A DNA stretch of 53,178 nt, taken from positions 1-53,178 of the forward strand of contig NJBK01000018.1 in NCBI GenBank assembly GCA_005223035.1. Reading direction: 5' to 3'. Below the pieces are notes generated by a model that saw only the letters and a list, made by a program, of their open reading frames with translations, did not search any database and was not told the DNA's origin. The position numbers were made by a program, and so were the translations under genes. Shown here piece after piece: positions 1 through 53,178 of this stretch. Each line of letters opens with the position of its first letter. The stretch's first letter is position 1. The DNA is from Chloroflexi bacterium B3_Chlor (GTDB lineage Bacteria; Chloroflexota; Anaerolineae; UBA7937; B3-Chlor).

Positions 1-1074
1 TATAGGATGAATGGAACGGCTGACAACCGTCTGACGAGAACTTGTGGTCTGAGCGGCGGCCACTACTGGATCAGTGGTAATATCTGGTTTTGCGCCGGGA
101 CCGCCGGGGCCTGTGACGACAATCTCAAATTTGGCCATGGCCGCCATAGCTGGCCCTGCTTTTACGCCGATAGTCCCTGCGTCCAATCCAGGCCATGCGT
201 GAGAGCCGATAATGGCGTCAACCTTCGGCGACTTTTCCAGTACACCTTCCTCCATCATCATTTTCGCACCGCCGGCGACCTCCTCTGCGAGGGCGAGACC
301 ATCGGCAGGATCGAAGCATCCGTAGGGCCCGACGCGGGTGGCGCGCGACCGGGCGAAGTGCTCGGGCGACTGCTCGCCGAAGCCGACCTCGACTGCGGCC
401 CCGCCGCTGCGGCCCTCGACCGATCGGCCGGCTACCCAAAAGCTGACGGGCTCTTCCGGCGAGGCCGTAGAGACAACCCGGCTGTGAACGCACGTCGGCG
501 CCTGGCCGTGGTTGCAGCCGACGCTGACGATGCGGCCGCCCCGCTCGATCTGATAGCCTCGCGGCGCCAGGGTCATCGTGCTCACCGCGCCCGGCGGGTG
601 GATCGCCACCAACCCCATGTCTTTCTGCCCGTCGTACTCGCATCGGATCATCGTTCCGGGGACCGTCCGGACCCCGTCGGGCCCGAACAGGTCGACCTGG
701 ATCGCGCCTTTCCCTTGGGAGTCGCGAAAGATGTGTCCGCAGGTCAGGATCAGCGCTTCGCCGCCCCGGGCGTCGATGATTGTGCCGGTACCCAGCGATT
801 GTCCCCGCCCGTCCTTGATCCGCAGCCGCACGCTGGCACCGATCCGTCGCGCGTCGGAAACGGTCGGTTCGTTGGGCCGGGGGATCCAGTCGCGCGGGGC
901 GGTCTGCCAGTCGCGCCCGGTCGCGCCAAGCTTCGCGGCAGGCGGCGGCGCGAGCGGGGGCTGCTCTGCGGCCGGCGCCGGCGGCCAACGCCCGGACACG
1001 CAGTGCGGCCAATCTACACGCAAGTCCCCCGGGCGGCTCCAGTCAGTTGCTAGGCCCGTTCTTGCCCTCAGCAT
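1..1074 (-). CDS. Chimeric ORF: trypsin-like serine protease joined in frame to an M20 amidohydrolase fragment (partial)
   Basis: One minus-strand frame stays open from an ATG at 1074 to the window edge, but it encodes two unrelated protein pieces. The first part has a Pro/Ala-rich linker and then a trypsin-like fold with the triad motifs LTCGH (His), YDGQKD (Asp) and GRSGG (Ser at 406-408). From about 300 down to 1 it reads EEVAGGAKMMMEEGVLE, GSHAWPGLDAGTIGVKAG and GAKPDITTDP, which is the middle of an M20 hippurate/IAA-amino-acid hydrolase. In that part the usual GGHGA reads GGPGA, losing the conserved His, and the metal-binding N-terminus is absent. The protease part is very G+C rich (44 of 60 bases at 541-600); the M20 part is not. 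The segment 316-400 fits neither family well. There is no Shine-Dalgarno before the ATG. I read this as a junction of foreign or misassembled pieces, not a working enzyme. Confidence 0.6.
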   Translation of the reverse strand, partial: MLRARTGLATDWSRPGDLRVDWPHCVSGRWPPAPAAEQPPLAPPPAAKLGATGRDWQTAPRDWIPRPNEPTVSDARRIGASVRLRIKDGRGQSLGTGTIIDARGGEALILTCGHIFRDSQGKGAIQVDLFGPDGVRTVPGTMIRCEYDGQKDMGLVAIHPPGAVSTMTLAPRGYQIERGGRIVSVGCNHGQAPTCVHSRVVSTASPEEPVSFWVAGRSVEGRSGGAAVEVGFGEQSPEHFARSRATRVGPYGCFDPADGLALAEEVAGGAKMMMEEGVLEKSPKVDAIIGSHAWPGLDAGTIGVKAGPAMAAMAKFEIVVTGPGGPGAKPDITTDPVVAAAQTTSSRQTVVSRSIHPI

Positions 1075-1079
1075 CCCCG

Positions 1080-1109
1080 TTGAAAGAGAAGGCTCGCCAA
1101 TGCTAGAAT
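1080..1109 (+). promoter_or_regulatory. Sigma-70-type promoter for the restriction regulator gene
   Basis: TTGAAA at 1080-1085, an 18-base spacer and TAGAAT at 1104-1109 preceded by TG one base upstream (extended -10). Transcription would begin near 1116, which excludes upstream start codons for the XRE gene and leaves ATG 1142 or TTG 1181. Confidence 0.45.
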
Positions 1110-1141
1110 ATCCCATTTTGGGTTGTTCCTGCATTGCATCT

Positions 1142-1399
1142 ATGATTAATGACTATCAGCGCACGAAGGGCATTGTACCATTGTCGAAAATCCACTCACA
1201 GAAGTATCAGGAATTTCTAAAGCGGCTTCGGAACGCCAGAAAAGAAGCGGGCATGACCCAAGCCGAAGTTGCTGCAGTGTTGGGGAAACCCCAGTCTTTC
1301 ATTTCGAAGTGCGAAACTGGAGAACGACGGGTAGACATTGTAGAGCTTTCCGAGTTCGCGAGGCTTTACAGCAAAACACTGGACTTCTTTCTGACGTAA
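1142..1399 (+). CDS. XRE-family helix-turn-helix regulator, probable controller of the restriction genes
   Basis: A small DNA-binding protein. The helix-turn-helix covers ARKEAGMTQAEVAAVLGKP and QSFISKCETGERRVD, followed by a short helix ending LYSKTLDFFLT. This is the compact XRE/Cro fold of many phage repressors and restriction-modification controller (C) proteins. The start is uncertain: ATG 1142 gives 85 residues but has no ribosome site, while TTG 1181 gives 72 residues with GAAGGG ten bases upstream and fits the family's normal N-terminus better. Its stop lies nine bases before the HNH gene on the same strand, so the two are probably co-transcribed. The low G+C content matches the next two genes and suggests joint acquisition. 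Confidence 0.75.
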   Translation: MINDYQRTKGIVPLSKIHSQKYQEFLKRLRNARKEAGMTQAEVAAVLGKPQSFISKCETGERRVDIVELSEFARLYSKTLDFFLT

Positions 1400-1408
1400 G
1401 GTTTCACT

Positions 1409-2047
1409 GTGAAGAACTCATCTGAGGACTGGCCTCCCGCGAAGCAAGATACCGGTAAGGAATGGAGCGAAGCCAAACTCACCATTCTCAAGCTCTTGTG
1501 GCCTATGGAATGGGTTGAAGGCAGCAAAGTCTTCAGGGAAGTTCAGCAGACCTATTATGATAGGCGCATTAGAGAACTGCGCGAGAGTGGGTGGCAAATC
1601 AAGACGCATCCATCTGGTCAAATGTACAGACTTGTGTCACACGAGAAGCGGCCAGGGAAGGAGCGTCAATACCCGAGTGCACAACAAAAGCGGAATGTCC
1701 GGAAGCGCGATGGAAATCTCTGTCAGATCTGTGGGTTACCTGACATGAATATGCAGTTTGACCACAAAGTTCCCCTGGACCGAAATGGCAGTACAGAAGA
1801 AGATGATCTGCAATTGCTCTGTCGAACCTGCAACATTGAAAAGCGTGGTGCATGTAAACGCTGCGGACTTGAAACATGCGATCGTTGCCCATATGCCTAT
1901 CCCGAGCTCTCTGCGTCCAGGATAGTTGCATTTCTTGACGAACAGACAGCGAAAGAATTGAAGGAAGAATCAGAAGCTCGTGGCGTATCAGAAGCCTTCG
2001 TTATCTCAAAGATACTCTCGCGCCATTATGGTGACAAAGGGGAATAG
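1409..2047 (+). CDS. HNH endonuclease, probable type II restriction enzyme
   Basis: GTG start with TAAGG eight bases upstream. Residues about 20-75 look like a winged-helix domain (TILKLLWPMEWVEGSKVF, then RRIRELRESGWQIKT). Residues about 95-155 form an HNH nuclease with zinc ligands: CQICG, FDHKVPLDRNGSTEEDDLQ and LLCRTCNIEKRG, the D-H pair and the Asn being the ββα-metal site. A second cysteine cluster CKRCGLETCDRC follows and is likely structural zinc. The C-terminus is a short helical ribbon-helix-helix-like tail. With the regulator upstream and the methyltransferase converging 48 bases downstream, it is probably the cutting subunit. The recognition sequence cannot be read from the protein. 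A stand-alone HNH homing nuclease is the alternative. Confidence 0.75.
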   Translation: MKNSSEDWPPAKQDTGKEWSEAKLTILKLLWPMEWVEGSKVFREVQQTYYDRRIRELRESGWQIKTHPSGQMYRLVSHEKRPGKERQYPSAQQKRNVRKRDGNLCQICGLPDMNMQFDHKVPLDRNGSTEEDDLQLLCRTCNIEKRGACKRCGLETCDRCPYAYPELSASRIVAFLDEQTAKELKEESEARGVSEAFVISKILSRHYGDKGE

Positions 2048-2095
2048 CAACGAAATTCAAGCGTCCGTTTCGGGGCAAGTTTCCCAGAAGGTGGG

Positions 2096-3508
2096 CTACG
2101 ACTCCGGCTTATGGAAGCCTATGATATATTCGACGTGCATCCTCTGTTGTATCTGCGACTCTGAATTGCGCTCGAAACCTGCTGGCAGCATACGCCTATT
2201 GCGATCCAATCTTCGTTCACCGATTTTGGGAACCTGAAAGCCAATTGCCTGCCCGATCTCAGCAAGGCAGTTCTGAGTGTAGGTATCCCTACCTCTCAAT
2301 ACGGAGCTCCCAACAACAAGAATAGCCGCTTTTCCGGGTCTCAACACACGGAACATTTCGCGTAGGGTTCGTGTCATCTCCGAGTAATAACGATGAAGCA
2401 CACGGCCCTTTTTTTCGTCAAGCTCGCTGATGGCAGCGACTGTTCCAGCTGAATAGTCTGGCAATCTTTCGAAATCAAAGCCAGTTGTCGCTTCACCGCC
2501 GATATATTCCTTGCGCTTTTGGGCTAGCTGATCTATACAATAACCCAACCACACCAAAGAGAACTTGTGCGCTCGCATATAGTCAATTGCATTTGAAGCA
2601 TAAGGAGGAGAAGTAACGATCAAGTCAACAGAGTCATCCGCAAGGGGCAAGTTCTCAGCATTTCCACGTAGGATCCGCGGCGAAGGGCTCGTAAAGCCAG
2701 AATCCAGCAAGCTTCTCAGATTCTGCTGGAAACGCTTCTTGAACTCATACGGAGCAAAACGTAGTCTCTTGGTCAGGAACTTCAAGCGAGGAGATGATCT
2801 GTCGGTGAGTTCTTCACCCAGTAACACTTCCCCCGATCTCGAAAAAACGATCTTGGCTCTATGTGGGCGAGTATGGGCCAGGTCAAAAGCCAAGGACACC
2901 CCACCAGACTTAGTAATGATTATGGACGAGAACACAAGTTGAAAGAATGCCCGAATGGATTCGTCAGCTATCTTGTCAATCTCCATCAGGAGGGCCAATA
3001 ATCCGACTTGGGTTTCCAAGGCAAACCAATAGTCAACAAATTCTCGTGTCTTAGTATCCCAACGATTCTCCAGAAGTTCTCTCAACTCCGATTCTCTTTC
3101 GTCCAATGCGATAGTCGCCTGTTTGAGTATGTTATTCCCAACTTGATTGACTTCCGTCTTGTCAAGCGGCGCAGTTTTTACTTGGGATACCAACAACGCG
3201 AGTGGGTCAATATCGAACCCTAAAGCTCGCCTCCCCAGAATGAAACCCTCCAATACAGTGGTACCAGAGCCTGCCATGGGATCCAGAACCACCTCACCTG
3301 GCTCAGTCAGTCCTGTTATGAATTTTCGCGGTATTTGGGGAGGGAATTTTGCAGGAAAAGAATGGAATCCATGAGATGCGTAATCGGCCTTCTGGCTATG
3401 AAAATCCAAATCTTGAGACAGCAAACAGATCAGTTTCTCAGAATAAGTTCCATCTGGGTCAGCTTCACCGTGCCTATCGAACGGTAAGGGGAGTTGGTTT
3501 GAAGCCAT
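2096..3508 (-). CDS. Site-specific DNA methyltransferase (N4-cytosine or N6-adenine)
   Basis: A 470-residue amino-methyltransferase. Motif I for S-adenosylmethionine is DPMAGSGTT at residues 76-84, preceded by HGFHSFPAKFPPQIPRKF, which is typical of this family. The catalytic motif IV is TSPPY at 299-303, followed by LRPGKAAILVVGSS. Motif I precedes motif IV by about 220 residues, an alpha-like order with the target-recognition region between them. TSPPY is common in N4-cytosine enzymes but also occurs in N6-adenine ones. It converges on the HNH gene, so the pair most simply forms a type II system in which this protein protects host sites. G+C is low, like its partners. Confidence 0.85.
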   Translation of the reverse strand: MASNQLPLPFDRHGEADPDGTYSEKLICLLSQDLDFHSQKADYASHGFHSFPAKFPPQIPRKFITGLTEPGEVVLDPMAGSGTTVLEGFILGRRALGFDIDPLALLVSQVKTAPLDKTEVNQVGNNILKQATIALDERESELRELLENRWDTKTREFVDYWFALETQVGLLALLMEIDKIADESIRAFFQLVFSSIIITKSGGVSLAFDLAHTRPHRAKIVFSRSGEVLLGEELTDRSSPRLKFLTKRLRFAPYEFKKRFQQNLRSLLDSGFTSPSPRILRGNAENLPLADDSVDLIVTSPPYASNAIDYMRAHKFSLVWLGYCIDQLAQKRKEYIGGEATTGFDFERLPDYSAGTVAAISELDEKKGRVLHRYYSEMTRTLREMFRVLRPGKAAILVVGSSVLRGRDTYTQNCLAEIGQAIGFQVPKIGERRLDRNRRMLPAGFERNSESQIQQRMHVEYIIGFHKPES

Positions 3509-3893
3509 TCTGAGTCAACCCTATGTCTAGTAGAGAACCTGATACACTGAAGCACCTTCAGCAGTATATCAGAAGCGCTCACAAATCGCCAACCGCACTC
3601 TAGATCCTGCTCTTGAAATGGTTGGTAGTCTTCGACAAAACAAGGGCCTAACAGATATTTCTGCAGAACTGTTCTGGGTAATGTTCCCCACCGGGTCTTT
3701 CTGCAGAAGCATCGGGGGGAACGTTTTCGGTGGCTCGCTCAAGGGGAAGGCCTGTGTCGCGTATGTGGCGTTTGTAGTATCGGCCCATTCGGGCTGCCCC
3801 CTGGGTGTGGGGGGGCGAGGAAGGCCCCGCCGTTGGGAGGCGGCGTATGTATCAAACGCCGTGAGGGAATCCTGATCAACAGGGGGGCTTGCG
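3509..3893. other. Intergenic region with two identical 10-bp palindromes
   Basis: No convincing gene. The stretch TTTCTGCAGAA occurs at 3658-3668 and again at 3698-3708. Each copy contains the perfect palindrome TTCTGCAGAA, and the copies are exactly 40 bases apart (about four helical turns), as expected for paired operator sites upstream of the methyltransferase. A G-rich run (around 3795-3820) lies further right. Open frames here have no recognisable content. Confidence 0.35.
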
Positions 3894-5330
3894 CTAGTGG
3901 GGACCTTTGATGAGGGGAAAGACGGTCTCTTTGACATAGTCCGTCACCCTCTGGACCTCTTTCCTGATCTCGTGCTTCATCGGCCCTGTAGTATAGGCAT
4001 GCCGATCGCGGAGGCCGCCCCCCTCCACATACTCGGTGCCCAACATCATCCCGCCGATGGCACCCACGTAGTCGTCTTCTGGCTCGATGCCGTTCATGAC
4101 CGCCCAGGCCAGGCACCAGGCGCGGGTGACGCTGTTCATGTGATACCCTCCCCCACCTAAGGCCACACACCTGGGGGAGATGGCCTCTATGGTCTTCACA
4201 AGGTCGGCATATCCGTTGTTGGTAAGGGCCAGGTGGGAGAGGCGATCAGGTAGCAGGCTGTCAGCGCCCAATTGCGCGAACACGAAATCGGGAGCGAAGG
4301 CTGTGACCGCCTCAGGCACTATCTCGTCAAAGGCCGCCAGGAAGACCTCGTCATCCGTCTGGGGAGGTAGCGGAACGTTGATATTGTACCCCTTGCCTCT
4401 TCCGAGGCCGATCTCGGTCTCAAAACCGGACCAGGGGAACAGCGTCTTGCCACTCTCGTGGAGGGAGATGGTCAGGACACGGTCATCCTCATAGAAAGCG
4501 GATTGCACCCCGTCGCCGTGATGGGCATCTATGTCGACGTAAGCTATGCGATGTCCTCTGCGCAACAGATCCTTGATAGCGATCACTATGTCGTTGATGT
4601 AGCAGAAGCCTTCCGCATTCCTTCGCTGCGCGTGATGGAAGCCTCCTGCGACGTTGAAAGCTAAGTCGTGTGTCCCCTTTTCCAGCAGTTCGGCGGCTAA
4701 GAGGGTACCACCTGCCACCAGCACAGAGTAGTCGTACACCCCGGGAAAGACCGGGCAATCCTCGGTGCCAAGGCCGAACTCGATCATATTCGCTTTGAAA
4801 ACCCCGTCATTGGCCTCCTTTAGTGCCGCCAGGTAACCCCAATCGTGAAAAAGGGCTAGCTTCTGGGGAGGCGCTGGTTCAGGTTCCAGGACGTCAACCC
4901 AGGGCTTGTCCAGCAGCCCGTACTTGCCGCACAGCTCCACGGTCTGCCGGGCCCGCTCAGGCTCGAGGGGATGCTCCTCTCCATATTCGTAGTCGTCAAA
5001 TCGAGGTGAGTAGATGAAGGCCGTCCTCACCACGTGCTCGGCCACGGTCTCCAGGATGACTTCACCCTGCACGGACCTTGCAAGCCAGAATTGATCGTGA
5101 TTATCCGATGGGGGGCGAACTCCCACCCTGATGACGGGGACGTCCTTGGTACGGTCCCTCAGGTCGAGGCCCTCACCCAGCAGGACCAGATCCGGCCTCT
5201 CCGGCTGCATCAGCTTCCAGGCCTCCTGTGCACCGGTTGCTGAGCTGACGCGATACCCGTGACTTTGCAGGACTGCTCCGGCTGCACGCACGAACTCGGG
5301 GTCATCGTCCACGATCAGGACTCTAGCCAT
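3894..5330 (-). CDS. Histone-deacetylase/AcuC-family deacetylase with an N-terminal degenerate receiver domain
   Basis: Residues 1-105 are a response-regulator receiver fold (VLIVDDDPEFVRAAGAVL). The phosphoacceptor Asp is missing: PDLVLL is followed by Gly at residue 52, so this is a pseudo-receiver. Residues about 105-478 are a zinc-dependent deacetylase of the HDAC/AcuC/AphA superfamily. It has the general-base HH at 232-233, zinc ligands in DIDAHHGDGV (Asp268, His270) and in QLGADS (Asp356), and the catalytic Tyr in GGGGYH (396). Family substrates are acetyl-lysine in proteins or acetyl-polyamines. The gene overlaps the upstream CoA-transferase/GNAT gene by eight bases, so the two are translationally coupled. 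I infer deacylation of proteins modified by that partner, as with AcuA/AcuC acting on acetyl-CoA synthetase in Bacillus. Confidence 0.85.
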   Translation of the reverse strand: MARVLIVDDDPEFVRAAGAVLQSHGYRVSSATGAQEAWKLMQPERPDLVLLGEGLDLRDRTKDVPVIRVGVRPPSDNHDQFWLARSVQGEVILETVAEHVVRTAFIYSPRFDDYEYGEEHPLEPERARQTVELCGKYGLLDKPWVDVLEPEPAPPQKLALFHDWGYLAALKEANDGVFKANMIEFGLGTEDCPVFPGVYDYSVLVAGGTLLAAELLEKGTHDLAFNVAGGFHHAQRRNAEGFCYINDIVIAIKDLLRRGHRIAYVDIDAHHGDGVQSAFYEDDRVLTISLHESGKTLFPWSGFETEIGLGRGKGYNINVPLPPQTDDEVFLAAFDEIVPEAVTAFAPDFVFAQLGADSLLPDRLSHLALTNNGYADLVKTIEAISPRCVALGGGGYHMNSVTRAWCLAWAVMNGIEPEDDYVGAIGGMMLGTEYVEGGGLRDRHAYTTGPMKHEIRKEVQRVTDYVKETVFPLIKGPH

Positions 5331-7182
5331 GCTTCTGAAGCCTCATAGTGGTGATGTAGATCCCCTCGTCGTACACGTACTCCACAGGATAATCGCAACT
5401 GTTCAGAATAGAGAGCATGGGGCCGTTGGTTTCCAGGATCTCCGCTGTGAAGGCGCCGACCCCGCGCTGCCCGGCAATCTGGGCGAGGTAGTGGAGCAGG
5501 AAAGTTCCGATCCTGATGTTCTGCCAATCATCGCGGACGGTGAAAGCCATCTCGGCCACGTCTGACGACTCTCCCAGTAGCCCGTATCTACCCACGGCAA
5601 TTATCCTTTCCCGCCCATCCTCGTGCACCAGGCCGACTATGGCCATCTCCTGCTCGTAGTCCACGGTGGTCATACTTTGGGCGGTTTCGTGAGGCATGGT
5701 TCTCAAGACAGAGAAGTACCGCTGGTAGATGCTACGGTCCGAAAGGTTGTAGAACAGGTCCTGCATCATGGCTTCATCCGTGGCCTTGACCGGCCGGAAG
5801 AAGATCCTCGCCCCTCTGAAGGTGAGGGTGGTCTCCAGTTCACAGGGGTAAATGCCTGCGGGCAGCAGCTGGTCGCCGTACACGTAACGGTTCTCCTTGG
5901 CCTGTTCCAGCAACTCGGCTCGAAAGTTGGGATGAGCTATGCCTATCAGAGCGAGGGCACGCTCGCGGATGTTCTTTCCGTGGAGGTAGGCCACACCATA
6001 CTCGGTTACCACATAATAGACATCGCCCCGCGTAATCATCACCCCCGCTCCCTTCGACAGGGCTGGGACGATACGGGACACAGTGCCCCCTGCAGCCGTG
6101 GAGGGCAAGGCGATGATGGGCTTACCTCCCTTCGAGGCGGCAGCCCCTCTGATGAAGTCAACCTGACCCCCAAGCCCGCTATAGAACATCTGACCCAGAG
6201 AGTCCGAACATACCTGGCCTGTCAGGTCTATCTCCAGGGCAGAATTGATGGCCGTCATCTTCTCATGCTGGCCGATGACAGACGGATTGTTGGTGTAGTC
6301 GCAGGGACGAAAGTCAAAGGCGGGGTTATTGTGGACGAAGTCGTACAGACGCTTGGTACCCAGACAGAAACTGGTAACCACCTTTCCAGGGTCCAGCGCC
6401 TTGCTGGAGTTGGTCACGACCCCCGCTTCCATCAGTTCGACGATCCAGTCCGACACCAGTTCTGTGTGCACTCCAAGGTCCCTCTTCTCGGCAAGGAAAG
6501 GCGGGAGGCACTGCGCAATCTTGCTGATGCCCATCTGCAAAGTGGCCCCGTCCTCCACCAGACCCGCAACATTCTGGGCGATTTTCAGTGAAACCTCATC
6601 CGGTGGTGGGTAGCAGAGCTCTGGGAGGGGCGCGTCGGTCTCCACCAGGGTATCTATTTGATCCATATGGATGAAGCTGTCACCCAGAGTCCTGGGCATG
6701 CGGGGGTTCACCTCGGCGATGACGTGATGAGCGTTCTCGGCGGCCGCCTTCACCACATCGACTGAGACTCCATAGCTGCACAGGCCGTCCTCGTCAGGTG
6801 GCGTTACCTGAATCAATGCGACGTCAAAATGTAGGCTCCGTGAAGTGCAGAGCCGTGGGACCTCCGAAAGGAAGACGGGTGTGTAGTCGGCTCTTCCCTG
6901 GCACACAGCATCTCTCACGTCAGGGCCGATGAAGAGAGCGTCGTGGCGAAGCTGTTCTCCGTGCTCCGAGTCGGTGTAGGGAGTCAGACCCAGGGTGAGG
7001 ATATGGATCAGCCTGATATCCGCCAGTTCAGCGGACATCTTGGACAGCTCCTCCGTTAGAAGTCGAGGAACTGCAGCACCGGAACCGACGAAGACGCAGC
7101 AGCCCCGCGAGACAACCCTCAGAGCTTCCGACGCTGTGGTCAGCTTGTGCCGATACCGCTCTCGCCAGCCGTTCGATCCCAC
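5323..7182 (-). CDS. Acetyl-CoA hydrolase/CoA-transferase fused to a GNAT N-acetyltransferase
   Basis: GTG start behind a strong GGAAGGGAA ribosome site. Residues 1-450 belong to the acetyl-CoA hydrolase / 4-hydroxybutyrate CoA-transferase family: VFVGSGAAVPRLL near the start, LQMGISKIAQ at 215-224, the likely catalytic Glu in GVHTE (241), and the late glycine-rich FYSGLGGQVDFIRG at 333-346. Residues about 455-619 are a GNAT domain starting FRGARIFFRPVKATDEAMM, with acetyl-CoA-binding motif A around DDWQNIRIGTFLLHYLAQ. One chain could therefore make or consume acetyl-CoA and pass acetyl groups to a protein amine. The downstream overlapping gene is a deacetylase, and an LCP gene ends 19 bases upstream. 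The exact acyl substrate cannot be read from the sequence. Confidence 0.85.
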   Translation of the reverse strand: MGSNGWRERYRHKLTTASEALRVVSRGCCVFVGSGAAVPRLLTEELSKMSAELADIRLIHILTLGLTPYTDSEHGEQLRHDALFIGPDVRDAVCQGRADYTPVFLSEVPRLCTSRSLHFDVALIQVTPPDEDGLCSYGVSVDVVKAAAENAHHVIAEVNPRMPRTLGDSFIHMDQIDTLVETDAPLPELCYPPPDEVSLKIAQNVAGLVEDGATLQMGISKIAQCLPPFLAEKRDLGVHTELVSDWIVELMEAGVVTNSSKALDPGKVVTSFCLGTKRLYDFVHNNPAFDFRPCDYTNNPSVIGQHEKMTAINSALEIDLTGQVCSDSLGQMFYSGLGGQVDFIRGAAASKGGKPIIALPSTAAGGTVSRIVPALSKGAGVMITRGDVYYVVTEYGVAYLHGKNIRERALALIGIAHPNFRAELLEQAKENRYVYGDQLLPAGIYPCELETTLTFRGARIFFRPVKATDEAMMQDLFYNLSDRSIYQRYFSVLRTMPHETAQSMTTVDYEQEMAIVGLVHEDGRERIIAVGRYGLLGESSDVAEMAFTVRDDWQNIRIGTFLLHYLAQIAGQRGVGAFTAEILETNGPMLSILNSCDYPVEYVYDEGIYITTMRLQKHG

Positions 7183-7201
7183 GCGCTTCCCTTCCTACCA
7201 G

Positions 7202-8500
7202 TCAAGGGCATGATGGCTGCGCATCAGTGCCCAGAATCACTCTGATCGCCACCCTGCTCAACCAGTCCTGCTCATACCGAACGTTGTCATCGCTGACAGC
7301 CAGGTAGTAGCGGAGGCGGTCCAAGGTGAAGCCTGGACCGTAGTAGCTGATAATGGTGGTCTCCGTGTGATCCAGCCTGTCATCTTTGCCCACCTCCACC
7401 ACCCGGTAGCCACGCGACCTGAGCCGATCGGCCATCTGGGACGCGAAGCCCTCGATCGTGGTGCCGTTGTCAACAGCGATCGTGACACCCTCTGTAGCCA
7501 GGGCCGTCTCCTCCCATGTAAGCGGGGCCAAGCGTCCAACCATCAACTCCTTGATGCTTTGCCTGTCGGGAAGCATCACCCAGGCGCCTTCGGGAGTGGT
7601 CCATTCAGGCGCCACAGACAGGTCTAAGGTCCGCTGGTTGATGTTCTGTGGCGGCATTTGAGTTACCAATTGAGACAAGGACACTATCTCTGCCGGCTCC
7701 AGGTCGGTTTGAACATTGCGCTGCATACTGTCCAGTAGTTCGAAAAGCCTTGGCAACAGCCCAGGGATACCCAGTTCCACAACCCGGTTGCGGATGGCAA
7801 GTAGCACCTCGCGTTGACGCCGATCTCGATCTACGACGGGGGTGTGGCCGCGGCAGCGGGAATAGATGAGGGCCAGTTCGCCGTCCATATGCTGCATGCG
7901 GGCTGGAATGGTGCGAAGCAGCAAGTAGTCACCGGGAGACTTCATGTTGGGTACCCAAAGCTCAGTCGGGCACTGCACATCAACATCTATACCCCCCAGG
8001 ATGTCTATCATCTCCACAAACCCCTGGAAGTCGATGCGTATGTAATGGTCAAAGGTAATGCCCAGGTTCTCCTCGAGGGTCGCTCTGAGCAGGGCTGGTC
8101 CTCCGCTAGGATAATACTGGGCCTCCCCTATGTTGTCAGCCAGATTCAGGCGGGTCTTTCCGTAACCGGGGACGGCAACGTAAAGGTCTCGGGGGATGGA
8201 GACCATGCTCACGATCCTATCCTCAGGATCGATGGATACGAGAATCATGGTGTCCGTTCGCCAGCCTTGATGAGGTGGCCGCCGGTCCGTGCCCAGAAGC
8301 ATGATGTCGATCACCCCGGACGGAAGAGGAGCGGGAGTGGGCATAGGGGTCGGTGAGGACTGCGCAGTGAGAGTTGGAGTTCCAATGTCTGACGACAGAC
8401 GGGAAGCCGCTATGATGGGGATGACGCTTGCATGACCAAGTACGACTATGGAGGCGATGAGCGGAAACGAGAACCTCGTCTTCTTCACGACGCGTCCCAA
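7202..8500 (-). CDS. LytR-CpsA-Psr (LCP) family cell-envelope ligase
   Basis: A membrane-anchored protein with one N-terminal hydrophobic segment (FPLIASIVVLGHASVIPIIA), a Ser/Thr/Pro linker, and the LCP catalytic domain at about residues 60-290. LCP hallmarks are MLLGTDRRP, WRTDTMILVSIDP, VSIPRDLYV, the Arg/Asp-rich VDRDRRQREVL and INQRTLDLSV. A LytR_C domain follows (VAVDNGT-like VTIAVDNGTTIEGFASQMA). LCP enzymes transfer undecaprenyl-linked glycopolymers onto peptidoglycan or other wall acceptors outside the membrane. TTG start after GAGGGAG, with GTG 8488 as the alternative. It is a tandem paralogue of the next gene upstream, with the same domain order. Confidence 0.85.
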   Translation of the reverse strand: MGRVVKKTRFSFPLIASIVVLGHASVIPIIAASRLSSDIGTPTLTAQSSPTPMPTPAPLPSGVIDIMLLGTDRRPPHQGWRTDTMILVSIDPEDRIVSMVSIPRDLYVAVPGYGKTRLNLADNIGEAQYYPSGGPALLRATLEENLGITFDHYIRIDFQGFVEMIDILGGIDVDVQCPTELWVPNMKSPGDYLLLRTIPARMQHMDGELALIYSRCRGHTPVVDRDRRQREVLLAIRNRVVELGIPGLLPRLFELLDSMQRNVQTDLEPAEIVSLSQLVTQMPPQNINQRTLDLSVAPEWTTPEGAWVMLPDRQSIKELMVGRLAPLTWEETALATEGVTIAVDNGTTIEGFASQMADRLRSRGYRVVEVGKDDRLDHTETTIISYYGPGFTLDRLRYYLAVSDDNVRYEQDWLSRVAIRVILGTDAQPSCP

Positions 8501-8619
8501 TACTCCCTCAGGGCTCTAGGATACGAGAAGAGGCTCAAGGCCCCATCAGTGATGTCCCGCTACACGTGCCATCGAGCCCGGCCATGAGATCTGCGACCCG
8601 CCGCCAGCTTGAGATCTCC

Positions 8620-9981
8620 TCACTCGGGACAGACGGTGTGGAAATCGTCTCCCAGTATGACCAGGACATCCATCTCGCTCGAGGCACCTGGCTCTTGATG
8701 CACATTCTCGTCCTTGACTTCTAGATACGCCTGTAGATTGCTGACGGTGTAGGGTTTGTCAGCATAGCTGAAAATAACAGTCTCCGCATAGTCGGTCCTA
8801 TCAGCCGGGCCGAAGTCAGTTATCTGAAAGCCTCGCAACTGTAAACGGTCCGCTATCTGCCGCCCCCAACCAGCGGCTGCTGTGCCATTGCGCAACACTA
8901 CTCTCGCGCCCTCCTCCACAAGCCGGTTCACCCTCTCATCAGGTGGATCCAGCATCCCCATGATCACCGGCGCAATCTTCTCCCTGTCGGGCAGCATCAC
9001 CCAGGCCCCTTCAGGCGTCGTCGACTGTGGGGCCATGGTCAAGTCTATGTATGCCCTGTTCACACTTGAGGGCTGAACTTCGGGAACCAGCTGAGCCAAG
9101 GTCACTATCTCCGAGGGGCCTAGATCGGTCTGAACCATGCCCCTCATCGTAACCAGCAACTCCAGAGCGCGTGGCAGGAGACCTGGGATGCCCAGTTCCA
9201 TGACTCTACTGCGGATCGCAAACAGCACCTTCTGCTGCCGCCTGTCACGGTCAAACACGGGGGTATTGTACCGGCATTGAGCGTACCGCAGCGCCGTTGG
9301 CCCACCCATATGCTGCATCCCTGCCGCTACGTGACCGATCTGCTTCCACTCACCGGGCTTGTCCGGATCCGCCCCCCATAGCTCGACCGAGCACTCCACG
9401 TCAACGTCTATCCCGCCCAGGATGTCTACTATCTGCTTGAAGCCTTCGAAGTTGACCCTGACGAAGTGGTCGAATCCTATCCCGAGGTTCAGCAGCAGCG
9501 TCTCATTCAGCAAGGCCGGGCCGCCACCAGGATAACCCTCGATTTCGCCCAGGTAGTCGGCGGTGTTCAGGCGGTCGTATCCGTGCCCCGGTATCTCCAC
9601 CCAGAGGTCGCGGGGAATCGACACCATGCCCACAGTCTTTGTTCTTGGGTCTATACGCACGTAGATCATGGTGTCGGTGCGCCAATCGATTTGACCAGGC
9701 AACCTATCACCGCCCAGGAGCATGAAGCTGATCACCCCCTCCGGCACCGGCAGCGGCGTGGGAACAGGTGTGGCCGTCGGGGTGGGGGTGGGTGTGGAAG
9801 TAGGAGATGCGGTTGGTATGGGCGACGAGGTGTTTGGAGTGTCGGTCGGCCCTGGCGTAGGCTCCGTCGTCAGCCCTGAAGTATTGGTAGGCGTGGTGGC
9901 GGGAGATTCCCCTCCGCCGCAGCCCGCGAGCATGGCCCCTGTAATCCATAGGGCCAGCATGACAAGCGAAATCCTCTGCAT
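8620..9981 (-). CDS. LytR-CpsA-Psr (LCP) family lipoprotein, paralogue of the downstream LCP gene
   Basis: ATG start with GAGAAGGCAGG upstream. The N-terminus is a lipoprotein signal (SLVMLALWITGAMLAGC), with Cys21 as the lipidation site. A long Thr/Pro linker full of PTPTPT units follows, then the LCP domain (MLLGGDRLP, WRTDTMIYVRIDP, VSIPRDLWVEIPGHG, FDRDRRQQKVLF) and a LytR_C module (VVLRNGTAAAGWGRQIADRL). The role is as for its neighbour: wall glycopolymer attachment at the outer face of the membrane. The two paralogues differ in anchoring, one by a membrane helix and one by lipid. A consensus promoter lies directly upstream, and this gene heads the minus-strand group running to 3894. Confidence 0.85.
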   Translation of the reverse strand: MQRISLVMLALWITGAMLAGCGGGESPATTPTNTSGLTTEPTPGPTDTPNTSSPIPTASPTSTPTPTPTATPVPTPLPVPEGVISFMLLGGDRLPGQIDWRTDTMIYVRIDPRTKTVGMVSIPRDLWVEIPGHGYDRLNTADYLGEIEGYPGGGPALLNETLLLNLGIGFDHFVRVNFEGFKQIVDILGGIDVDVECSVELWGADPDKPGEWKQIGHVAAGMQHMGGPTALRYAQCRYNTPVFDRDRRQQKVLFAIRSRVMELGIPGLLPRALELLVTMRGMVQTDLGPSEIVTLAQLVPEVQPSSVNRAYIDLTMAPQSTTPEGAWVMLPDREKIAPVIMGMLDPPDERVNRLVEEGARVVLRNGTAAAGWGRQIADRLQLRGFQITDFGPADRTDYAETVIFSYADKPYTVSNLQAYLEVKDENVHQEPGASSEMDVLVILGDDFHTVCPE

Positions 9982-10033
9982 ACCTGCCTTCTCGATTCTG
10001 AATTGAACTACTGGTCAGCGTGACCCTATTAGC

Positions 10034-10062
10034 ATTATACCACCCCCAAAGCTACAACACAA
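10034..10062 (-). promoter_or_regulatory. Promoter for the LCP gene group
   Basis: On the minus strand, TTGTGT (10062-10057), a 17-base spacer and a perfect TATAAT (10039-10034). The LCP lipoprotein start codon at 9981 is about 50 bases downstream. Confidence 0.55.
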
Positions 10063-10282
10063 CGATTTCGGGTAGTTGGACGGCTGCGGCGATGGGCGCA
10101 GCCGGCTGACCCAGCAGAGACACTCCCGAAGTTCACTTCTCTCACCTTAACTATGCCAGCCAGTTGTGAAGCGAGTGCGAACTGTTTGTGAAGGAAACAT
10201 GAAGAAGGCGCATTTGATCAGTTTTCAATCTTGTGATCGGGGCTTGACGTAGCACGCTAGATGAGCCACCAGGGCCACGGTG

Positions 10283-10291
10283 TGGTATAAT
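10283..10291 (+). promoter_or_regulatory. Extended -10 promoter for the thioesterase gene
   Basis: TG-G-TATAAT at 10283-10291 is an extended -10 element; no good -35 is placed 17 bases upstream. The start site would lie near 10298, giving a very short leader that contains the GGGGAGG ribosome site before ATG 10312. Confidence 0.45.
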
Positions 10292-10311
10292 CTGCCGCGG
10301 GGAGGCCAACC

Positions 10312-10791
10312 ATGAGTGAGCGGGGCAAACGAATAGCGGATTCCAAAGTAACCATCAGTCAGGTCATGCTGCCCACCGACGCCAACCCACAGGGGAACGT
10401 TCACGGCGGCATCATCATGAAGCTGGTGGACGAGGCCGGCGCCATCGTGGCGGTCAGACACAGCCGCCGCAACGTGGTGACGGTGGCTGTGGATTCGATG
10501 ACCTTCTTCTCTCCCATCTACGTGGGCAATCTAGTCACGCTCACGGCCTCCTTGAGCTACGTCGGCCGTACCTCCATGGAGGTGGAGGTATTGGTGGAGG
10601 CCGAAGATCCCCTGACGGGACAGAAGACTCACACCAACTCAGCTTATTTGGTCTACGTGGCGCTTGATGAGAACGGCCAGCCATGCGAGGTTCCACCGTT
10701 GGTCGCCGAAACGGACGAGGAGCGAGAACGTCTGGCCAAAGGCGCGGAGCGGCAGGCACAGCGACTGGCCACAAAAGGGGAACCCGTCTGA
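10312..10791 (+). CDS. Acyl-CoA thioesterase, hotdog fold (YciA/ACOT type)
   Basis: A 159-residue single-hotdog protein that hydrolyses acyl-CoA to free acid and CoA in the cytoplasm. Family signatures are SQVMLPTDANPQGNVHGGIIMKLVDEAG (active-site Asn/His/Gly, with the catalytic Asp in the following helix), then VAVDSMTFFSPIYVGN and HTNSAYLVYVALDE. The length and motif order are those of the BFIT/BACH/YciA group. The C-terminal 25 residues are charged and helical. It is the only plus-strand gene between two minus-strand blocks and has its own promoter. Chain-length preference cannot be predicted. Confidence 0.88.
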   Translation: MSERGKRIADSKVTISQVMLPTDANPQGNVHGGIIMKLVDEAGAIVAVRHSRRNVVTVAVDSMTFFSPIYVGNLVTLTASLSYVGRTSMEVEVLVEAEDPLTGQKTHTNSAYLVYVALDENGQPCEVPPLVAETDEERERLAKGAERQAQRLATKGEPV

Positions 10792-10831
10792 ACCACTGTC
10801 CGGCAAGGCCGACACGACGAGTGACGCGCGA

Positions 10832-11902
10832 TCACTGGATGAGGTTGGCACGCAGGGGTTCCTGGATGAGCTTCTCGCGCTCACTCTCCTCACGCTCAAG
10901 ACGAGCCAAGAAGCGGCGACGCAGTTCGCGCACCACATCTCGCGGGGATTGGTCATCAAGGGGAATCCGCCCCCCGGCCATCAAGTCATGCCCCCCACCG
11001 GTGCCCATCCCACTCACCACCTCCTGAACGACGCGACCCGCGTTGCCCTCAAGATCGTTGGTTCGCACCGAGATGACGATCTCATCGTCGAAAAGACCCG
11101 TGCAGATGATCCATCGAGCACCCTCCCAACGCAGGAGAAAGTCAGCCATCTCCGCTGCTAGGTCTGGCCAGTCCATCGATCCCAGGCTGCAAATCACGAC
11201 GTCATCATAAATGAAGGTGCGCTCCAAGGCCCGCTCAAAGGCGCGGAAGTAGGCCAATGGGACCTGGGCCTGCTCAATCTGCGCCAGAATCTTGGTGTCG
11301 GCCAAGGGGAGCAAGTACAGATAAGCCTCGACGTCGGCGTCTCCGGCACGTCGGGCCAGCCCCATAGTGTCGGACTTGATTCCGTAGAAGAGAGCGGTGG
11401 CCGTCCGCGGATCCGGAGGCAGACCGACGGCCTTCAGATAGCTGCTCAGAATGGTCGACGTCGCCCCGTATCCCGTGCGGATATCCGCAAACGGCACTCC
11501 CTCTACCTCAGATTGCACCTCAGAATGGTGATCTATAAGGACAGTGGGGGTGATGTCCTCGGACAGACCAACGTTCCCGGCCCCAGCCTGCGCGTCCACC
11601 AAGGCAATCACATCGTACTTTCGCGGATCCAGTTCGTACAGGGGTCGAATCTCAATAGACAGGAGCCGAACCATGGCCTTGTTCTCAGCCCGGCCGATGA
11701 TCCCGCCGTGGGCTAACGTCGCCTTCAGGCCCAACCGTTGCTCCAGCAGATAGGCCAAGGCCATGGCGCTGGCGATGGCATCCGGGTCAGGGTCATCGTG
11801 GGTCACGATCAAGGCGCTCCTGACCCCTCTCGCCACCTCGAAGAGTGCTTCGACAGCCTCAGCGCTGCTGGCCGACTGGCTATCAGGTCCATCCTCACCC
11901 AC
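10832..11902 (-). CDS. DHH/DHHA1 phosphoesterase, NrnA-like oligoribonuclease/pAp phosphatase
   Basis: A manganese-dependent phosphoesterase of the DHH superfamily. The N-terminal DHH domain has VTHDDPDPDAIASAMALAYLL (residues 33-53, metal-binding Asp/His) and VLIDHHSEV, the motif that names the family. The C-terminal DHHA1 domain has the substrate-binding GGGHDLMAGGRI. Relatives degrade short RNA oligomers and dephosphorylate 3'-phosphoadenosine 5'-phosphate. GTG start. The 356-residue length is slightly above the ~320 usual for NrnA because of an acidic N-terminus and a charged tail. Some DHH proteins of this type act on cyclic dinucleotide breakdown products, so the substrate is not certain. 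Confidence 0.82.
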   Translation of the reverse strand: MGEDGPDSQSASSAEAVEALFEVARGVRSALIVTHDDPDPDAIASAMALAYLLEQRLGLKATLAHGGIIGRAENKAMVRLLSIEIRPLYELDPRKYDVIALVDAQAGAGNVGLSEDITPTVLIDHHSEVQSEVEGVPFADIRTGYGATSTILSSYLKAVGLPPDPRTATALFYGIKSDTMGLARRAGDADVEAYLYLLPLADTKILAQIEQAQVPLAYFRAFERALERTFIYDDVVICSLGSMDWPDLAAEMADFLLRWEGARWIICTGLFDDEIVISVRTNDLEGNAGRVVQEVVSGMGTGGGHDLMAGGRIPLDDQSPRDVVRELRRRFLARLEREESEREKLIQEPLRANLIQ

Positions 11903-11964
11903 GCTTGCCCCTCACTCCGCTCCCACAAAAACGTCCAGCACGCCGGTCGCTGAACCCCGGGTTC

Positions 11965-12657
11965 TTACCGCTGCACCCAGTCCTCGACGCCCTTGGCCAC
12001 CAGCAACAGCCAGAAGCGATTCGCAGCATCCTGGAGTGTAGCCCCTGCCTCCCAGAACTTCAACACGGCCGGGATCTTGTATAGCTCGCTGCCGGTCTCA
12101 CAGAAGAGCTCCACGTTGTCCAGCGCCTCGCTCCACGCATCACCGCTGCGCAGCAACAGATCGTGGATCACAGCCGCGTCCGGCGGCGGGGTGATCCCCT
12201 GCACACGGCCCAGCACATCCTCCATGGCCACGTTGTCGGCTGCCAATCGCCCATCGCACAGCACGGCATCGTTGCCTTCTTCTGCTTCTTTCAAGATCTC
12301 CCCGTCCCGTTCCACAAACTCCGCGGCCTCCACCAGCAACGGCTGCATCTCATTGGCATAGGCAACCAGGGCCTGCAGGTCGTTGCCGGGCGGCGGCACT
12401 CCAGGCAGCGTCGCAGGTGGTGGGGGCGGGATGTAGGGTGTGACGGTCGGTGGAGGCGGCGGTGGGGAGACGAACGTACGGGGAGGTGGTGAGGGCCGAA
12501 GCGTCGGAATCGGTATCTCCGTCGCCAAGTCGGCTGCCGTCGGTGTTGCTGGCGAGTCTCGCCCAGCCAACGCCCCGCCGATCAACGCACCGATGCAGCA
12601 AACGATGGCTAGTGCCAGCGCTCCCAGGCCGATCCACAGACATGTCTTGGTGTTCAT
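11965..12657 (-). CDS. Membrane-anchored protein of unknown function with a Pro-rich linker
   Basis: I do not recognise the family. From ATG 12657 there is one transmembrane helix (CLWIGLGALALAIVCCIGALIGGALAG, residues 5-31), a Thr/Pro-rich spacer of about 60 residues (PTLRPSPPPRTFVSPPPPPP), and a helical domain of about 130 residues. The domain carries two cysteines (AVLCDG and ELFCETG) that could form a disulfide outside the membrane. The layout suggests an extracytoplasmic domain held away from the membrane. The frame is open further upstream to 12891, but that part lacks normal composition and a ribosome site. It lies between the NrnA-like gene and the HEAT fragment on the same strand. 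Confidence 0.6.
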   Translation of the reverse strand: MNTKTCLWIGLGALALAIVCCIGALIGGALAGRDSPATPTAADLATEIPIPTLRPSPPPRTFVSPPPPPPTVTPYIPPPPPATLPGVPPPGNDLQALVAYANEMQPLLVEAAEFVERDGEILKEAEEGNDAVLCDGRLAADNVAMEDVLGRVQGITPPPDAAVIHDLLLRSGDAWSEALDNVELFCETGSELYKIPAVLKFWEAGATLQDAANRFWLLLVAKGVEDWVQR

Positions 12658-12869
12658 CGCCCATTGCTTTTGCGACCGGTAGGTCCCACGACCCTTCGGC
12701 CGACCATTCCCCCCCCCAACTAGCAGAAGAACCATGCTCCGGGCTGCGGAGACGTTGGCTTCAATGGTTGTCGCCAATTGTACTGTAAGTGACGGCCGGT
12801 GGCAATACTTGGCCTGTTGGTCAGAATGCAACCGGGGACTCTGCGTGCGGAGACGACCCTCACCCCATG

Positions 12870-13157
12870 CTATTGTTGCTCCTCCCACCACCGTTGCCAG
12901 GCTTCGATGTCCTCGCCGAAATCCTGCCCCGTAGTTTGCGCCAGCGCCAAGGCGGCCCGCAACTGCACGTTTGAGGAATCATCCCCCAGGGCCTCGATGA
13001 AGGCGGGGACGGCCTCCACCGCCTCCAGCCCTATGTCCCGGGGCGCCCAGCTGGCAGCTTCGAGGAACAGATGAGACAAACGTCCTTGGTCTTCTCTGTT
13101 ACGGCGGAGTACCCCCAGGTGAGAACGCTCGACCGGGGCTTTATCGAGGATGAAGCG
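12870..13157 (-). pseudogene. HEAT-repeat C-terminal fragment
   Basis: The frame is open from a stop at 13160 to 12870 and reads as HEAT-type helices (EAVPAFIEALGDDSSNVQL, RAALALAQTTGQDFGEDI) ending AWQRWWEEQ, a tail common to HEAT proteins. There is no ATG. The first usable start is TTG 13079, which begins mid-repeat. It starts 11 bases after the site-2 protease stop. Most likely it is the 3' remnant of a longer HEAT gene; a 69-residue protein from the TTG is possible. Confidence 0.45.
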
Positions 13158-13168
13158 CTAGGATAAGG

Positions 13169-14290
13169 TTAGATACCCAGCTCTCCCTTGATCCTGATGA
13201 ACGACACGATGTTGTCGCGACCCAGCATCCCCAGCAACTGGCCATCATCCATCACCGGCAGTTGGTTCACCCCGTCCGCGGTCATGTTCTGCATGGCAGC
13301 CCACAATTCCTCGTCAGGGCGAACCCTCTTCAGCCCTTCCAAGGGAGTCATCACCTGCTCCACGGTCGTCGTTGCCCAAAGGTCCCGGGAAACGCCCTTG
13401 ATGTTGTGCAAGGTGAGCAGTCCTCGAACCAGGCCCCCCTCCATCACCGGGAAACAGCGAGCCCCGGTGGGCAACATATGCTCACTCACCAACCTGTCAA
13501 GGGTCAGGCCGACGCTCACCTCTGGGCACTCACGACTCATCACCTCTCGGACCTTGTGACCCGCAAGGAGGTTTCTGACGGTCAGTTGACGGTAGCTGCT
13601 GCTGGCAGCGTTGTCCAGGAACCAGCCGATGAAGGCTATCCACAGGCCGCCCACCCAGTCACCGGTGAAGATCTGCCAGATGCCTGCGAGGATGAAGAGA
13701 TAGGCCACCACCTGTCCCACCAGTGAAGCCCAGCGGGTAGCTCTCTGCAGGCTCCCCGTGGCCTGCCAGAGGATGGAGCGCAGCACACGTCCCCCGTCCA
13801 GGGGGAAGCCCGGGATCAGGTTGAAGAACCCCAAAATCACGTTGATGAAGGCTAGGTACGATCCCAGCGCTGCCAGGGGCTCGTTCATGCCTCTGGCGAC
13901 AAACCACACCGCCCCAAAGCAGACTCCCAACACGATACTGGTCAGCGGCCCGACGAGGGCCATGACGAACTCCGTAGCGGGTGTTTGAGGTTCCTCACTC
14001 AACTGGGAGACGCCGCCGAAAATGAAGAGGGTGATATCATGAACCGGGAGACCGCGAGCCCTGGCGACGAAGGAGTGGGCCAACTCATGCGCCAACACCG
14101 ATCCGAAGAACAGCACACTGCTGGCCAGGCCCACGGTCCAGTAGAGGGAGAGAGGCCAATTGGGGTAGTTCTGCGGGAAATAGCTCCCCGCCAAGGTCCA
14201 GGTGACCAGGACGAAGATGAGAATCCAGCTCACGTGGATGTTGATGGAAATGCCCCCAATCCTGGCGATCCGAACTGAGTTTCTTAGCAT
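13169..14290 (-). CDS. Site-2 protease family intramembrane metalloprotease (M50B) with two CBS domains
   Basis: Multiple hydrophobic segments span residues 18-210. The zinc site is HELAH at 68-72 with the third ligand in NLIPGFPLDGGR at 157-168. Residues about 240-373 hold a tandem CBS pair (VREVMSRECPEVSVGLTLDRLV and VEQVMTPLEGLKRVRPDEEL) that would sense an adenine nucleotide or similar ligand and gate the protease. This is the membrane plus CBS layout of the SpoIVFB-like M50B subfamily. It probably cuts a membrane-anchored regulator, but no obvious substrate is adjacent. The start is the ATG at 14290 behind GGAGGAAAG. Confidence 0.88.
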   Translation of the reverse strand: MLRNSVRIARIGGISINIHVSWILIFVLVTWTLAGSYFPQNYPNWPLSLYWTVGLASSVLFFGSVLAHELAHSFVARARGLPVHDITLFIFGGVSQLSEEPQTPATEFVMALVGPLTSIVLGVCFGAVWFVARGMNEPLAALGSYLAFINVILGFFNLIPGFPLDGGRVLRSILWQATGSLQRATRWASLVGQVVAYLFILAGIWQIFTGDWVGGLWIAFIGWFLDNAASSSYRQLTVRNLLAGHKVREVMSRECPEVSVGLTLDRLVSEHMLPTGARCFPVMEGGLVRGLLTLHNIKGVSRDLWATTTVEQVMTPLEGLKRVRPDEELWAAMQNMTADGVNQLPVMDDGQLLGMLGRDNIVSFIRIKGELGI

Positions 14291-14378
14291 CTTTCCTCCT
14301 TTCCGACCTATAAGCGGTGGTCTACCAGTCCTAGGACATTATTCGGCAGTTCCGAGCGATAACCGAGGGCCCAGGCCC

Positions 14379-15650
14379 CTAGCTCATGCTCGGTATGACT
14401 TCCAGATCATCCATGTAGGGACGCAGTACCTCGGGGATCACGATTCTGCCGTCGGGCTGCTGGTAGTTCTCCATGATGGCGATCATCACGCGCGGCAGGC
14501 CCAGCCCCGAACCGTTCAAGGTGTGGACGAAGCGCGGTTTGGCCCCCTGTTCAGCACGGTAGCGGATATTGGCACGGCGGGCCTGAAAATCGCCGAAGTT
14601 GCTGCAGCTGGACACCTCCAACCACTCCTCGACTCCCGGCGCCCACATCTCCACATCGTACTTTTTCATCGCCGAGAAGGCCAGGTCGCCGGTGCACATC
14701 TCCACCACGCGGTAGGAGATCTCCAACAGCTCTGCTACACGCGCGGCGTCACGCACCAACTCCTCCAGATGCTCGGCGGAGGCGTCAGGCTCCACCAACC
14801 TCACCAACTCCACCTTGTCGAACTGGTGCCCCCGTTTGATGCCCCGGGTGTCACGGCCCGCCGACATATGCTCCCGCCGGAAACAGGCCGTGTATGAGAC
14901 ATGCTTGATGGGCAGAGATCCCGGGGCCAGGATCTCATCGCGATAGAGGTTGGTCACTGGAACTTCCGCCGTGGGGATCATCCACAGATCGTCGGGTTCG
15001 TACCGGTACAGGTTGTCGGCGAACTTGGGCAGGTTGCCCGTGCCCACCAGGCACTTGCTGAGCACCAAAAAGGGGGGATAGACCTCAGTGTAGCCATGCT
15101 CCTTGACGTGCACGTCCATCATCCAGGTGATGGCGGCCCGTTGCAGCCTGGCGCCCAATCCCTTGAGGACATAGAAGCGCGTGCCCGATACCTTCACCCC
15201 ACGCTCGAAATCAATGATATCCAACATGGGTCCCAGGTCCCAGTGGGCCAGAGGCTCGAAATCGAACTGGCGCGATTCGCCCACGGTACGCAACACCACA
15301 TTATCGCTCTCGTCCCGGCCCACAGGCACCGATGGATCGGGCAGGTTGGGCACGAGAAGGAGTAGTTGGTCAAGTTCCTCTTCCACCTGGGCAAGCTTGC
15401 CATCCAGCTCCTTGATGCGATCACCCACTTCCCGCATCTCCGCGATCAGCGCCTGGTCTTTCTCCTTCATGCGACCGATTTCCTTGGAGACCACATTGCG
15501 CCGATGCTTCAAGGCCTCCGCCTCGGCCAGCAGTTCCCGCCTCTGCGTGTCCAAGGCGAGTATCTCATCTATCGGTGCTGTCTCGTTCAGCTTAGCCAGG
15601 GCTTCACGCACCTCATCTGGATGCTCCCGAATGAACTTCAGATCGAGCAT
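14379..15650 (-). CDS. serS: Seryl-tRNA synthetase
   Basis: Class II aminoacyl-tRNA synthetase that charges tRNA-Ser (and tRNA-Sec). The first ~110 residues form the antiparallel coiled-coil arm that binds the tRNA long variable arm ([21 protein letters not shown]). The catalytic core has motif 2 ([19 protein letters not shown], then HQFDKVELV) and motif 3 ([19 protein letters not shown]). The 423-residue length is normal for bacteria. A TTGAAC/TATAAT promoter lies about 90 bases upstream, and the gene is followed by the site-2 protease on the same strand. Confidence 0.97.
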
Positions 15651-15740
15651 GGCACATTCCTAGTCCTTCACGGACACCTGTGCTACGCTACTGCATCATC
15701 TGCCTACACTGACAGAAGAAGGAGGCATCCGTTGCCTCGT

Positions 15741-15769
15741 ATTATAGGGGAGCCAGGTCGAAAGTTCAA
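15741..15769 (-). promoter_or_regulatory. Promoter for serS
   Basis: On the minus strand, TTGAAC (15769-15764), a 17-base spacer and a perfect TATAAT (15746-15741). This gives a leader of about 85 bases before the serS ATG at 15650. I see no T-box specifier or antiterminator in that leader. Confidence 0.6.
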
Positions 15770-15781
15770 AGTTCAGATCAC

Positions 15782-15827
15782 GCGGGAATGAAGTCCCGCC
15801 CTAAGGTCATCAAGTCCCTGCGGGACT
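15782..15827. repeat. Two adjacent short perfect hairpins between lysS and serS
   Basis: GCGGGA-ATGAAG-TCCCGC at 15782-15799 and AGTCCC-TGC-GGGACT at 15813-15827. They lie downstream of lysS and just upstream of the serS promoter. No T-run follows on either strand, so a rho-independent terminator is not supported. They look like small dispersed palindromic repeats and might still stop or process the lysS transcript. Confidence 0.4.
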
Positions 15828-16011
15828 GCAGCGGCCCGCCGTGCCGCGCGATTTCGGATCGAGGTCCCACCTAGCGAAGGGTTACCTCACATCCTCTGCT
15901 GCTTCTAAGCCAGAGCCAAGGGCGGCAGCAGGGCAAAGAGCCTACGTGGCACTGATAGTAGGCGGACGACTGAATCCTACATGCGCCAACGGGGAGGCGC
16001 ACATGGCGACG
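15828..16011. other. Remainder of the lysS-serS intergenic region
   Basis: About 180 bases beyond the hairpins with no convincing open frame, RNA gene or promoter. The plus-strand frame running through it into the lysS antisense is a shadow. Confidence 0.4.
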
Positions 16012-17529
16012 TCAGGCGTCGAGTTCCTTGGTGCGCAGATGGGGAAAGAGGATCACTTCGCGAATGGAAGCCTGGTCGGTGAGGAGCATCACCATGCGGT
16101 CTATGCCCCAGCCCATGCCTCCAGTAGGGGGCATGCCGTACTCCAGGGCCCGGATATAGTCCTCGTCCATGGGGTGCGCCTCCTCATCACCGGCCTCTCG
16201 CTGCTCCCGTTGAGCCAGGAACCGTTCCCTCTGATCCAGCGGATCGTTCAGTTCGCTGAAGGCGTTCCCCAGCTCCAGACCCCCAATGAACAACTCAAAC
16301 CGCTCAACCAGATGAGGTTTGTCTGGCTTCTTCTTGGCGAAGGGGGATATCTCCAGCGGGAAATCCACGATAAAGGTGGGCTGGATCATCTTGGGCTCTA
16401 TGTATTCGCCGAAAATCTCGTCCACCAGTGCTCCCCGCGTAGGTTGAGGGTCCACCTCCAGTCCTTCTTTTTCGACAAGTTGAAGAAGCAGGTCCAGAGT
16501 GGGCGCCTTTTCAATGTCAATCCCCGTCTCTTCCAGGATGGCCTCTCTCATGGGCAAGCGCCGCCAGGGCGGGGTCAGGTCGATGGCATTACCTTGATAG
16601 CTTATCTGCGCCGTGCCCAACACCTCCCGGACAACGTGGAAGAAGGCATCCTCGGCCAAGGTCATCATGTCGTGGTAGTCCGCGTAGGCCTGATACACCT
16701 CCAACTGGGTGAACTCTGGATTGTGATGGGAAGAGACGCCTTCGTTGCGAAAGTCCTTGCATATCTCGTAAACACGATCCAGCCCACCCACGATGAGCCG
16801 TTTTAGATACAACTCATCGGCGATACGCAGGAAAACCTCTTGATCCAAGGCGTGATAGTAGGTCGTGAAGGGGCGCGCCATCGCCCCTCCGTATACCGGT
16901 TGCAGCACCGGGGTTTCCACCTCGATGAAACCCCGCTCGTCCATGAACCGGCGCAGGGCGGCGATGATGCGGCTGCGGGTAATGAAAATCTGGCGCGCCT
17001 CGTCGTTCACGATCAGGTCCAGATACCGCTGCCGGTAGCGGGTCTCCACGTCCTTCAGGCCATGCCACTTCCCCGGCAGAGGACGCAGGGACTTGGCCAG
17101 CAAAGTGAGTCTAGTCACCTTGAGGCTGGGCTCGCCGGTACGGGTGGAAAACAGTGTGCCCTCGGCCTGGATGATGTCGCCAATGTCCAAGTCACGCCGA
17201 AACAGGTCGTATGAGTGCGCATCAACACCATCTTCGGCGAGCCTGAGGTAGATCTGCATGCGGCCGGTGCCGTCGGCGATGTGGGCGAATGAGGCCTTGC
17301 CCATCACCCGGACACTCATGATACGTCCACAGAGCTTCACGATCTCAGGGGGACCTCCCTCCTGGTCCTTCTCCCTCCAACGGTCCAGCATCTCGAGGGC
17401 TTCAGCCGTGGTGTGCGTGCACTCCGACCGCAAAGGATAAGGATCAACACCCAAATCCCTCAAGTGCTCAAGTTTCGAGCGTCGCCGGCGCAGCAGATCG
17501 CTCAGTTCCTGCGTCTCTTCCTCACTCAT
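16012..17529 (-). CDS. lysS: Lysyl-tRNA synthetase, class II
   Basis: Class IIb synthetase charging tRNA-Lys. The N-terminal OB-fold anticodon-binding domain is at about residues 50-160 (VKLCGRIMSVRVMGKASFAHIADG). The catalytic domain has motif 1 (FIEVETPVLQPVYGGAMARPF), motif 2 (CKDFRNEGVSSHHNPEFTQLE, in two halves) and motif 3 (GMGWGIDRMVMLL). 505 residues, a normal length. Its start overlaps the greA stop by a few bases, so the pair is translationally coupled, a common bacterial arrangement. Confidence 0.97.
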   Translation of the reverse strand: MSEEETQELSDLLRRRRSKLEHLRDLGVDPYPLRSECTHTTAEALEMLDRWREKDQEGGPPEIVKLCGRIMSVRVMGKASFAHIADGTGRMQIYLRLAEDGVDAHSYDLFRRDLDIGDIIQAEGTLFSTRTGEPSLKVTRLTLLAKSLRPLPGKWHGLKDVETRYRQRYLDLIVNDEARQIFITRSRIIAALRRFMDERGFIEVETPVLQPVYGGAMARPFTTYYHALDQEVFLRIADELYLKRLIVGGLDRVYEICKDFRNEGVSSHHNPEFTQLEVYQAYADYHDMMTLAEDAFFHVVREVLGTAQISYQGNAIDLTPPWRRLPMREAILEETGIDIEKAPTLDLLLQLVEKEGLEVDPQPTRGALVDEIFGEYIEPKMIQPTFIVDFPLEISPFAKKKPDKPHLVERFELFIGGLELGNAFSELNDPLDQRERFLAQREQREAGDEEAHPMDEDYIRALEYGMPPTGGMGWGIDRMVMLLTDQASIREVILFPHLRTKELDA

Positions 17530-17993
17530 TGGATGTCCAGGATCTCGAAGTACAACACGCCATCTGGCGCCTCAACGGCCACCTCTTGCCCAACCTTGTG
17601 GTCTAGCAGGGCCTTGCCCAGCGGGGACTCGTTGGAGATGCGGCCATCGCCGGGATCAGCCTCGACGGAGCCGACTATCTGGAAACTCTCCTCCCCACCT
17701 CCTCGCTCCATAACTGTGACCCTGGATCCGAAGGCCACGGTGTCGGACGGAGGTCCATTCTCGACGACTACCGCTTTCTTCAGCAGCGTCTCCAGGGTCA
17801 GAATCCGTCCCTCGACAAAAGACTGTTCGTGCTTGGCATCCTCGTAGCCAACATTCTCCGTCAGGTCGCCGCCATCAATGGAGTCTCGCAATTGCTGGGC
17901 CACCTGGGGACGCCTCACTGTGCGGAGATGCTCCAATTCGAGCCTAAGCCTCTCCCTACCTTCTGGAGTCAGTAGAACCTGCTGTTCAGTCAT
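17526..17993 (-). CDS. greA: Transcription elongation factor GreA
   Basis: A 155-residue Gre factor that enters the RNA polymerase secondary channel and triggers cleavage of backtracked RNA. The N-terminal coiled coil carries the acidic tip (GGDLTENVGYEDAKHEQSFVEGRI, with the DLTEN and D/E catalytic residues). The C-terminal FKBP-like domain has SRVTVMERGG and ISNESPLGKALLDHKVGQEV. I start it at ATG 17993 (MTEQQVLLTPEGRE), the normal family N-terminus; the frame is open further upstream but without homology. It overlaps lysS downstream. Confidence 0.95.
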   Translation of the reverse strand: MTEQQVLLTPEGRERLRLELEHLRTVRRPQVAQQLRDSIDGGDLTENVGYEDAKHEQSFVEGRILTLETLLKKAVVVENGPPSDTVAFGSRVTVMERGGGEESFQIVGSVEADPGDGRISNESPLGKALLDHKVGQEVAVEAPDGVLYFEILDIQ

Positions 17994-18694
17994 GATATCA
18001 CTCGTATACTCAATTCTAACACAGCCAAGTTTGAGATTCAACCAGTGCAGACCACGGAGTCCGCAAGGTAGGGGGACGATCCACATCCCAGTTTCTCGAT
18101 TCGACGCACCAAATCCTGGAACCACAGCTCCTTGTGGCGGTCGATTCACAATCCAAATGGGCATTCGCCGACTTGCAGGTATAGCGAAGGCTATGAAAGG
18201 ATGTCCGGATGTGGCTAGTGTTGAGAACCGACGGGCCAGCGACCGCGCCTCCGGGATGACACGAACGGCCAGTCTAGAGGCTCAGTGCTGTGGGAATCGA
18301 AAGTGGATGCCGAGGCGGGCTTTCAGACCCTCTTTCCCCAGCTACAGGGAGCCCTCAAGGGGCTCGTCCAATCGCCGCCAACTAGAACGTTGTTCGGGGT
18401 GCTCTAGCCGGAACTGTAGGTCTGGCGACAGCGACAGGAGATTCCGTGCCCCTGCTGGTCGCACATCGGACAGGCTGGACAACCACGCGATCTCGAAGGA
18501 CAAAGTGGGCCCAGTTGCTGCCTTGTGCCACTGGCAGGGCAAGACGAAAGTACAGCAGATGAACCGTGAACTCTCTATTGAGGTCTTCCTGATACACCTA
18601 CGTACAGCGCTCTACGAGTCGATCTGAGCTCGTTTGCGCATGCCTTCCCCAGGTGGCGTCTGTTCGGTCCTTGGTGCGAAGGGCAGGAGAAACC
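17994..18694. other. Gene-free stretch of about 700 bases between divergent greA and the receiver gene
   Basis: Open frames on both strands are rich in Arg, Ser and Pro with no family features, and I judge them non-coding. I find no tRNA-like GTTCGAATC loop, no long palindrome and no clear -35/-10 pair. A decayed gene cannot be excluded. Confidence 0.4.
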
Positions 18695-19129
18695 ATGAGC
18701 ACGCGTAGACGCATTCTGGTGGTTGATGATGACGAGCGAGTGCTCTTCGTCCTGCAAGAGACTCTGAAGACGGTAGGCGACGATTATGAGATCGTGACGG
18801 GTCAGAATGGCCACAGCGCACTGGGCAGGATCAAGGAAACCGCTTTCGATCTCATCATTACTGATCTGAGGATGCCAGACTTAGACGGTGTTGAGCTTAC
18901 AGAGGTTATCAGAGCCCTGAGCCCGACTACTAGGGTGATCTGGATAACAGCCTACGACTGCAGGACGCTGAGGGCAGACGCCGTGCGACTTGGGGTGTTT
19001 CGCTGTCTGGACAAGCACCTAGAGATTGACGAAATCAGGGATGCAGTCAGGGAAGCACTTGGCGAGGTGACCAACAAACCGAGCGCAGATCCCCGCGTTG
19101 GGGGAGATTCTGGTGAACCATCAGATTGA
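18695..19129 (+). CDS. Single-domain response regulator
   Basis: ATG 18695 behind AGGAGA. A receiver (CheY-like) domain fills residues 6-125: acidic pocket VVDDDER (Asp11-13), phosphoacceptor Asp57 in IITDLRMPDLDG, the conserved Thr in VIWITAYD, and the Lys in CLDKHLEI. There is no output domain, only a polar tail of about 20 residues. It would relay phosphate to another protein or regulate by binding. No histidine kinase is in the window, so the partner is elsewhere. The next gene is a Rieske protein with its own promoter. Confidence 0.88.
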   Translation: MSTRRRILVVDDDERVLFVLQETLKTVGDDYEIVTGQNGHSALGRIKETAFDLIITDLRMPDLDGVELTEVIRALSPTTRVIWITAYDCRTLRADAVRLGVFRCLDKHLEIDEIRDAVREALGEVTNKPSADPRVGGDSGEPSD

Positions 19130-19232
19130 GCTCTGTTCTGCGCTTGGCGTGAGCAACCAAAAGCCGGCCAGATTGGGCACGCGCCACACTTCAAGCCCAT
19201 CGGTTTTCTCCAACACTCCTCCCTTTGGGTCC

Positions 19233-19262
19233 TTGGACAGGCCACCATGCAAGGTGTATAAT
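19233..19262 (+). promoter_or_regulatory. Promoter upstream of the Rieske gene
   Basis: TTGGAC at 19233-19238, an 18-base spacer and TATAAT at 19257-19262. Start codon 19425 is about 160 bases downstream, leaving an unexplained leader. Confidence 0.5.
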
Positions 19263-19424
19263 GTCTTTGCCCGCCGCGGAATGGGCTGCGCACCGTCCAA
19301 TTCTGTTGCCACCTGTTCGTCAACAAGCACACACCGTGGCGCGAGTGCATTGTGTGTCTGGTCATACGGCCGAGCTTGCGAATCCGGTGTCGAAACCCCA
19401 AGATCTCTTAGACGGAGGCGCGAG

Positions 19425-19784
19425 ATGCATTGGACTGCGGTTTTACGCCAAGATGAACTTCCAGACGGCGAGCGGCGCGTGGTGGAAGTGGGCGGACGCT
19501 CCATCCTTCTACTCAGCCACGTAGGCCAGATCTATGCCGTGGACAACCATTGTCCGCATATGGGTGCAACTCTTGAGGGAGGCGAAGTCACTGAGGATGG
19601 GATCATTGTCTGCCCTCGCCATCACAGCGCCTTCGACCTCCGAACGGGTGATGTCAAAGACTGGACTCCCTGGCCGCCTGGTGTAGGACGGGTGCTGGGT
19701 GCGGTTTCCCGAGAAACTGCACTACCCGTTTTCGCCACGCGTGTTGAAGAAGGCAGCATCTGGGTGGGAGTGGAGAATCCGTAG
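19425..19784 (+). CDS. Rieske [2Fe-2S] ferredoxin-like protein
   Basis: A 119-residue soluble Rieske domain. The cluster ligands are Cys43-x-His45 in NHCPHMGATL and Cys63-x2-His66 in VCPRHHSAFDLRTG, the canonical CxH and CxxH pair. There is no membrane segment, so it resembles the small ferredoxin subunits of nitrite-reductase or dioxygenase-type electron chains, not a bc1 subunit. I chose ATG 19425 because GGAGG lies seven bases upstream and the fold begins at once. It precedes a kinase and a redoxin on the same strand; its redox partner is not visible. Confidence 0.88.
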   Translation: MHWTAVLRQDELPDGERRVVEVGGRSILLLSHVGQIYAVDNHCPHMGATLEGGEVTEDGIIVCPRHHSAFDLRTGDVKDWTPWPPGVGRVLGAVSRETALPVFATRVEEGSIWVGVENP

Positions 19785-19822
19785 GGAGTCGCATCCTGGT
19801 CGCAGGCTCTACCGGCTGAGAG

Positions 19823-20971
19823 GTGACAGCGCCCCAGATTACGAGATATGCGTCGATCATGGCCCCTCGAAAGCATGGAGATCAGAGAAGGTCACATTAT
19901 CCTGGTTCAGACACGCTCGGAGCCGGATGCCAATCCAAGGAACCATCCAGTGATGCCTCGGTGGAAGGCGAACTGAAGCGAGTTCTGCGCTACTATGCGT
20001 TGGGAGAGTTCAAGGCTGCACGGCGAGCCCACCAAGGCTTTGTCAATGACAACTGGATCGTGGAGACAACCCGAGACCGTTACTTTCTGAAGCGTCGACA
20101 CCCGCGTCTGCGGCGTGCGGGTCTCATCCACGCCCAACACCAGCTTGTCGGCCTTCTTCGGCGGGCGGGTTTCCCAGCGCCGACCATCGTGCCTACCGTG
20201 ACAGGTGGGACCTTTCTAGTACTGAACCGCGAGCTGTATGAGGTTCAGGAATACATTGATGGAGAGCCCTACGACCATGATCGGCCAGCACATCTGGAGG
20301 AGGCGGCCCAGATGCTGGGCCAGTACCACACCCACGTCGAGGGTTTCTGGTCCGAAGCTCTGCGCCGCCCTGGGGAGCTGTACGGCCCCGCCATTTCGGG
20401 CAGGATCCTGACCGACCTTTCCGAGGCCTGGCAACTCGACCAGGATCCCGGTCTGAAGGAGATATCTCGGCAACTAAGGGCAGAGATCACCGAACTGGCG
20501 GTCCACTTTGCCGCTCATGATGCTTTGCCCTATCTGGTCATCCACGGCGACTATTATGCCGACAACCTGCTCTTCGACGGCGACCGGATCGTTGGCGTCG
20601 TGGATTACGACAAAGCCTCGTGGCAGCCGCGGGTCGTCGATTTGGCCGAGGCGTTGATCTACTTTGCCTCGCCCAGACCGGGGCATCTAAGGCATCTGGC
20701 CTATCCGGGCTTTCTCCAATGGGGACCTTTCTGTCGCTTCCTACAGAGCTATGCCGGGGCCGCCACTCTGGAGGAGAAAGAAATAGACTGCCTGCCTGAT
20801 TACATCCGTGCCATCTGGCTCTCGGTCTCGCTTCGACGCCTACTGGAAAAGGACCCACGTCCGGCCGGGGCATTGGAGGCTCTGCTGGAGGTGCTTGAGT
20901 TGGCTCAGTGGGCGAAGGCCAATGCGCCTCAGATAGTCGAGGCAGGCCACACAGCAAGCTCCGTGCCGTAG
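19823..20971 (+). CDS. Aminoglycoside-phosphotransferase/homoserine-kinase-fold (APH) family kinase
   Basis: A kinase-like fold of the APH/choline kinase/ThrB2 superfamily. It has an N-lobe (FKAARRAHQGFVNDNWIVETTRDRYFLKR, split by the beta-hairpin Lys) and the catalytic Brenner motif HGDYYADNLLFDGDRIVGVVDYDKA (HxDxxxxN and the metal-binding Asp). The substrate is unknown; relatives phosphorylate sugars, homoserine or amino-alcohols. GTG 19823 gives 382 residues, but the first ~45 look non-coding, so GTG 19961 (MEGELKRVL) is a good alternative. The 3' end is duplicated at 22773-22952 together with the neighbouring redoxin gene. Confidence 0.75.
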   Translation: MTAPQITRYASIMAPRKHGDQRRSHYPGSDTLGAGCQSKEPSSDASVEGELKRVLRYYALGEFKAARRAHQGFVNDNWIVETTRDRYFLKRRHPRLRRAGLIHAQHQLVGLLRRAGFPAPTIVPTVTGGTFLVLNRELYEVQEYIDGEPYDHDRPAHLEEAAQMLGQYHTHVEGFWSEALRRPGELYGPAISGRILTDLSEAWQLDQDPGLKEISRQLRAEITELAVHFAAHDALPYLVIHGDYYADNLLFDGDRIVGVVDYDKASWQPRVVDLAEALIYFASPRPGHLRHLAYPGFLQWGPFCRFLQSYAGAATLEEKEIDCLPDYIRAIWLSVSLRRLLEKDPRPAGALEALLEVLELAQWAKANAPQIVEAGHTASSVP

Positions 20972-21095
20972 GTGTGGGGTTGCGATCCCAATGGCCGCCA
21001 GCGCTGAGAGGTTGATGCAAGGGTGCCCTGGGATGACGCCTTGACAAGCATGACCATTGAGCACACGACCCTGGGTATGAAAATCGAAGGGTGTC

Positions 21096-21374
21096 ATGAA
21101 CGAACCCGACGTTATCGTGTACGCAGCAGACTGGTGCTCTGACTGCTGGCGCACCAAGAGGTTCCTTGGCGAGCACCAGGTCGAATACGGATGGGTCGAC
21201 ATCGAGCAGAACCCCGAAGCTCGCGCCTACGTCGAGCGAGTCAACAATGGCAAGTGCATCATCCCCACCATTGTCTTCGGTGATGGCTCGATCCTGGTCG
21301 AACCGACCAATGCCGAGTTGGCCGCCAAGTTCGCAGTAGATGCGGATGGAGGTGGCAACACTAGCCTACCTTGA
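21096..21374 (+). CDS. Mycoredoxin/glutaredoxin-like thiol-disulfide protein
   Basis: A 92-residue thioredoxin-fold redoxin. The active-site pair is Cys14-x-x-Cys17 (ADWCSDCWRTKRFL), followed by WVDIEQNPEARAYVERVN, the cis-proline region GKCIIPTIVFGDGS and LVEPTNAEL. This is typical of NrdH/mycoredoxin-type proteins that reduce mixed disulfides. It sits behind the kinase gene. A second copy at 23004-23264 follows the duplicated kinase tail, so both arose from one segment. Confidence 0.9.
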   Translation: MNEPDVIVYAADWCSDCWRTKRFLGEHQVEYGWVDIEQNPEARAYVERVNNGKCIIPTIVFGDGSILVEPTNAELAAKFAVDADGGGNTSLP

Positions 21375-21563
21375 CAAGTCAACGTCGAGGGGCTGGAAAG
21401 CGATGATTCATGATACTTGCTGAAACGAGACTTCCGTCACAGACAGTCGGGCAGCTTCTTGCCATAAGCACAGTGATAGGGCGTTGATCGTTATTCTGTT
21501 TGTACTGGCACATTGATATCAGTAGATGCATATTTACCCAGTTGATCTAGAAAGGCACCTGAG

Positions 21564-22739
21564 ATGCAATTGCGAAACGTGGTAATTCTGAGCATAAGCC
21601 AGACTATGAGCATAAGTGCTGCGACAATAGTCGTCCTGGTGGGTGGGGCTATCGGCTCCGATCTTGCACCCTCTCCCGCCTGGGCCACGCTGCCGATCTC
21701 CATATTGATTGTGGGCGTGGCTGTGTCTGTTATCCCAGCCGTCTTGATCATGAAGAGAATCGGGCGGCGGTCGGGGTTCATGATTGGGGCGGTCGTTGCG
21801 GGGCTTGGTGCTCTGCTGGCAGCCTACGCAGTGGCCCGCGGCAGTTTCCTCCTGTTCTGCGCGGGTACATTGTTCATTGGGGTGGACGGTGCCTTTGTGC
21901 AACAGTATCGCTTTGCGGCCACTGAAAGCGTAGAGCCCCGCTATTCAGGGAGAGCGCTTTCGTTCGTGTTGCTGGGGAGTGTTCTGGCAGGTTATGTCGG
22001 TCCAGAGCTAGTTAAGCGCAGCAAGGATTGGTTGACGGCAGGCACATACACCGGATCCTTCGTCAGTCTGGGGGTGCTCTTCGCGATCGTGGCAGCTGTG
22101 ATGTATTTCTTCAAAGATGTAGCGCCGCAGAAGGAGGAGGCTTTGGGAGGAGAGCGCCCGCTCAGGGAGATTGTCACCCAACCTATCTACTTTGTGGCGG
22201 TGCTGGCGGGCGCCGTGTCGTATGCAGTGATGAGTTTCATCATGACTGCCACGCCCCTCTACTTGCTGCACACCTACAGTCTGGAGCAAACTGCCTTGGT
22301 AATCCAGAGCCATGTCATCGCTATGTATTTGCCCTTCCTGTTTACAGCGATTGTTCTGGAGCGCCTGGGGCTCTTGCGTGTGATGGTACTGGGCGTGCTG
22401 AGCATGTTTGCCTCCGTGATCTTGGGGGTCATCGGCCGCGACTTCATCCACCTCTGGGGGGCCCTAGTTCTCTTGGGCATCGGGTGGAACTTCGTTTTCG
22501 TGGGCGCGACGGTGCTCCTTACACGCAGCTATCTGCCAGCGGAACGCTTCAAAGCCCAGGCTGTCAACGATTTCACCATTTTTGGCATCCAGGCGTTAGG
22601 CGCCTTATCCGTCGGTACGGTGCTGTTTTATGCCAACTGGGACTTTCTCAACCTCATAAACCTACCGCTCTTACTGTTGACCTTTGTAGCCATCCTGTTA
22701 CTTCGCACGCGGATGACATCGACGCCCAGCAAGGCATAA
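21564..22739 (+). CDS. Major facilitator superfamily transporter
   Basis: A 391-residue, strongly hydrophobic protein with about 12 predicted membrane helices in two halves and a charged central loop (KDVAPQKEEALGGERPLREI). The loop after the second helix contains KRIGRRSGFMIG, matching the MFS motif A region (G-x-x-x-D/R-R-x-G-R-R). Secondary transporters of this kind move small solutes by proton coupling; nothing visible identifies the substrate. It sits between the two copies of the duplicated kinase/redoxin segment, so it was either inserted there or was part of the original unit. Confidence 0.85.
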   Translation: MQLRNVVILSISQTMSISAATIVVLVGGAIGSDLAPSPAWATLPISILIVGVAVSVIPAVLIMKRIGRRSGFMIGAVVAGLGALLAAYAVARGSFLLFCAGTLFIGVDGAFVQQYRFAATESVEPRYSGRALSFVLLGSVLAGYVGPELVKRSKDWLTAGTYTGSFVSLGVLFAIVAAVMYFFKDVAPQKEEALGGERPLREIVTQPIYFVAVLAGAVSYAVMSFIMTATPLYLLHTYSLEQTALVIQSHVIAMYLPFLFTAIVLERLGLLRVMVLGVLSMFASVILGVIGRDFIHLWGALVLLGIGWNFVFVGATVLLTRSYLPAERFKAQAVNDFTIFGIQALGALSVGTVLFYANWDFLNLINLPLLLLTFVAILLLRTRMTSTPSKA

Positions 22740-22772
22740 CTAGGTAGCTATTTGCTACACAACCCCAGATCA

Positions 22773-22952
22773 GACTTGTCGGACCACATCCGTTGCATCT
22801 GGCTGTCGGTCTCGCTGAAACGTCTGTTGGAAAACGGGCTTCGTCGAACTGACGCTCTGGAGGCTTTGCAGGAGGTTCTAGCACTGCCCCATTGGACTCA
22901 GGCTAATGCACACCAGATAATCGGGGCCGCCCATTCAGCCATGCTGAAGTAG
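22773..22952 (+). pseudogene. Duplicated 3' fragment of the APH-family kinase gene
   Basis: Encodes DHIRCIWLSVSLKRLLE and DALEALQEVLALPHWTQANA, closely matching DYIRAIWLSVSLRRLLE and GALEALLEVLELAQWAKANA at the end of the 19823-20971 kinase. Only about the last 58 residues remain, and the catalytic HGD motif is absent. It is a remnant of the same duplication that produced the second redoxin copy. Confidence 0.85.
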
Positions 22953-23003
22953 TAGTGGCCGGCGCTTGTTCAAAACAACGTCATAGGAATCGAGGAGGGT
23001 ATC

Positions 23004-23264
23004 ATCAACCAACCTGACATCACGGTTTACGGCGCCAATTGGTGTCCCGACTGCCGACTCGCCAACAAGTTCTTGGGCGAACAGCAGATCGAACACAAGT
23101 GGGTGGACATCGAGCGGGACCCTCAAGCCGTGGCTTACGTCGAACGCGTCAACAACGGCAAGCGCATGGTTCCGACCATCGTCTTTGGCGATGGATCGAT
23201 CTTGGTCGAACCGACCAATGCCGAGTTGGCCGCCAGCCTGGGACTTGAGCATGTAGCCAAGTAG
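23004..23264 (+). CDS. Second mycoredoxin-like gene, apparently starting at ATC
   Basis: Paralogue of the 21096 redoxin with active site Cys-x-x-Cys in ANWCPDCRLANKFL and the same VERVNNGK, PTIVFGDGSILVEPTNAEL core. The codon aligned with the ATG of the first copy is ATC (23004-23006), and no ATG, GTG or TTG precedes the CPDC site in frame. The first standard start, TTG 23073, would delete the active site. A strong GAGGAGG at 22992-22998 sits at the right distance from the ATC. Either ATC is used as a rare start codon or the gene has been silenced by this one change. The coding sequence is otherwise intact. Confidence 0.6.
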   Translation: MNQPDITVYGANWCPDCRLANKFLGEQQIEHKWVDIERDPQAVAYVERVNNGKRMVPTIVFGDGSILVEPTNAELAASLGLEHVAK

Positions 23265-23280
23265 TCTGGCGTTCGCCCCA

Positions 23281-23419
23281 CACATGATGGAGAACAGTAT
23301 CCCCGGCATTTTTGCCGCCGGCGACGTGCGCTTGGGCAGCACGCAGCAGATCACCTCTCCAGCAGGGGGAAGGCACAGCCGTCGCCCTGTCCATCCGTGA
23401 CTATTTGAAAACGATCTAG
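23281..23419 (+). pseudogene. Remnant of a thioredoxin-reductase-like C-terminus, frameshifted
   Basis: The reading MENSIPGIFAAGDVRLGSTQQ is the classic FAD-binding C-terminal motif of thioredoxin reductase and alkyl-hydroperoxide reductase subunit F. The frame then shifts by one base near 23363, and the expected tail GEGTAVALSIRDYLKTI continues in the next frame to a stop at 23417-23419. The N-terminal two thirds are missing. Its position after the redoxin suggests an ancestral redoxin-reductase pair. Confidence 0.75.
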
Positions 23420-23471
23420 TCTAGACGGTTGCGGGCGAGCACTGCTCTGCCAGAACAGTCAGTGAGAGTGA

Positions 23472-23500
23472 TTGACAATCGCTGTACTTCATGCTATAAT
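23472..23500 (+). promoter_or_regulatory. Perfect consensus promoter of the sigma-factor gene, probably leaderless
   Basis: TTGACA at 23472-23477, exactly 17 bases, then TATAAT at 23495-23500: both hexamers match the sigma-70 consensus fully. Transcription should start near 23507, only about three bases before ATG 23510, so the message would have no ribosome-binding leader. Confidence 0.75.
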
Positions 23501-23509
23501 GGTTTTGTG

Positions 23510-24148
23510 ATGGGGAATGAGGTCCGCACAAGTCGCGAGCGCACAAACCAGCAATGGCTGGACGAACTGCGCGGACCCGGCCGCGACGAAGCCCTGGCCG
23601 ATCTGCGCGCCATCCTGGTGCGTGGCCTCCGCTACGCACTGGCAAGCCGGTCTGATGTGGACGAGGCAACTCTTGAGGATTTCGCTCAGGAGGCGCTTCT
23701 CAAAATCGTCGCCGGGCTGGATTCCTTTAGAGGCGAGAGCCGGTTCACAACCTGGGCACAGAAGATTGCCGTGCGCGTGGCCCTCACCGAACTCCGCCGT
23801 CACCATTGGCGTGACATATCTTTGGACAAGATCACCAACTCGTCAGATATCCATTTCATCCCCAGGACCCTGGAGGATCCATCAGCGGGACCGGAACAGC
23901 AGACCATGCAGCACACGCTGCTGGAGACGTTGCGGCGCCTCATTTTGGAACAGTTGACCAATAGGCAGCGGCAGGCAACGACGGCAGTATACCTGCAGGG
24001 CATGCCCTTGGAAGAGGTGGCGCGGCGCATGGGGACCAACCGGAATGCTCTCTACAAGCTCTTACACGATGCGCGCCAGCGACTCCAGAAGGGAATGGTG
24101 GCCGAAGGTTTATCACGCCAGGACGTGCTGCAAGCCTTTGGGCCCTAG
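23510..24148 (+). CDS. ECF-type RNA polymerase sigma factor
   Basis: A 212-residue sigma-70 family protein. Region 2 is at about residues 40-105 (LEDFAQEALLKIVAGLDSFRGESRFTTWAQKIAVRVALTELRRH); the SRFTTWA segment is the -10 recognition part. Region 4 is at about 140-195 (LTNRQRQATTAVYLQGMPLEEVARRMGTNRNALYKLLHDARQRL), with its helix-turn-helix for the -35. The two regions are joined by a ~40-residue linker. ATG 23510 follows a perfect promoter almost directly. The next gene encodes a small zinc-finger protein of anti-sigma type, so the pair probably forms a regulated unit. Confidence 0.9.
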   Translation: MGNEVRTSRERTNQQWLDELRGPGRDEALADLRAILVRGLRYALASRSDVDEATLEDFAQEALLKIVAGLDSFRGESRFTTWAQKIAVRVALTELRRHHWRDISLDKITNSSDIHFIPRTLEDPSAGPEQQTMQHTLLETLRRLILEQLTNRQRQATTAVYLQGMPLEEVARRMGTNRNALYKLLHDARQRLQKGMVAEGLSRQDVLQAFGP

Positions 24149-24200
24149 GCAGAGGTAAGAAGAACGGGGCACACCACGTCCAAAGACAGGTGGGACGAGG

Positions 24201-24434
24201 ATGGAACTTGACTTGGACACTCTCAAGAGGATGGTACGCAACATAGCGAGTACTCGCCCAGATGAGATCGGCTGCGACGAGTGCTTCGAGCAGTTGGATC
24301 GCTTCGTCGAGTTGGAGCTAACCGGCAAGAACGCGGCCGAGGCATTGCCTCTGGTACAGGATCATCTGGACCGGTGCAGCGATTGCCGTGAAGAATTCGA
24401 GGCCCTTCTGGCGGCACTTCGGGCCATCGCCTAA
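24201..24434 (+). CDS. Small zinc-finger anti-sigma-like protein
   Basis: A 77-residue protein with GCDECFEQLDRFVE near residue 24 and HLDRCSDCREEFEALL near the end. The His-x3-Cys-x2-Cys pattern is that of ZAS (zinc-binding anti-sigma) domains, and a further CxxC lies N-terminal. There is no membrane segment, so it would act as a soluble anti-sigma factor. It lies 52 bases after the ECF sigma gene on the same strand, the usual arrangement for a cognate pair. ATG 24201 follows GGGACGAGG. Confidence 0.8.
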   Translation: MELDLDTLKRMVRNIASTRPDEIGCDECFEQLDRFVELELTGKNAAEALPLVQDHLDRCSDCREEFEALLAALRAIA

Positions 24435-24588
24435 TCCTTTGGTAACCCATATGTCGGCTCAAGCGGCTGCAATCGTGCCAGCTGCCTCAAAATGAACGAA
24501 GGTCACTCTGTTCACGTCCAATAGGTCGCCCAACCGGCGAAGCCAAGTGTGGCAGACCCACTACATATTCAGCAGAAGGAGGTAAGAA

Positions 24589-24756
24589 ATGGCTGAAGTA
24601 AGCATTAAGTGTCCACAGTGTGGCATGGAGCTGAAGGCTCCGAACGAAGACGAACTGGCAAAGAACTTCAAGGCACACACCCATGAAGTGCATGACATGG
24701 AGATGTCCGAAGAAGAAGCCAAGCAAAAAGTCAAGATGATGCGTGGCGGCATGTAG
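24589..24756 (+). CDS. Small DUF1059-like cysteine protein
   Basis: 55 residues, with a strong AGAAGGAGG ribosome site seven bases before ATG 24589. The sequence has CPQCGMELKAP, then DELAKNFKAHTHEVHDME and a charged helical tail. The N-terminal CxxC and later HxxxxH resemble the DUF1059 family of small predicted metal-binding proteins, whose function is not known. It stands alone between the sigma operon and the discoidin lipoprotein. Confidence 0.75.
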   Translation: MAEVSIKCPQCGMELKAPNEDELAKNFKAHTHEVHDMEMSEEEAKQKVKMMRGGM

Positions 24757-25105
24757 ACTGGCCGCAGGATTGGCTTACTCTGGTCACCCCTCCCGGTCGG
24801 TGCATTCTGAGCGCGGTACACGCCTCTTGGACGTCATTGGCTTCGCCTGAACAAGGTGACCGCAGCGAGAGGTGCGCGCTTGCGATCTTTCTTTTCCGTC
24901 GGGAGGGGTGTATCCAGGGAAGCACCGTAGCGCGACCGGTTCACGGGCCAGCAAGTGCCTTGTGACACCACTACGGTTATGTCTGTCGGCTCATCAGGGG
25001 CACACCACCCGCCTGAATGGGCTACAGCAGCGCCAGCTCCGCTGGCCGGACTAGGCGAGCTACCAAAAGCGTAGCAGTGGATGAAGGTAATGAAGTTAGG
25101 AGGCT
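24757..25105. other. Gene-free region flanked by an 11-bp inverted repeat
   Basis: The arms CACCCCTCCCG (24785-24795) and CGGGAGGGGTG (24900-24910) are perfect complements about 105 bases apart. A weaker inner pairing is possible (CGCCTCT with AGAGGTGCG), so a transcript could fold into a long branched stem. I see no open frame or promoter. The last bases hold GGAGG for the next gene. Confidence 0.35.
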
Positions 25106-25954
25106 ATGGAGTTGAAAGGCAAGCAGCTGACAGCCTTGGCCCTGCTCCTGGTGTTGGTCGCTTGTGGCGGCCAAACGGCGACCTCGGGCCGGATCATGCC
25201 CTTGGAAGAGATGCCAGGCGGCTTCGAAGGGCCTAACGTTCTCGAAATAACTGGATCCTCGGCGGTAATCCAATTCACGTCCGGCGTGCCCATCGTGTGC
25301 AACGTGGCCTTCGGCACCGGCACCAACTATGGCAGCCTGGCCACCATGCCCATGATGGCAGGCGCCATCCGCGACCACGCCGTCACTCTGGGCGGATTGG
25401 CGCCAAACACCACCTACCGCTACCGCCTGACCCTGACTGACGAGCAAGCTCGCGTCTACCAATCGCAGGACTTCACCTTCACCACGTCGGCCGTCGAGCA
25501 GCCGCCTGCGGACCGACCTGAAGGCGAAAACGTCGCCTCACTCGCGGCTGGTGGCCGAGTCATTGGCGTCTCCAGCAACTTTGGCGGCGGAGACAACGAC
25601 ACGGCCTTCGGGGCCAACAACGCTATCGACGGGCAGCCTAACACCGAATGGTCATCCAACGGGGATGGAGATGACGTCTGGATTGAGATTGAGCTGGATC
25701 AGACCTACGACGTGCACACCATCGGTTTCTGGACACGCACAATGCCCAACGACACGGCGCAGATCTTTAGCTTCACGGTAACGACCGACGAGGGCACGAC
25801 TCACGGGCCCTTCGATCTGCCCGACGCCAGCCAAATCTACTACTTCCCTATGCAGTTCACGGCGCGAACGTTGCGCTTTGATGCCGTGGAGACCGACACG
25901 GGAAACACAGGCGCGGTGGAGATCGAGGTCTTCGGTGCGCCGCACGAGGAATAA
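25106..25954 (+). CDS. Lipoprotein with fibronectin-III-like and F5/8 type C (discoidin) domains
   Basis: ATG 25106 after GGAGG. A lipoprotein signal (LTALALLLVLVACGG) places the lipidated Cys at residue 20, so the protein is exported and membrane-anchored. Residues about 35-128 are a fibronectin type III-like beta-sandwich (LGGLAPNTTYRYRLTL, FTFTTS). Residues about 140-280 are a discoidin/F5-8C domain (NAIDGQPNTEWSSNGDGDD, WIEIELDQTYDVHTIGFWTR, ARTLRFDAVET) of the sort that binds carbohydrates. No enzyme domain is present, so it probably serves binding or adhesion. Confidence 0.85.
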   Translation: MELKGKQLTALALLLVLVACGGQTATSGRIMPLEEMPGGFEGPNVLEITGSSAVIQFTSGVPIVCNVAFGTGTNYGSLATMPMMAGAIRDHAVTLGGLAPNTTYRYRLTLTDEQARVYQSQDFTFTTSAVEQPPADRPEGENVASLAAGGRVIGVSSNFGGGDNDTAFGANNAIDGQPNTEWSSNGDGDDVWIEIELDQTYDVHTIGFWTRTMPNDTAQIFSFTVTTDEGTTHGPFDLPDASQIYYFPMQFTARTLRFDAVETDTGNTGAVEIEVFGAPHEE

Positions 25955-26057
25955 CGCCGCTGGAGAACGTGCCGTGGCTCGCCATCTACGCCGACCGCCA
26001 TTGCATCTGATGCCAGTATTCCAGGCGCATCCAGACGATGACAGAGGAGGGTGAGGG

Positions 26058-27062
26058 GTGGACCAGACGATTCTGCTTGCTGGTGACATCGGAGGAACCA
26101 AGACCGACCTCGCTCTCTTCTCGTCAGAGGCCGGTCCTCGAGCGCCACTGGCGGAGGCCACCTTCCCAAGCGCCCGCTATCTCTCTCTGGAAGCGTTAGT
26201 GAGTGAATTCCTGGCTCAGGTGGAAGTGCCCGTCGATCGGGCTAGCTTCGCGGTCGCCGGGCCCGTCGTCGCAGGCGAGGCTAGGGTCACGAACCTACCG
26301 TGGCTGATGCAGGAAACACAACTGGCGGAGGCGCTGAACGTCTCGTCCGTCCGCTTGCTGAACGACTTGAATGCCGTCGCCTATGCCCTACCCTTCCTGA
26401 CGCAGGATGACCTACGCACGCTGAACGAGGGACAGTTGGTACCCAACGGGGCCATGGCCATCATCGCCCCGGGCACCGGCCTGGGTGAAGCGTTCCTCAC
26501 GTGGAATGGTTCGCGCTATATCCCCCATGCCTCGGAAGGAGGGCATGCAGATTTTGCTCCGACGAACGCCATGGAGATCGAACTGCTACGCTATCTATCG
26601 GATCGCTTTGATCACGTCAGCTACGAGCGGGTATGCTCAGGCCGAGGGCTGCCCAATATCTATGCGTATCTTAAGGACAGCGGTTACGCTCAGGAACCAG
26701 CCTGGGTGGCGGAGCAACTCGCTAGAGCAGAAGATCCGACCCCGATTCTAGTCAATGCTGCACTCGATGAGACCTCACCCTGTGAACTATGCGTCGCCAC
26801 CCTCAACACCTTCGTGTCTATCCTGGGGGCTGAGGCAGGGAACCTGGCGCTCAGGGTGGTGGCCACTGGCGGTGTGTACCTGGGCGGAGGTATCCCACCT
26901 CGGATCCTGCCCGCTTTGCAGAAAGGACAATTCATGCAGGCCTTCAGCAACAAAGGGCGTCTGTCAGAGTTGATGACTCGGATCCCGGTCCATGTGATCC
27001 TCAATCCCAAAGTGGCGCTCATTGGCGCCGCCTGCCATGGTCTGGAGCAAGTGCATGATTGA
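26058..27062 (+). CDS. glk: Glucokinase
   Basis: Phosphorylates glucose with ATP to glucose 6-phosphate. It belongs to the bacterial Glk family: phosphate-1 loop LAGDIGGTKTDLALFS at residues 7-22, RLLNDLNAVAYALP (sugar-binding Asn-Asp), the APGTGLGEAFL adenosine/phosphate-2 region, and SEGGHADFAPTN. It uses a GTG start with GAGGAGGGTGAGG upstream. It opens a plus-strand operon that runs to 40677 and contains the whole pentose-phosphate pathway; the next gene overlaps its 3' end by eight bases. Confidence 0.93.
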   Translation: MDQTILLAGDIGGTKTDLALFSSEAGPRAPLAEATFPSARYLSLEALVSEFLAQVEVPVDRASFAVAGPVVAGEARVTNLPWLMQETQLAEALNVSSVRLLNDLNAVAYALPFLTQDDLRTLNEGQLVPNGAMAIIAPGTGLGEAFLTWNGSRYIPHASEGGHADFAPTNAMEIELLRYLSDRFDHVSYERVCSGRGLPNIYAYLKDSGYAQEPAWVAEQLARAEDPTPILVNAALDETSPCELCVATLNTFVSILGAEAGNLALRVVATGGVYLGGGIPPRILPALQKGQFMQAFSNKGRLSELMTRIPVHVILNPKVALIGAACHGLEQVHD

Positions 27063-27837
27063 CCAGCAACGTGAAGCAGTTTTCCGTACGGAAGAAGGTG
27101 TTCTTGTACCAGCGGTGACTGCTCAAGAAATGCGCGAGGTGGACCGCATTGCAGTCGAGGAATTCGGCCTGGGCATCCTCCAGATGATGGAGAATGCAGG
27201 ACGGAATCTTGCGGACAACTTGCTCACCATGCTCGACGGGGCCAAGGCTGAGATAACCATCTTGGCGGGTTCGGGCGGCAACGGCGGCGGAGGTCTGTGC
27301 TGTGCGCGTCACCTTCACAACCGGGGCTTCAAGGTATGGGTCGTGATCGACCGAGAACAGGCGGAGCTAACCACCGCCGCGCGCAACCAACTTCAAATCC
27401 TCCGCGCTGCCGGCGTGCCGCCAATGGACGCCTCCCATGCCCGCGACTTCCTGCGGAGGTCTCAAGTTGTCGTGGATGCGCTCATCGGCTACGGGCTACG
27501 CGGCACCCCACAGGGTAGGACAGCAGAACTCATTGATCTGTGCAACGATCGCGGAAGAAGGATCCTTTCGCTTGACGTCCCCTCGGGCCTCAATGCCACG
27601 ACAGGCGACGCTCCAGGCCCGGTGGTGCGGCCAGATCGGACGCTGACCCTCGCCCTACCTAAGACCGGCCTCCACAGTTTGCCTGGGGACTTGTACCTGG
27701 GCGACATCGGCATCCCACCTGAGGTGTTCCACCGGCTTGGGCTGAGTTTCGAGCCACCGTTCAAGAAAAGCCACTGGGTACGCCTCGTTTCTACACCCGA
27801 AGGAAACCACCCTGGGCTTGATGGAGCCGCTGACTAG
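27055..27837 (+). CDS. nnrE: NAD(P)H-hydrate epimerase
   Basis: Repairs hydrated NAD(P)H by interconverting the R and S epimers. It is a YjeF_N domain protein: VTAQEMREVDRIAVEEFGLGILQMMENAGR at the start, the nucleotide-binding GSGGNGGGGLCCARHL, DALIGYGLRGTP with the catalytic Asp, and SLDVPSGLNATTGDAP. At 260 residues it carries only the epimerase half; the fused NnrD dehydratase domain often found C-terminal is absent here. ATG 27055 overlaps the glucokinase stop. Being next to NADPH-producing genes fits a housekeeping repair role. Confidence 0.9.
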   Translation: MIDQQREAVFRTEEGVLVPAVTAQEMREVDRIAVEEFGLGILQMMENAGRNLADNLLTMLDGAKAEITILAGSGGNGGGGLCCARHLHNRGFKVWVVIDREQAELTTAARNQLQILRAAGVPPMDASHARDFLRRSQVVVDALIGYGLRGTPQGRTAELIDLCNDRGRRILSLDVPSGLNATTGDAPGPVVRPDRTLTLALPKTGLHSLPGDLYLGDIGIPPEVFHRLGLSFEPPFKKSHWVRLVSTPEGNHPGLDGAAD

Positions 27838-27858
27838 GATCTCAACAGGAGAGAAAAC

Positions 27859-29871
27859 GTGACCGACCAAGCTGATTTGGACCAACAGTGCATTAACACC
27901 ATCCGCTTTCTCGCCGTGGATGCTGTGCAACAAGCAAGATCCGGTCATCCCGGCACCCCCATGGGAGCGGCCTCTATGGCCTACACGCTGTGGGATCGCT
28001 TTCTCAAGCACAATCCACGCAACCCCACCTGGCCCGACCGTGACCGGTTCATCCTGTCGGCCGGTCACGCCTCGATGTTGCTCTACGCCCTGCTGCACGT
28101 GACCGGCTATGACCTGCCATTGGAGGAACTACGAAACTTCCGCCAGTGGGGCAGCAAGACCCCAGGCCATCCCGAGTACGGTCTCACGCCAGGTGTCGAG
28201 GCGACCACCGGACCTCTGGGACAGGGCTTCGCCAACGGGGTAGGCATGGCTATCGCCGAGCGCTGGCTGGCCGACCATTATAGCCAGCCGGGCCACGAAA
28301 TCATCGATCATTATGTCTACTCCATCGTCTCCGACGGCGACATGCAAGAGGGTGTGACCAGCGAGGCAGCCAGCCTGGCTGGCACCCTTCGGCTCGGCAA
28401 GTTGATCTACCTCTACGACGACAACGACATCCAGATCGAGGGCCCCACCGACACCGTCTTCACCGAGAACGTGGGGCGCCGCTTTCGAGCCTATGGCTGG
28501 CAGGTATTAGGGCCAATTGACGGCCATGATACAGCTGCGATCGAGATGGCAATCCGCAGGGCTCAAGATGAGACGGAGCGCCCCTCACTCATCATCTGCA
28601 AGACGGTCATCGGATACGGCAGCCCAGCCCAGGCAACGGCCAAGGTGCACGGCGAGCCTCTGGGAGAGGAGAATGTGCGAGCGGCCAAGGACATCCTGGG
28701 TTGGCCCCAGGAGCCGGCTTTCTACGTTCCAGACGAGGTGCTGGACCACATGCGGAATGCCGTTGGGCGGGGCGAAGCAGCGGAATATGAGTGGCGGCAA
28801 CGCATGGAGGCCTACACTCGCGACAATCCCGAACTGGCTGCTCAATTGCAAGGGCAGCTCCGTGGGGAACTGCCCGCCGGTTGGGACGAAGGCTTAGCGG
28901 AGCCATTTCCTCCGGGGTCAAAGCCCATCGCCACTCGCGCAGCGTCGGGTCAAGTGCTGAACGCGCTCGCGCAGCGCGTCCATGGCCTAACCGGCGGTTC
29001 GGCGGACCTCGCGCCCAGCACCAAGACAATAATCGTCGGCTACGGCGATTTCGGTTGGGACAACTACTGCGGCCATAACATGCACTTCGGCGTGCGGGAA
29101 CATGCCATGGGCGCCATCGCCAACGGAATGGCCCTGCACGGTGGCGTTATTCCATACGCCGCTACATTTCTTATCTTCTCCGACTACATGCGCCCGCCGA
29201 TGCGGTTGGCCGCGCTGATGGGCATTCCGGTGATATACGTCTTCACCCACGACAGCATCGGTATGGGCGAAGACGGGCCTACCCACCAGCCCATCGAACA
29301 CCTGATGAACCTGCGGGCCGTGCCCAACCTGACCGTCATCCGCCCCGCTGACGCGACCGAGACGGTAGAAGCCTGGCGGGCAGCCTTGCTGAATACTCAC
29401 GGACCCACTGCGCTGGTATTCACGCGACAGAAACTGCCGGTGCTGGATCGCACGGCGCTCACTCCGGCAGAGGGGCTCCAACGCGGTGCTTATGTGCTCT
29501 GGGACTCAGATGACGGTACGCCCCGGGTGATCCTCATAGGTTCGGGGTCCGAGGTCCACGTGGCCCTCGAGGCAGGCAGGCGCCTGGCAGACGAACGCGT
29601 GAAAGTGAGAGTAGTTTCCATGCCCAGTTGGGAGTTGTTCGATCAGCAACGGGCTGAATACCGGGAGAGCGTGTTGCCGTCGAACGTGAGGGAACGCGTG
29701 GCAGTGGAGGCGGGCATTGAGGTGGGCTGGGAGCACTATGTGGGATTGGACGGAGCAGTGGTTGGAATGCAGAGCTTTGGTGCCAGTGCCCCAGGCGAGG
29801 TTCTGTACCAGCAGTTTGGGATCACCGCCGAAAACGTCACCGCCCACGCCAGAGCTCTACTGAAGCGTTAG
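27859..29871 (+). CDS. tkt: Transketolase
   Basis: A thiamine-diphosphate enzyme moving two-carbon ketol units between pentose- and triose/hexose-phosphates. 670 residues, full length. N-terminal [18 protein letters not shown], the ThDP/Mg motif [18 protein letters not shown] running to [10 protein letters not shown], the central [20 protein letters not shown], and [20 protein letters not shown] are all in order. GTG start behind AACAGGAGAG. It is in an operon with the other pentose-phosphate genes. Confidence 0.97.
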
Positions 29872-29894
29872 GCAAGGCAAAGGCAACAGACCAG

Positions 29895-31727
<1,833 letters not shown>

Positions 31728-31825
31728 ATTGTCTGTGCCGTTGAGCAAGGATTTGGTCACACAAGGCAAGTAGGGGTCGTGCCGGCTACGGTCGCTCACT
31801 CCACCTCGCACGAGGAGAGTCCAGA

Positions 31826-34567
31826 ATGGCAGAACTACATGAACTGGCTGGCCTAGGCCAGACCGTCTGGCTCGACTATGTCCGCCGTTCTTTCATCCAA
31901 TCTGGGGATCTACAAGCCCTGGTTGACGACGGGCTTACCGGCGTTACCTCCAACCCCTCGATCTTCGAGAAGGCTATCGCCGGGAGCACAGACTACGACG
32001 ACGCCTTGCACCGCCTGGTTGACGCGGGCAAAGACGCAGGGGAAATCTACGAGACGCTCGTGCTGGAAGACATCCAGCGTGCCGCCGACCTATTGAGGCC
32101 GGTCTACGAGCGCACCGGCGGCGCCGACGGCTACGTCAGTCTGGAGGTGAGCCCCGAGCTAGCCCACGACACGAAAGGCACCATCGCCGAGGCCCGACAC
32201 CTTTTCGCTGCGTTGGACCGACCCAATGTGATGATCAAGGTACCGGCCACTCCCGCCGGCATTCCGGCCATTGAGACGTTAATCGGCGAGGGCATTAACA
32301 TCAACGTCACGCTGATGTTCTCTGTATCACAATACCAGGCTGTGTCCGAGGCTTACATAAACGGGGTGGAAAGGCTGGCCGCCTCTGGGGGAGATGTGAC
32401 CCAAGTCGCGTCGGTGGCTTCTTTCTTCGTCAGCCGCGTCGACACCGCCGTGGACCGAGCGCTGGAGAGGATAGGGGAGACCGAACCCCAAGGCAAGATC
32501 GCCATCGCAAACGCGAAAGTCGCCTACGGCCTTTTCCGAAAAACCTTCAGCGGTCCCCGTTGGGAGAGTCTAGCCATGCTGGGCGCCCGTGTCCAGCGCC
32601 CCCTGTGGGCCAGCACCAGCACCAAGAATCCGCTGTACCCAGACACGCTCTACGTGGACAACCTCATCGGGCCGGACACTGTCAACACACTGCCGCCCGC
32701 CACGCTGCAAGCCTTCCTTGACCACGGAAGCGTGGCTCCGACCATTGAAGCCAATCTGAAGGAAGCCCACGCCCAGTTGGAGCGCCTATCCGATCTGCAT
32801 GTGGACTTGGATGCCATCACCCAGCGGTTGCTCGGCGACGGTGTAGAAGCCTTTGCCAAGTCCTTCAAGACCCTGATGGCTAGCATCACCGAGAAATGCG
32901 AACGGCTACGGGCTGGTTGGCAGCACCAGTCGGCCACCTTGGGCTCGTACCAACAAACTGTGGATTCCGCCCTGGCCGAGATGGCCGAGAACCGGGTCGT
33001 CAAGCGCATCTGGGCCCACGATCACACCGTCTGGAAGCCGGAGCCTGCTGAAATAGGCAACAGGCTAGGCTGGCTGCACACCGCTGAGCTGATGAGCGAC
33101 AACGTCTACCGCATTGAGGCGCTCACCGAGGCGGTCCACTCCGATGGATATACGCACGCCCTGCTGCTGGGAATGGGAGGCTCTAGCCTGGCTCCCGAGG
33201 TCTTCCGCAAAACCTTCGGTGTGGCCGAGGGCTATCTGGATTTGTCCGTGCTGGACAGCACCGACCCCGGAGCGGTCCTGGCCCACGCGGAAGGGCTCGA
33301 CCCGACACGCACACTCTTCATCGTCGCCACCAAGTCGGGCACTACGGTGGAGACCCTGTCCTTGTTCAAGTTCTTCTACAACCGTGTGGGAGGTGCCGTC
33401 GGTGCCCAGCGGGCGGGTGAGCACTTTGTGGCCATCACCGATCCGCTCAGCCCACTGGCAGACCTGGCCAGCCAGCACACATTCCGCGCCACCTTCCTCA
33501 ATGATCCGAACATCGGCGGGCGCTACTCAGCTCTCTCTTACTTCGGGCTTGTGCCGGCGGCGCTGTTGGGAGTAGACGTCCCTCGCCTCCTGGACCGCGC
33601 GCTGACGAGCGCCACCGCCTGCGAGGGATGCGTGGCAGCGGAAGACAATCCTGGTGCCTGGCTGGGCGCGATACTTGGGGAATTGGCGACAGCAAGGCGG
33701 GACAAGCTCACGCTCATCGCGTCACCGGCCATCGCCAGCTTCGGCAACTGGGTGGAACAACTCATCGCCGAGAGCACCGGCAAGGAGGGGCAAGGCATCC
33801 TGCCGGTGGTGGGAGAGCCAATGGGGTCCCCAGCGGTCTATGGAGTCGACCGTCTCTTCGTCCACCTGCGCCTGGACCATGACGAGACCCACGACGCCGC
33901 ACTGGCCGCTCTGGAGGGAGCTGGCTATCCAGTGGCGTGTCTGCACCTCCACGACCCCTACGATCTGGGCGGACAGTTCTTCCTCTGGGAGATGGCTACC
34001 GCGGTGGCTGGACATCGTCTGAACATCAACCCCTTCGACCAGCCCAACGTCGAGGCAGCGAAGGCGCTGGCTCGCCAGATGGTCGCCGAGTACACCGCAA
34101 GAGGGACGCTCCCCAGTGTCGAATCGTCAGCCCTCACTGCAGAGGCCCTGAACGAATTCCTCAGCCAGGCTCAGCCCCATGACTACGTGGCCCTACAGGC
34201 TTACGTCCAGCCCACCGGTGAGACCGACGCAGCACTACTGGCCCTGCGAGCGCGTCTACGCGACCGGCTTCGGCTGGCGACAACGGTCGGATATGGTCCA
34301 CGCTACTTGCACTCGACCGGCCAACTGCACAAAGGTGACGGGGGCCATGGCCTCTTCATCCAATTCACGTGCGACGACGAACAGGACATACCCATTCCTG
34401 AAGTAGCAGGTGCTTCGGCTTCGTCCATCAGCTTCGGCGTGCTCAAGGCAGCTCAGGCGCTGGGCGACCACCGGGCGTTGCTGAACGCTGGTCGGCGCGT
34501 GATCCGGTTCCATCTCGGGTCCGATGTTATCGGTGGGCTGAGAAAACTGAGCGAGATGCTCTCATGA
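31826..34567 (+). CDS. tal-pgi: Bifunctional transaldolase / glucose-6-phosphate isomerase
   Basis: A 913-residue fusion. Residues 1-365 are transaldolase: LDYVRRSFIQSGDL, GVTSNPSIFEKAI, and the Schiff-base Lys138 in NVMIKVPATPAGI. Residues about 375-913 are phosphoglucose isomerase: MGGSSLAPEVFRKTF, VATKSGTTVETLSLFKFF, NDPNIGGRYSALSYFG, and a late THSTGQ-like LHSTGQLHKGDGGHGLF. The fusion joins a non-oxidative pentose-phosphate step to the fructose-6-phosphate/glucose-6-phosphate exchange, letting carbon recycle to Zwf. Both halves look intact. Its stop overlaps the start of the TauE-like gene. Confidence 0.96.
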   Translation: MAELHELAGLGQTVWLDYVRRSFIQSGDLQALVDDGLTGVTSNPSIFEKAIAGSTDYDDALHRLVDAGKDAGEIYETLVLEDIQRAADLLRPVYERTGGADGYVSLEVSPELAHDTKGTIAEARHLFAALDRPNVMIKVPATPAGIPAIETLIGEGININVTLMFSVSQYQAVSEAYINGVERLAASGGDVTQVASVASFFVSRVDTAVDRALERIGETEPQGKIAIANAKVAYGLFRKTFSGPRWESLAMLGARVQRPLWASTSTKNPLYPDTLYVDNLIGPDTVNTLPPATLQAFLDHGSVAPTIEANLKEAHAQLERLSDLHVDLDAITQRLLGDGVEAFAKSFKTLMASITEKCERLRAGWQHQSATLGSYQQTVDSALAEMAENRVVKRIWAHDHTVWKPEPAEIGNRLGWLHTAELMSDNVYRIEALTEAVHSDGYTHALLLGMGGSSLAPEVFRKTFGVAEGYLDLSVLDSTDPGAVLAHAEGLDPTRTLFIVATKSGTTVETLSLFKFFYNRVGGAVGAQRAGEHFVAITDPLSPLADLASQHTFRATFLNDPNIGGRYSALSYFGLVPAALLGVDVPRLLDRALTSATACEGCVAAEDNPGAWLGAILGELATARRDKLTLIASPAIASFGNWVEQLIAESTGKEGQGILPVVGEPMGSPAVYGVDRLFVHLRLDHDETHDAALAALEGAGYPVACLHLHDPYDLGGQFFLWEMATAVAGHRLNINPFDQPNVEAAKALARQMVAEYTARGTLPSVESSALTAEALNEFLSQAQPHDYVALQAYVQPTGETDAALLALRARLRDRLRLATTVGYGPRYLHSTGQLHKGDGGHGLFIQFTCDDEQDIPIPEVAGASASSISFGVLKAAQALGDHRALLNAGRRVIRFHLGSDVIGGLRKLSEMLS

Positions 34568-35421
34568 GTGTCCAATACTGGTACATGCTCCCTCTTGGGA
34601 TTGTCATCAGCACTATTGCCACCGGATCAGGTGTCGGTGGTGCCACCTTCTTTGCACCTCTCTTCATCCTTGCCTTAGGGCTCCAACCGGAGGTCGCCAT
34701 TGGCACAGCCTTGATAACGGAGGTCTTCGGCTTCACCAGTGGCTTGTATGCCTATGCCCGTGAGCGCCTGATCGATTACCAGCTAGGCAACAGCATGCTG
34801 GTTACTACGGTTCCCATGGCCCTACTGGGTGCGTGGCTCGTCGAGTTGATCGAGCCAGATATCGTTAAGGTCATCCTAGGGGTTGGGCTCTTTGCTGTGG
34901 CAGCCAACGCGCTCCGTGCCCCGGCGCGGAAGGCCGTCGCCCGCATGGACGCGGCTATACTCCAGGAGTACGGCGGCAGAAAAGGCGAGACCTGCCTGGT
35001 CACGGCCGAGGGCCAGGAGATATGCTATACTGTGTGCAACCGAACCGAAGGTCGCCTGGTCGCCGCTGTGGGCGCACTGTTCAAGGGGATGATCGCCACC
35101 GGCCTGGGTGAAATTGACGAGCACTTCTTCCTAGAGCGCTGCCACGTTCCCAGCAGAGTCTCAGTGGCAACCGGTGTCTTTGTGGTCTTGTTCACCACTC
35201 TGTCCGCATCGGCTGGGCATTTGCTGAGGTTCGCCCTCGCGGGTGGTCCGGAGTTGGGAACTGCGCTAAGCCTTCTCATCTTCGCCATCCCCGGCGTGAT
35301 CCTGGGGGGACAACTGGGACCGTGGTTGATCAACCGTGTTCCCCAGCGCGCTCTCGAGCGCGCGCTACACATTCTGCTACTGCTGGTTGCGGCCTTGACG
35401 CTCTTGGAGGCTCTCCTATGA
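34564..35421 (+). CDS. TauE/SafE-family membrane transporter
   Basis: A 285-residue membrane protein with about eight hydrophobic segments in two repeats. The family's glycine-rich start is seen (GIVISTIATGSGVGGATFFAPLFIL, AIGTALITEVFGFTSGL) and again in the second half (LFKGMIATGLGEIDEHFFL, VSVATGVFVVLFTTLSAS). A soluble loop of about 50 residues at 130-170 contains three cysteines (TCLVTAEGQEICYTVC). Family members export sulfite, sulfoacetate or similar organic anions. It overlaps the genes on both sides by four bases, so it is firmly part of the sugar operon, but its substrate there is unknown. Confidence 0.82.
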   Translation: MSVQYWYMLPLGIVISTIATGSGVGGATFFAPLFILALGLQPEVAIGTALITEVFGFTSGLYAYARERLIDYQLGNSMLVTTVPMALLGAWLVELIEPDIVKVILGVGLFAVAANALRAPARKAVARMDAAILQEYGGRKGETCLVTAEGQEICYTVCNRTEGRLVAAVGALFKGMIATGLGEIDEHFFLERCHVPSRVSVATGVFVVLFTTLSASAGHLLRFALAGGPELGTALSLLIFAIPGVILGGQLGPWLINRVPQRALERALHILLLLVAALTLLEALL

Positions 35422-36161
35422 TCCGAGCTATGATCTTCGACTTGGACGGCACCCTGGCGCAAACGGAGAAGCTCGAGGCCCTTTCCTACGCCCTCGCCGT
35501 CGTCGACCTATGCGCCGACCAAACAACCGAAGCCTTCGTGATAGATGCATTCACTGATGTCGTGGGCCGGTCGCGCCGAGGTGTGGCCACGTCACTGGTG
35601 GAGAGGTTCGGGTTAGTCAATGGGGCCCAGGCACGCATGGCAGAGTTCGGCGTGAGCGCGCCTTGGCTGGCCCTTGTCCAGCTGCGCCTGCGGTACTATT
35701 CGGAAATGATGGCGGACCCAGGTGTGCTGCCCAGCAACCAGGGGTCGCACAACGTGGCCCTACTGCAACAGGCCCGCACAAGCCGCTGCAAGACGGCCCT
35801 GGCCACGATGTCCACTTGCGCAGAGACGCTCGGTGTGCTAGAGGCGCTGAATCTGATGCACGAATTCGACTTCATCGCCACGCGTGACGACGTCGAGCAC
35901 GGCAAACCAGATCCCGAAATCAACCAACTCGCGATCCGGGAACTGGACGTCCCTCTGGACGACTGCCTGGTCATCGAAGACTCGCCCTCCGGGGTCAAAG
36001 CAGCACTGGGGACGGGGGTGTGGTGCATCGTCGTGACCACGCCCCTTACCCGCCAGGCGATCCACTCCGAGCGGCTCGTAGATGAACGCTGGATTGTGGA
36101 TAATCCGACCACCCTCACTGTGGTCGTGGAACAGATGATGACAGAGAGAAAAGGGGACTGA
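35418..36161 (+). CDS. HAD-superfamily sugar-phosphatase/phosphoglucomutase-like protein
   Basis: A 247-residue haloacid-dehalogenase hydrolase of the CbbY/beta-phosphoglucomutase subfamily. Motif I is [12 protein letters not shown] (nucleophile Asp and acid/base Asp), a helical cap follows at about residues 20-90, motif II is around [10 protein letters not shown], motif III is the Lys in EHGKPDPEI, and motif IV is [13 protein letters not shown]. It probably dephosphorylates or isomerises a sugar phosphate; CbbY-type enzymes remove inhibitory xylulose bisphosphate. It overlaps tauE by four bases and precedes rpiA by 13. Confidence 0.82.
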
Positions 36162-36174
36162 GCAAGCAAGCATT

Positions 36175-36888
36175 GTGAGTACAGACACCGCACGACTCAA
36201 GCAACAGGCTGTCCGGCATGCTGTCGAATTCGTGGAATCAAGGATGGTCGTGGGCCTGGGCCACGGCAGCACGGCTATTCTTGCTGTGCGCCGCATCGCT
36301 CAACTCCTCCGCGACGGCCACTTGGTGGACATCCTCGGCGTCCCCTGCTCGCTCCAAGTCGAGGAAGAGGCGCGACGGCTGGGAATCCCTCTGACCACCC
36401 TTGAGGAACACCCAGTAGTTGACCTAACGATTGACGGCGCCGACGAGGTCGATCCCAAGCTGGACCTGATCAAGGGTGGAGGTGGAGCCCTGTTGCGTGA
36501 GAAGATCGTAGCGCAAGCCAGTCAGCGGGAGATGATTGTGGTGGACGAATCCAAACTGTCCCCCGCACTGGGCACACGATGGGCGCTCCCGGTGGAAGTG
36601 ACCCCCTTCGGTTGGCGCTCTCAGCAATCTTACATACAATCCCTGGGCGCGAGCGTGGTCCTGCGCGAGAGCAGTGACGGCGCTCCTTTCAGAACTGACC
36701 AGGGCAACCTGATCCTGGATTGCAGCTTTGGCCCGATCTCAGAGCCGATTCGTTTGGCGACTAAGTTGAGCCAGCGCGCCGGCGTGGTCGAACACGGTCT
36801 GTTCCTAGGGCTGGCGACGGACGTGATCGTCGCCACTGACCAGGCGATTCGCCATCTCAAGAGAGGAAAAAGTCATGATTGCGATTGA
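36175..36888 (+). CDS. rpiA: Ribose-5-phosphate isomerase A
   Basis: Interconverts ribose 5-phosphate and ribulose 5-phosphate. 237 residues, with [18 protein letters not shown] (phosphate-binding), [29 protein letters not shown] (catalytic Asp/Glu/Lys region) and [16 protein letters not shown] start at 36175. It overlaps rpe by 14 bases. Confidence 0.95.
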
Positions 36889-37531
36889 ACCTTCCATTCT
36901 AGCAGCCGATTTCACCCGCCTGGGAGACCAGGCACGGGAGGCGGAAGCCGCCGGGGTCGAGGGGCTGCAGATCGATGTGATGGACGGGCGCTTTGTGCCC
37001 AACATCACCTTTGGGCCGGGGGTGGTCCGTGCGCTGCGCCCGCTGGTGGGCCTCACACTCGACGTACACCTGATGATCGTCGAGCCGGAGCGTTACCTGG
37101 CCGACTTCGCAGAGGCTGGCGCAGACCGCCTTGTGGTGCACCAAGAGGCCTGCCTGCATCTCCACCGCGTTCTGCAATCCATCCACGAACTTGGCGTTCA
37201 GGCAGCTGTGGCTATCAACCCGGGCACTTCCCCGTTGGTTCTGGAAGAGGTGCTGGACCTCACCGACGTGATCCACGTGATGACGGTCAATCCGGGGTTT
37301 GGAGGGCAAACTTTCATCCACAGCCAGGTGGAGAAGATCCGTGGCCTGCGGCAAATGCTTGACGAACATGGGCAAGACATACCGATCGCCGTGGATGGCG
37401 GAATAGACTCAACAACCGCGCCGCTGGTGGCGAGGGCTGGTGCCACAGTGCTAGTGGCCGGCTCCAGTATCTACAACAGCAAGGCATCGGTGGCCGAGAA
37501 CGTCGCCGCGCTGCGCGCAAGTGTGACTTAG
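36875..37531 (+). CDS. rpe: Ribulose-phosphate 3-epimerase
   Basis: Interconverts ribulose 5-phosphate and xylulose 5-phosphate. A 218-residue TIM barrel with [14 protein letters not shown], the metal-ligand stretches [14 protein letters not shown] and [13 protein letters not shown], the phosphate loop [11 protein letters not shown] and [12 protein letters not shown] 36875 follows AGAGAGG inside the 3' end of rpiA, indicating coupling. Confidence 0.96.
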
Positions 37532-37548
37532 AAACAAGGAGAAGGGCG

Positions 37549-38469
37549 ATGGAACTGGGAATGATCGGCTTGGGGAAAATGGGATCCAAAATGACCGAGC
37601 GTCTGCTAAGAGGCGACCATCGCCTCGTTGTTTACGATCACAGTCCGGAGCCGGTCCAGGCCGCAGCAGCAGCCGGGGCAATACCCTCGGACTCCATGCC
37701 CGACCTGGTGGCCAAGTTGACCGCTCCACGTGCCGTCTGGGTCATGGTGCCCGCTGGCGACCTCACTGAAGGCGTAGTCAACGCCTTGGCAGATGTCCTC
37801 GCACCCGAAGACACGGTGATTGACGGCGGCAACAGCAACTACAAGGATTCCATGCGTCGCGCTGCAGCGCTCGAGGAGCGGGGGATGCACTTTGTGGACG
37901 TGGGCACCAGCGGCGGCGTATGGGGTCTCACCGAGGGTTACAGTATGATGGTGGGCGGCGACAAGGACATAGTAGATCGCCTGCAGCCCATCTTCGAGAC
38001 GCTAGCGCCTGCGCCGGACAAGGGATGGGGGCACGTGGGCCCCAGTGGCGCCGGCCACTTTGTCAAGATGGTCCATAACGGCATCGAATACGGCCTGATG
38101 CAGGCCTACGCCGAGGGCTTTGAGATTCTAAAGACCAAGGACGCTTTCGAGCTGGATTTGCACCAGATTGCTCAAATCTGGCGGTACGGCAGTGTGGTCC
38201 GCTCCTGGCTCCTCGACCTGACGGCCGCAGCGCTCAAGGAAGATCAAGACCTGAGCGACATCAAAGGCTGGGTGGCTGATTCGGGCGAAGGACGCTGGAC
38301 CGTGGCCGAGGCCATTGATCAGGACGTGCCCGCGCCAGTGCTCACTCTGTCGCTTCTGATGCGCTTTGTCAGCCGACAGGAGAAAAGCTACTCGGCCAAG
38401 CTGCTAGCGGCCCTCCGGAACCAGTTCGGCGGACACGAGGTCCTCAAAGAGAGCGCTCAAGATGAATGA
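37549..38469 (+). CDS. gnd: 6-phosphogluconate dehydrogenase, decarboxylating (short form)
   Basis: Oxidatively decarboxylates 6-phosphogluconate to ribulose 5-phosphate. Rossmann motif [16 protein letters not shown] at the start, then [17 protein letters not shown], the substrate site [20 protein letters not shown], and [23 protein letters not shown] with the catalytic Lys and Asn. At 306 residues it is the short bacterial/plant-bacterial type, lacking the long C-terminal dimer tail of the 470-residue enzyme; short forms often prefer NAD. The loop after the second strand ([10 protein letters not shown]) has an acidic-type residue, which fits NAD use, but this is inference. It overlaps zwf by eight bases. 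Confidence 0.93.
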
Positions 38470-39916
38470 ACACAGCGCCATCGTTATCTTTGGCGCGTCC
38501 GGCGACCTGACCCGGCGCAAACTGGTGCCGGCGCTGTTCAGCCTGTATCTCAAAGGGCGTCTGCCCACTGGCACGCACATCGCCGGCTTTTCGAAAGATC
38601 CGCTGACCGACGAAGAGTTCCGAGCACGCCTGCGCGACGGCGTTGAGGAATTCGGTGGCGGGCCGCTGGACACAGCCGCATGGGAGGTGTTCGCCGCCAA
38701 TCTGAGCTACATACAAGGGGATTTCACCAAACTGGCAGACTGCCAGCGTGTGCAGGCAGAACTGATGGACAGAGAAGGCGGAATCTCTAACCTGCTGTAC
38801 TATCTCGCTACCCCGCCAGCTTTCTTCGCGACGATCGTCGAGACACTCGGCGCCGCAGGTATGGCCGCCGAAGACAAGGGCTGGCGAAGGATTGTGATCG
38901 AGAAGCCGTTCGGAAGCGATCTCGCCTCAGCACAGGCCCTCAATCGCGCCATCCACGGCGCCTTTGACGAGCACCAAGTCTATCGCATTGATCACTATTT
39001 GGGGAAAGAGACGGCCCAGAACATCCTCTTTTTCCGTTTTGCCAACACCATCTTCGAACCGGTGTGGAACCGAAACTACGTACACCAGGTGCAGATCACC
39101 ATGGCTGAAAGCGTGGGAGTGGGCCATCGAGGGGCGTACTACGACCAAGCCGGCGTCCTGCGCGACATGTTTCAGAACCACATGCTGCAACTGCTCTCCT
39201 TGGTTGCCATCGAGCCCCCAGCCTCCTTCGACGCCGACGCGGTGCGCAACGAAAAGGTCAAGCTCTTAAGCGCCATCCGCCGTGTCGACCTTCACAACAC
39301 GGTGCCTGCGCAGTATGAAGGCTATTGTGAGGAACCCAAGGTCGCTCCGGACTCACAGACAGCGACCTATGCTGCCCTCAGGCTGTTGGTGGATAACTGG
39401 CGCTGGCAGGACGTCCCCTTCTATCTCCGCTCCGGCAAAGCCCTCGCTCAGAAGGTCACGGAGATACTCATTGAGTTCAAATGTCCTCCGCACGTGATGT
39501 TCGATCTACCCGAGGATTACCACCTTACGTCAAACGTGCTCGCGCTGTGCATCCAGCCCGACGAGGGCATCCACCTAAGATTCGAGAGCAAGGTTCCCGA
39601 CACAGCAGAGGAGACGCGGTCGGTCGACATGGAATTCCACTACAGGTCGTCCTTTGAGGAGGAAAGGCTTCCCGACGCTTATGAGCGCCTATTGCTCGAC
39701 ACGCTGCAAGGAGACGCTGCATTGTTTACCCGGAGTGACGAAATCGAGATGGCCTGGCGGCTGATAGACCCTGTCGTAGAGGGCTGGGAATCGCCGGACG
39801 CGCCGCCTCTGGTCACCTACCCCGTCGGTAGTTGGGGGCCTGTCCAGGCCGATGAGTTGCTGGCCCGCGAGGACCACCTTTGGATCCGGGGCTGCAGTAT
39901 CGCCGGACACGACTGA
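38462..39916 (+). CDS. zwf: Glucose-6-phosphate 1-dehydrogenase
   Basis: The first oxidative step, making 6-phosphogluconolactone and NADPH. N-terminal dinucleotide motif [20 protein letters not shown], the substrate and catalytic signature [19 protein letters not shown] (catalytic His and Lys), then [10 protein letters not shown] and [15 protein letters not shown]. 484 residues, full length. It overlaps gnd upstream, and its TGA shares a base with the pgl ATG, so the three oxidative-branch genes are translationally linked. Confidence 0.97.
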
Positions 39917-40677
39917 TGCGCCCCATCAGCATTCATCCAGATGTAGACAGTCTCGCGCAGGCAGCGGCTGAGCATTTTGTCAGCCTGGCCGGCCACGCGG
40001 TAGCCTCCCGAGGACGATTCTCCGTAGCACTGTCGGGCGGCTCAACGCCACGACCGACGTACGCTCAGTTGGCCACTGGCGAATTGTCCGCACAGGTGGA
40101 CTGGCCCGGCGTCCACGTCTTTTGGGGCGACGAACGCTGCGTGCCAGGGGACCATCCCGACAGCAACTATGGCATGGTTCGCGAGACCTTGCTCGACCAT
40201 GTGCCGATCCCCGAGCAGAACATCCATCCCATTCGTGGCGAGCTGGAGCCAGAGCAGGCGGCTGCCGAATACGAACTCACTCTCCGCGAGTTCTTCCCCC
40301 CGGCTCCTGAGAACCCGGCAGCCACATTTGACCTGGTCTTGTTGGGCATGGGCGCGGACGGGCATACTGCGTCACTCTTCCCCCGCGGTGCAGTGCTGGA
40401 AGAGCAAACACGCTGGGTGGTGGCATACTATGTGGACGAAGCTCGTGCGTGGCGCGTCACCCTCACGCCGACGGTCATCAACGCCGCAACTCAAGTGACG
40501 TTCATCGTCTCCGGCGCGAGCAAGGCGGAAACAGTGCGAAGAGTCCTCGCGGGGCCCCACCAGCCGGACCTGCTGCCTGCGCAGATCATCAGGCCGGCGA
40601 TGGGGTGCCTGCTGTGGCTGGTGGATGCTGCAGCGGCCGGAAATCGCGTGGGTCTCCGGGAAAATCGAACCAGCTAG
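39916..40677 (+). CDS. pgl: 6-phosphogluconolactonase
   Basis: Hydrolyses the lactone made by Zwf. 253 residues of the DevB/SOL type: FSVALSGGSTPRPTYAQLA (phosphate site), VFWGDERCVPGDHPDSNYGM and LVLLGMGADGHTASLFP with the catalytic His. I start at ATG 39916 where the fold begins; the frame is open a little upstream inside zwf. It is the last recognised gene of the sugar operon. Confidence 0.95.
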   Translation: MRPISIHPDVDSLAQAAAEHFVSLAGHAVASRGRFSVALSGGSTPRPTYAQLATGELSAQVDWPGVHVFWGDERCVPGDHPDSNYGMVRETLLDHVPIPEQNIHPIRGELEPEQAAAEYELTLREFFPPAPENPAATFDLVLLGMGADGHTASLFPRGAVLEEQTRWVVAYYVDEARAWRVTLTPTVINAATQVTFIVSGASKAETVRRVLAGPHQPDLLPAQIIRPAMGCLLWLVDAAAAGNRVGLRENRTS

Positions 40678-40709
40678 GCGGGGACTTCATCACAGACACG
40701 GACGCCATC

Positions 40710-40805
40710 GTGCTGCTAGCCTACCGGATTCGCGAGGCCGCAGACCGACCAGAGGTGACTGAACTGTTGGCGCTCCTACGGAAACTTGATGAGAGAAAGG
40801 CATAG
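40710..40805 (+). CDS. Possible very small protein after pgl
   Basis: A GTG-initiated 31-residue frame reading VLLAYRIREAADRPEVTELL and ALLRKLDERKA, amphipathic and clearly helical, ending four bases before the msrP start. The same frame is open upstream into pgl. The codon pattern is coding-like, but it is too short to assign. Confidence 0.25.
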   Translation: MLLAYRIREAADRPEVTELLALLRKLDERKA

Positions 40806-40808
40806 CCA

Positions 40809-41774
40809 ATGCTAGCGAAAAAGCGTACAGCAATAGCAATCCCTTCATCTGAAATCACTCCCAAACATCTCTACCTTTCCCGCCGCCAGTTCATCAAGGG
40901 CGCCACCGGAGGCGCAGCGTTCCTTGCCGCCAGCGCGCTGCTGGGTAGCTGCCGTCCCGCCGAGCCTGGGACCGAAGCTGAGCCAGAGGGAGGACAGGCC
41001 AGCGCCACCGTCGACGAACTGGGCGACCCACTCACGCCATATCGGAACGTTATTAGCTACAACAACTACTACGAGTTTACCACAGACAAGGAGAGCGTGG
41101 CGGCCAGGGCTGCTAACTTCTCGACCTCTCCCTGGCAGGTGGAAGTAGGTGGCCTGGTCAACAACCCCAGAGTCTATGACATCGATGATTTGCGCAGGTT
41201 CGATCAGGAAGAACGAATCTACCGCATGCGGTGTGTCGAGGGCTGGTCAATGGTCATACCCTGGATTGGCTTTCCATTGTCAAGACTTCTGGCTGAGGTG
41301 CAGCCAGACTCTAGGGCCAGGTATGTGCGCTTTGAAACACTGCACGACCCCGACCAGATGCCAGGACAGATGAGCCGCGGGTATCCGTGGCCCTACGTTG
41401 AGGGATTGCGCCTCGGTGAAGCCATGCACGACCTCACCATTCTAGCCACGGGTCTTTACGGCGACAACTTGCCACCGCAGAACGGCGCACCTGTCCGCCT
41501 AGTCGTCCCCTGGAAATATGGCTTCAAGAACATAAAGTCTATCGTGAGAATTGATCTTGTGGAAGAGATGCCGATCTCCCTCTGGATGGCTGTCAATCCT
41601 AGAGAGTACGGCTTCTACGCCAACGTCAATCCTGAGGTGCGCCATCCGCGCTGGTCACAAAGCACGGAGCGGCGCATAGGCGAGGTGCAGCGCCGCGCTA
41701 CGCTCATGTTCAACGGATACGCAGAGCAGGTGGCTGGCCTATATGAAGGCATGGACTTGCGACTGAACTTCTAG
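40809..41774 (+). CDS. msrP: Protein-methionine-sulfoxide reductase catalytic subunit MsrP
   Basis: A molybdopterin enzyme (YedY) that repairs oxidised methionine in exported proteins. The Tat signal is RRQFIKGATGGAAFLAASALLG, followed by a cysteine (LGSC) that may be lipidated, unlike the soluble Escherichia coli protein. The sulfite-oxidase fold is marked by FTTDKESVAARAANF, the molybdenum-ligand Cys in YRMRCVEGWSMVIPWIGFPL, and RLVVPWKYGFKNIKSI. It is followed after about 100 bases by the membrane partner msrQ. Confidence 0.93.
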   Translation: MLAKKRTAIAIPSSEITPKHLYLSRRQFIKGATGGAAFLAASALLGSCRPAEPGTEAEPEGGQASATVDELGDPLTPYRNVISYNNYYEFTTDKESVAARAANFSTSPWQVEVGGLVNNPRVYDIDDLRRFDQEERIYRMRCVEGWSMVIPWIGFPLSRLLAEVQPDSRARYVRFETLHDPDQMPGQMSRGYPWPYVEGLRLGEAMHDLTILATGLYGDNLPPQNGAPVRLVVPWKYGFKNIKSIVRIDLVEEMPISLWMAVNPREYGFYANVNPEVRHPRWSQSTERRIGEVQRRATLMFNGYAEQVAGLYEGMDLRLNF

Positions 41775-41872
41775 CCATTAATAGCCAGACCCAGATACGC
41801 TGAGATACCTGCGGCAAGCGAATCCCATCACAAGACTGTGGAACGCATACGAGCACACATCGGTACCAGAGA

Positions 41873-42538
41873 ATGACACCAAGCCGAAAAACCGATGGCA
41901 GGACTATCGCTCGGCTGCTCAGCATCGTGACCCACATCGGCGCGCTCGTACCGCTCGCTCTGCTTCTGTGGGACTATTGGGCATTCCAGCTCAGCGCCGA
42001 TCCCATTCGAGAAGTCACTTTGCGCACGGGAAAACCCGCCTTGACCCTGCTCGTCCTTTCACTGGCCTGCACGCCGCTGAAGATCATATTCGGCTGGAAG
42101 CAGTTGATACCCCTGCGGAAGACATTAGGACTGTACGCATTTCTGTACGCCAGCCTCCATGCCCTCACTTTCGTCTGGCTGGATTACGGGCTTGATCCGG
42201 AACTCATTGTGGAAGCAGTCTTCCAGAAACGGTTTGCACTCGCTGGTTCTGCAGCCTTCTTGCTCTTGGTGCCGTTGGCGATGACTTCCAATCGCTGGGC
42301 AATGCGCAGGTTGGGGAAGAGATGGAAGCTACTGCACAGGCTGGCATACTTGGCAGGCACATTGGCGGTGGTGCACTTCCTCTGGCTGGTGAAGAACGTC
42401 TACACACAGCCCCTCATCTATGCGGCTGTGCTAGCGTTGCTGCTCTTGGTACGGGCGAGGCCGATCAAACACAAGATCGTGGACTGGCGCACAGAGGTGA
42501 AGAGTAGACTTGTGAGAGGCCCGACGCCGACTGGCTAG
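41873..42538 (+). CDS. msrQ: Heme-binding membrane subunit MsrQ
   Basis: Passes electrons from the quinone pool or a cytoplasmic flavin donor to MsrP. 221 residues with six hydrophobic helices of the ferric-reductase-like (YedZ) type: LRTGKPALTLLVLSLACTPLKI, LRKTLGLYAFLYASLHALTF (heme-ligand His) and WKLLHRLAYLAGTLAVVHFLWLVK (two more His). ATG 41873 lies in the same orientation directly after msrP. Confidence 0.92.
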   Translation: MTPSRKTDGRTIARLLSIVTHIGALVPLALLLWDYWAFQLSADPIREVTLRTGKPALTLLVLSLACTPLKIIFGWKQLIPLRKTLGLYAFLYASLHALTFVWLDYGLDPELIVEAVFQKRFALAGSAAFLLLVPLAMTSNRWAMRRLGKRWKLLHRLAYLAGTLAVVHFLWLVKNVYTQPLIYAAVLALLLLVRARPIKHKIVDWRTEVKSRLVRGPTPTG

Positions 42539-42550
42539 CGTGAATCACAG

Positions 42551-42793
42551 ATGTTTGACGGTATTGACCGAGACAGGAGAAGGACCGAAGACAGTCATGC
42601 TCCGCAGGCGGTGTGTCGAAAGATCACCCGACGGCGATTCCTCCAACTACTGGCAGGAGGTGGCGCCGTGCTGGTGACCCGATGCGCACCTGCCCCAGAG
42701 GCGACTTCTACGGCAACCCCATCACCATCAGCACACAATGCCACCGCGCCAGCCATCGCCACTCAGTCGACACCGGATATGTATATGAGATAA
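42551..42793 (+). CDS. Orphan Tat-signal peptide with Ser/Thr/Pro linker, probably truncated
   Basis: 80 residues. A twin-arginine signal TRRRFLQLLAGGGAVLVTRC is followed by a low-complexity linker (PEATSTATPSPSAHNATAP), then a stop. No mature domain follows, so this looks like the 5' end of an exported-enzyme gene that lost its body. The terminal Cys of the signal could be lipidated. It begins 12 bases after msrQ. A tiny secreted lipoprotein cannot be excluded. Confidence 0.55.
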   Translation: MFDGIDRDRRRTEDSHAPQAVCRKITRRRFLQLLAGGGAVLVTRCAPAPEATSTATPSPSAHNATAPAIATQSTPDMYMR

Positions 42794-42827
42794 CCGCGGA
42801 AGAAGGTGTGAATCTGAGGAGGAACAC

Positions 42828-44243
42828 GTGAACGACACCTACGACCTGATCATCATCGGCGGTGGCTCGGCCGGCCTCACGGCCGCCAGCCTGGCCGTCC
42901 AGTTTGGGGCGCGCGTGGCTCTGGTGGAGAAGCACCGCATCGGCGGTGACTGTACCTGGACGGGGTGCGTGCCCAGCAAGACCTTGCTCAAGGCGGCCAA
43001 GGTCGCTCACGAAATGCGCACCGCGGACCGCCACGGCCTCACACCCGTCCAGCCGGTCGTAGATCTAGAGTCCGTGCTGGCACACGTGCGGGCGGTCATC
43101 GCCGACGTGTACGAGGAGGAATCACCTGAAGCCCTCCGAGCCGATGGCATCGACGTGTTCCTGGGCAGCCCTCGTTTTCTCGACCCCTACACCATCTCCG
43201 TAGGCGAGACTGAGTTCACGGCGCGTCGTTTCTTGCTCGCCACCGGGGCGCATCCCTTCATCCCCCCCATCGACGGCCTAGACAGCGTTGACTACCTGAC
43301 CTACGAGACCATCTGGAATCTCCAAGCTATGCCCGAGCATCTGCTAGTTGTCGGGGCGGGCCCGGTCGGCTGCGAGATGGCGCAGGCCTTCCGCCGCTTG
43401 GGCGCGGAAGTGACGATGATCGTGAGCCGCGATCGAGTCTTGCCTCGCGACGAACCAGCGGCATCGGATGTGTTGGCGAGCGTGTTCACGCGCGAGGGCA
43501 TTGTCCTGCATTGGAACGCAAGGGCCGAAAGCGCCTCTCAACAGCGTGACTCCATCCACTTGATGGCTGGGGGTGAAGAACTGATGGGCGACGCATTGCT
43601 CTTGGCGGCCGGCCGACGCCCCAACGTGGAGGGGCTGGACCTGGAGCGAGCGGGGGTGACCCACAGCGAGAAGGGAATCCAGGTGGACGACAACCTGAGG
43701 ACGAGCCAGAAGCACATCTACGCTGCTGGCGACTGCGTTGGCAGCTACCAGTTCACCCACTACGCGGGCTGGCAGGCAGCCATGGCCGTCCGCAACGCCC
43801 TGCTGCCCGGCACGTCTAAAGGAGTCACCGATAGGGTACCCTGGACCACCTTTACCGACCCCGAAGTGGCCCGTATTGGCATGAGCGAGGCCCAGGCGCG
43901 CGACCAGTTCGGCAAGGCGGTGAGGACGTGTGATTGGCCGATGGAAAAGGTGGACAGAGCCCGCGCCGAAGGCGACACTGCCGGCTTCATGAAGCTTGTT
44001 CACCACCAGGATGGGACCTTGCTTGGTGCGACGATCGTCGCCAGACGGGCAGGAGAGATGATCCACGAGTGGATCTTGGCCCTGGATCGCGGGCTGAAAG
44101 TGGGGGATCTCGCGGATGTCATCCATGTGTACCCCACCTACTCTACAGTGATTATGCAAGCCGCAGCTCACATACGAGTGCAACAACTCTTGGCTGGCGC
44201 GTCCGGCCGGGTCATTCGCAGTCTCGCGCGCCTCATAAGATAG
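42828..44243 (+). CDS. Pyridine nucleotide-disulfide oxidoreductase, mercuric-reductase-like
   Basis: A 471-residue FAD enzyme. FAD-binding IIIGGGSAGLTAASLAVQFG at residues 8-27, the redox-active disulfide GGDCTWTGCVPSKTLLKAA (Cys-x4-Cys), NAD(P)-binding VVGAGPVGCEMAQAFRRLG, the second FAD motif YAAGDCVGSYQFTHYAGWQ, and a C-terminal dimer domain with VHVYPTYSTVI-like HVYPTYSTVIMQAA. The His-x4-Glu of lipoamide dehydrogenases is not obvious; the sequence looks closer to MerA-like or uncharacterised oxidoreductases. There is no HMA metal-binding N-terminus. GTG start with GAGGAGGAA. Confidence 0.85.
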   Translation: MNDTYDLIIIGGGSAGLTAASLAVQFGARVALVEKHRIGGDCTWTGCVPSKTLLKAAKVAHEMRTADRHGLTPVQPVVDLESVLAHVRAVIADVYEEESPEALRADGIDVFLGSPRFLDPYTISVGETEFTARRFLLATGAHPFIPPIDGLDSVDYLTYETIWNLQAMPEHLLVVGAGPVGCEMAQAFRRLGAEVTMIVSRDRVLPRDEPAASDVLASVFTREGIVLHWNARAESASQQRDSIHLMAGGEELMGDALLLAAGRRPNVEGLDLERAGVTHSEKGIQVDDNLRTSQKHIYAAGDCVGSYQFTHYAGWQAAMAVRNALLPGTSKGVTDRVPWTTFTDPEVARIGMSEAQARDQFGKAVRTCDWPMEKVDRARAEGDTAGFMKLVHHQDGTLLGATIVARRAGEMIHEWILALDRGLKVGDLADVIHVYPTYSTVIMQAAAHIRVQQLLAGASGRVIRSLARLIR

Positions 44244-44263
44244 GAAGGAAAAGGGCGACGGCA

Positions 44264-45721
44264 TTGGCTACACCTGCCAAGAAAGGGGATCGTGACTGCG
44301 TCTTGCACGAGATCACTCGCAGTCTCTGCCCAGAGTGTGGCCGGGTTGTGGACGCCCAGGTGCTCATCCGCGACGGGAATGTCACTATGCGGAGGCGCTG
44401 CCCCCTCCACGGCTGGCACGAGGCATTGATCTCCTCTGACGCGGATTGGTACCTCAAGTCGCTCAAGTACGACAAGCCGGGAGCCATACCTCATCACTAC
44501 GCGACCAGCGTCCGAGAGGGCTGCCCCTTCGACTGTGGCCTGTGCCCCAAACACCAGCAACACACCTGCGTCGGCGTGATAGAGATCACCAACCGCTGCA
44601 ACTTAGAGTGTCCGACCTGCTTCGCTGATTCCGGCCTCGCTCGGTCGGACCGAGGCCATGACCTCAGCCTAGCCCAGGTGGAAGCGATCCTCGACCGGTT
44701 CCTGGAGACCGAAGGCCAGCCGGAGGTAGTCCAGATCAGTGGTGGTGAGCCAACCATCCACCCCCAACTCCTCGAGATTCTGGCGGCCGCCAAAGCGCGC
44801 GACATCCGCCACGTGATGCTCAACACTAACGGACTACGGCTGGCCCAGGATGCCGAGTTCGTTGACCGACTTGCGCATTACGAGCCCGTGATCTACCTGC
44901 AGTTCGACGGCCTGAGGGCGTCAACCTATGAAGAGCTTCGCGGCCTCGACCTACGGGCAGTGAAAGAGGAAGCCCTGGAGCACCTGGCCGAGGCCGGCCT
45001 TCACGCGATGTTGGTCCCCACCGTCGTTCGGGGAGTCAACGAGGACGAGATCGGGGACATCCTGCGCTTCGGGCTAAATCATCCTGCCGTGGTGGGCATC
45101 AATTACCAGCCGGTCACTTTCGCCGGACGATGCTTGAACCACCGCGACCCGTTCAATCGCATTACCCTGCCCGACGTGCTCCACGCCCTGGAAACTCAAA
45201 CCGAAGGTCTTTTTCAGGTTAGTGATTTCTTCCCCGTCCCTTGCCCCCACCCCACTTGCTCGGCGTGCACCTATGCCTTCCTGCACGGCGACGAGGTCAT
45301 CCCCATCCCGCGCACACTGAACGTGGACGACTACCTCGACTTCATCTCCAACCGCACTCTACCTGATCTGTCAGCCGAGATTGAGCCAGTCGTGGAGTCG
45401 CTGTGGAGCATGGCAGCGGTGATGGGCAGCGACAAGACGACCGACAACCTGGTGTGCGCCACCTGCGGTATCGAGGCGGCGATGAGCCTCGACCCCGAGC
45501 ATCTGAAAGAGCACTTCTTTGCCATTCAGGTGCACGGCTTCATGGATGAGCATAGTTTTGACCTAAAGCGGCTGATGAAGTGCTGCGTCCACCAACTTTT
45601 GCCTGACGGCCGTGCCGTGCCCTTCTGTGCCTACAACAACCTTGGCTACCGCGAGGAGGTCCGCGAGACCCTGGGTAAGACGGGGGTCTCGTGCCCCCAA
45701 CCCAAGGAGGTGTTGGCATAA
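44264..45721 (+). CDS. Radical SAM protein of the tetraether-synthase (Tes/MJ0619) type
   Basis: A multi-cluster radical SAM enzyme of about 485 residues. Early cysteines SLCPECG and RRRCPLHG (22, 25, 46) precede REGCPFDCGLCPKHQQHTC (87, 91, 94, 102). The radical SAM motif is CNLECPTC (112, 116, 119), followed by QISGGEPTIHPQLLEIL. A C-terminal set (HPTCSACTYAF, CATCGIE, LMKCCVHQLL, FCAYNN) would hold more clusters. This layout is that of archaeal Tes, which couples lipid tails into membrane-spanning tetraethers, and its bacterial relatives. TTG 44264 after GGAAGGAAAAGGG is the likely start. The methyltransferase gene starts on the last base of the stop codon. Confidence 0.82.
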   Translation: MATPAKKGDRDCVLHEITRSLCPECGRVVDAQVLIRDGNVTMRRRCPLHGWHEALISSDADWYLKSLKYDKPGAIPHHYATSVREGCPFDCGLCPKHQQHTCVGVIEITNRCNLECPTCFADSGLARSDRGHDLSLAQVEAILDRFLETEGQPEVVQISGGEPTIHPQLLEILAAAKARDIRHVMLNTNGLRLAQDAEFVDRLAHYEPVIYLQFDGLRASTYEELRGLDLRAVKEEALEHLAEAGLHAMLVPTVVRGVNEDEIGDILRFGLNHPAVVGINYQPVTFAGRCLNHRDPFNRITLPDVLHALETQTEGLFQVSDFFPVPCPHPTCSACTYAFLHGDEVIPIPRTLNVDDYLDFISNRTLPDLSAEIEPVVESLWSMAAVMGSDKTTDNLVCATCGIEAAMSLDPEHLKEHFFAIQVHGFMDEHSFDLKRLMKCCVHQLLPDGRAVPFCAYNNLGYREEVRETLGKTGVSCPQPKEVLA

Positions 45722-46659
45722 TGGACGAGGTAGAGAATCGCGAAATCAAACTCTGCTGCGCGACGTTCTACGAGAGCGACCTCGTGCGCATGCTGTTGGG
45801 AGATGTCCTGCATCCGGGGGGATTGGCCCTGACTGAACGCCTGGGGAGGCTCATGGGGCTCGGTCCGGACCAACGCGTCCTGGACGTGGCCTGCGGTCGC
45901 GGCGCGTCGGCCGTGCACCTGGCAGAGCGCTTTGGGTGCCACGTCACCGGCCTTGACTATGGAACAGAGAACGTCGCCGCAGCACAGGCTCTCGCCGCGG
46001 ACAGAGGAATCGCTCGTCTGACCGCCTTTCGCCAGGGCGACGCGGAAGCACTGCCCTTCGACGATGCTACGTTCGACGCCGTCATCTCCGAGTGCAGCTT
46101 CTGCACCTTCCCCGACAAGGCCACGGCTGCCACGGAGATGGCACGCGTGCTTCGCCCCGCCAGCAGGCTCGGTCTCGCCGACATCACTGTGAGCGGCACT
46201 CTGCCCGAAGACCTACAGACTCTGCTGGGCTGGGTGGCGTGCGTCGCAGGGGCAGGCACGCCAGAAGAGTACGTGGCAACCCTGGAGAAGGCCGGCTTCG
46301 CTCATTTCACCGTCGAAGACCAACGAGACGCCTTGCTGGAGATGGTGCAGGATGTGCGCCGGAAACTGCTGGCCGTGGAACTGGCCGTCGGGCTGGGCAA
46401 ACTGGACTTGGGCGAGCTCGACCTCAGCGAGGGCAAACGCCTGGCCCGCCGGGCGGTCGACCTCATCGAGAGCGGCGTGGTGGGCTATGGCTCGTTACGG
46501 CCAAATGCCGTTCGTAGGGGCAGGTTTGAAACCTGCCCCTACGCATGCGCTGAACGCACACTGCGCGCCGCGAGAAACCAGAAATCAGAATTCAGAAGAC
46601 AGGACTACTCAGGAGAGCCGGGGGAAACTACTACCCGAAACCCTATGACGACGCGATAG
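45721..46659 (+). CDS. SAM-dependent methyltransferase, C-terminus extended by a palindromic repeat
   Basis: A class I methyltransferase: motif I VLDVACGRGASAVHLAERFG with the SAM-binding loop, acidic LDYG, GDAEALPFDDATFD (motif II/III), SECSFCTFPD and VLRPASRLGLADI. An N-terminal KLCCATFYESD with adjacent cysteines is typical of a subgroup annotated variously as UbiE- or arsenite-methyltransferase-like. The natural protein probably ended near VGYGSLRPNA. From 46513 the frame runs through a palindromic repeat (reading RGRFETCPYACAE) and a further ~35 non-family residues, overlapping the convergent NTPase gene by 55 bases. It is coupled to the radical SAM gene, so I infer action in the same pathway. 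Confidence 0.8.
   Translation: MDEVENREIKLCCATFYESDLVRMLLGDVLHPGGLALTERLGRLMGLGPDQRVLDVACGRGASAVHLAERFGCHVTGLDYGTENVAAAQALAADRGIARLTAFRQGDAEALPFDDATFDAVISECSFCTFPDKATAATEMARVLRPASRLGLADITVSGTLPEDLQTLLGWVACVAGAGTPEEYVATLEKAGFAHFTVEDQRDALLEMVQDVRRKLLAVELAVGLGKLDLGELDLSEGKRLARRAVDLIESGVVGYGSLRPNAVRRGRFETCPYACAERTLRAARNQKSEFRRQDYSGEPGETTTRNPMTTR
46513..46543. repeat. Palindromic repeat, copy 1
   Basis: A perfect palindrome with 15-base arms around a single central base: CGTAGGGGCAGGTTT, then its complement. The same element, with the same right flank (GCATGCGCTGAA), occurs at 53026-53056. It is inserted in the 3' end of the methyltransferase gene and lies about 60 bases past the stop of the KAP-FGE gene. 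It looks like a dispersed MITE/REP-type element. Confidence 0.85.
46605..46640 (-). repeat. Shared 3' block next to the variable region (candidate IMH), copy 1
   Basis: The final 12 codons, from TTT CGG to the TAG stop, are identical base for base to 49588-49623. This is where the initiation-of-mutagenic-homing sequence lies in DGR target genes. Weaker similarity continues about 25 bases past the stop in both copies. Confidence 0.75.
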
Positions 46660-49169
46660 CCGGGAGCGTACCTGCTACGAACGGCACACCGGACGCTCCT
46701 AGGAGCGCCGTAGAACGCTCCACCGCGCACTACCCGGGGACCGTCAGCGTCCAGATCCTCGCACTCGTCGGGGTCGTAGGGATAATCCGCGTACAACGTG
46801 CTACACCATTCCCAGACATTGCCCGCCATGTCCAGACACCCGTAAGGGCTGGCGCCGGCTGGGAAACAGCCCACGCCGCTGGTAGTCCCAATGCCGGTGT
46901 CGTCGTAGTTCGCCCTGTTGTGATCAGGCTCGTTGCCCCAGGGATACAGGCCCTTGGGCCCGGGGTTCGGTATTGACACCAAACTCCTGCCGGGAGCGAG
47001 CGCTTCCTCAATGGTGCGAATAATGGGCTGCTCAGGTCTCTCCTGCCCACCTCTCGCGGCTTTCTCCCATTCTGCCTCGGAGGGTAAGGTTACCACGTAG
47101 CCCTCGGGCAATAGGTCCCGCCACCCCGCGGTGAGCCAGTCGCAGAAGTCCAGGGCCTCACGCCAACTCACCCACACCACCGGGTGGTTTGCCAGGCCCC
47201 GCAAGCTATCCTCATCACCCAGCTCATACGCTGTAGCCTTGACGAAGGCGCGGAACTGGGCCACTGTGACGGAATAGCGAGCCATCCAGTAGCCGTGAGC
47301 GACATTGACTTCGTCTAGCGGTTTCTCGTCCTCATATGCCATGGAGTCATCATCGTCGCTGCCCATCCAGAAGGGGCCGGGAGGGACGTAGCAGAACTCC
47401 ATCTCTTCCAGGCTGGTCACCTCCGGGTCTATCCCAGGCCGCGGGTCGCCCAGGAGGGCCAGCGCGCTCCCCGCTGAGGCTCGCTCTACAGGAGGGCGCG
47501 CCGACCGCATCACGCCCGGTAGATCCTTCGCGTAGACCTCCTTCTCCGCCTCGTCCAGTTCCGCCACCGCAGCACGGATCCTGGTGGGGTCGTTGCTCAT
47601 CAGGTCGGCACGGCGACGCTCGTCAATGTCCACCTCGACCTGGGCGGCCTCGGTGGTGGAGCGCGCCAGATAGATGTATTCTCTCAATTGGTCCAGCGAT
47701 AGATCACCAAACCAAGGGGGACCCACAGTCAGCATCCGCCCCAAGGCCCTGATGCGCCAGTACTTGTTTACCAATAGTAGCTCCACTGGGACCGCAGGTG
47801 GCTTGGGTACCTCGTTCAGTTCCTCCGACGCGGATTCTCGAGGCCCCGGCGTGCCGAGGGCCGGCATCGGCGGGCCTCCCTCAAGCCACGTCTTCTCAAG
47901 CTCCTGAAGCAGGTTGGGGTAGTCTTGGAGGTCGGTGAACAGCTCCCGCCAACGGCTTTGGATAATGACCATTTTCGCGAGCAGCGGTGGCTGCACCGGC
48001 TCCATCTCCTTCTCTTTGGCCCGCTGCTCGGCCAGCAGGAGCAGCAAGCGGAAGATGTTCAACGTGCGTTTGACCTTCCGCGGATTGGGTTCCACCCCCT
48101 GAGAGAAGATGGCGGCGCATCCCTCTGGCAACTGGGGTTCGTGCTCCTCGATGAACTTCTTCACGAGTCCCTCCCTCAAAGGAGGCAAGTGGAATGGGAG
48201 CTGCACGATCTTCTCTAGATAGTCATCGCCGGTGATGGGTAGTCGCCGCGCCAGCTCCTCGGCGCTCTCCTCCCCCCTCAGGCCAGCCAGGAAGCTCTTG
48301 TACCTCACCTGGATACCTCTCTCGATGACCTTGCGGTCCGCAGCGATGAGAAAGACACAGCCAGGCACATCGAGGAAGAGCTTGATCGCCTCCAGAACCT
48401 CGATGGCCTTCTCTGGCAGACAGCGGTCCAAATCGTCAACGAAGGCCACGAGCCGGCGGCCCTCCTTTTCCACATGCTCCTCAACGAGCTTCTGGAACTC
48501 CCCCTGGAACTTCTCCACCGAGCGGATGTGGTCACGGTGGACGTTGCGCCGTTCGCGCTGCACTGCGGTGAAGAGCGTGTCGAGGTCGTCGCCGCTCAGT
48601 TTCTCCTGGGCCTTCTCGGCCATCTTAGCCAGCGCTCCGCCGACGCCGGGGATCATGCTCAGCGAGAGGCGAGTCAACGAGCCGACGCCTCCCTTGACCA
48701 TCTTCTCCCAGTCGATGGTGACGCCGCCGATCTCCTCCCTCTCCACTTCCCGATAGAGGCTGGTCTCCAGGTCTTCCAGGTGGTGGCCGAGGTCCTGCTT
48801 GTCCTGTGGCAGCTCGTCAGGCGCCTTCTTAGCATCGTCCTTCCCCAAGAGCTTGTCCCGGAGCACACCCAATACTTGGAGGATAAGGGCGCGCCACAGG
48901 GCCTCCTCGCGATCGTAGCGCCAGGCGTTGAACCACACACTCCATACCTCGTTTTGCGCCGGCGCCCCCACTTCTTCCAGGGATTGCTGTACCAACCGCA
49001 TCAGGCTGCTCTTGCCGGATCCCCAGGGCCCAAAGACGCCGATGGTAAGGGGGGTGTCAGCTTCGAGGACAACCCGTCTCAGCGCCTCGCTGTAGGTCCG
49101 GAAGTTCAAGCGGTCGGCTTCAGGGGTTCCGATCTCTCGGTCACTCCACTTGGCAGATTCCGCTTCCAT
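46605..49169 (-). CDS. KAP-family P-loop NTPase fused to a DGR-type FGE-sulfatase (C-type lectin) domain
   Basis: 854 residues. The N-terminal KAP NTPase has Walker A GPWGSGKSS at 47-55, NAWRYDREEALWRALI and Walker B FVDDLDRCLPEKA at 243-255; KAP proteins act at membranes or in conflict systems. A middle region ends in a HEAT-like turn (ALALLGDPRPG). Residues 588-854 are a formylglycine-generating-enzyme-like domain (YVPPGPFWMGSDD, DMAGNVWEWC, RVVRGGAF, GFRVVV). The catalytic Cys pair of true FGE is not seen, so it is a binding domain. Residues 815-844 match the DGR variable region described separately. ATG 49169 follows AAGGAGG. It is a parallel of the NACHT gene upstream. Confidence 0.88.
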   Translation of the reverse strand: MEAESAKWSDREIGTPEADRLNFRTYSEALRRVVLEADTPLTIGVFGPWGSGKSSLMRLVQQSLEEVGAPAQNEVWSVWFNAWRYDREEALWRALILQVLGVLRDKLLGKDDAKKAPDELPQDKQDLGHHLEDLETSLYREVEREEIGGVTIDWEKMVKGGVGSLTRLSLSMIPGVGGALAKMAEKAQEKLSGDDLDTLFTAVQRERRNVHRDHIRSVEKFQGEFQKLVEEHVEKEGRRLVAFVDDLDRCLPEKAIEVLEAIKLFLDVPGCVFLIAADRKVIERGIQVRYKSFLAGLRGEESAEELARRLPITGDDYLEKIVQLPFHLPPLREGLVKKFIEEHEPQLPEGCAAIFSQGVEPNPRKVKRTLNIFRLLLLLAEQRAKEKEMEPVQPPLLAKMVIIQSRWRELFTDLQDYPNLLQELEKTWLEGGPPMPALGTPGPRESASEELNEVPKPPAVPVELLLVNKYWRIRALGRMLTVGPPWFGDLSLDQLREYIYLARSTTEAAQVEVDIDERRRADLMSNDPTRIRAAVAELDEAEKEVYAKDLPGVMRSARPPVERASAGSALALLGDPRPGIDPEVTSLEEMEFCYVPPGPFWMGSDDDDSMAYEDEKPLDEVNVAHGYWMARYSVTVAQFRAFVKATAYELGDEDSLRGLANHPVVWVSWREALDFCDWLTAGWRDLLPEGYVVTLPSEAEWEKAARGGQERPEQPIIRTIEEALAPGRSLVSIPNPGPKGLYPWGNEPDHNRANYDDTGIGTTSGVGCFPAGASPYGCLDMAGNVWEWCSTLYADYPYDPDECEDLDADGPRVVRGGAFYGAPRSVRCAVRSRYAPGYRVVIGFRVVVSPGSPE
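46638..46725 (-). other. Candidate DGR variable region, KAP-FGE gene
   Basis: From RGGAF to the constant F-R before the tail. Against the NACHT-FGE copy, 11 codons are replaced (TAC/TTC, GGC/AAC, GCT/TAT, AGC/TTC, GTT/TTT, AGC/CTC, TAC/GAC, GCT/TTT, TAT/CTT, GTC/CCC, GTC/CGC). All differ at positions 1 and/or 2; none differs at position 3. This is the expected product of adenine mutagenesis of AAC/AAT codons in a template repeat. Confidence 0.8.
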
Positions 49170-49332
49170 CCAATTCCTCCTTGCACCAGGGGTGCCCCGC
49201 CCCAGGCTTCAGGCCTGCGCCCTACCACAGGGAGCGGGGCTATTCTGTATTCGCCCGCTGCTGCGGGGCCTGTCCGCACCGGCGGCCGGGAACAGTTCCC
49301 ACCGGCCCTCTATTTGTCGGGCCTAGTTAATC
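49170..49332. other. Spacer between the RT fragment and the KAP-FGE gene
   Basis: No gene. It contains a hairpin CAGGC-TTCAG-GCCTG at 49203-49217 whose flanks resemble a decayed form of the 46513 palindrome. It also holds an inverted element around 49284-49310 with the inner palindrome GGGAACAGTTCCC. No template repeat is recognisable. Confidence 0.4.
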
Positions 49333-49479
49333 CTAGAAGCGGATCAGATTGCCGTCTAGATCGAACCCGAAGCTGGCCGCCGGTACCCTGCCCCTCTTCC
49401 CCTTCCGCGCCGCGCGATAGGCGGCGTACAGGTTGTCGAAAGCGCACACCTGGGGATAGAGATGGCGATATGTCTTCAT
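49333..49479 (-). pseudogene. N-terminal fragment of a DGR-type reverse transcriptase
   Basis: ATG 49479 preceded by GGGGGAAGG. The 48 residues begin MKTYRHLYPQVCAFDNLYAA, then YRAARKGKRGRVPAASFGFD and LDGNLIRF before a stop. This is the characteristic start of DGR and retron/group II-like reverse transcriptases (M-K-x-Y-x-x-L-Y-x-x-I-x-x-F-x-N-L, a Y-x-x-A-R-x-G-K-R block, and F-x-F-x-L-x-x-N-L). The polymerase domain with YxDD is missing. It lies about 110 bases after the NACHT-FGE stop, where DGR cassettes carry their RT. I infer a truncated cassette. Confidence 0.7.
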
Positions 49480-49587
49480 CAATGCCTTCCCCCCAGGCCT
49501 GCCTCGCGCAGCGCCAGCCCTGGGCCATGCCCCGAGGGGATGCAAGGCACCAACCAGAAGACACAAATCAGAACTCAGGAACCAGAA

Positions 49588-49623
49588 CTACTCAGGAGAG
49601 CCGGGGGAAACTACTACCCGAAA
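49588..49623 (-). repeat. Shared 3' block next to the variable region (candidate IMH), copy 2
   Basis: 36 bases identical to 46605-46640. A bulged GC hairpin (TGCCCC pairing with GGGG and GCA, 49528-49544) lies about 45 bases beyond the stop; some DGRs need a hairpin or cruciform downstream of the variable region. Confidence 0.7.
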
Positions 49624-52600
49624 CCAGAGACTGCGGGGGCGAAGGCCGGGAAAGTCCCTGAGGCGAAAGGCACAGCGGACGAACCTAGGATAGTTGAAGA
49701 ACGCCCCGCCACGCACCACCCGGGCGGCTTCGCCTTCGACGTCGCTATCGTCCGTATAATCCCGGTAACTCTCGTGCCACTTGGTCGCGCACCATTCCCA
49801 CACGTTCCCGCTGAGATCCTCCACTCCGTACGGACTGGCTCCACGCGGGAAGCACCCTACGGCACTGGTCGTGCCGATGCCCGCATCGCTGTAGTTGGCC
49901 CGCTCCGAATCTTCCTCATCCCCCCAGGGATAGCGACGCTGCGGCCTGGGGTTCTCGGCCAGTCTGCCGCCGTACGCACCGCCCAGGCCCTCTCCGGCCG
50001 CGACGATGAGGGGCGCAGTGGAGATTTCGAGGCCACCCCGTGCCGCCTTCTCCCACTCCTTCTCCGACGGCAGGCCCGCTGCCCACCCCTCCGGCAAAGC
50101 TCCCACCTCCTGCAGTTGCTGGGTCAACCACCGGGTGAAAGCCAGGGCCTCGTACCACGTGACGCCCACCACTGGATGGTTGGGCAGGCTCCACGGCTCT
50201 CCGTGGTCCATAGGTCCTCCGCGATCATCTCGGAACACCAAGCCGGCGCCGGTCCACCACTGGTCGGCCCAGTATCCCTCCGACTCCGCCACGAAAGCGC
50301 GGAACTGGGCATTGGTCACCGCGCAGCGGCCCATCCAGTAGCCATGCAGGACATCGACCTGGTGCGCAGGTTTCTCGTCGTCGTAGGCCAGCGGGTCATC
50401 GTCGCTTCCCATCCAGAAGGGCCCCGACGGTACGTAGCAGAACTGCATCTTCTCCAGAGTCGTCACCTCGGGCCGCGGGTCGCCCAGCTTGGCCAGAGCC
50501 CTCCCTGACGCGGCCCGCAACGGCGCTTTGATCTCTGCGTCTCCCAGGGCCTCCATGAGAGCCAGTACCACCTGCTGCCTGGAGGCGGCTGTTACCCCGC
50601 CCGGCGAGGCGTCTGCCATGGCTTCACCCATCAGCGCCAGTGCCTGTCCGTTCTCGCCAGGCCCTCTATCTACCAGCTCACCCACGACCGCGCTGGCCAC
50701 CTCGTCCCACTGCTGTACGATGCCCAGGTAGCCAATGGTCAGCAGGGCCACCTCCCGCCAGGCAGGGTCTCCCACGTGCTCCGCCAGGAGGTCCACGATG
50801 GGCCCGATGTCCCGCTGCCCCAGCCGCGCCACCCCCACCGCCGCCAGGTACTCCTCAAACGTGAGGTGGATGAAGCCGTACTGCCCCGCGCCCCGCTCCA
50901 GCAGCAACCCGGCGTACTCGTGTACGTCGTCCAGGAACTGCTGTACCGCCTGCTCGGGGTCCGCTTCCCCACGCTGACCGTAGATCTCGGCCAGCTTCCG
51001 GCTGACGTCTTGCTGCTTCACCAGCCCCACGCCGGGGCTGACTTCGTGCATCCACAGCGCCAGGGGCGCTAGGATGCGCAACGTCTCCACCACGTCCAGG
51101 TCACGCGCCGGGGGCCGCCCCAGTCCTCGCGCCCGGTTCCAGGAGGATAGCAACACCTCGATATACTTGTCGTACAACTCCACACGGCGGTCGGGCAACC
51201 TCACCCCCTGCCGTTTCATCAAGGCCAGGATGGTCAGCAAGAGCGGGTTCGCAGCCAACCCGCGCACGCCAGGGTTGCGGCCTATGGCGTCCAGCAACTC
51301 CCCTCGCTCCCGCTCGGCCTCTTCCTCAGCGAAGTCCGTCTCACCAATGGCGGCCCGTTCGATGGCAGCCGTCCATCTGTCCACGAAGGCCTCGATCTCC
51401 TCGTCGCCGAAGTCCACCAGTGTGCACTCCGCCAACCCCTCGGCAGTGGGCCGCACGTCCCGGTAGCCCACGATGCGGCTGGTGAGGGCGAACTTGTTGC
51501 CCGCCCGGCGGTGAAAGGCGCAGAAATCGACCACGCGCTTCACCACCGTCTCTCGGAGGCTCAACTCCCTCACCTCATCCAGCCCGTCGAGCAGCACAAG
51601 AGCGCCCCCCTGCTGGAGGGCCGCCTCCAGCATTTGGTCTATGGGGAACTCGGCCACACTTTCGCGGAAGTAATCACCGATGAAGTCGTCCAGCCGCACG
51701 TCGGCTTCGGCCAATGCGGTGGCGTAGGCAGACAGAGGCACCAGTACGGGAAGTCTCGGTCCCAGCCCCAGGTCCTCTCCCTCGCCCTGGGCCAGCTTGA
51801 GGGCCAGATACTTGAGGAAGGTTGTTTTGCCGGACCCCGGGTCCCCCAGGACTACCAATCCGTCCTGTTCCCGCAGCGCGTCGAGGACCGGCTGTGATTC
51901 GCCAAGGCGGCGAGCCAGGGCTTCTTGTTCCTCAACCCGGAGCTTGCGGCCGGCCAACCGCAATTCCTGAGGCCAGGTGTCGGCCTCCGGCACCTCGATG
52001 CGGGCCATGAGGGGTATGTACATCTCCAGGAGCGGTAGGCGCAAGGGTACCCGCTCGGAGATGCCCATGCCCTTGAAGTCCAGGTACTGGTAGCGGTCCA
52101 CCAGGTATTGCAGGTAGCGTTCGGTAACCTGGCGGAGGTCGGCCTCGGGCAGTTCGGGGGAGGTGAGTTGATTGACGATGTAGTTGACGTAGGTGATATA
52201 GACATCACCGGCAGGCATGAAGATCACGGACCCCGTCACACCTGCGAGTGTGGCGTTGAGTCGTGGAAAATCGGCCTGATAGGGCTGAAGCTCGCTTGCC
52301 AGTTGCGAGACGAACCAACGGCGATCCTCATCGGTCATATTCTCCTGGGCTGTCTCGATCACCTCCAGGTCCTTGAGAATGCCGTCTAGGTCTTCACGCA
52401 ATTCCGACCGATCAGCTGCGCCCGTCTCCAGATCCTTTCCTGCGCTGGCCTCATCGTTCCACCTCTGAATCCTGGTAAGAATGTGCTTGGCCCCCATTCC
52501 ACTGGCAATGCTTCCTAGCGTCAGCATTGCCGAGGAGAGGTCTCCCTGAGCTGCTTCGACCGCCAGGGGGAAGACGGTCATGCCGATCAGATAACCGAAC

Positions 52601-52704
52601 AGCGTCTGGGTTCCGGCGCGCTTCAGTTGTTCCCTGGGATTCTCTGCGAACCTGCCCAGTCGTTCCCGCAGCTGCTCCTTCCACCGTTCGAGGTCGAAGT
52701 CCAT
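49588..52704 (-). CDS. NACHT NTPase fused to a DGR-type FGE-sulfatase (C-type lectin) domain
   Basis: 1038 residues. Two N-terminal hydrophobic segments (residues 32-50 and 55-72) suggest membrane insertion. The NACHT STAND ATPase has Walker A GDPGSGKTT at 287-295 and Walker B LVLLDGLDEV at 369-378, then NPLLLTILALMKRQG and FIHLTFEEYLAA. A HEAT-like stretch at about 640-745 ends ALAKLGDPRPE. Residues 750-1038 form an FGE-like lectin-fold domain (YVPSGPFWMGSDDD, DLSGNVWEWC, RVVRGGAFF), again without the FGE catalytic cysteines. Residues 998-1028 are the candidate variable region. STAND proteins oligomerise when a sensor domain binds its target; bacterial NACHT proteins are known in anti-phage defence. 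Confidence 0.9.
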   Translation of the reverse strand: MDFDLERWKEQLRERLGRFAENPREQLKRAGTQTLFGYLIGMTVFPLAVEAAQGDLSSAMLTLGSIASGMGAKHILTRIQRWNDEASAGKDLETGAADRSELREDLDGILKDLEVIETAQENMTDEDRRWFVSQLASELQPYQADFPRLNATLAGVTGSVIFMPAGDVYITYVNYIVNQLTSPELPEADLRQVTERYLQYLVDRYQYLDFKGMGISERVPLRLPLLEMYIPLMARIEVPEADTWPQELRLAGRKLRVEEQEALARRLGESQPVLDALREQDGLVVLGDPGSGKTTFLKYLALKLAQGEGEDLGLGPRLPVLVPLSAYATALAEADVRLDDFIGDYFRESVAEFPIDQMLEAALQQGGALVLLDGLDEVRELSLRETVVKRVVDFCAFHRRAGNKFALTSRIVGYRDVRPTAEGLAECTLVDFGDEEIEAFVDRWTAAIERAAIGETDFAEEEAERERGELLDAIGRNPGVRGLAANPLLLTILALMKRQGVRLPDRRVELYDKYIEVLLSSWNRARGLGRPPARDLDVVETLRILAPLALWMHEVSPGVGLVKQQDVSRKLAEIYGQRGEADPEQAVQQFLDDVHEYAGLLLERGAGQYGFIHLTFEEYLAAVGVARLGQRDIGPIVDLLAEHVGDPAWREVALLTIGYLGIVQQWDEVASAVVGELVDRGPGENGQALALMGEAMADASPGGVTAASRQQVVLALMEALGDAEIKAPLRAASGRALAKLGDPRPEVTTLEKMQFCYVPSGPFWMGSDDDPLAYDDEKPAHQVDVLHGYWMGRCAVTNAQFRAFVAESEGYWADQWWTGAGLVFRDDRGGPMDHGEPWSLPNHPVVGVTWYEALAFTRWLTQQLQEVGALPEGWAAGLPSEKEWEKAARGGLEISTAPLIVAAGEGLGGAYGGRLAENPRPQRRYPWGDEEDSERANYSDAGIGTTSAVGCFPRGASPYGVEDLSGNVWEWCATKWHESYRDYTDDSDVEGEAARVVRGGAFFNYPRFVRCAFRLRDFPGLRPRSLWFRVVVSPGSPE
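49621..49711 (-). other. Candidate DGR variable region, NACHT-FGE gene
   Basis: The counterpart of 46638-46725, one codon longer near its end. It retains one AAC codon (49693-49695), the codon predicted for the template at all variable sites. Constant codons CCT AGG, TGT GCC and CCC GGC are shared exactly with the KAP copy, although the rest of the FGE domain differs at many silent positions. Confidence 0.8.
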
Positions 52705-52786
52705 CTCGTCCCCCCATCATTCACTACCAGCCTGGCGACCGTTGCCACACCGTGTCTCCAGCCGCCCACTTCGTTGCACCAGCGGG

Positions 52787-52815
52787 ATTATATCGCACCC
52801 TGTTGTTGACGGCAA
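52787..52815 (-). promoter_or_regulatory. Promoter for the NACHT-FGE gene
   Basis: On the minus strand, TTGCCG (52815-52810), a 17-base spacer and a perfect TATAAT (52792-52787). The start codon is at 52704 with GGGGGACGAG just upstream. Confidence 0.5.
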
Positions 52816-53178
52816 CAGCAGTCGAAGTGACTGTGTTTGCCCTCCTTTCGTGCGATTGTCGAGTCGCGCCTGGGCTACGGAGAGGTGGTTGGCGCTACCC
52901 GCATCCTTCGATACGCTGCTCCACTCCGTTCCGCAGCTACTCAGGATGCTGTTTTCGACAAGTTGCTTCACTGCGGTGGGCACCTAGTCAGGATACTCAG
53001 GCGCATTCTGTCCCTTGACATCGCCCGTAGGGGCAGGTTTGAAACCTGCCCCTACGCATGCGCTGAAGCTACGAACGCCGTCACCCCGAACCTCGTTCTC
53101 CGTGTACCTGGCCCCACGGTTTTCAGAGCACGCGCGTTTGTAGTATAATCCCAAGCGTGGCTCGTATATATGTGTCTT
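52816..53178. other. Right-end intergenic region
   Basis: No recognisable gene. It contains palindromic repeat copy 2. An isolated TATAAT (53144-53149) on the plus strand may belong to a gene beyond the window, but no matching -35 is present. Confidence 0.4.
53026..53056. repeat. Palindromic repeat, copy 2
   Basis: The same perfect 31-base palindrome as at 46513-46543, followed by the same GCATGCGCTGAA flank, so the conserved unit is about 43 bases. The two copies bracket the KAP-FGE/NACHT-FGE pair. Confidence 0.85.

Follow-up and report, generated by a model that had tools for sequence, protein, structure and literature searches.

Very likely DGR-written variable regions, a reverse transcriptase stub and heptad arrays at a pair of NTPase genes in a Chloroflexota genome

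The window analyzed here, a stretch of 53,178 nt that forms contig NJBK01000018.1 of Chloroflexi bacterium B3_Chlor (assembly GCA_005223035.1), contains two neighboring genes on the minus strand, each of which encodes an NTPase with a single C-terminal FGE domain. Gene B (49588..52704) encodes a protein of 1038 aa that matches the Pfam models NACHT (e value 1.4e-10) and FGE-sulfatase (2.6e-48), and gene A (46605..49169) encodes a protein of 854 aa that matches KAP_NTPase (7.8e-34) and FGE-sulfatase (7e-46). Both C-terminal domains are predicted to have the C-type-lectin (CLec)/FGE fold, and the original prediction had placed the variable regions at the C-terminus of this fold, an architecture that matches known DGR targets. 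Between the two genes lies a reverse transcriptase (RT) stub (49333..49479, minus strand), and an array of heptads lies behind each gene. On the plus strand, a methyltransferase ORF (45691-46659) extends into the 3' end of gene A, so that its final codons lie antisense to A's constant tail and heptad array as well as to a hairpin repeat.

According to the available excerpts of Dore et al. (2024, PMC10907252), clade 5D DGRs have two CLec targets with NACHT, nSTAND1, or sometimes KAP NTPases, and both degenerate loci and diversification in trans occur among them. Our locus resembles these loci of multicellular bacteria in having two neighboring targets, each with a central NTPase and a single C-terminal CLec domain, and by architecture it appears to be of the clade 5D kind; unlike them, insofar as the excerpts describe them, it yielded neither an intact RT nor a template in the assembly, its two targets are separated by an RT stub of 48 codons, and each target is followed by a heptad array. 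The solved chain of the Treponema denticola target TvpA (PDB 2y3c) differs from A and B in having no NTPase fusion. In the FGS-domain systems of eLife 2020 (PMC7159879), predicted to act in conflict, an FGE/FGS domain is likewise linked to a DGR, although those described there are mostly vWA fusions in cyanobacteria, whereas the partners here are NACHT and KAP. The KAP/NACHT pair also occurs in a relative (G002), and precomputed domain assignments place a NACHT-FGE and a KAP-FGE protein (P0003 and P0024) on one JGI contig of 16746 bp. In precomputed Pfam assignments a SIR2-like domain (PF13289) precedes NACHT in P0003, and other homologues, including P0032 and P0036, carry PF00149 at the N-terminus. 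Such swapped N-terminal domains are expected for NLR-like sensors with exchangeable effectors, and A and B are predicted sensors of this type. PADLOC found gene A to resemble QatA, PDC-S20, and PifA and returned no match for gene B; BFVD returned four matches at an e value of 0.001 or less, of which two are named, one as an FGE-like protein of a phage and the other as a tail fibre of the T7 type. Rfam gave no matches and TRF no repeats, and an AlphaFold model built from 20 sequences was poor (pLDDT 35.5) and was left out of the evidence.

The variable region (VR) of B comprises codons 1003-1027 (49624..49698, minus strand) and that of A comprises codons 820-843 (46641..46712, minus strand). 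The original prediction rested on 11 substituted codons in which 19 of 22 first and second positions but none of the 11 third positions differ. Our recount, with the one-codon gap placed as the earlier alignment must have had it, gave differences at 10 first and 9 second positions and at none of the third positions. The contrasting figure for the upstream part of the domain, 16 of 25 third positions, was also reproduced in the 25-codon segment from YDDTGIGTTS, and windows shifted by 1 to 4 codons gave 17, 18, and 18. An independent alignment showed the same contrast: of the 13 codons in a 26-codon VR that are changed at the first or second position, 2 carry a third-position change as well, versus 76 of the 103 changed codons upstream of the VR (Fisher p = 7e-5). 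The adjoining 12 codons, said to be identical, are so over 37 nt, corresponding to 11 codons, the stop codon, and one base; these constant 3' ends, stop codon included, lie at 49588..49623 in B and 46605..46640 in A (both minus strand) and are IMH-like by position.

When compared with a relative's template, B has mismatches at 22 of 29 adenines and 8 of 43 other sites, and A at 20 of 28 adenines and 10 of 41 other sites. An orthologue matches B at 239 of 261 residues before the VR and at only 9 of 26 within it; the contrast is weaker for P0003 (190/261 and 15/26). Among 120 homologues, residues that lie beyond NNY coding occupy 21 of 1311 cells in the eleven variable columns versus 485 of 2281 cells in control columns, and class relatives have template/variable pairs in the same domain with adenine-limited mismatches. 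Taken together, the codon pattern, adenine test, orthologue comparison, and NNY signature strongly support the proposal that these regions were written by adenine-directed mutagenesis from AAY-rich templates. The further proposal that both genes are targets of one retroelement is unproven. A one-codon indel, mismatches at sites other than adenine near the VR's 3' end, and two silent CGN differences between A and B speak against a single template; the indel and the non-adenine sites imply that the template existed in two or more versions or changed over time.

A search of eight genomes with the DGR RT of a class relative (G026) matched one place only, 49324-49482 of the window, between B and A. 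The reading frame there encodes 48 residues, starting with MKTYRHLYPQ, that are homologous to the N-terminus of DGR RTs and are followed immediately by two stop codons. This stub falls within the span covered by the original prediction, yet was absent from it. No Pfam family was found in the stub itself, and its best full-length RT match is P0213 with 71% over the 48 residues. All of 120 DGR RTs match the stub, and 113 of them have the motif GxxxSQ; as these are the best 120 of 7448 RTs, selected because their N-termini resemble that of the L050 RT, the matches document homology and are no unbiased vote. A search with the stub alone additionally returned seven short proteins (P0241-P0247, 34-84 aa), several of which may be N-terminal RT stubs and some of which may be cut by contig ends.

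The original prediction had looked to the rest of the genome for an intact RT and a template, and neither was found in the own assembly (G000; 2.82 Mb in 73 contigs, 85% complete). PF00078 gave no match there at an e value of 10, and the VR query recovered only A, B, and six short chance matches, none of them a template. The template of another relative (G025) gave only short matches in this assembly and missed A and B themselves, so that query says little. The assembly contains no second long copy of the DNA behind the stub. The DGR element is thus likely to be broken at this locus.

We compared 44 NACHT-FGE loci, comprising 40 hand-picked stretches together with G025, G038, G002, and the window. 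An RT match of at least 900 nt is present in 13 loci, a shorter one in 5 (including the window), and none in 26; when 80% or more adenine mismatches were required, a template was detected in 13 of 13, 0 of 5, and 1 of 26 of these loci, respectively. Wherever target and RT share a strand and the RT starts within 200 nt of the target's end, the template follows the RT (L116, L130, L134, L050, L051, L053, and L059), and with this order of target, RT, and template a single deletion could remove both the RT core and the template. Other genomes also have truncated RTs: G038 retains about 52 residues, G132 an N-terminal stretch alone, flanked by two FGE genes, and G186 only the C-terminal end, while the RT of G367 lacks its core. 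No RT was found in G002 (91% complete), and its two target stretches lack a stub. The constant tail differs between the two G002 genes at 5 of 9 third positions and is identical between A and B, which suggests, from sequence divergence, that the element was lost earlier in G002 and recently here. L143 (G019:C368) has a template repeat 199-308 nt behind its target and no RT match in the stretch, making it an orphan template. L017 and L031 (G007:C164) have two RVT_1 matches with frames that are both 825 aa, possibly representing one protein with two RT domains.

Directly behind the stop codons, TTCTG units at 7-nt spacing form arrays at 49555..49587 behind B and 46572..46604 behind A (both minus strand), with 6 places matching at no more than two mismatches versus 0.09 expected. 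At no more than one mismatch a three-unit pattern matches 5 places in the own assembly, all at A and B (reversed control 0), and 3 places in G002, 2 of which are behind NACHT-FGE genes (reversed control 1). Where both RT and template are present (13 loci), YTCTG units average 3.85 per 70 nt behind the VR, compared with 0.15 for the DNA behind the template and likewise 0.15 for 309 other ORF ends, and at least three units are present behind 10 of 13 VRs, 0 of 13 templates, and 4 of 309 other ORF ends. With a looser unit and a spacing of 7-9 nt, chains of at least three units were found at 13 of 13 intact loci, 4 of 5 loci with a partial RT, and 18 of 22 RT-less loci (four others, with flanks shorter than 100 nt, were excluded), as opposed to 25 of 8504 background windows. 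Over 34 flanks, of which three had been shifted manually, lag-7 autocorrelation was 0.457 versus 0.262. Targets L128, L135, and L136 have no array behind them. Chains of at least three units also lie behind 8 of 14 targets from named records, including Viridilinea mediisalina, Oscillochloris, and a metagenome-assembled genome of Candidatus Anammoximicrobium, a planctomycete; the other six (L149 and L157-L161) have none. By eye, a different heptad, GTGAYGA, is repeated at the site of the YTCTG array in L157 and L158 from Candidatus Viridilinea halotolerans.

The TTCTG pattern was rejected as a class-wide marker because it is generic, matches reversed controls, and was found behind an FGE ORF in only 5 of 30 places examined; at no more than three mismatches, 109 of 396 genomes contain TTCTG units spaced by 7 nt, and a single genome can have as many as 158 such places. 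Some genomes contain dozens of dispersed 7-nt repeats (TTCTGAC, TTCTGCM, and others) in both orientations. A five-unit CTCTG pattern with spacings of 7/9/7/8, derived from the target flanks of relatives, gave 55 matches in 37 of the 396 class genomes and 1 in the reversed control; it has no match in G000 or G002. We checked 30 of the 55 matches, 11 on contigs of the flank set from which the pattern was derived and 19 elsewhere, and 29 fall between -60 and +90 nt relative to the point where an FGE ORF ends; the 30th (L179) is 58 nt from a contig end and has a GFR-type ending ahead of it. Viral contigs yielded one match, with no FGE domain in its forward frames. When the FR codon was placed by a GGN-TTY-CGN/AGR rule, which was possible for 30 of 39 distinct arrays, the array was found to start 24-38 nt behind it (sd 4.0), whereas the stop codon follows at 21-51 nt, and once at 141 nt (sd 21), and can precede, interrupt, or follow the array. 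This constant distance to the FR codon combined with a variable stop ties the array to the VR and not to the end of the ORF.

A stem of at least 8 bp was found behind the array in 14 of 20 flanks versus 83 of 2420 windows. Behind B the best stem is 4 bp; behind A there is a 14-bp hairpin (46513..46543) that occupies the position of the DGR stem-loop in relatives but is a copy of a dispersed repeat. Its second copy, at 53026-53056, is an identical 31-base hairpin repeat, and the flanks of the two copies match on one side. The DGR of the Bordetella phage BPP-1 uses a stem-loop right behind the VR (PMC3240598, in its available portions), whereas the relatives here have a heptad array that is often followed by a stem-loop, and B has none. 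By analogy with the BPP-1 stem-loop, the array probably belongs to the target site by which the VR, and not the template, would be marked for homing. In the available portions of PMC3521204, PMC7517822, PMC8144416, PMC10053308, PMC12875486, PMC4372165, and PMC8867640, some of which name the IMH and stem-loops, a periodic array is not named, and we found no precedent in the text passages covered from open-licence papers, including PMC10907252 and PMC3240598. We somewhat favor a general version of this proposal, in which DGRs of this class mark their targets with a five-unit array 24-38 nt behind the last constant FR codon and ahead of a stem-loop, with no array behind templates; the array would license local and remote targets, make transfer one-way, and persist as a tag on orphaned sensors.

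A conceivable, though improbable, alternative is that the arrays play no role in DGR homing and are short repeats whose position behind genes is incidental. The dispersal of the TTCTG pattern and its matches to reversed controls, as well as the array-less targets among our loci and the named records, are compatible with this; against it, all five three-unit places in the own assembly are at A and B, CTCTG matches lie behind FGE genes in 29 of 30 cases, and arrays follow VRs and not templates at a near-fixed distance from the FR codon wherever the stop codon falls. That no DGR was involved at all, and that gene conversion of the 3' ends together with strong positive selection on surface residues produced the pattern, is scarcely credible: A and B are alike in concert across the 3' end and the array, but selection would neither spare the third positions of changed codons nor avoid K, Q, E, M, and W at just these columns, and the NNY signature and the adenine-limited pairs of class relatives contradict this explanation.

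We think it rather unlikely, but a serious contender, that A and B are still being diversified by an intact RT and template, either encoded in genome sequence absent from the assembly and acting in trans, or carried by other cells of the population as structural variants of this locus. The assembly is 85% complete, the identical constant tail of A and B indicates that writing was recent, and degenerate loci of Thiohalocapsa combine activity in trans with structural variants that have an intact RT, according to parts of PMC10907252. However, PF00078 matched no RT of any kind in the assembly, the VR query found no third copy beyond the short chance matches, the more complete G002 likewise shows no RT, and gene B has no stem-loop. 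An artefact of assembly or binning is a very improbable source of the truncated RT; contig ends lie less than 500 nt from the VR in 7 of the 44 loci, which indicates that such repeats trouble assemblies, but the two stop codons after residue 48, the single copy of the DNA behind the stub, and the similar truncations in G038, G132, G186, and G367 all argue for a real truncation.

We therefore regard the VRs of A and B as very likely written by a DGR that is likely dead at this locus, given that only a 48-codon stub is left and neither a template nor an intact RT was found in the assembly; the element may be dead genome-wide. An ancestral locus would have had the NACHT-FGE target, the RT, the template repeat, and the KAP-FGE target in a row. 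Reverse transcription of the AAY-rich template would have randomized adenines, and the cDNA would have replaced the 3' ends of both targets. A deletion, possibly a single one, would then have removed the RT core and the template and left the start of the RT, the VRs, the shared constant 3' end, and the arrays. The FGE/C-type-lectin fold would bind a ligand through its variable face, and the A and B proteins would now hold frozen specificities.

NTPase proteins diversified by DGRs are candidates for a bacterial equivalent of hypermutated immune receptors. At this locus the written repertoire appears to have outlived its machinery, and the locus lends itself to dating and to comparison with relatives whose element is intact. 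As an RT-independent sequence tag, the heptad array may help to find remote or orphan targets, and it is a testable candidate for the feature that discriminates between VR and template in homing.
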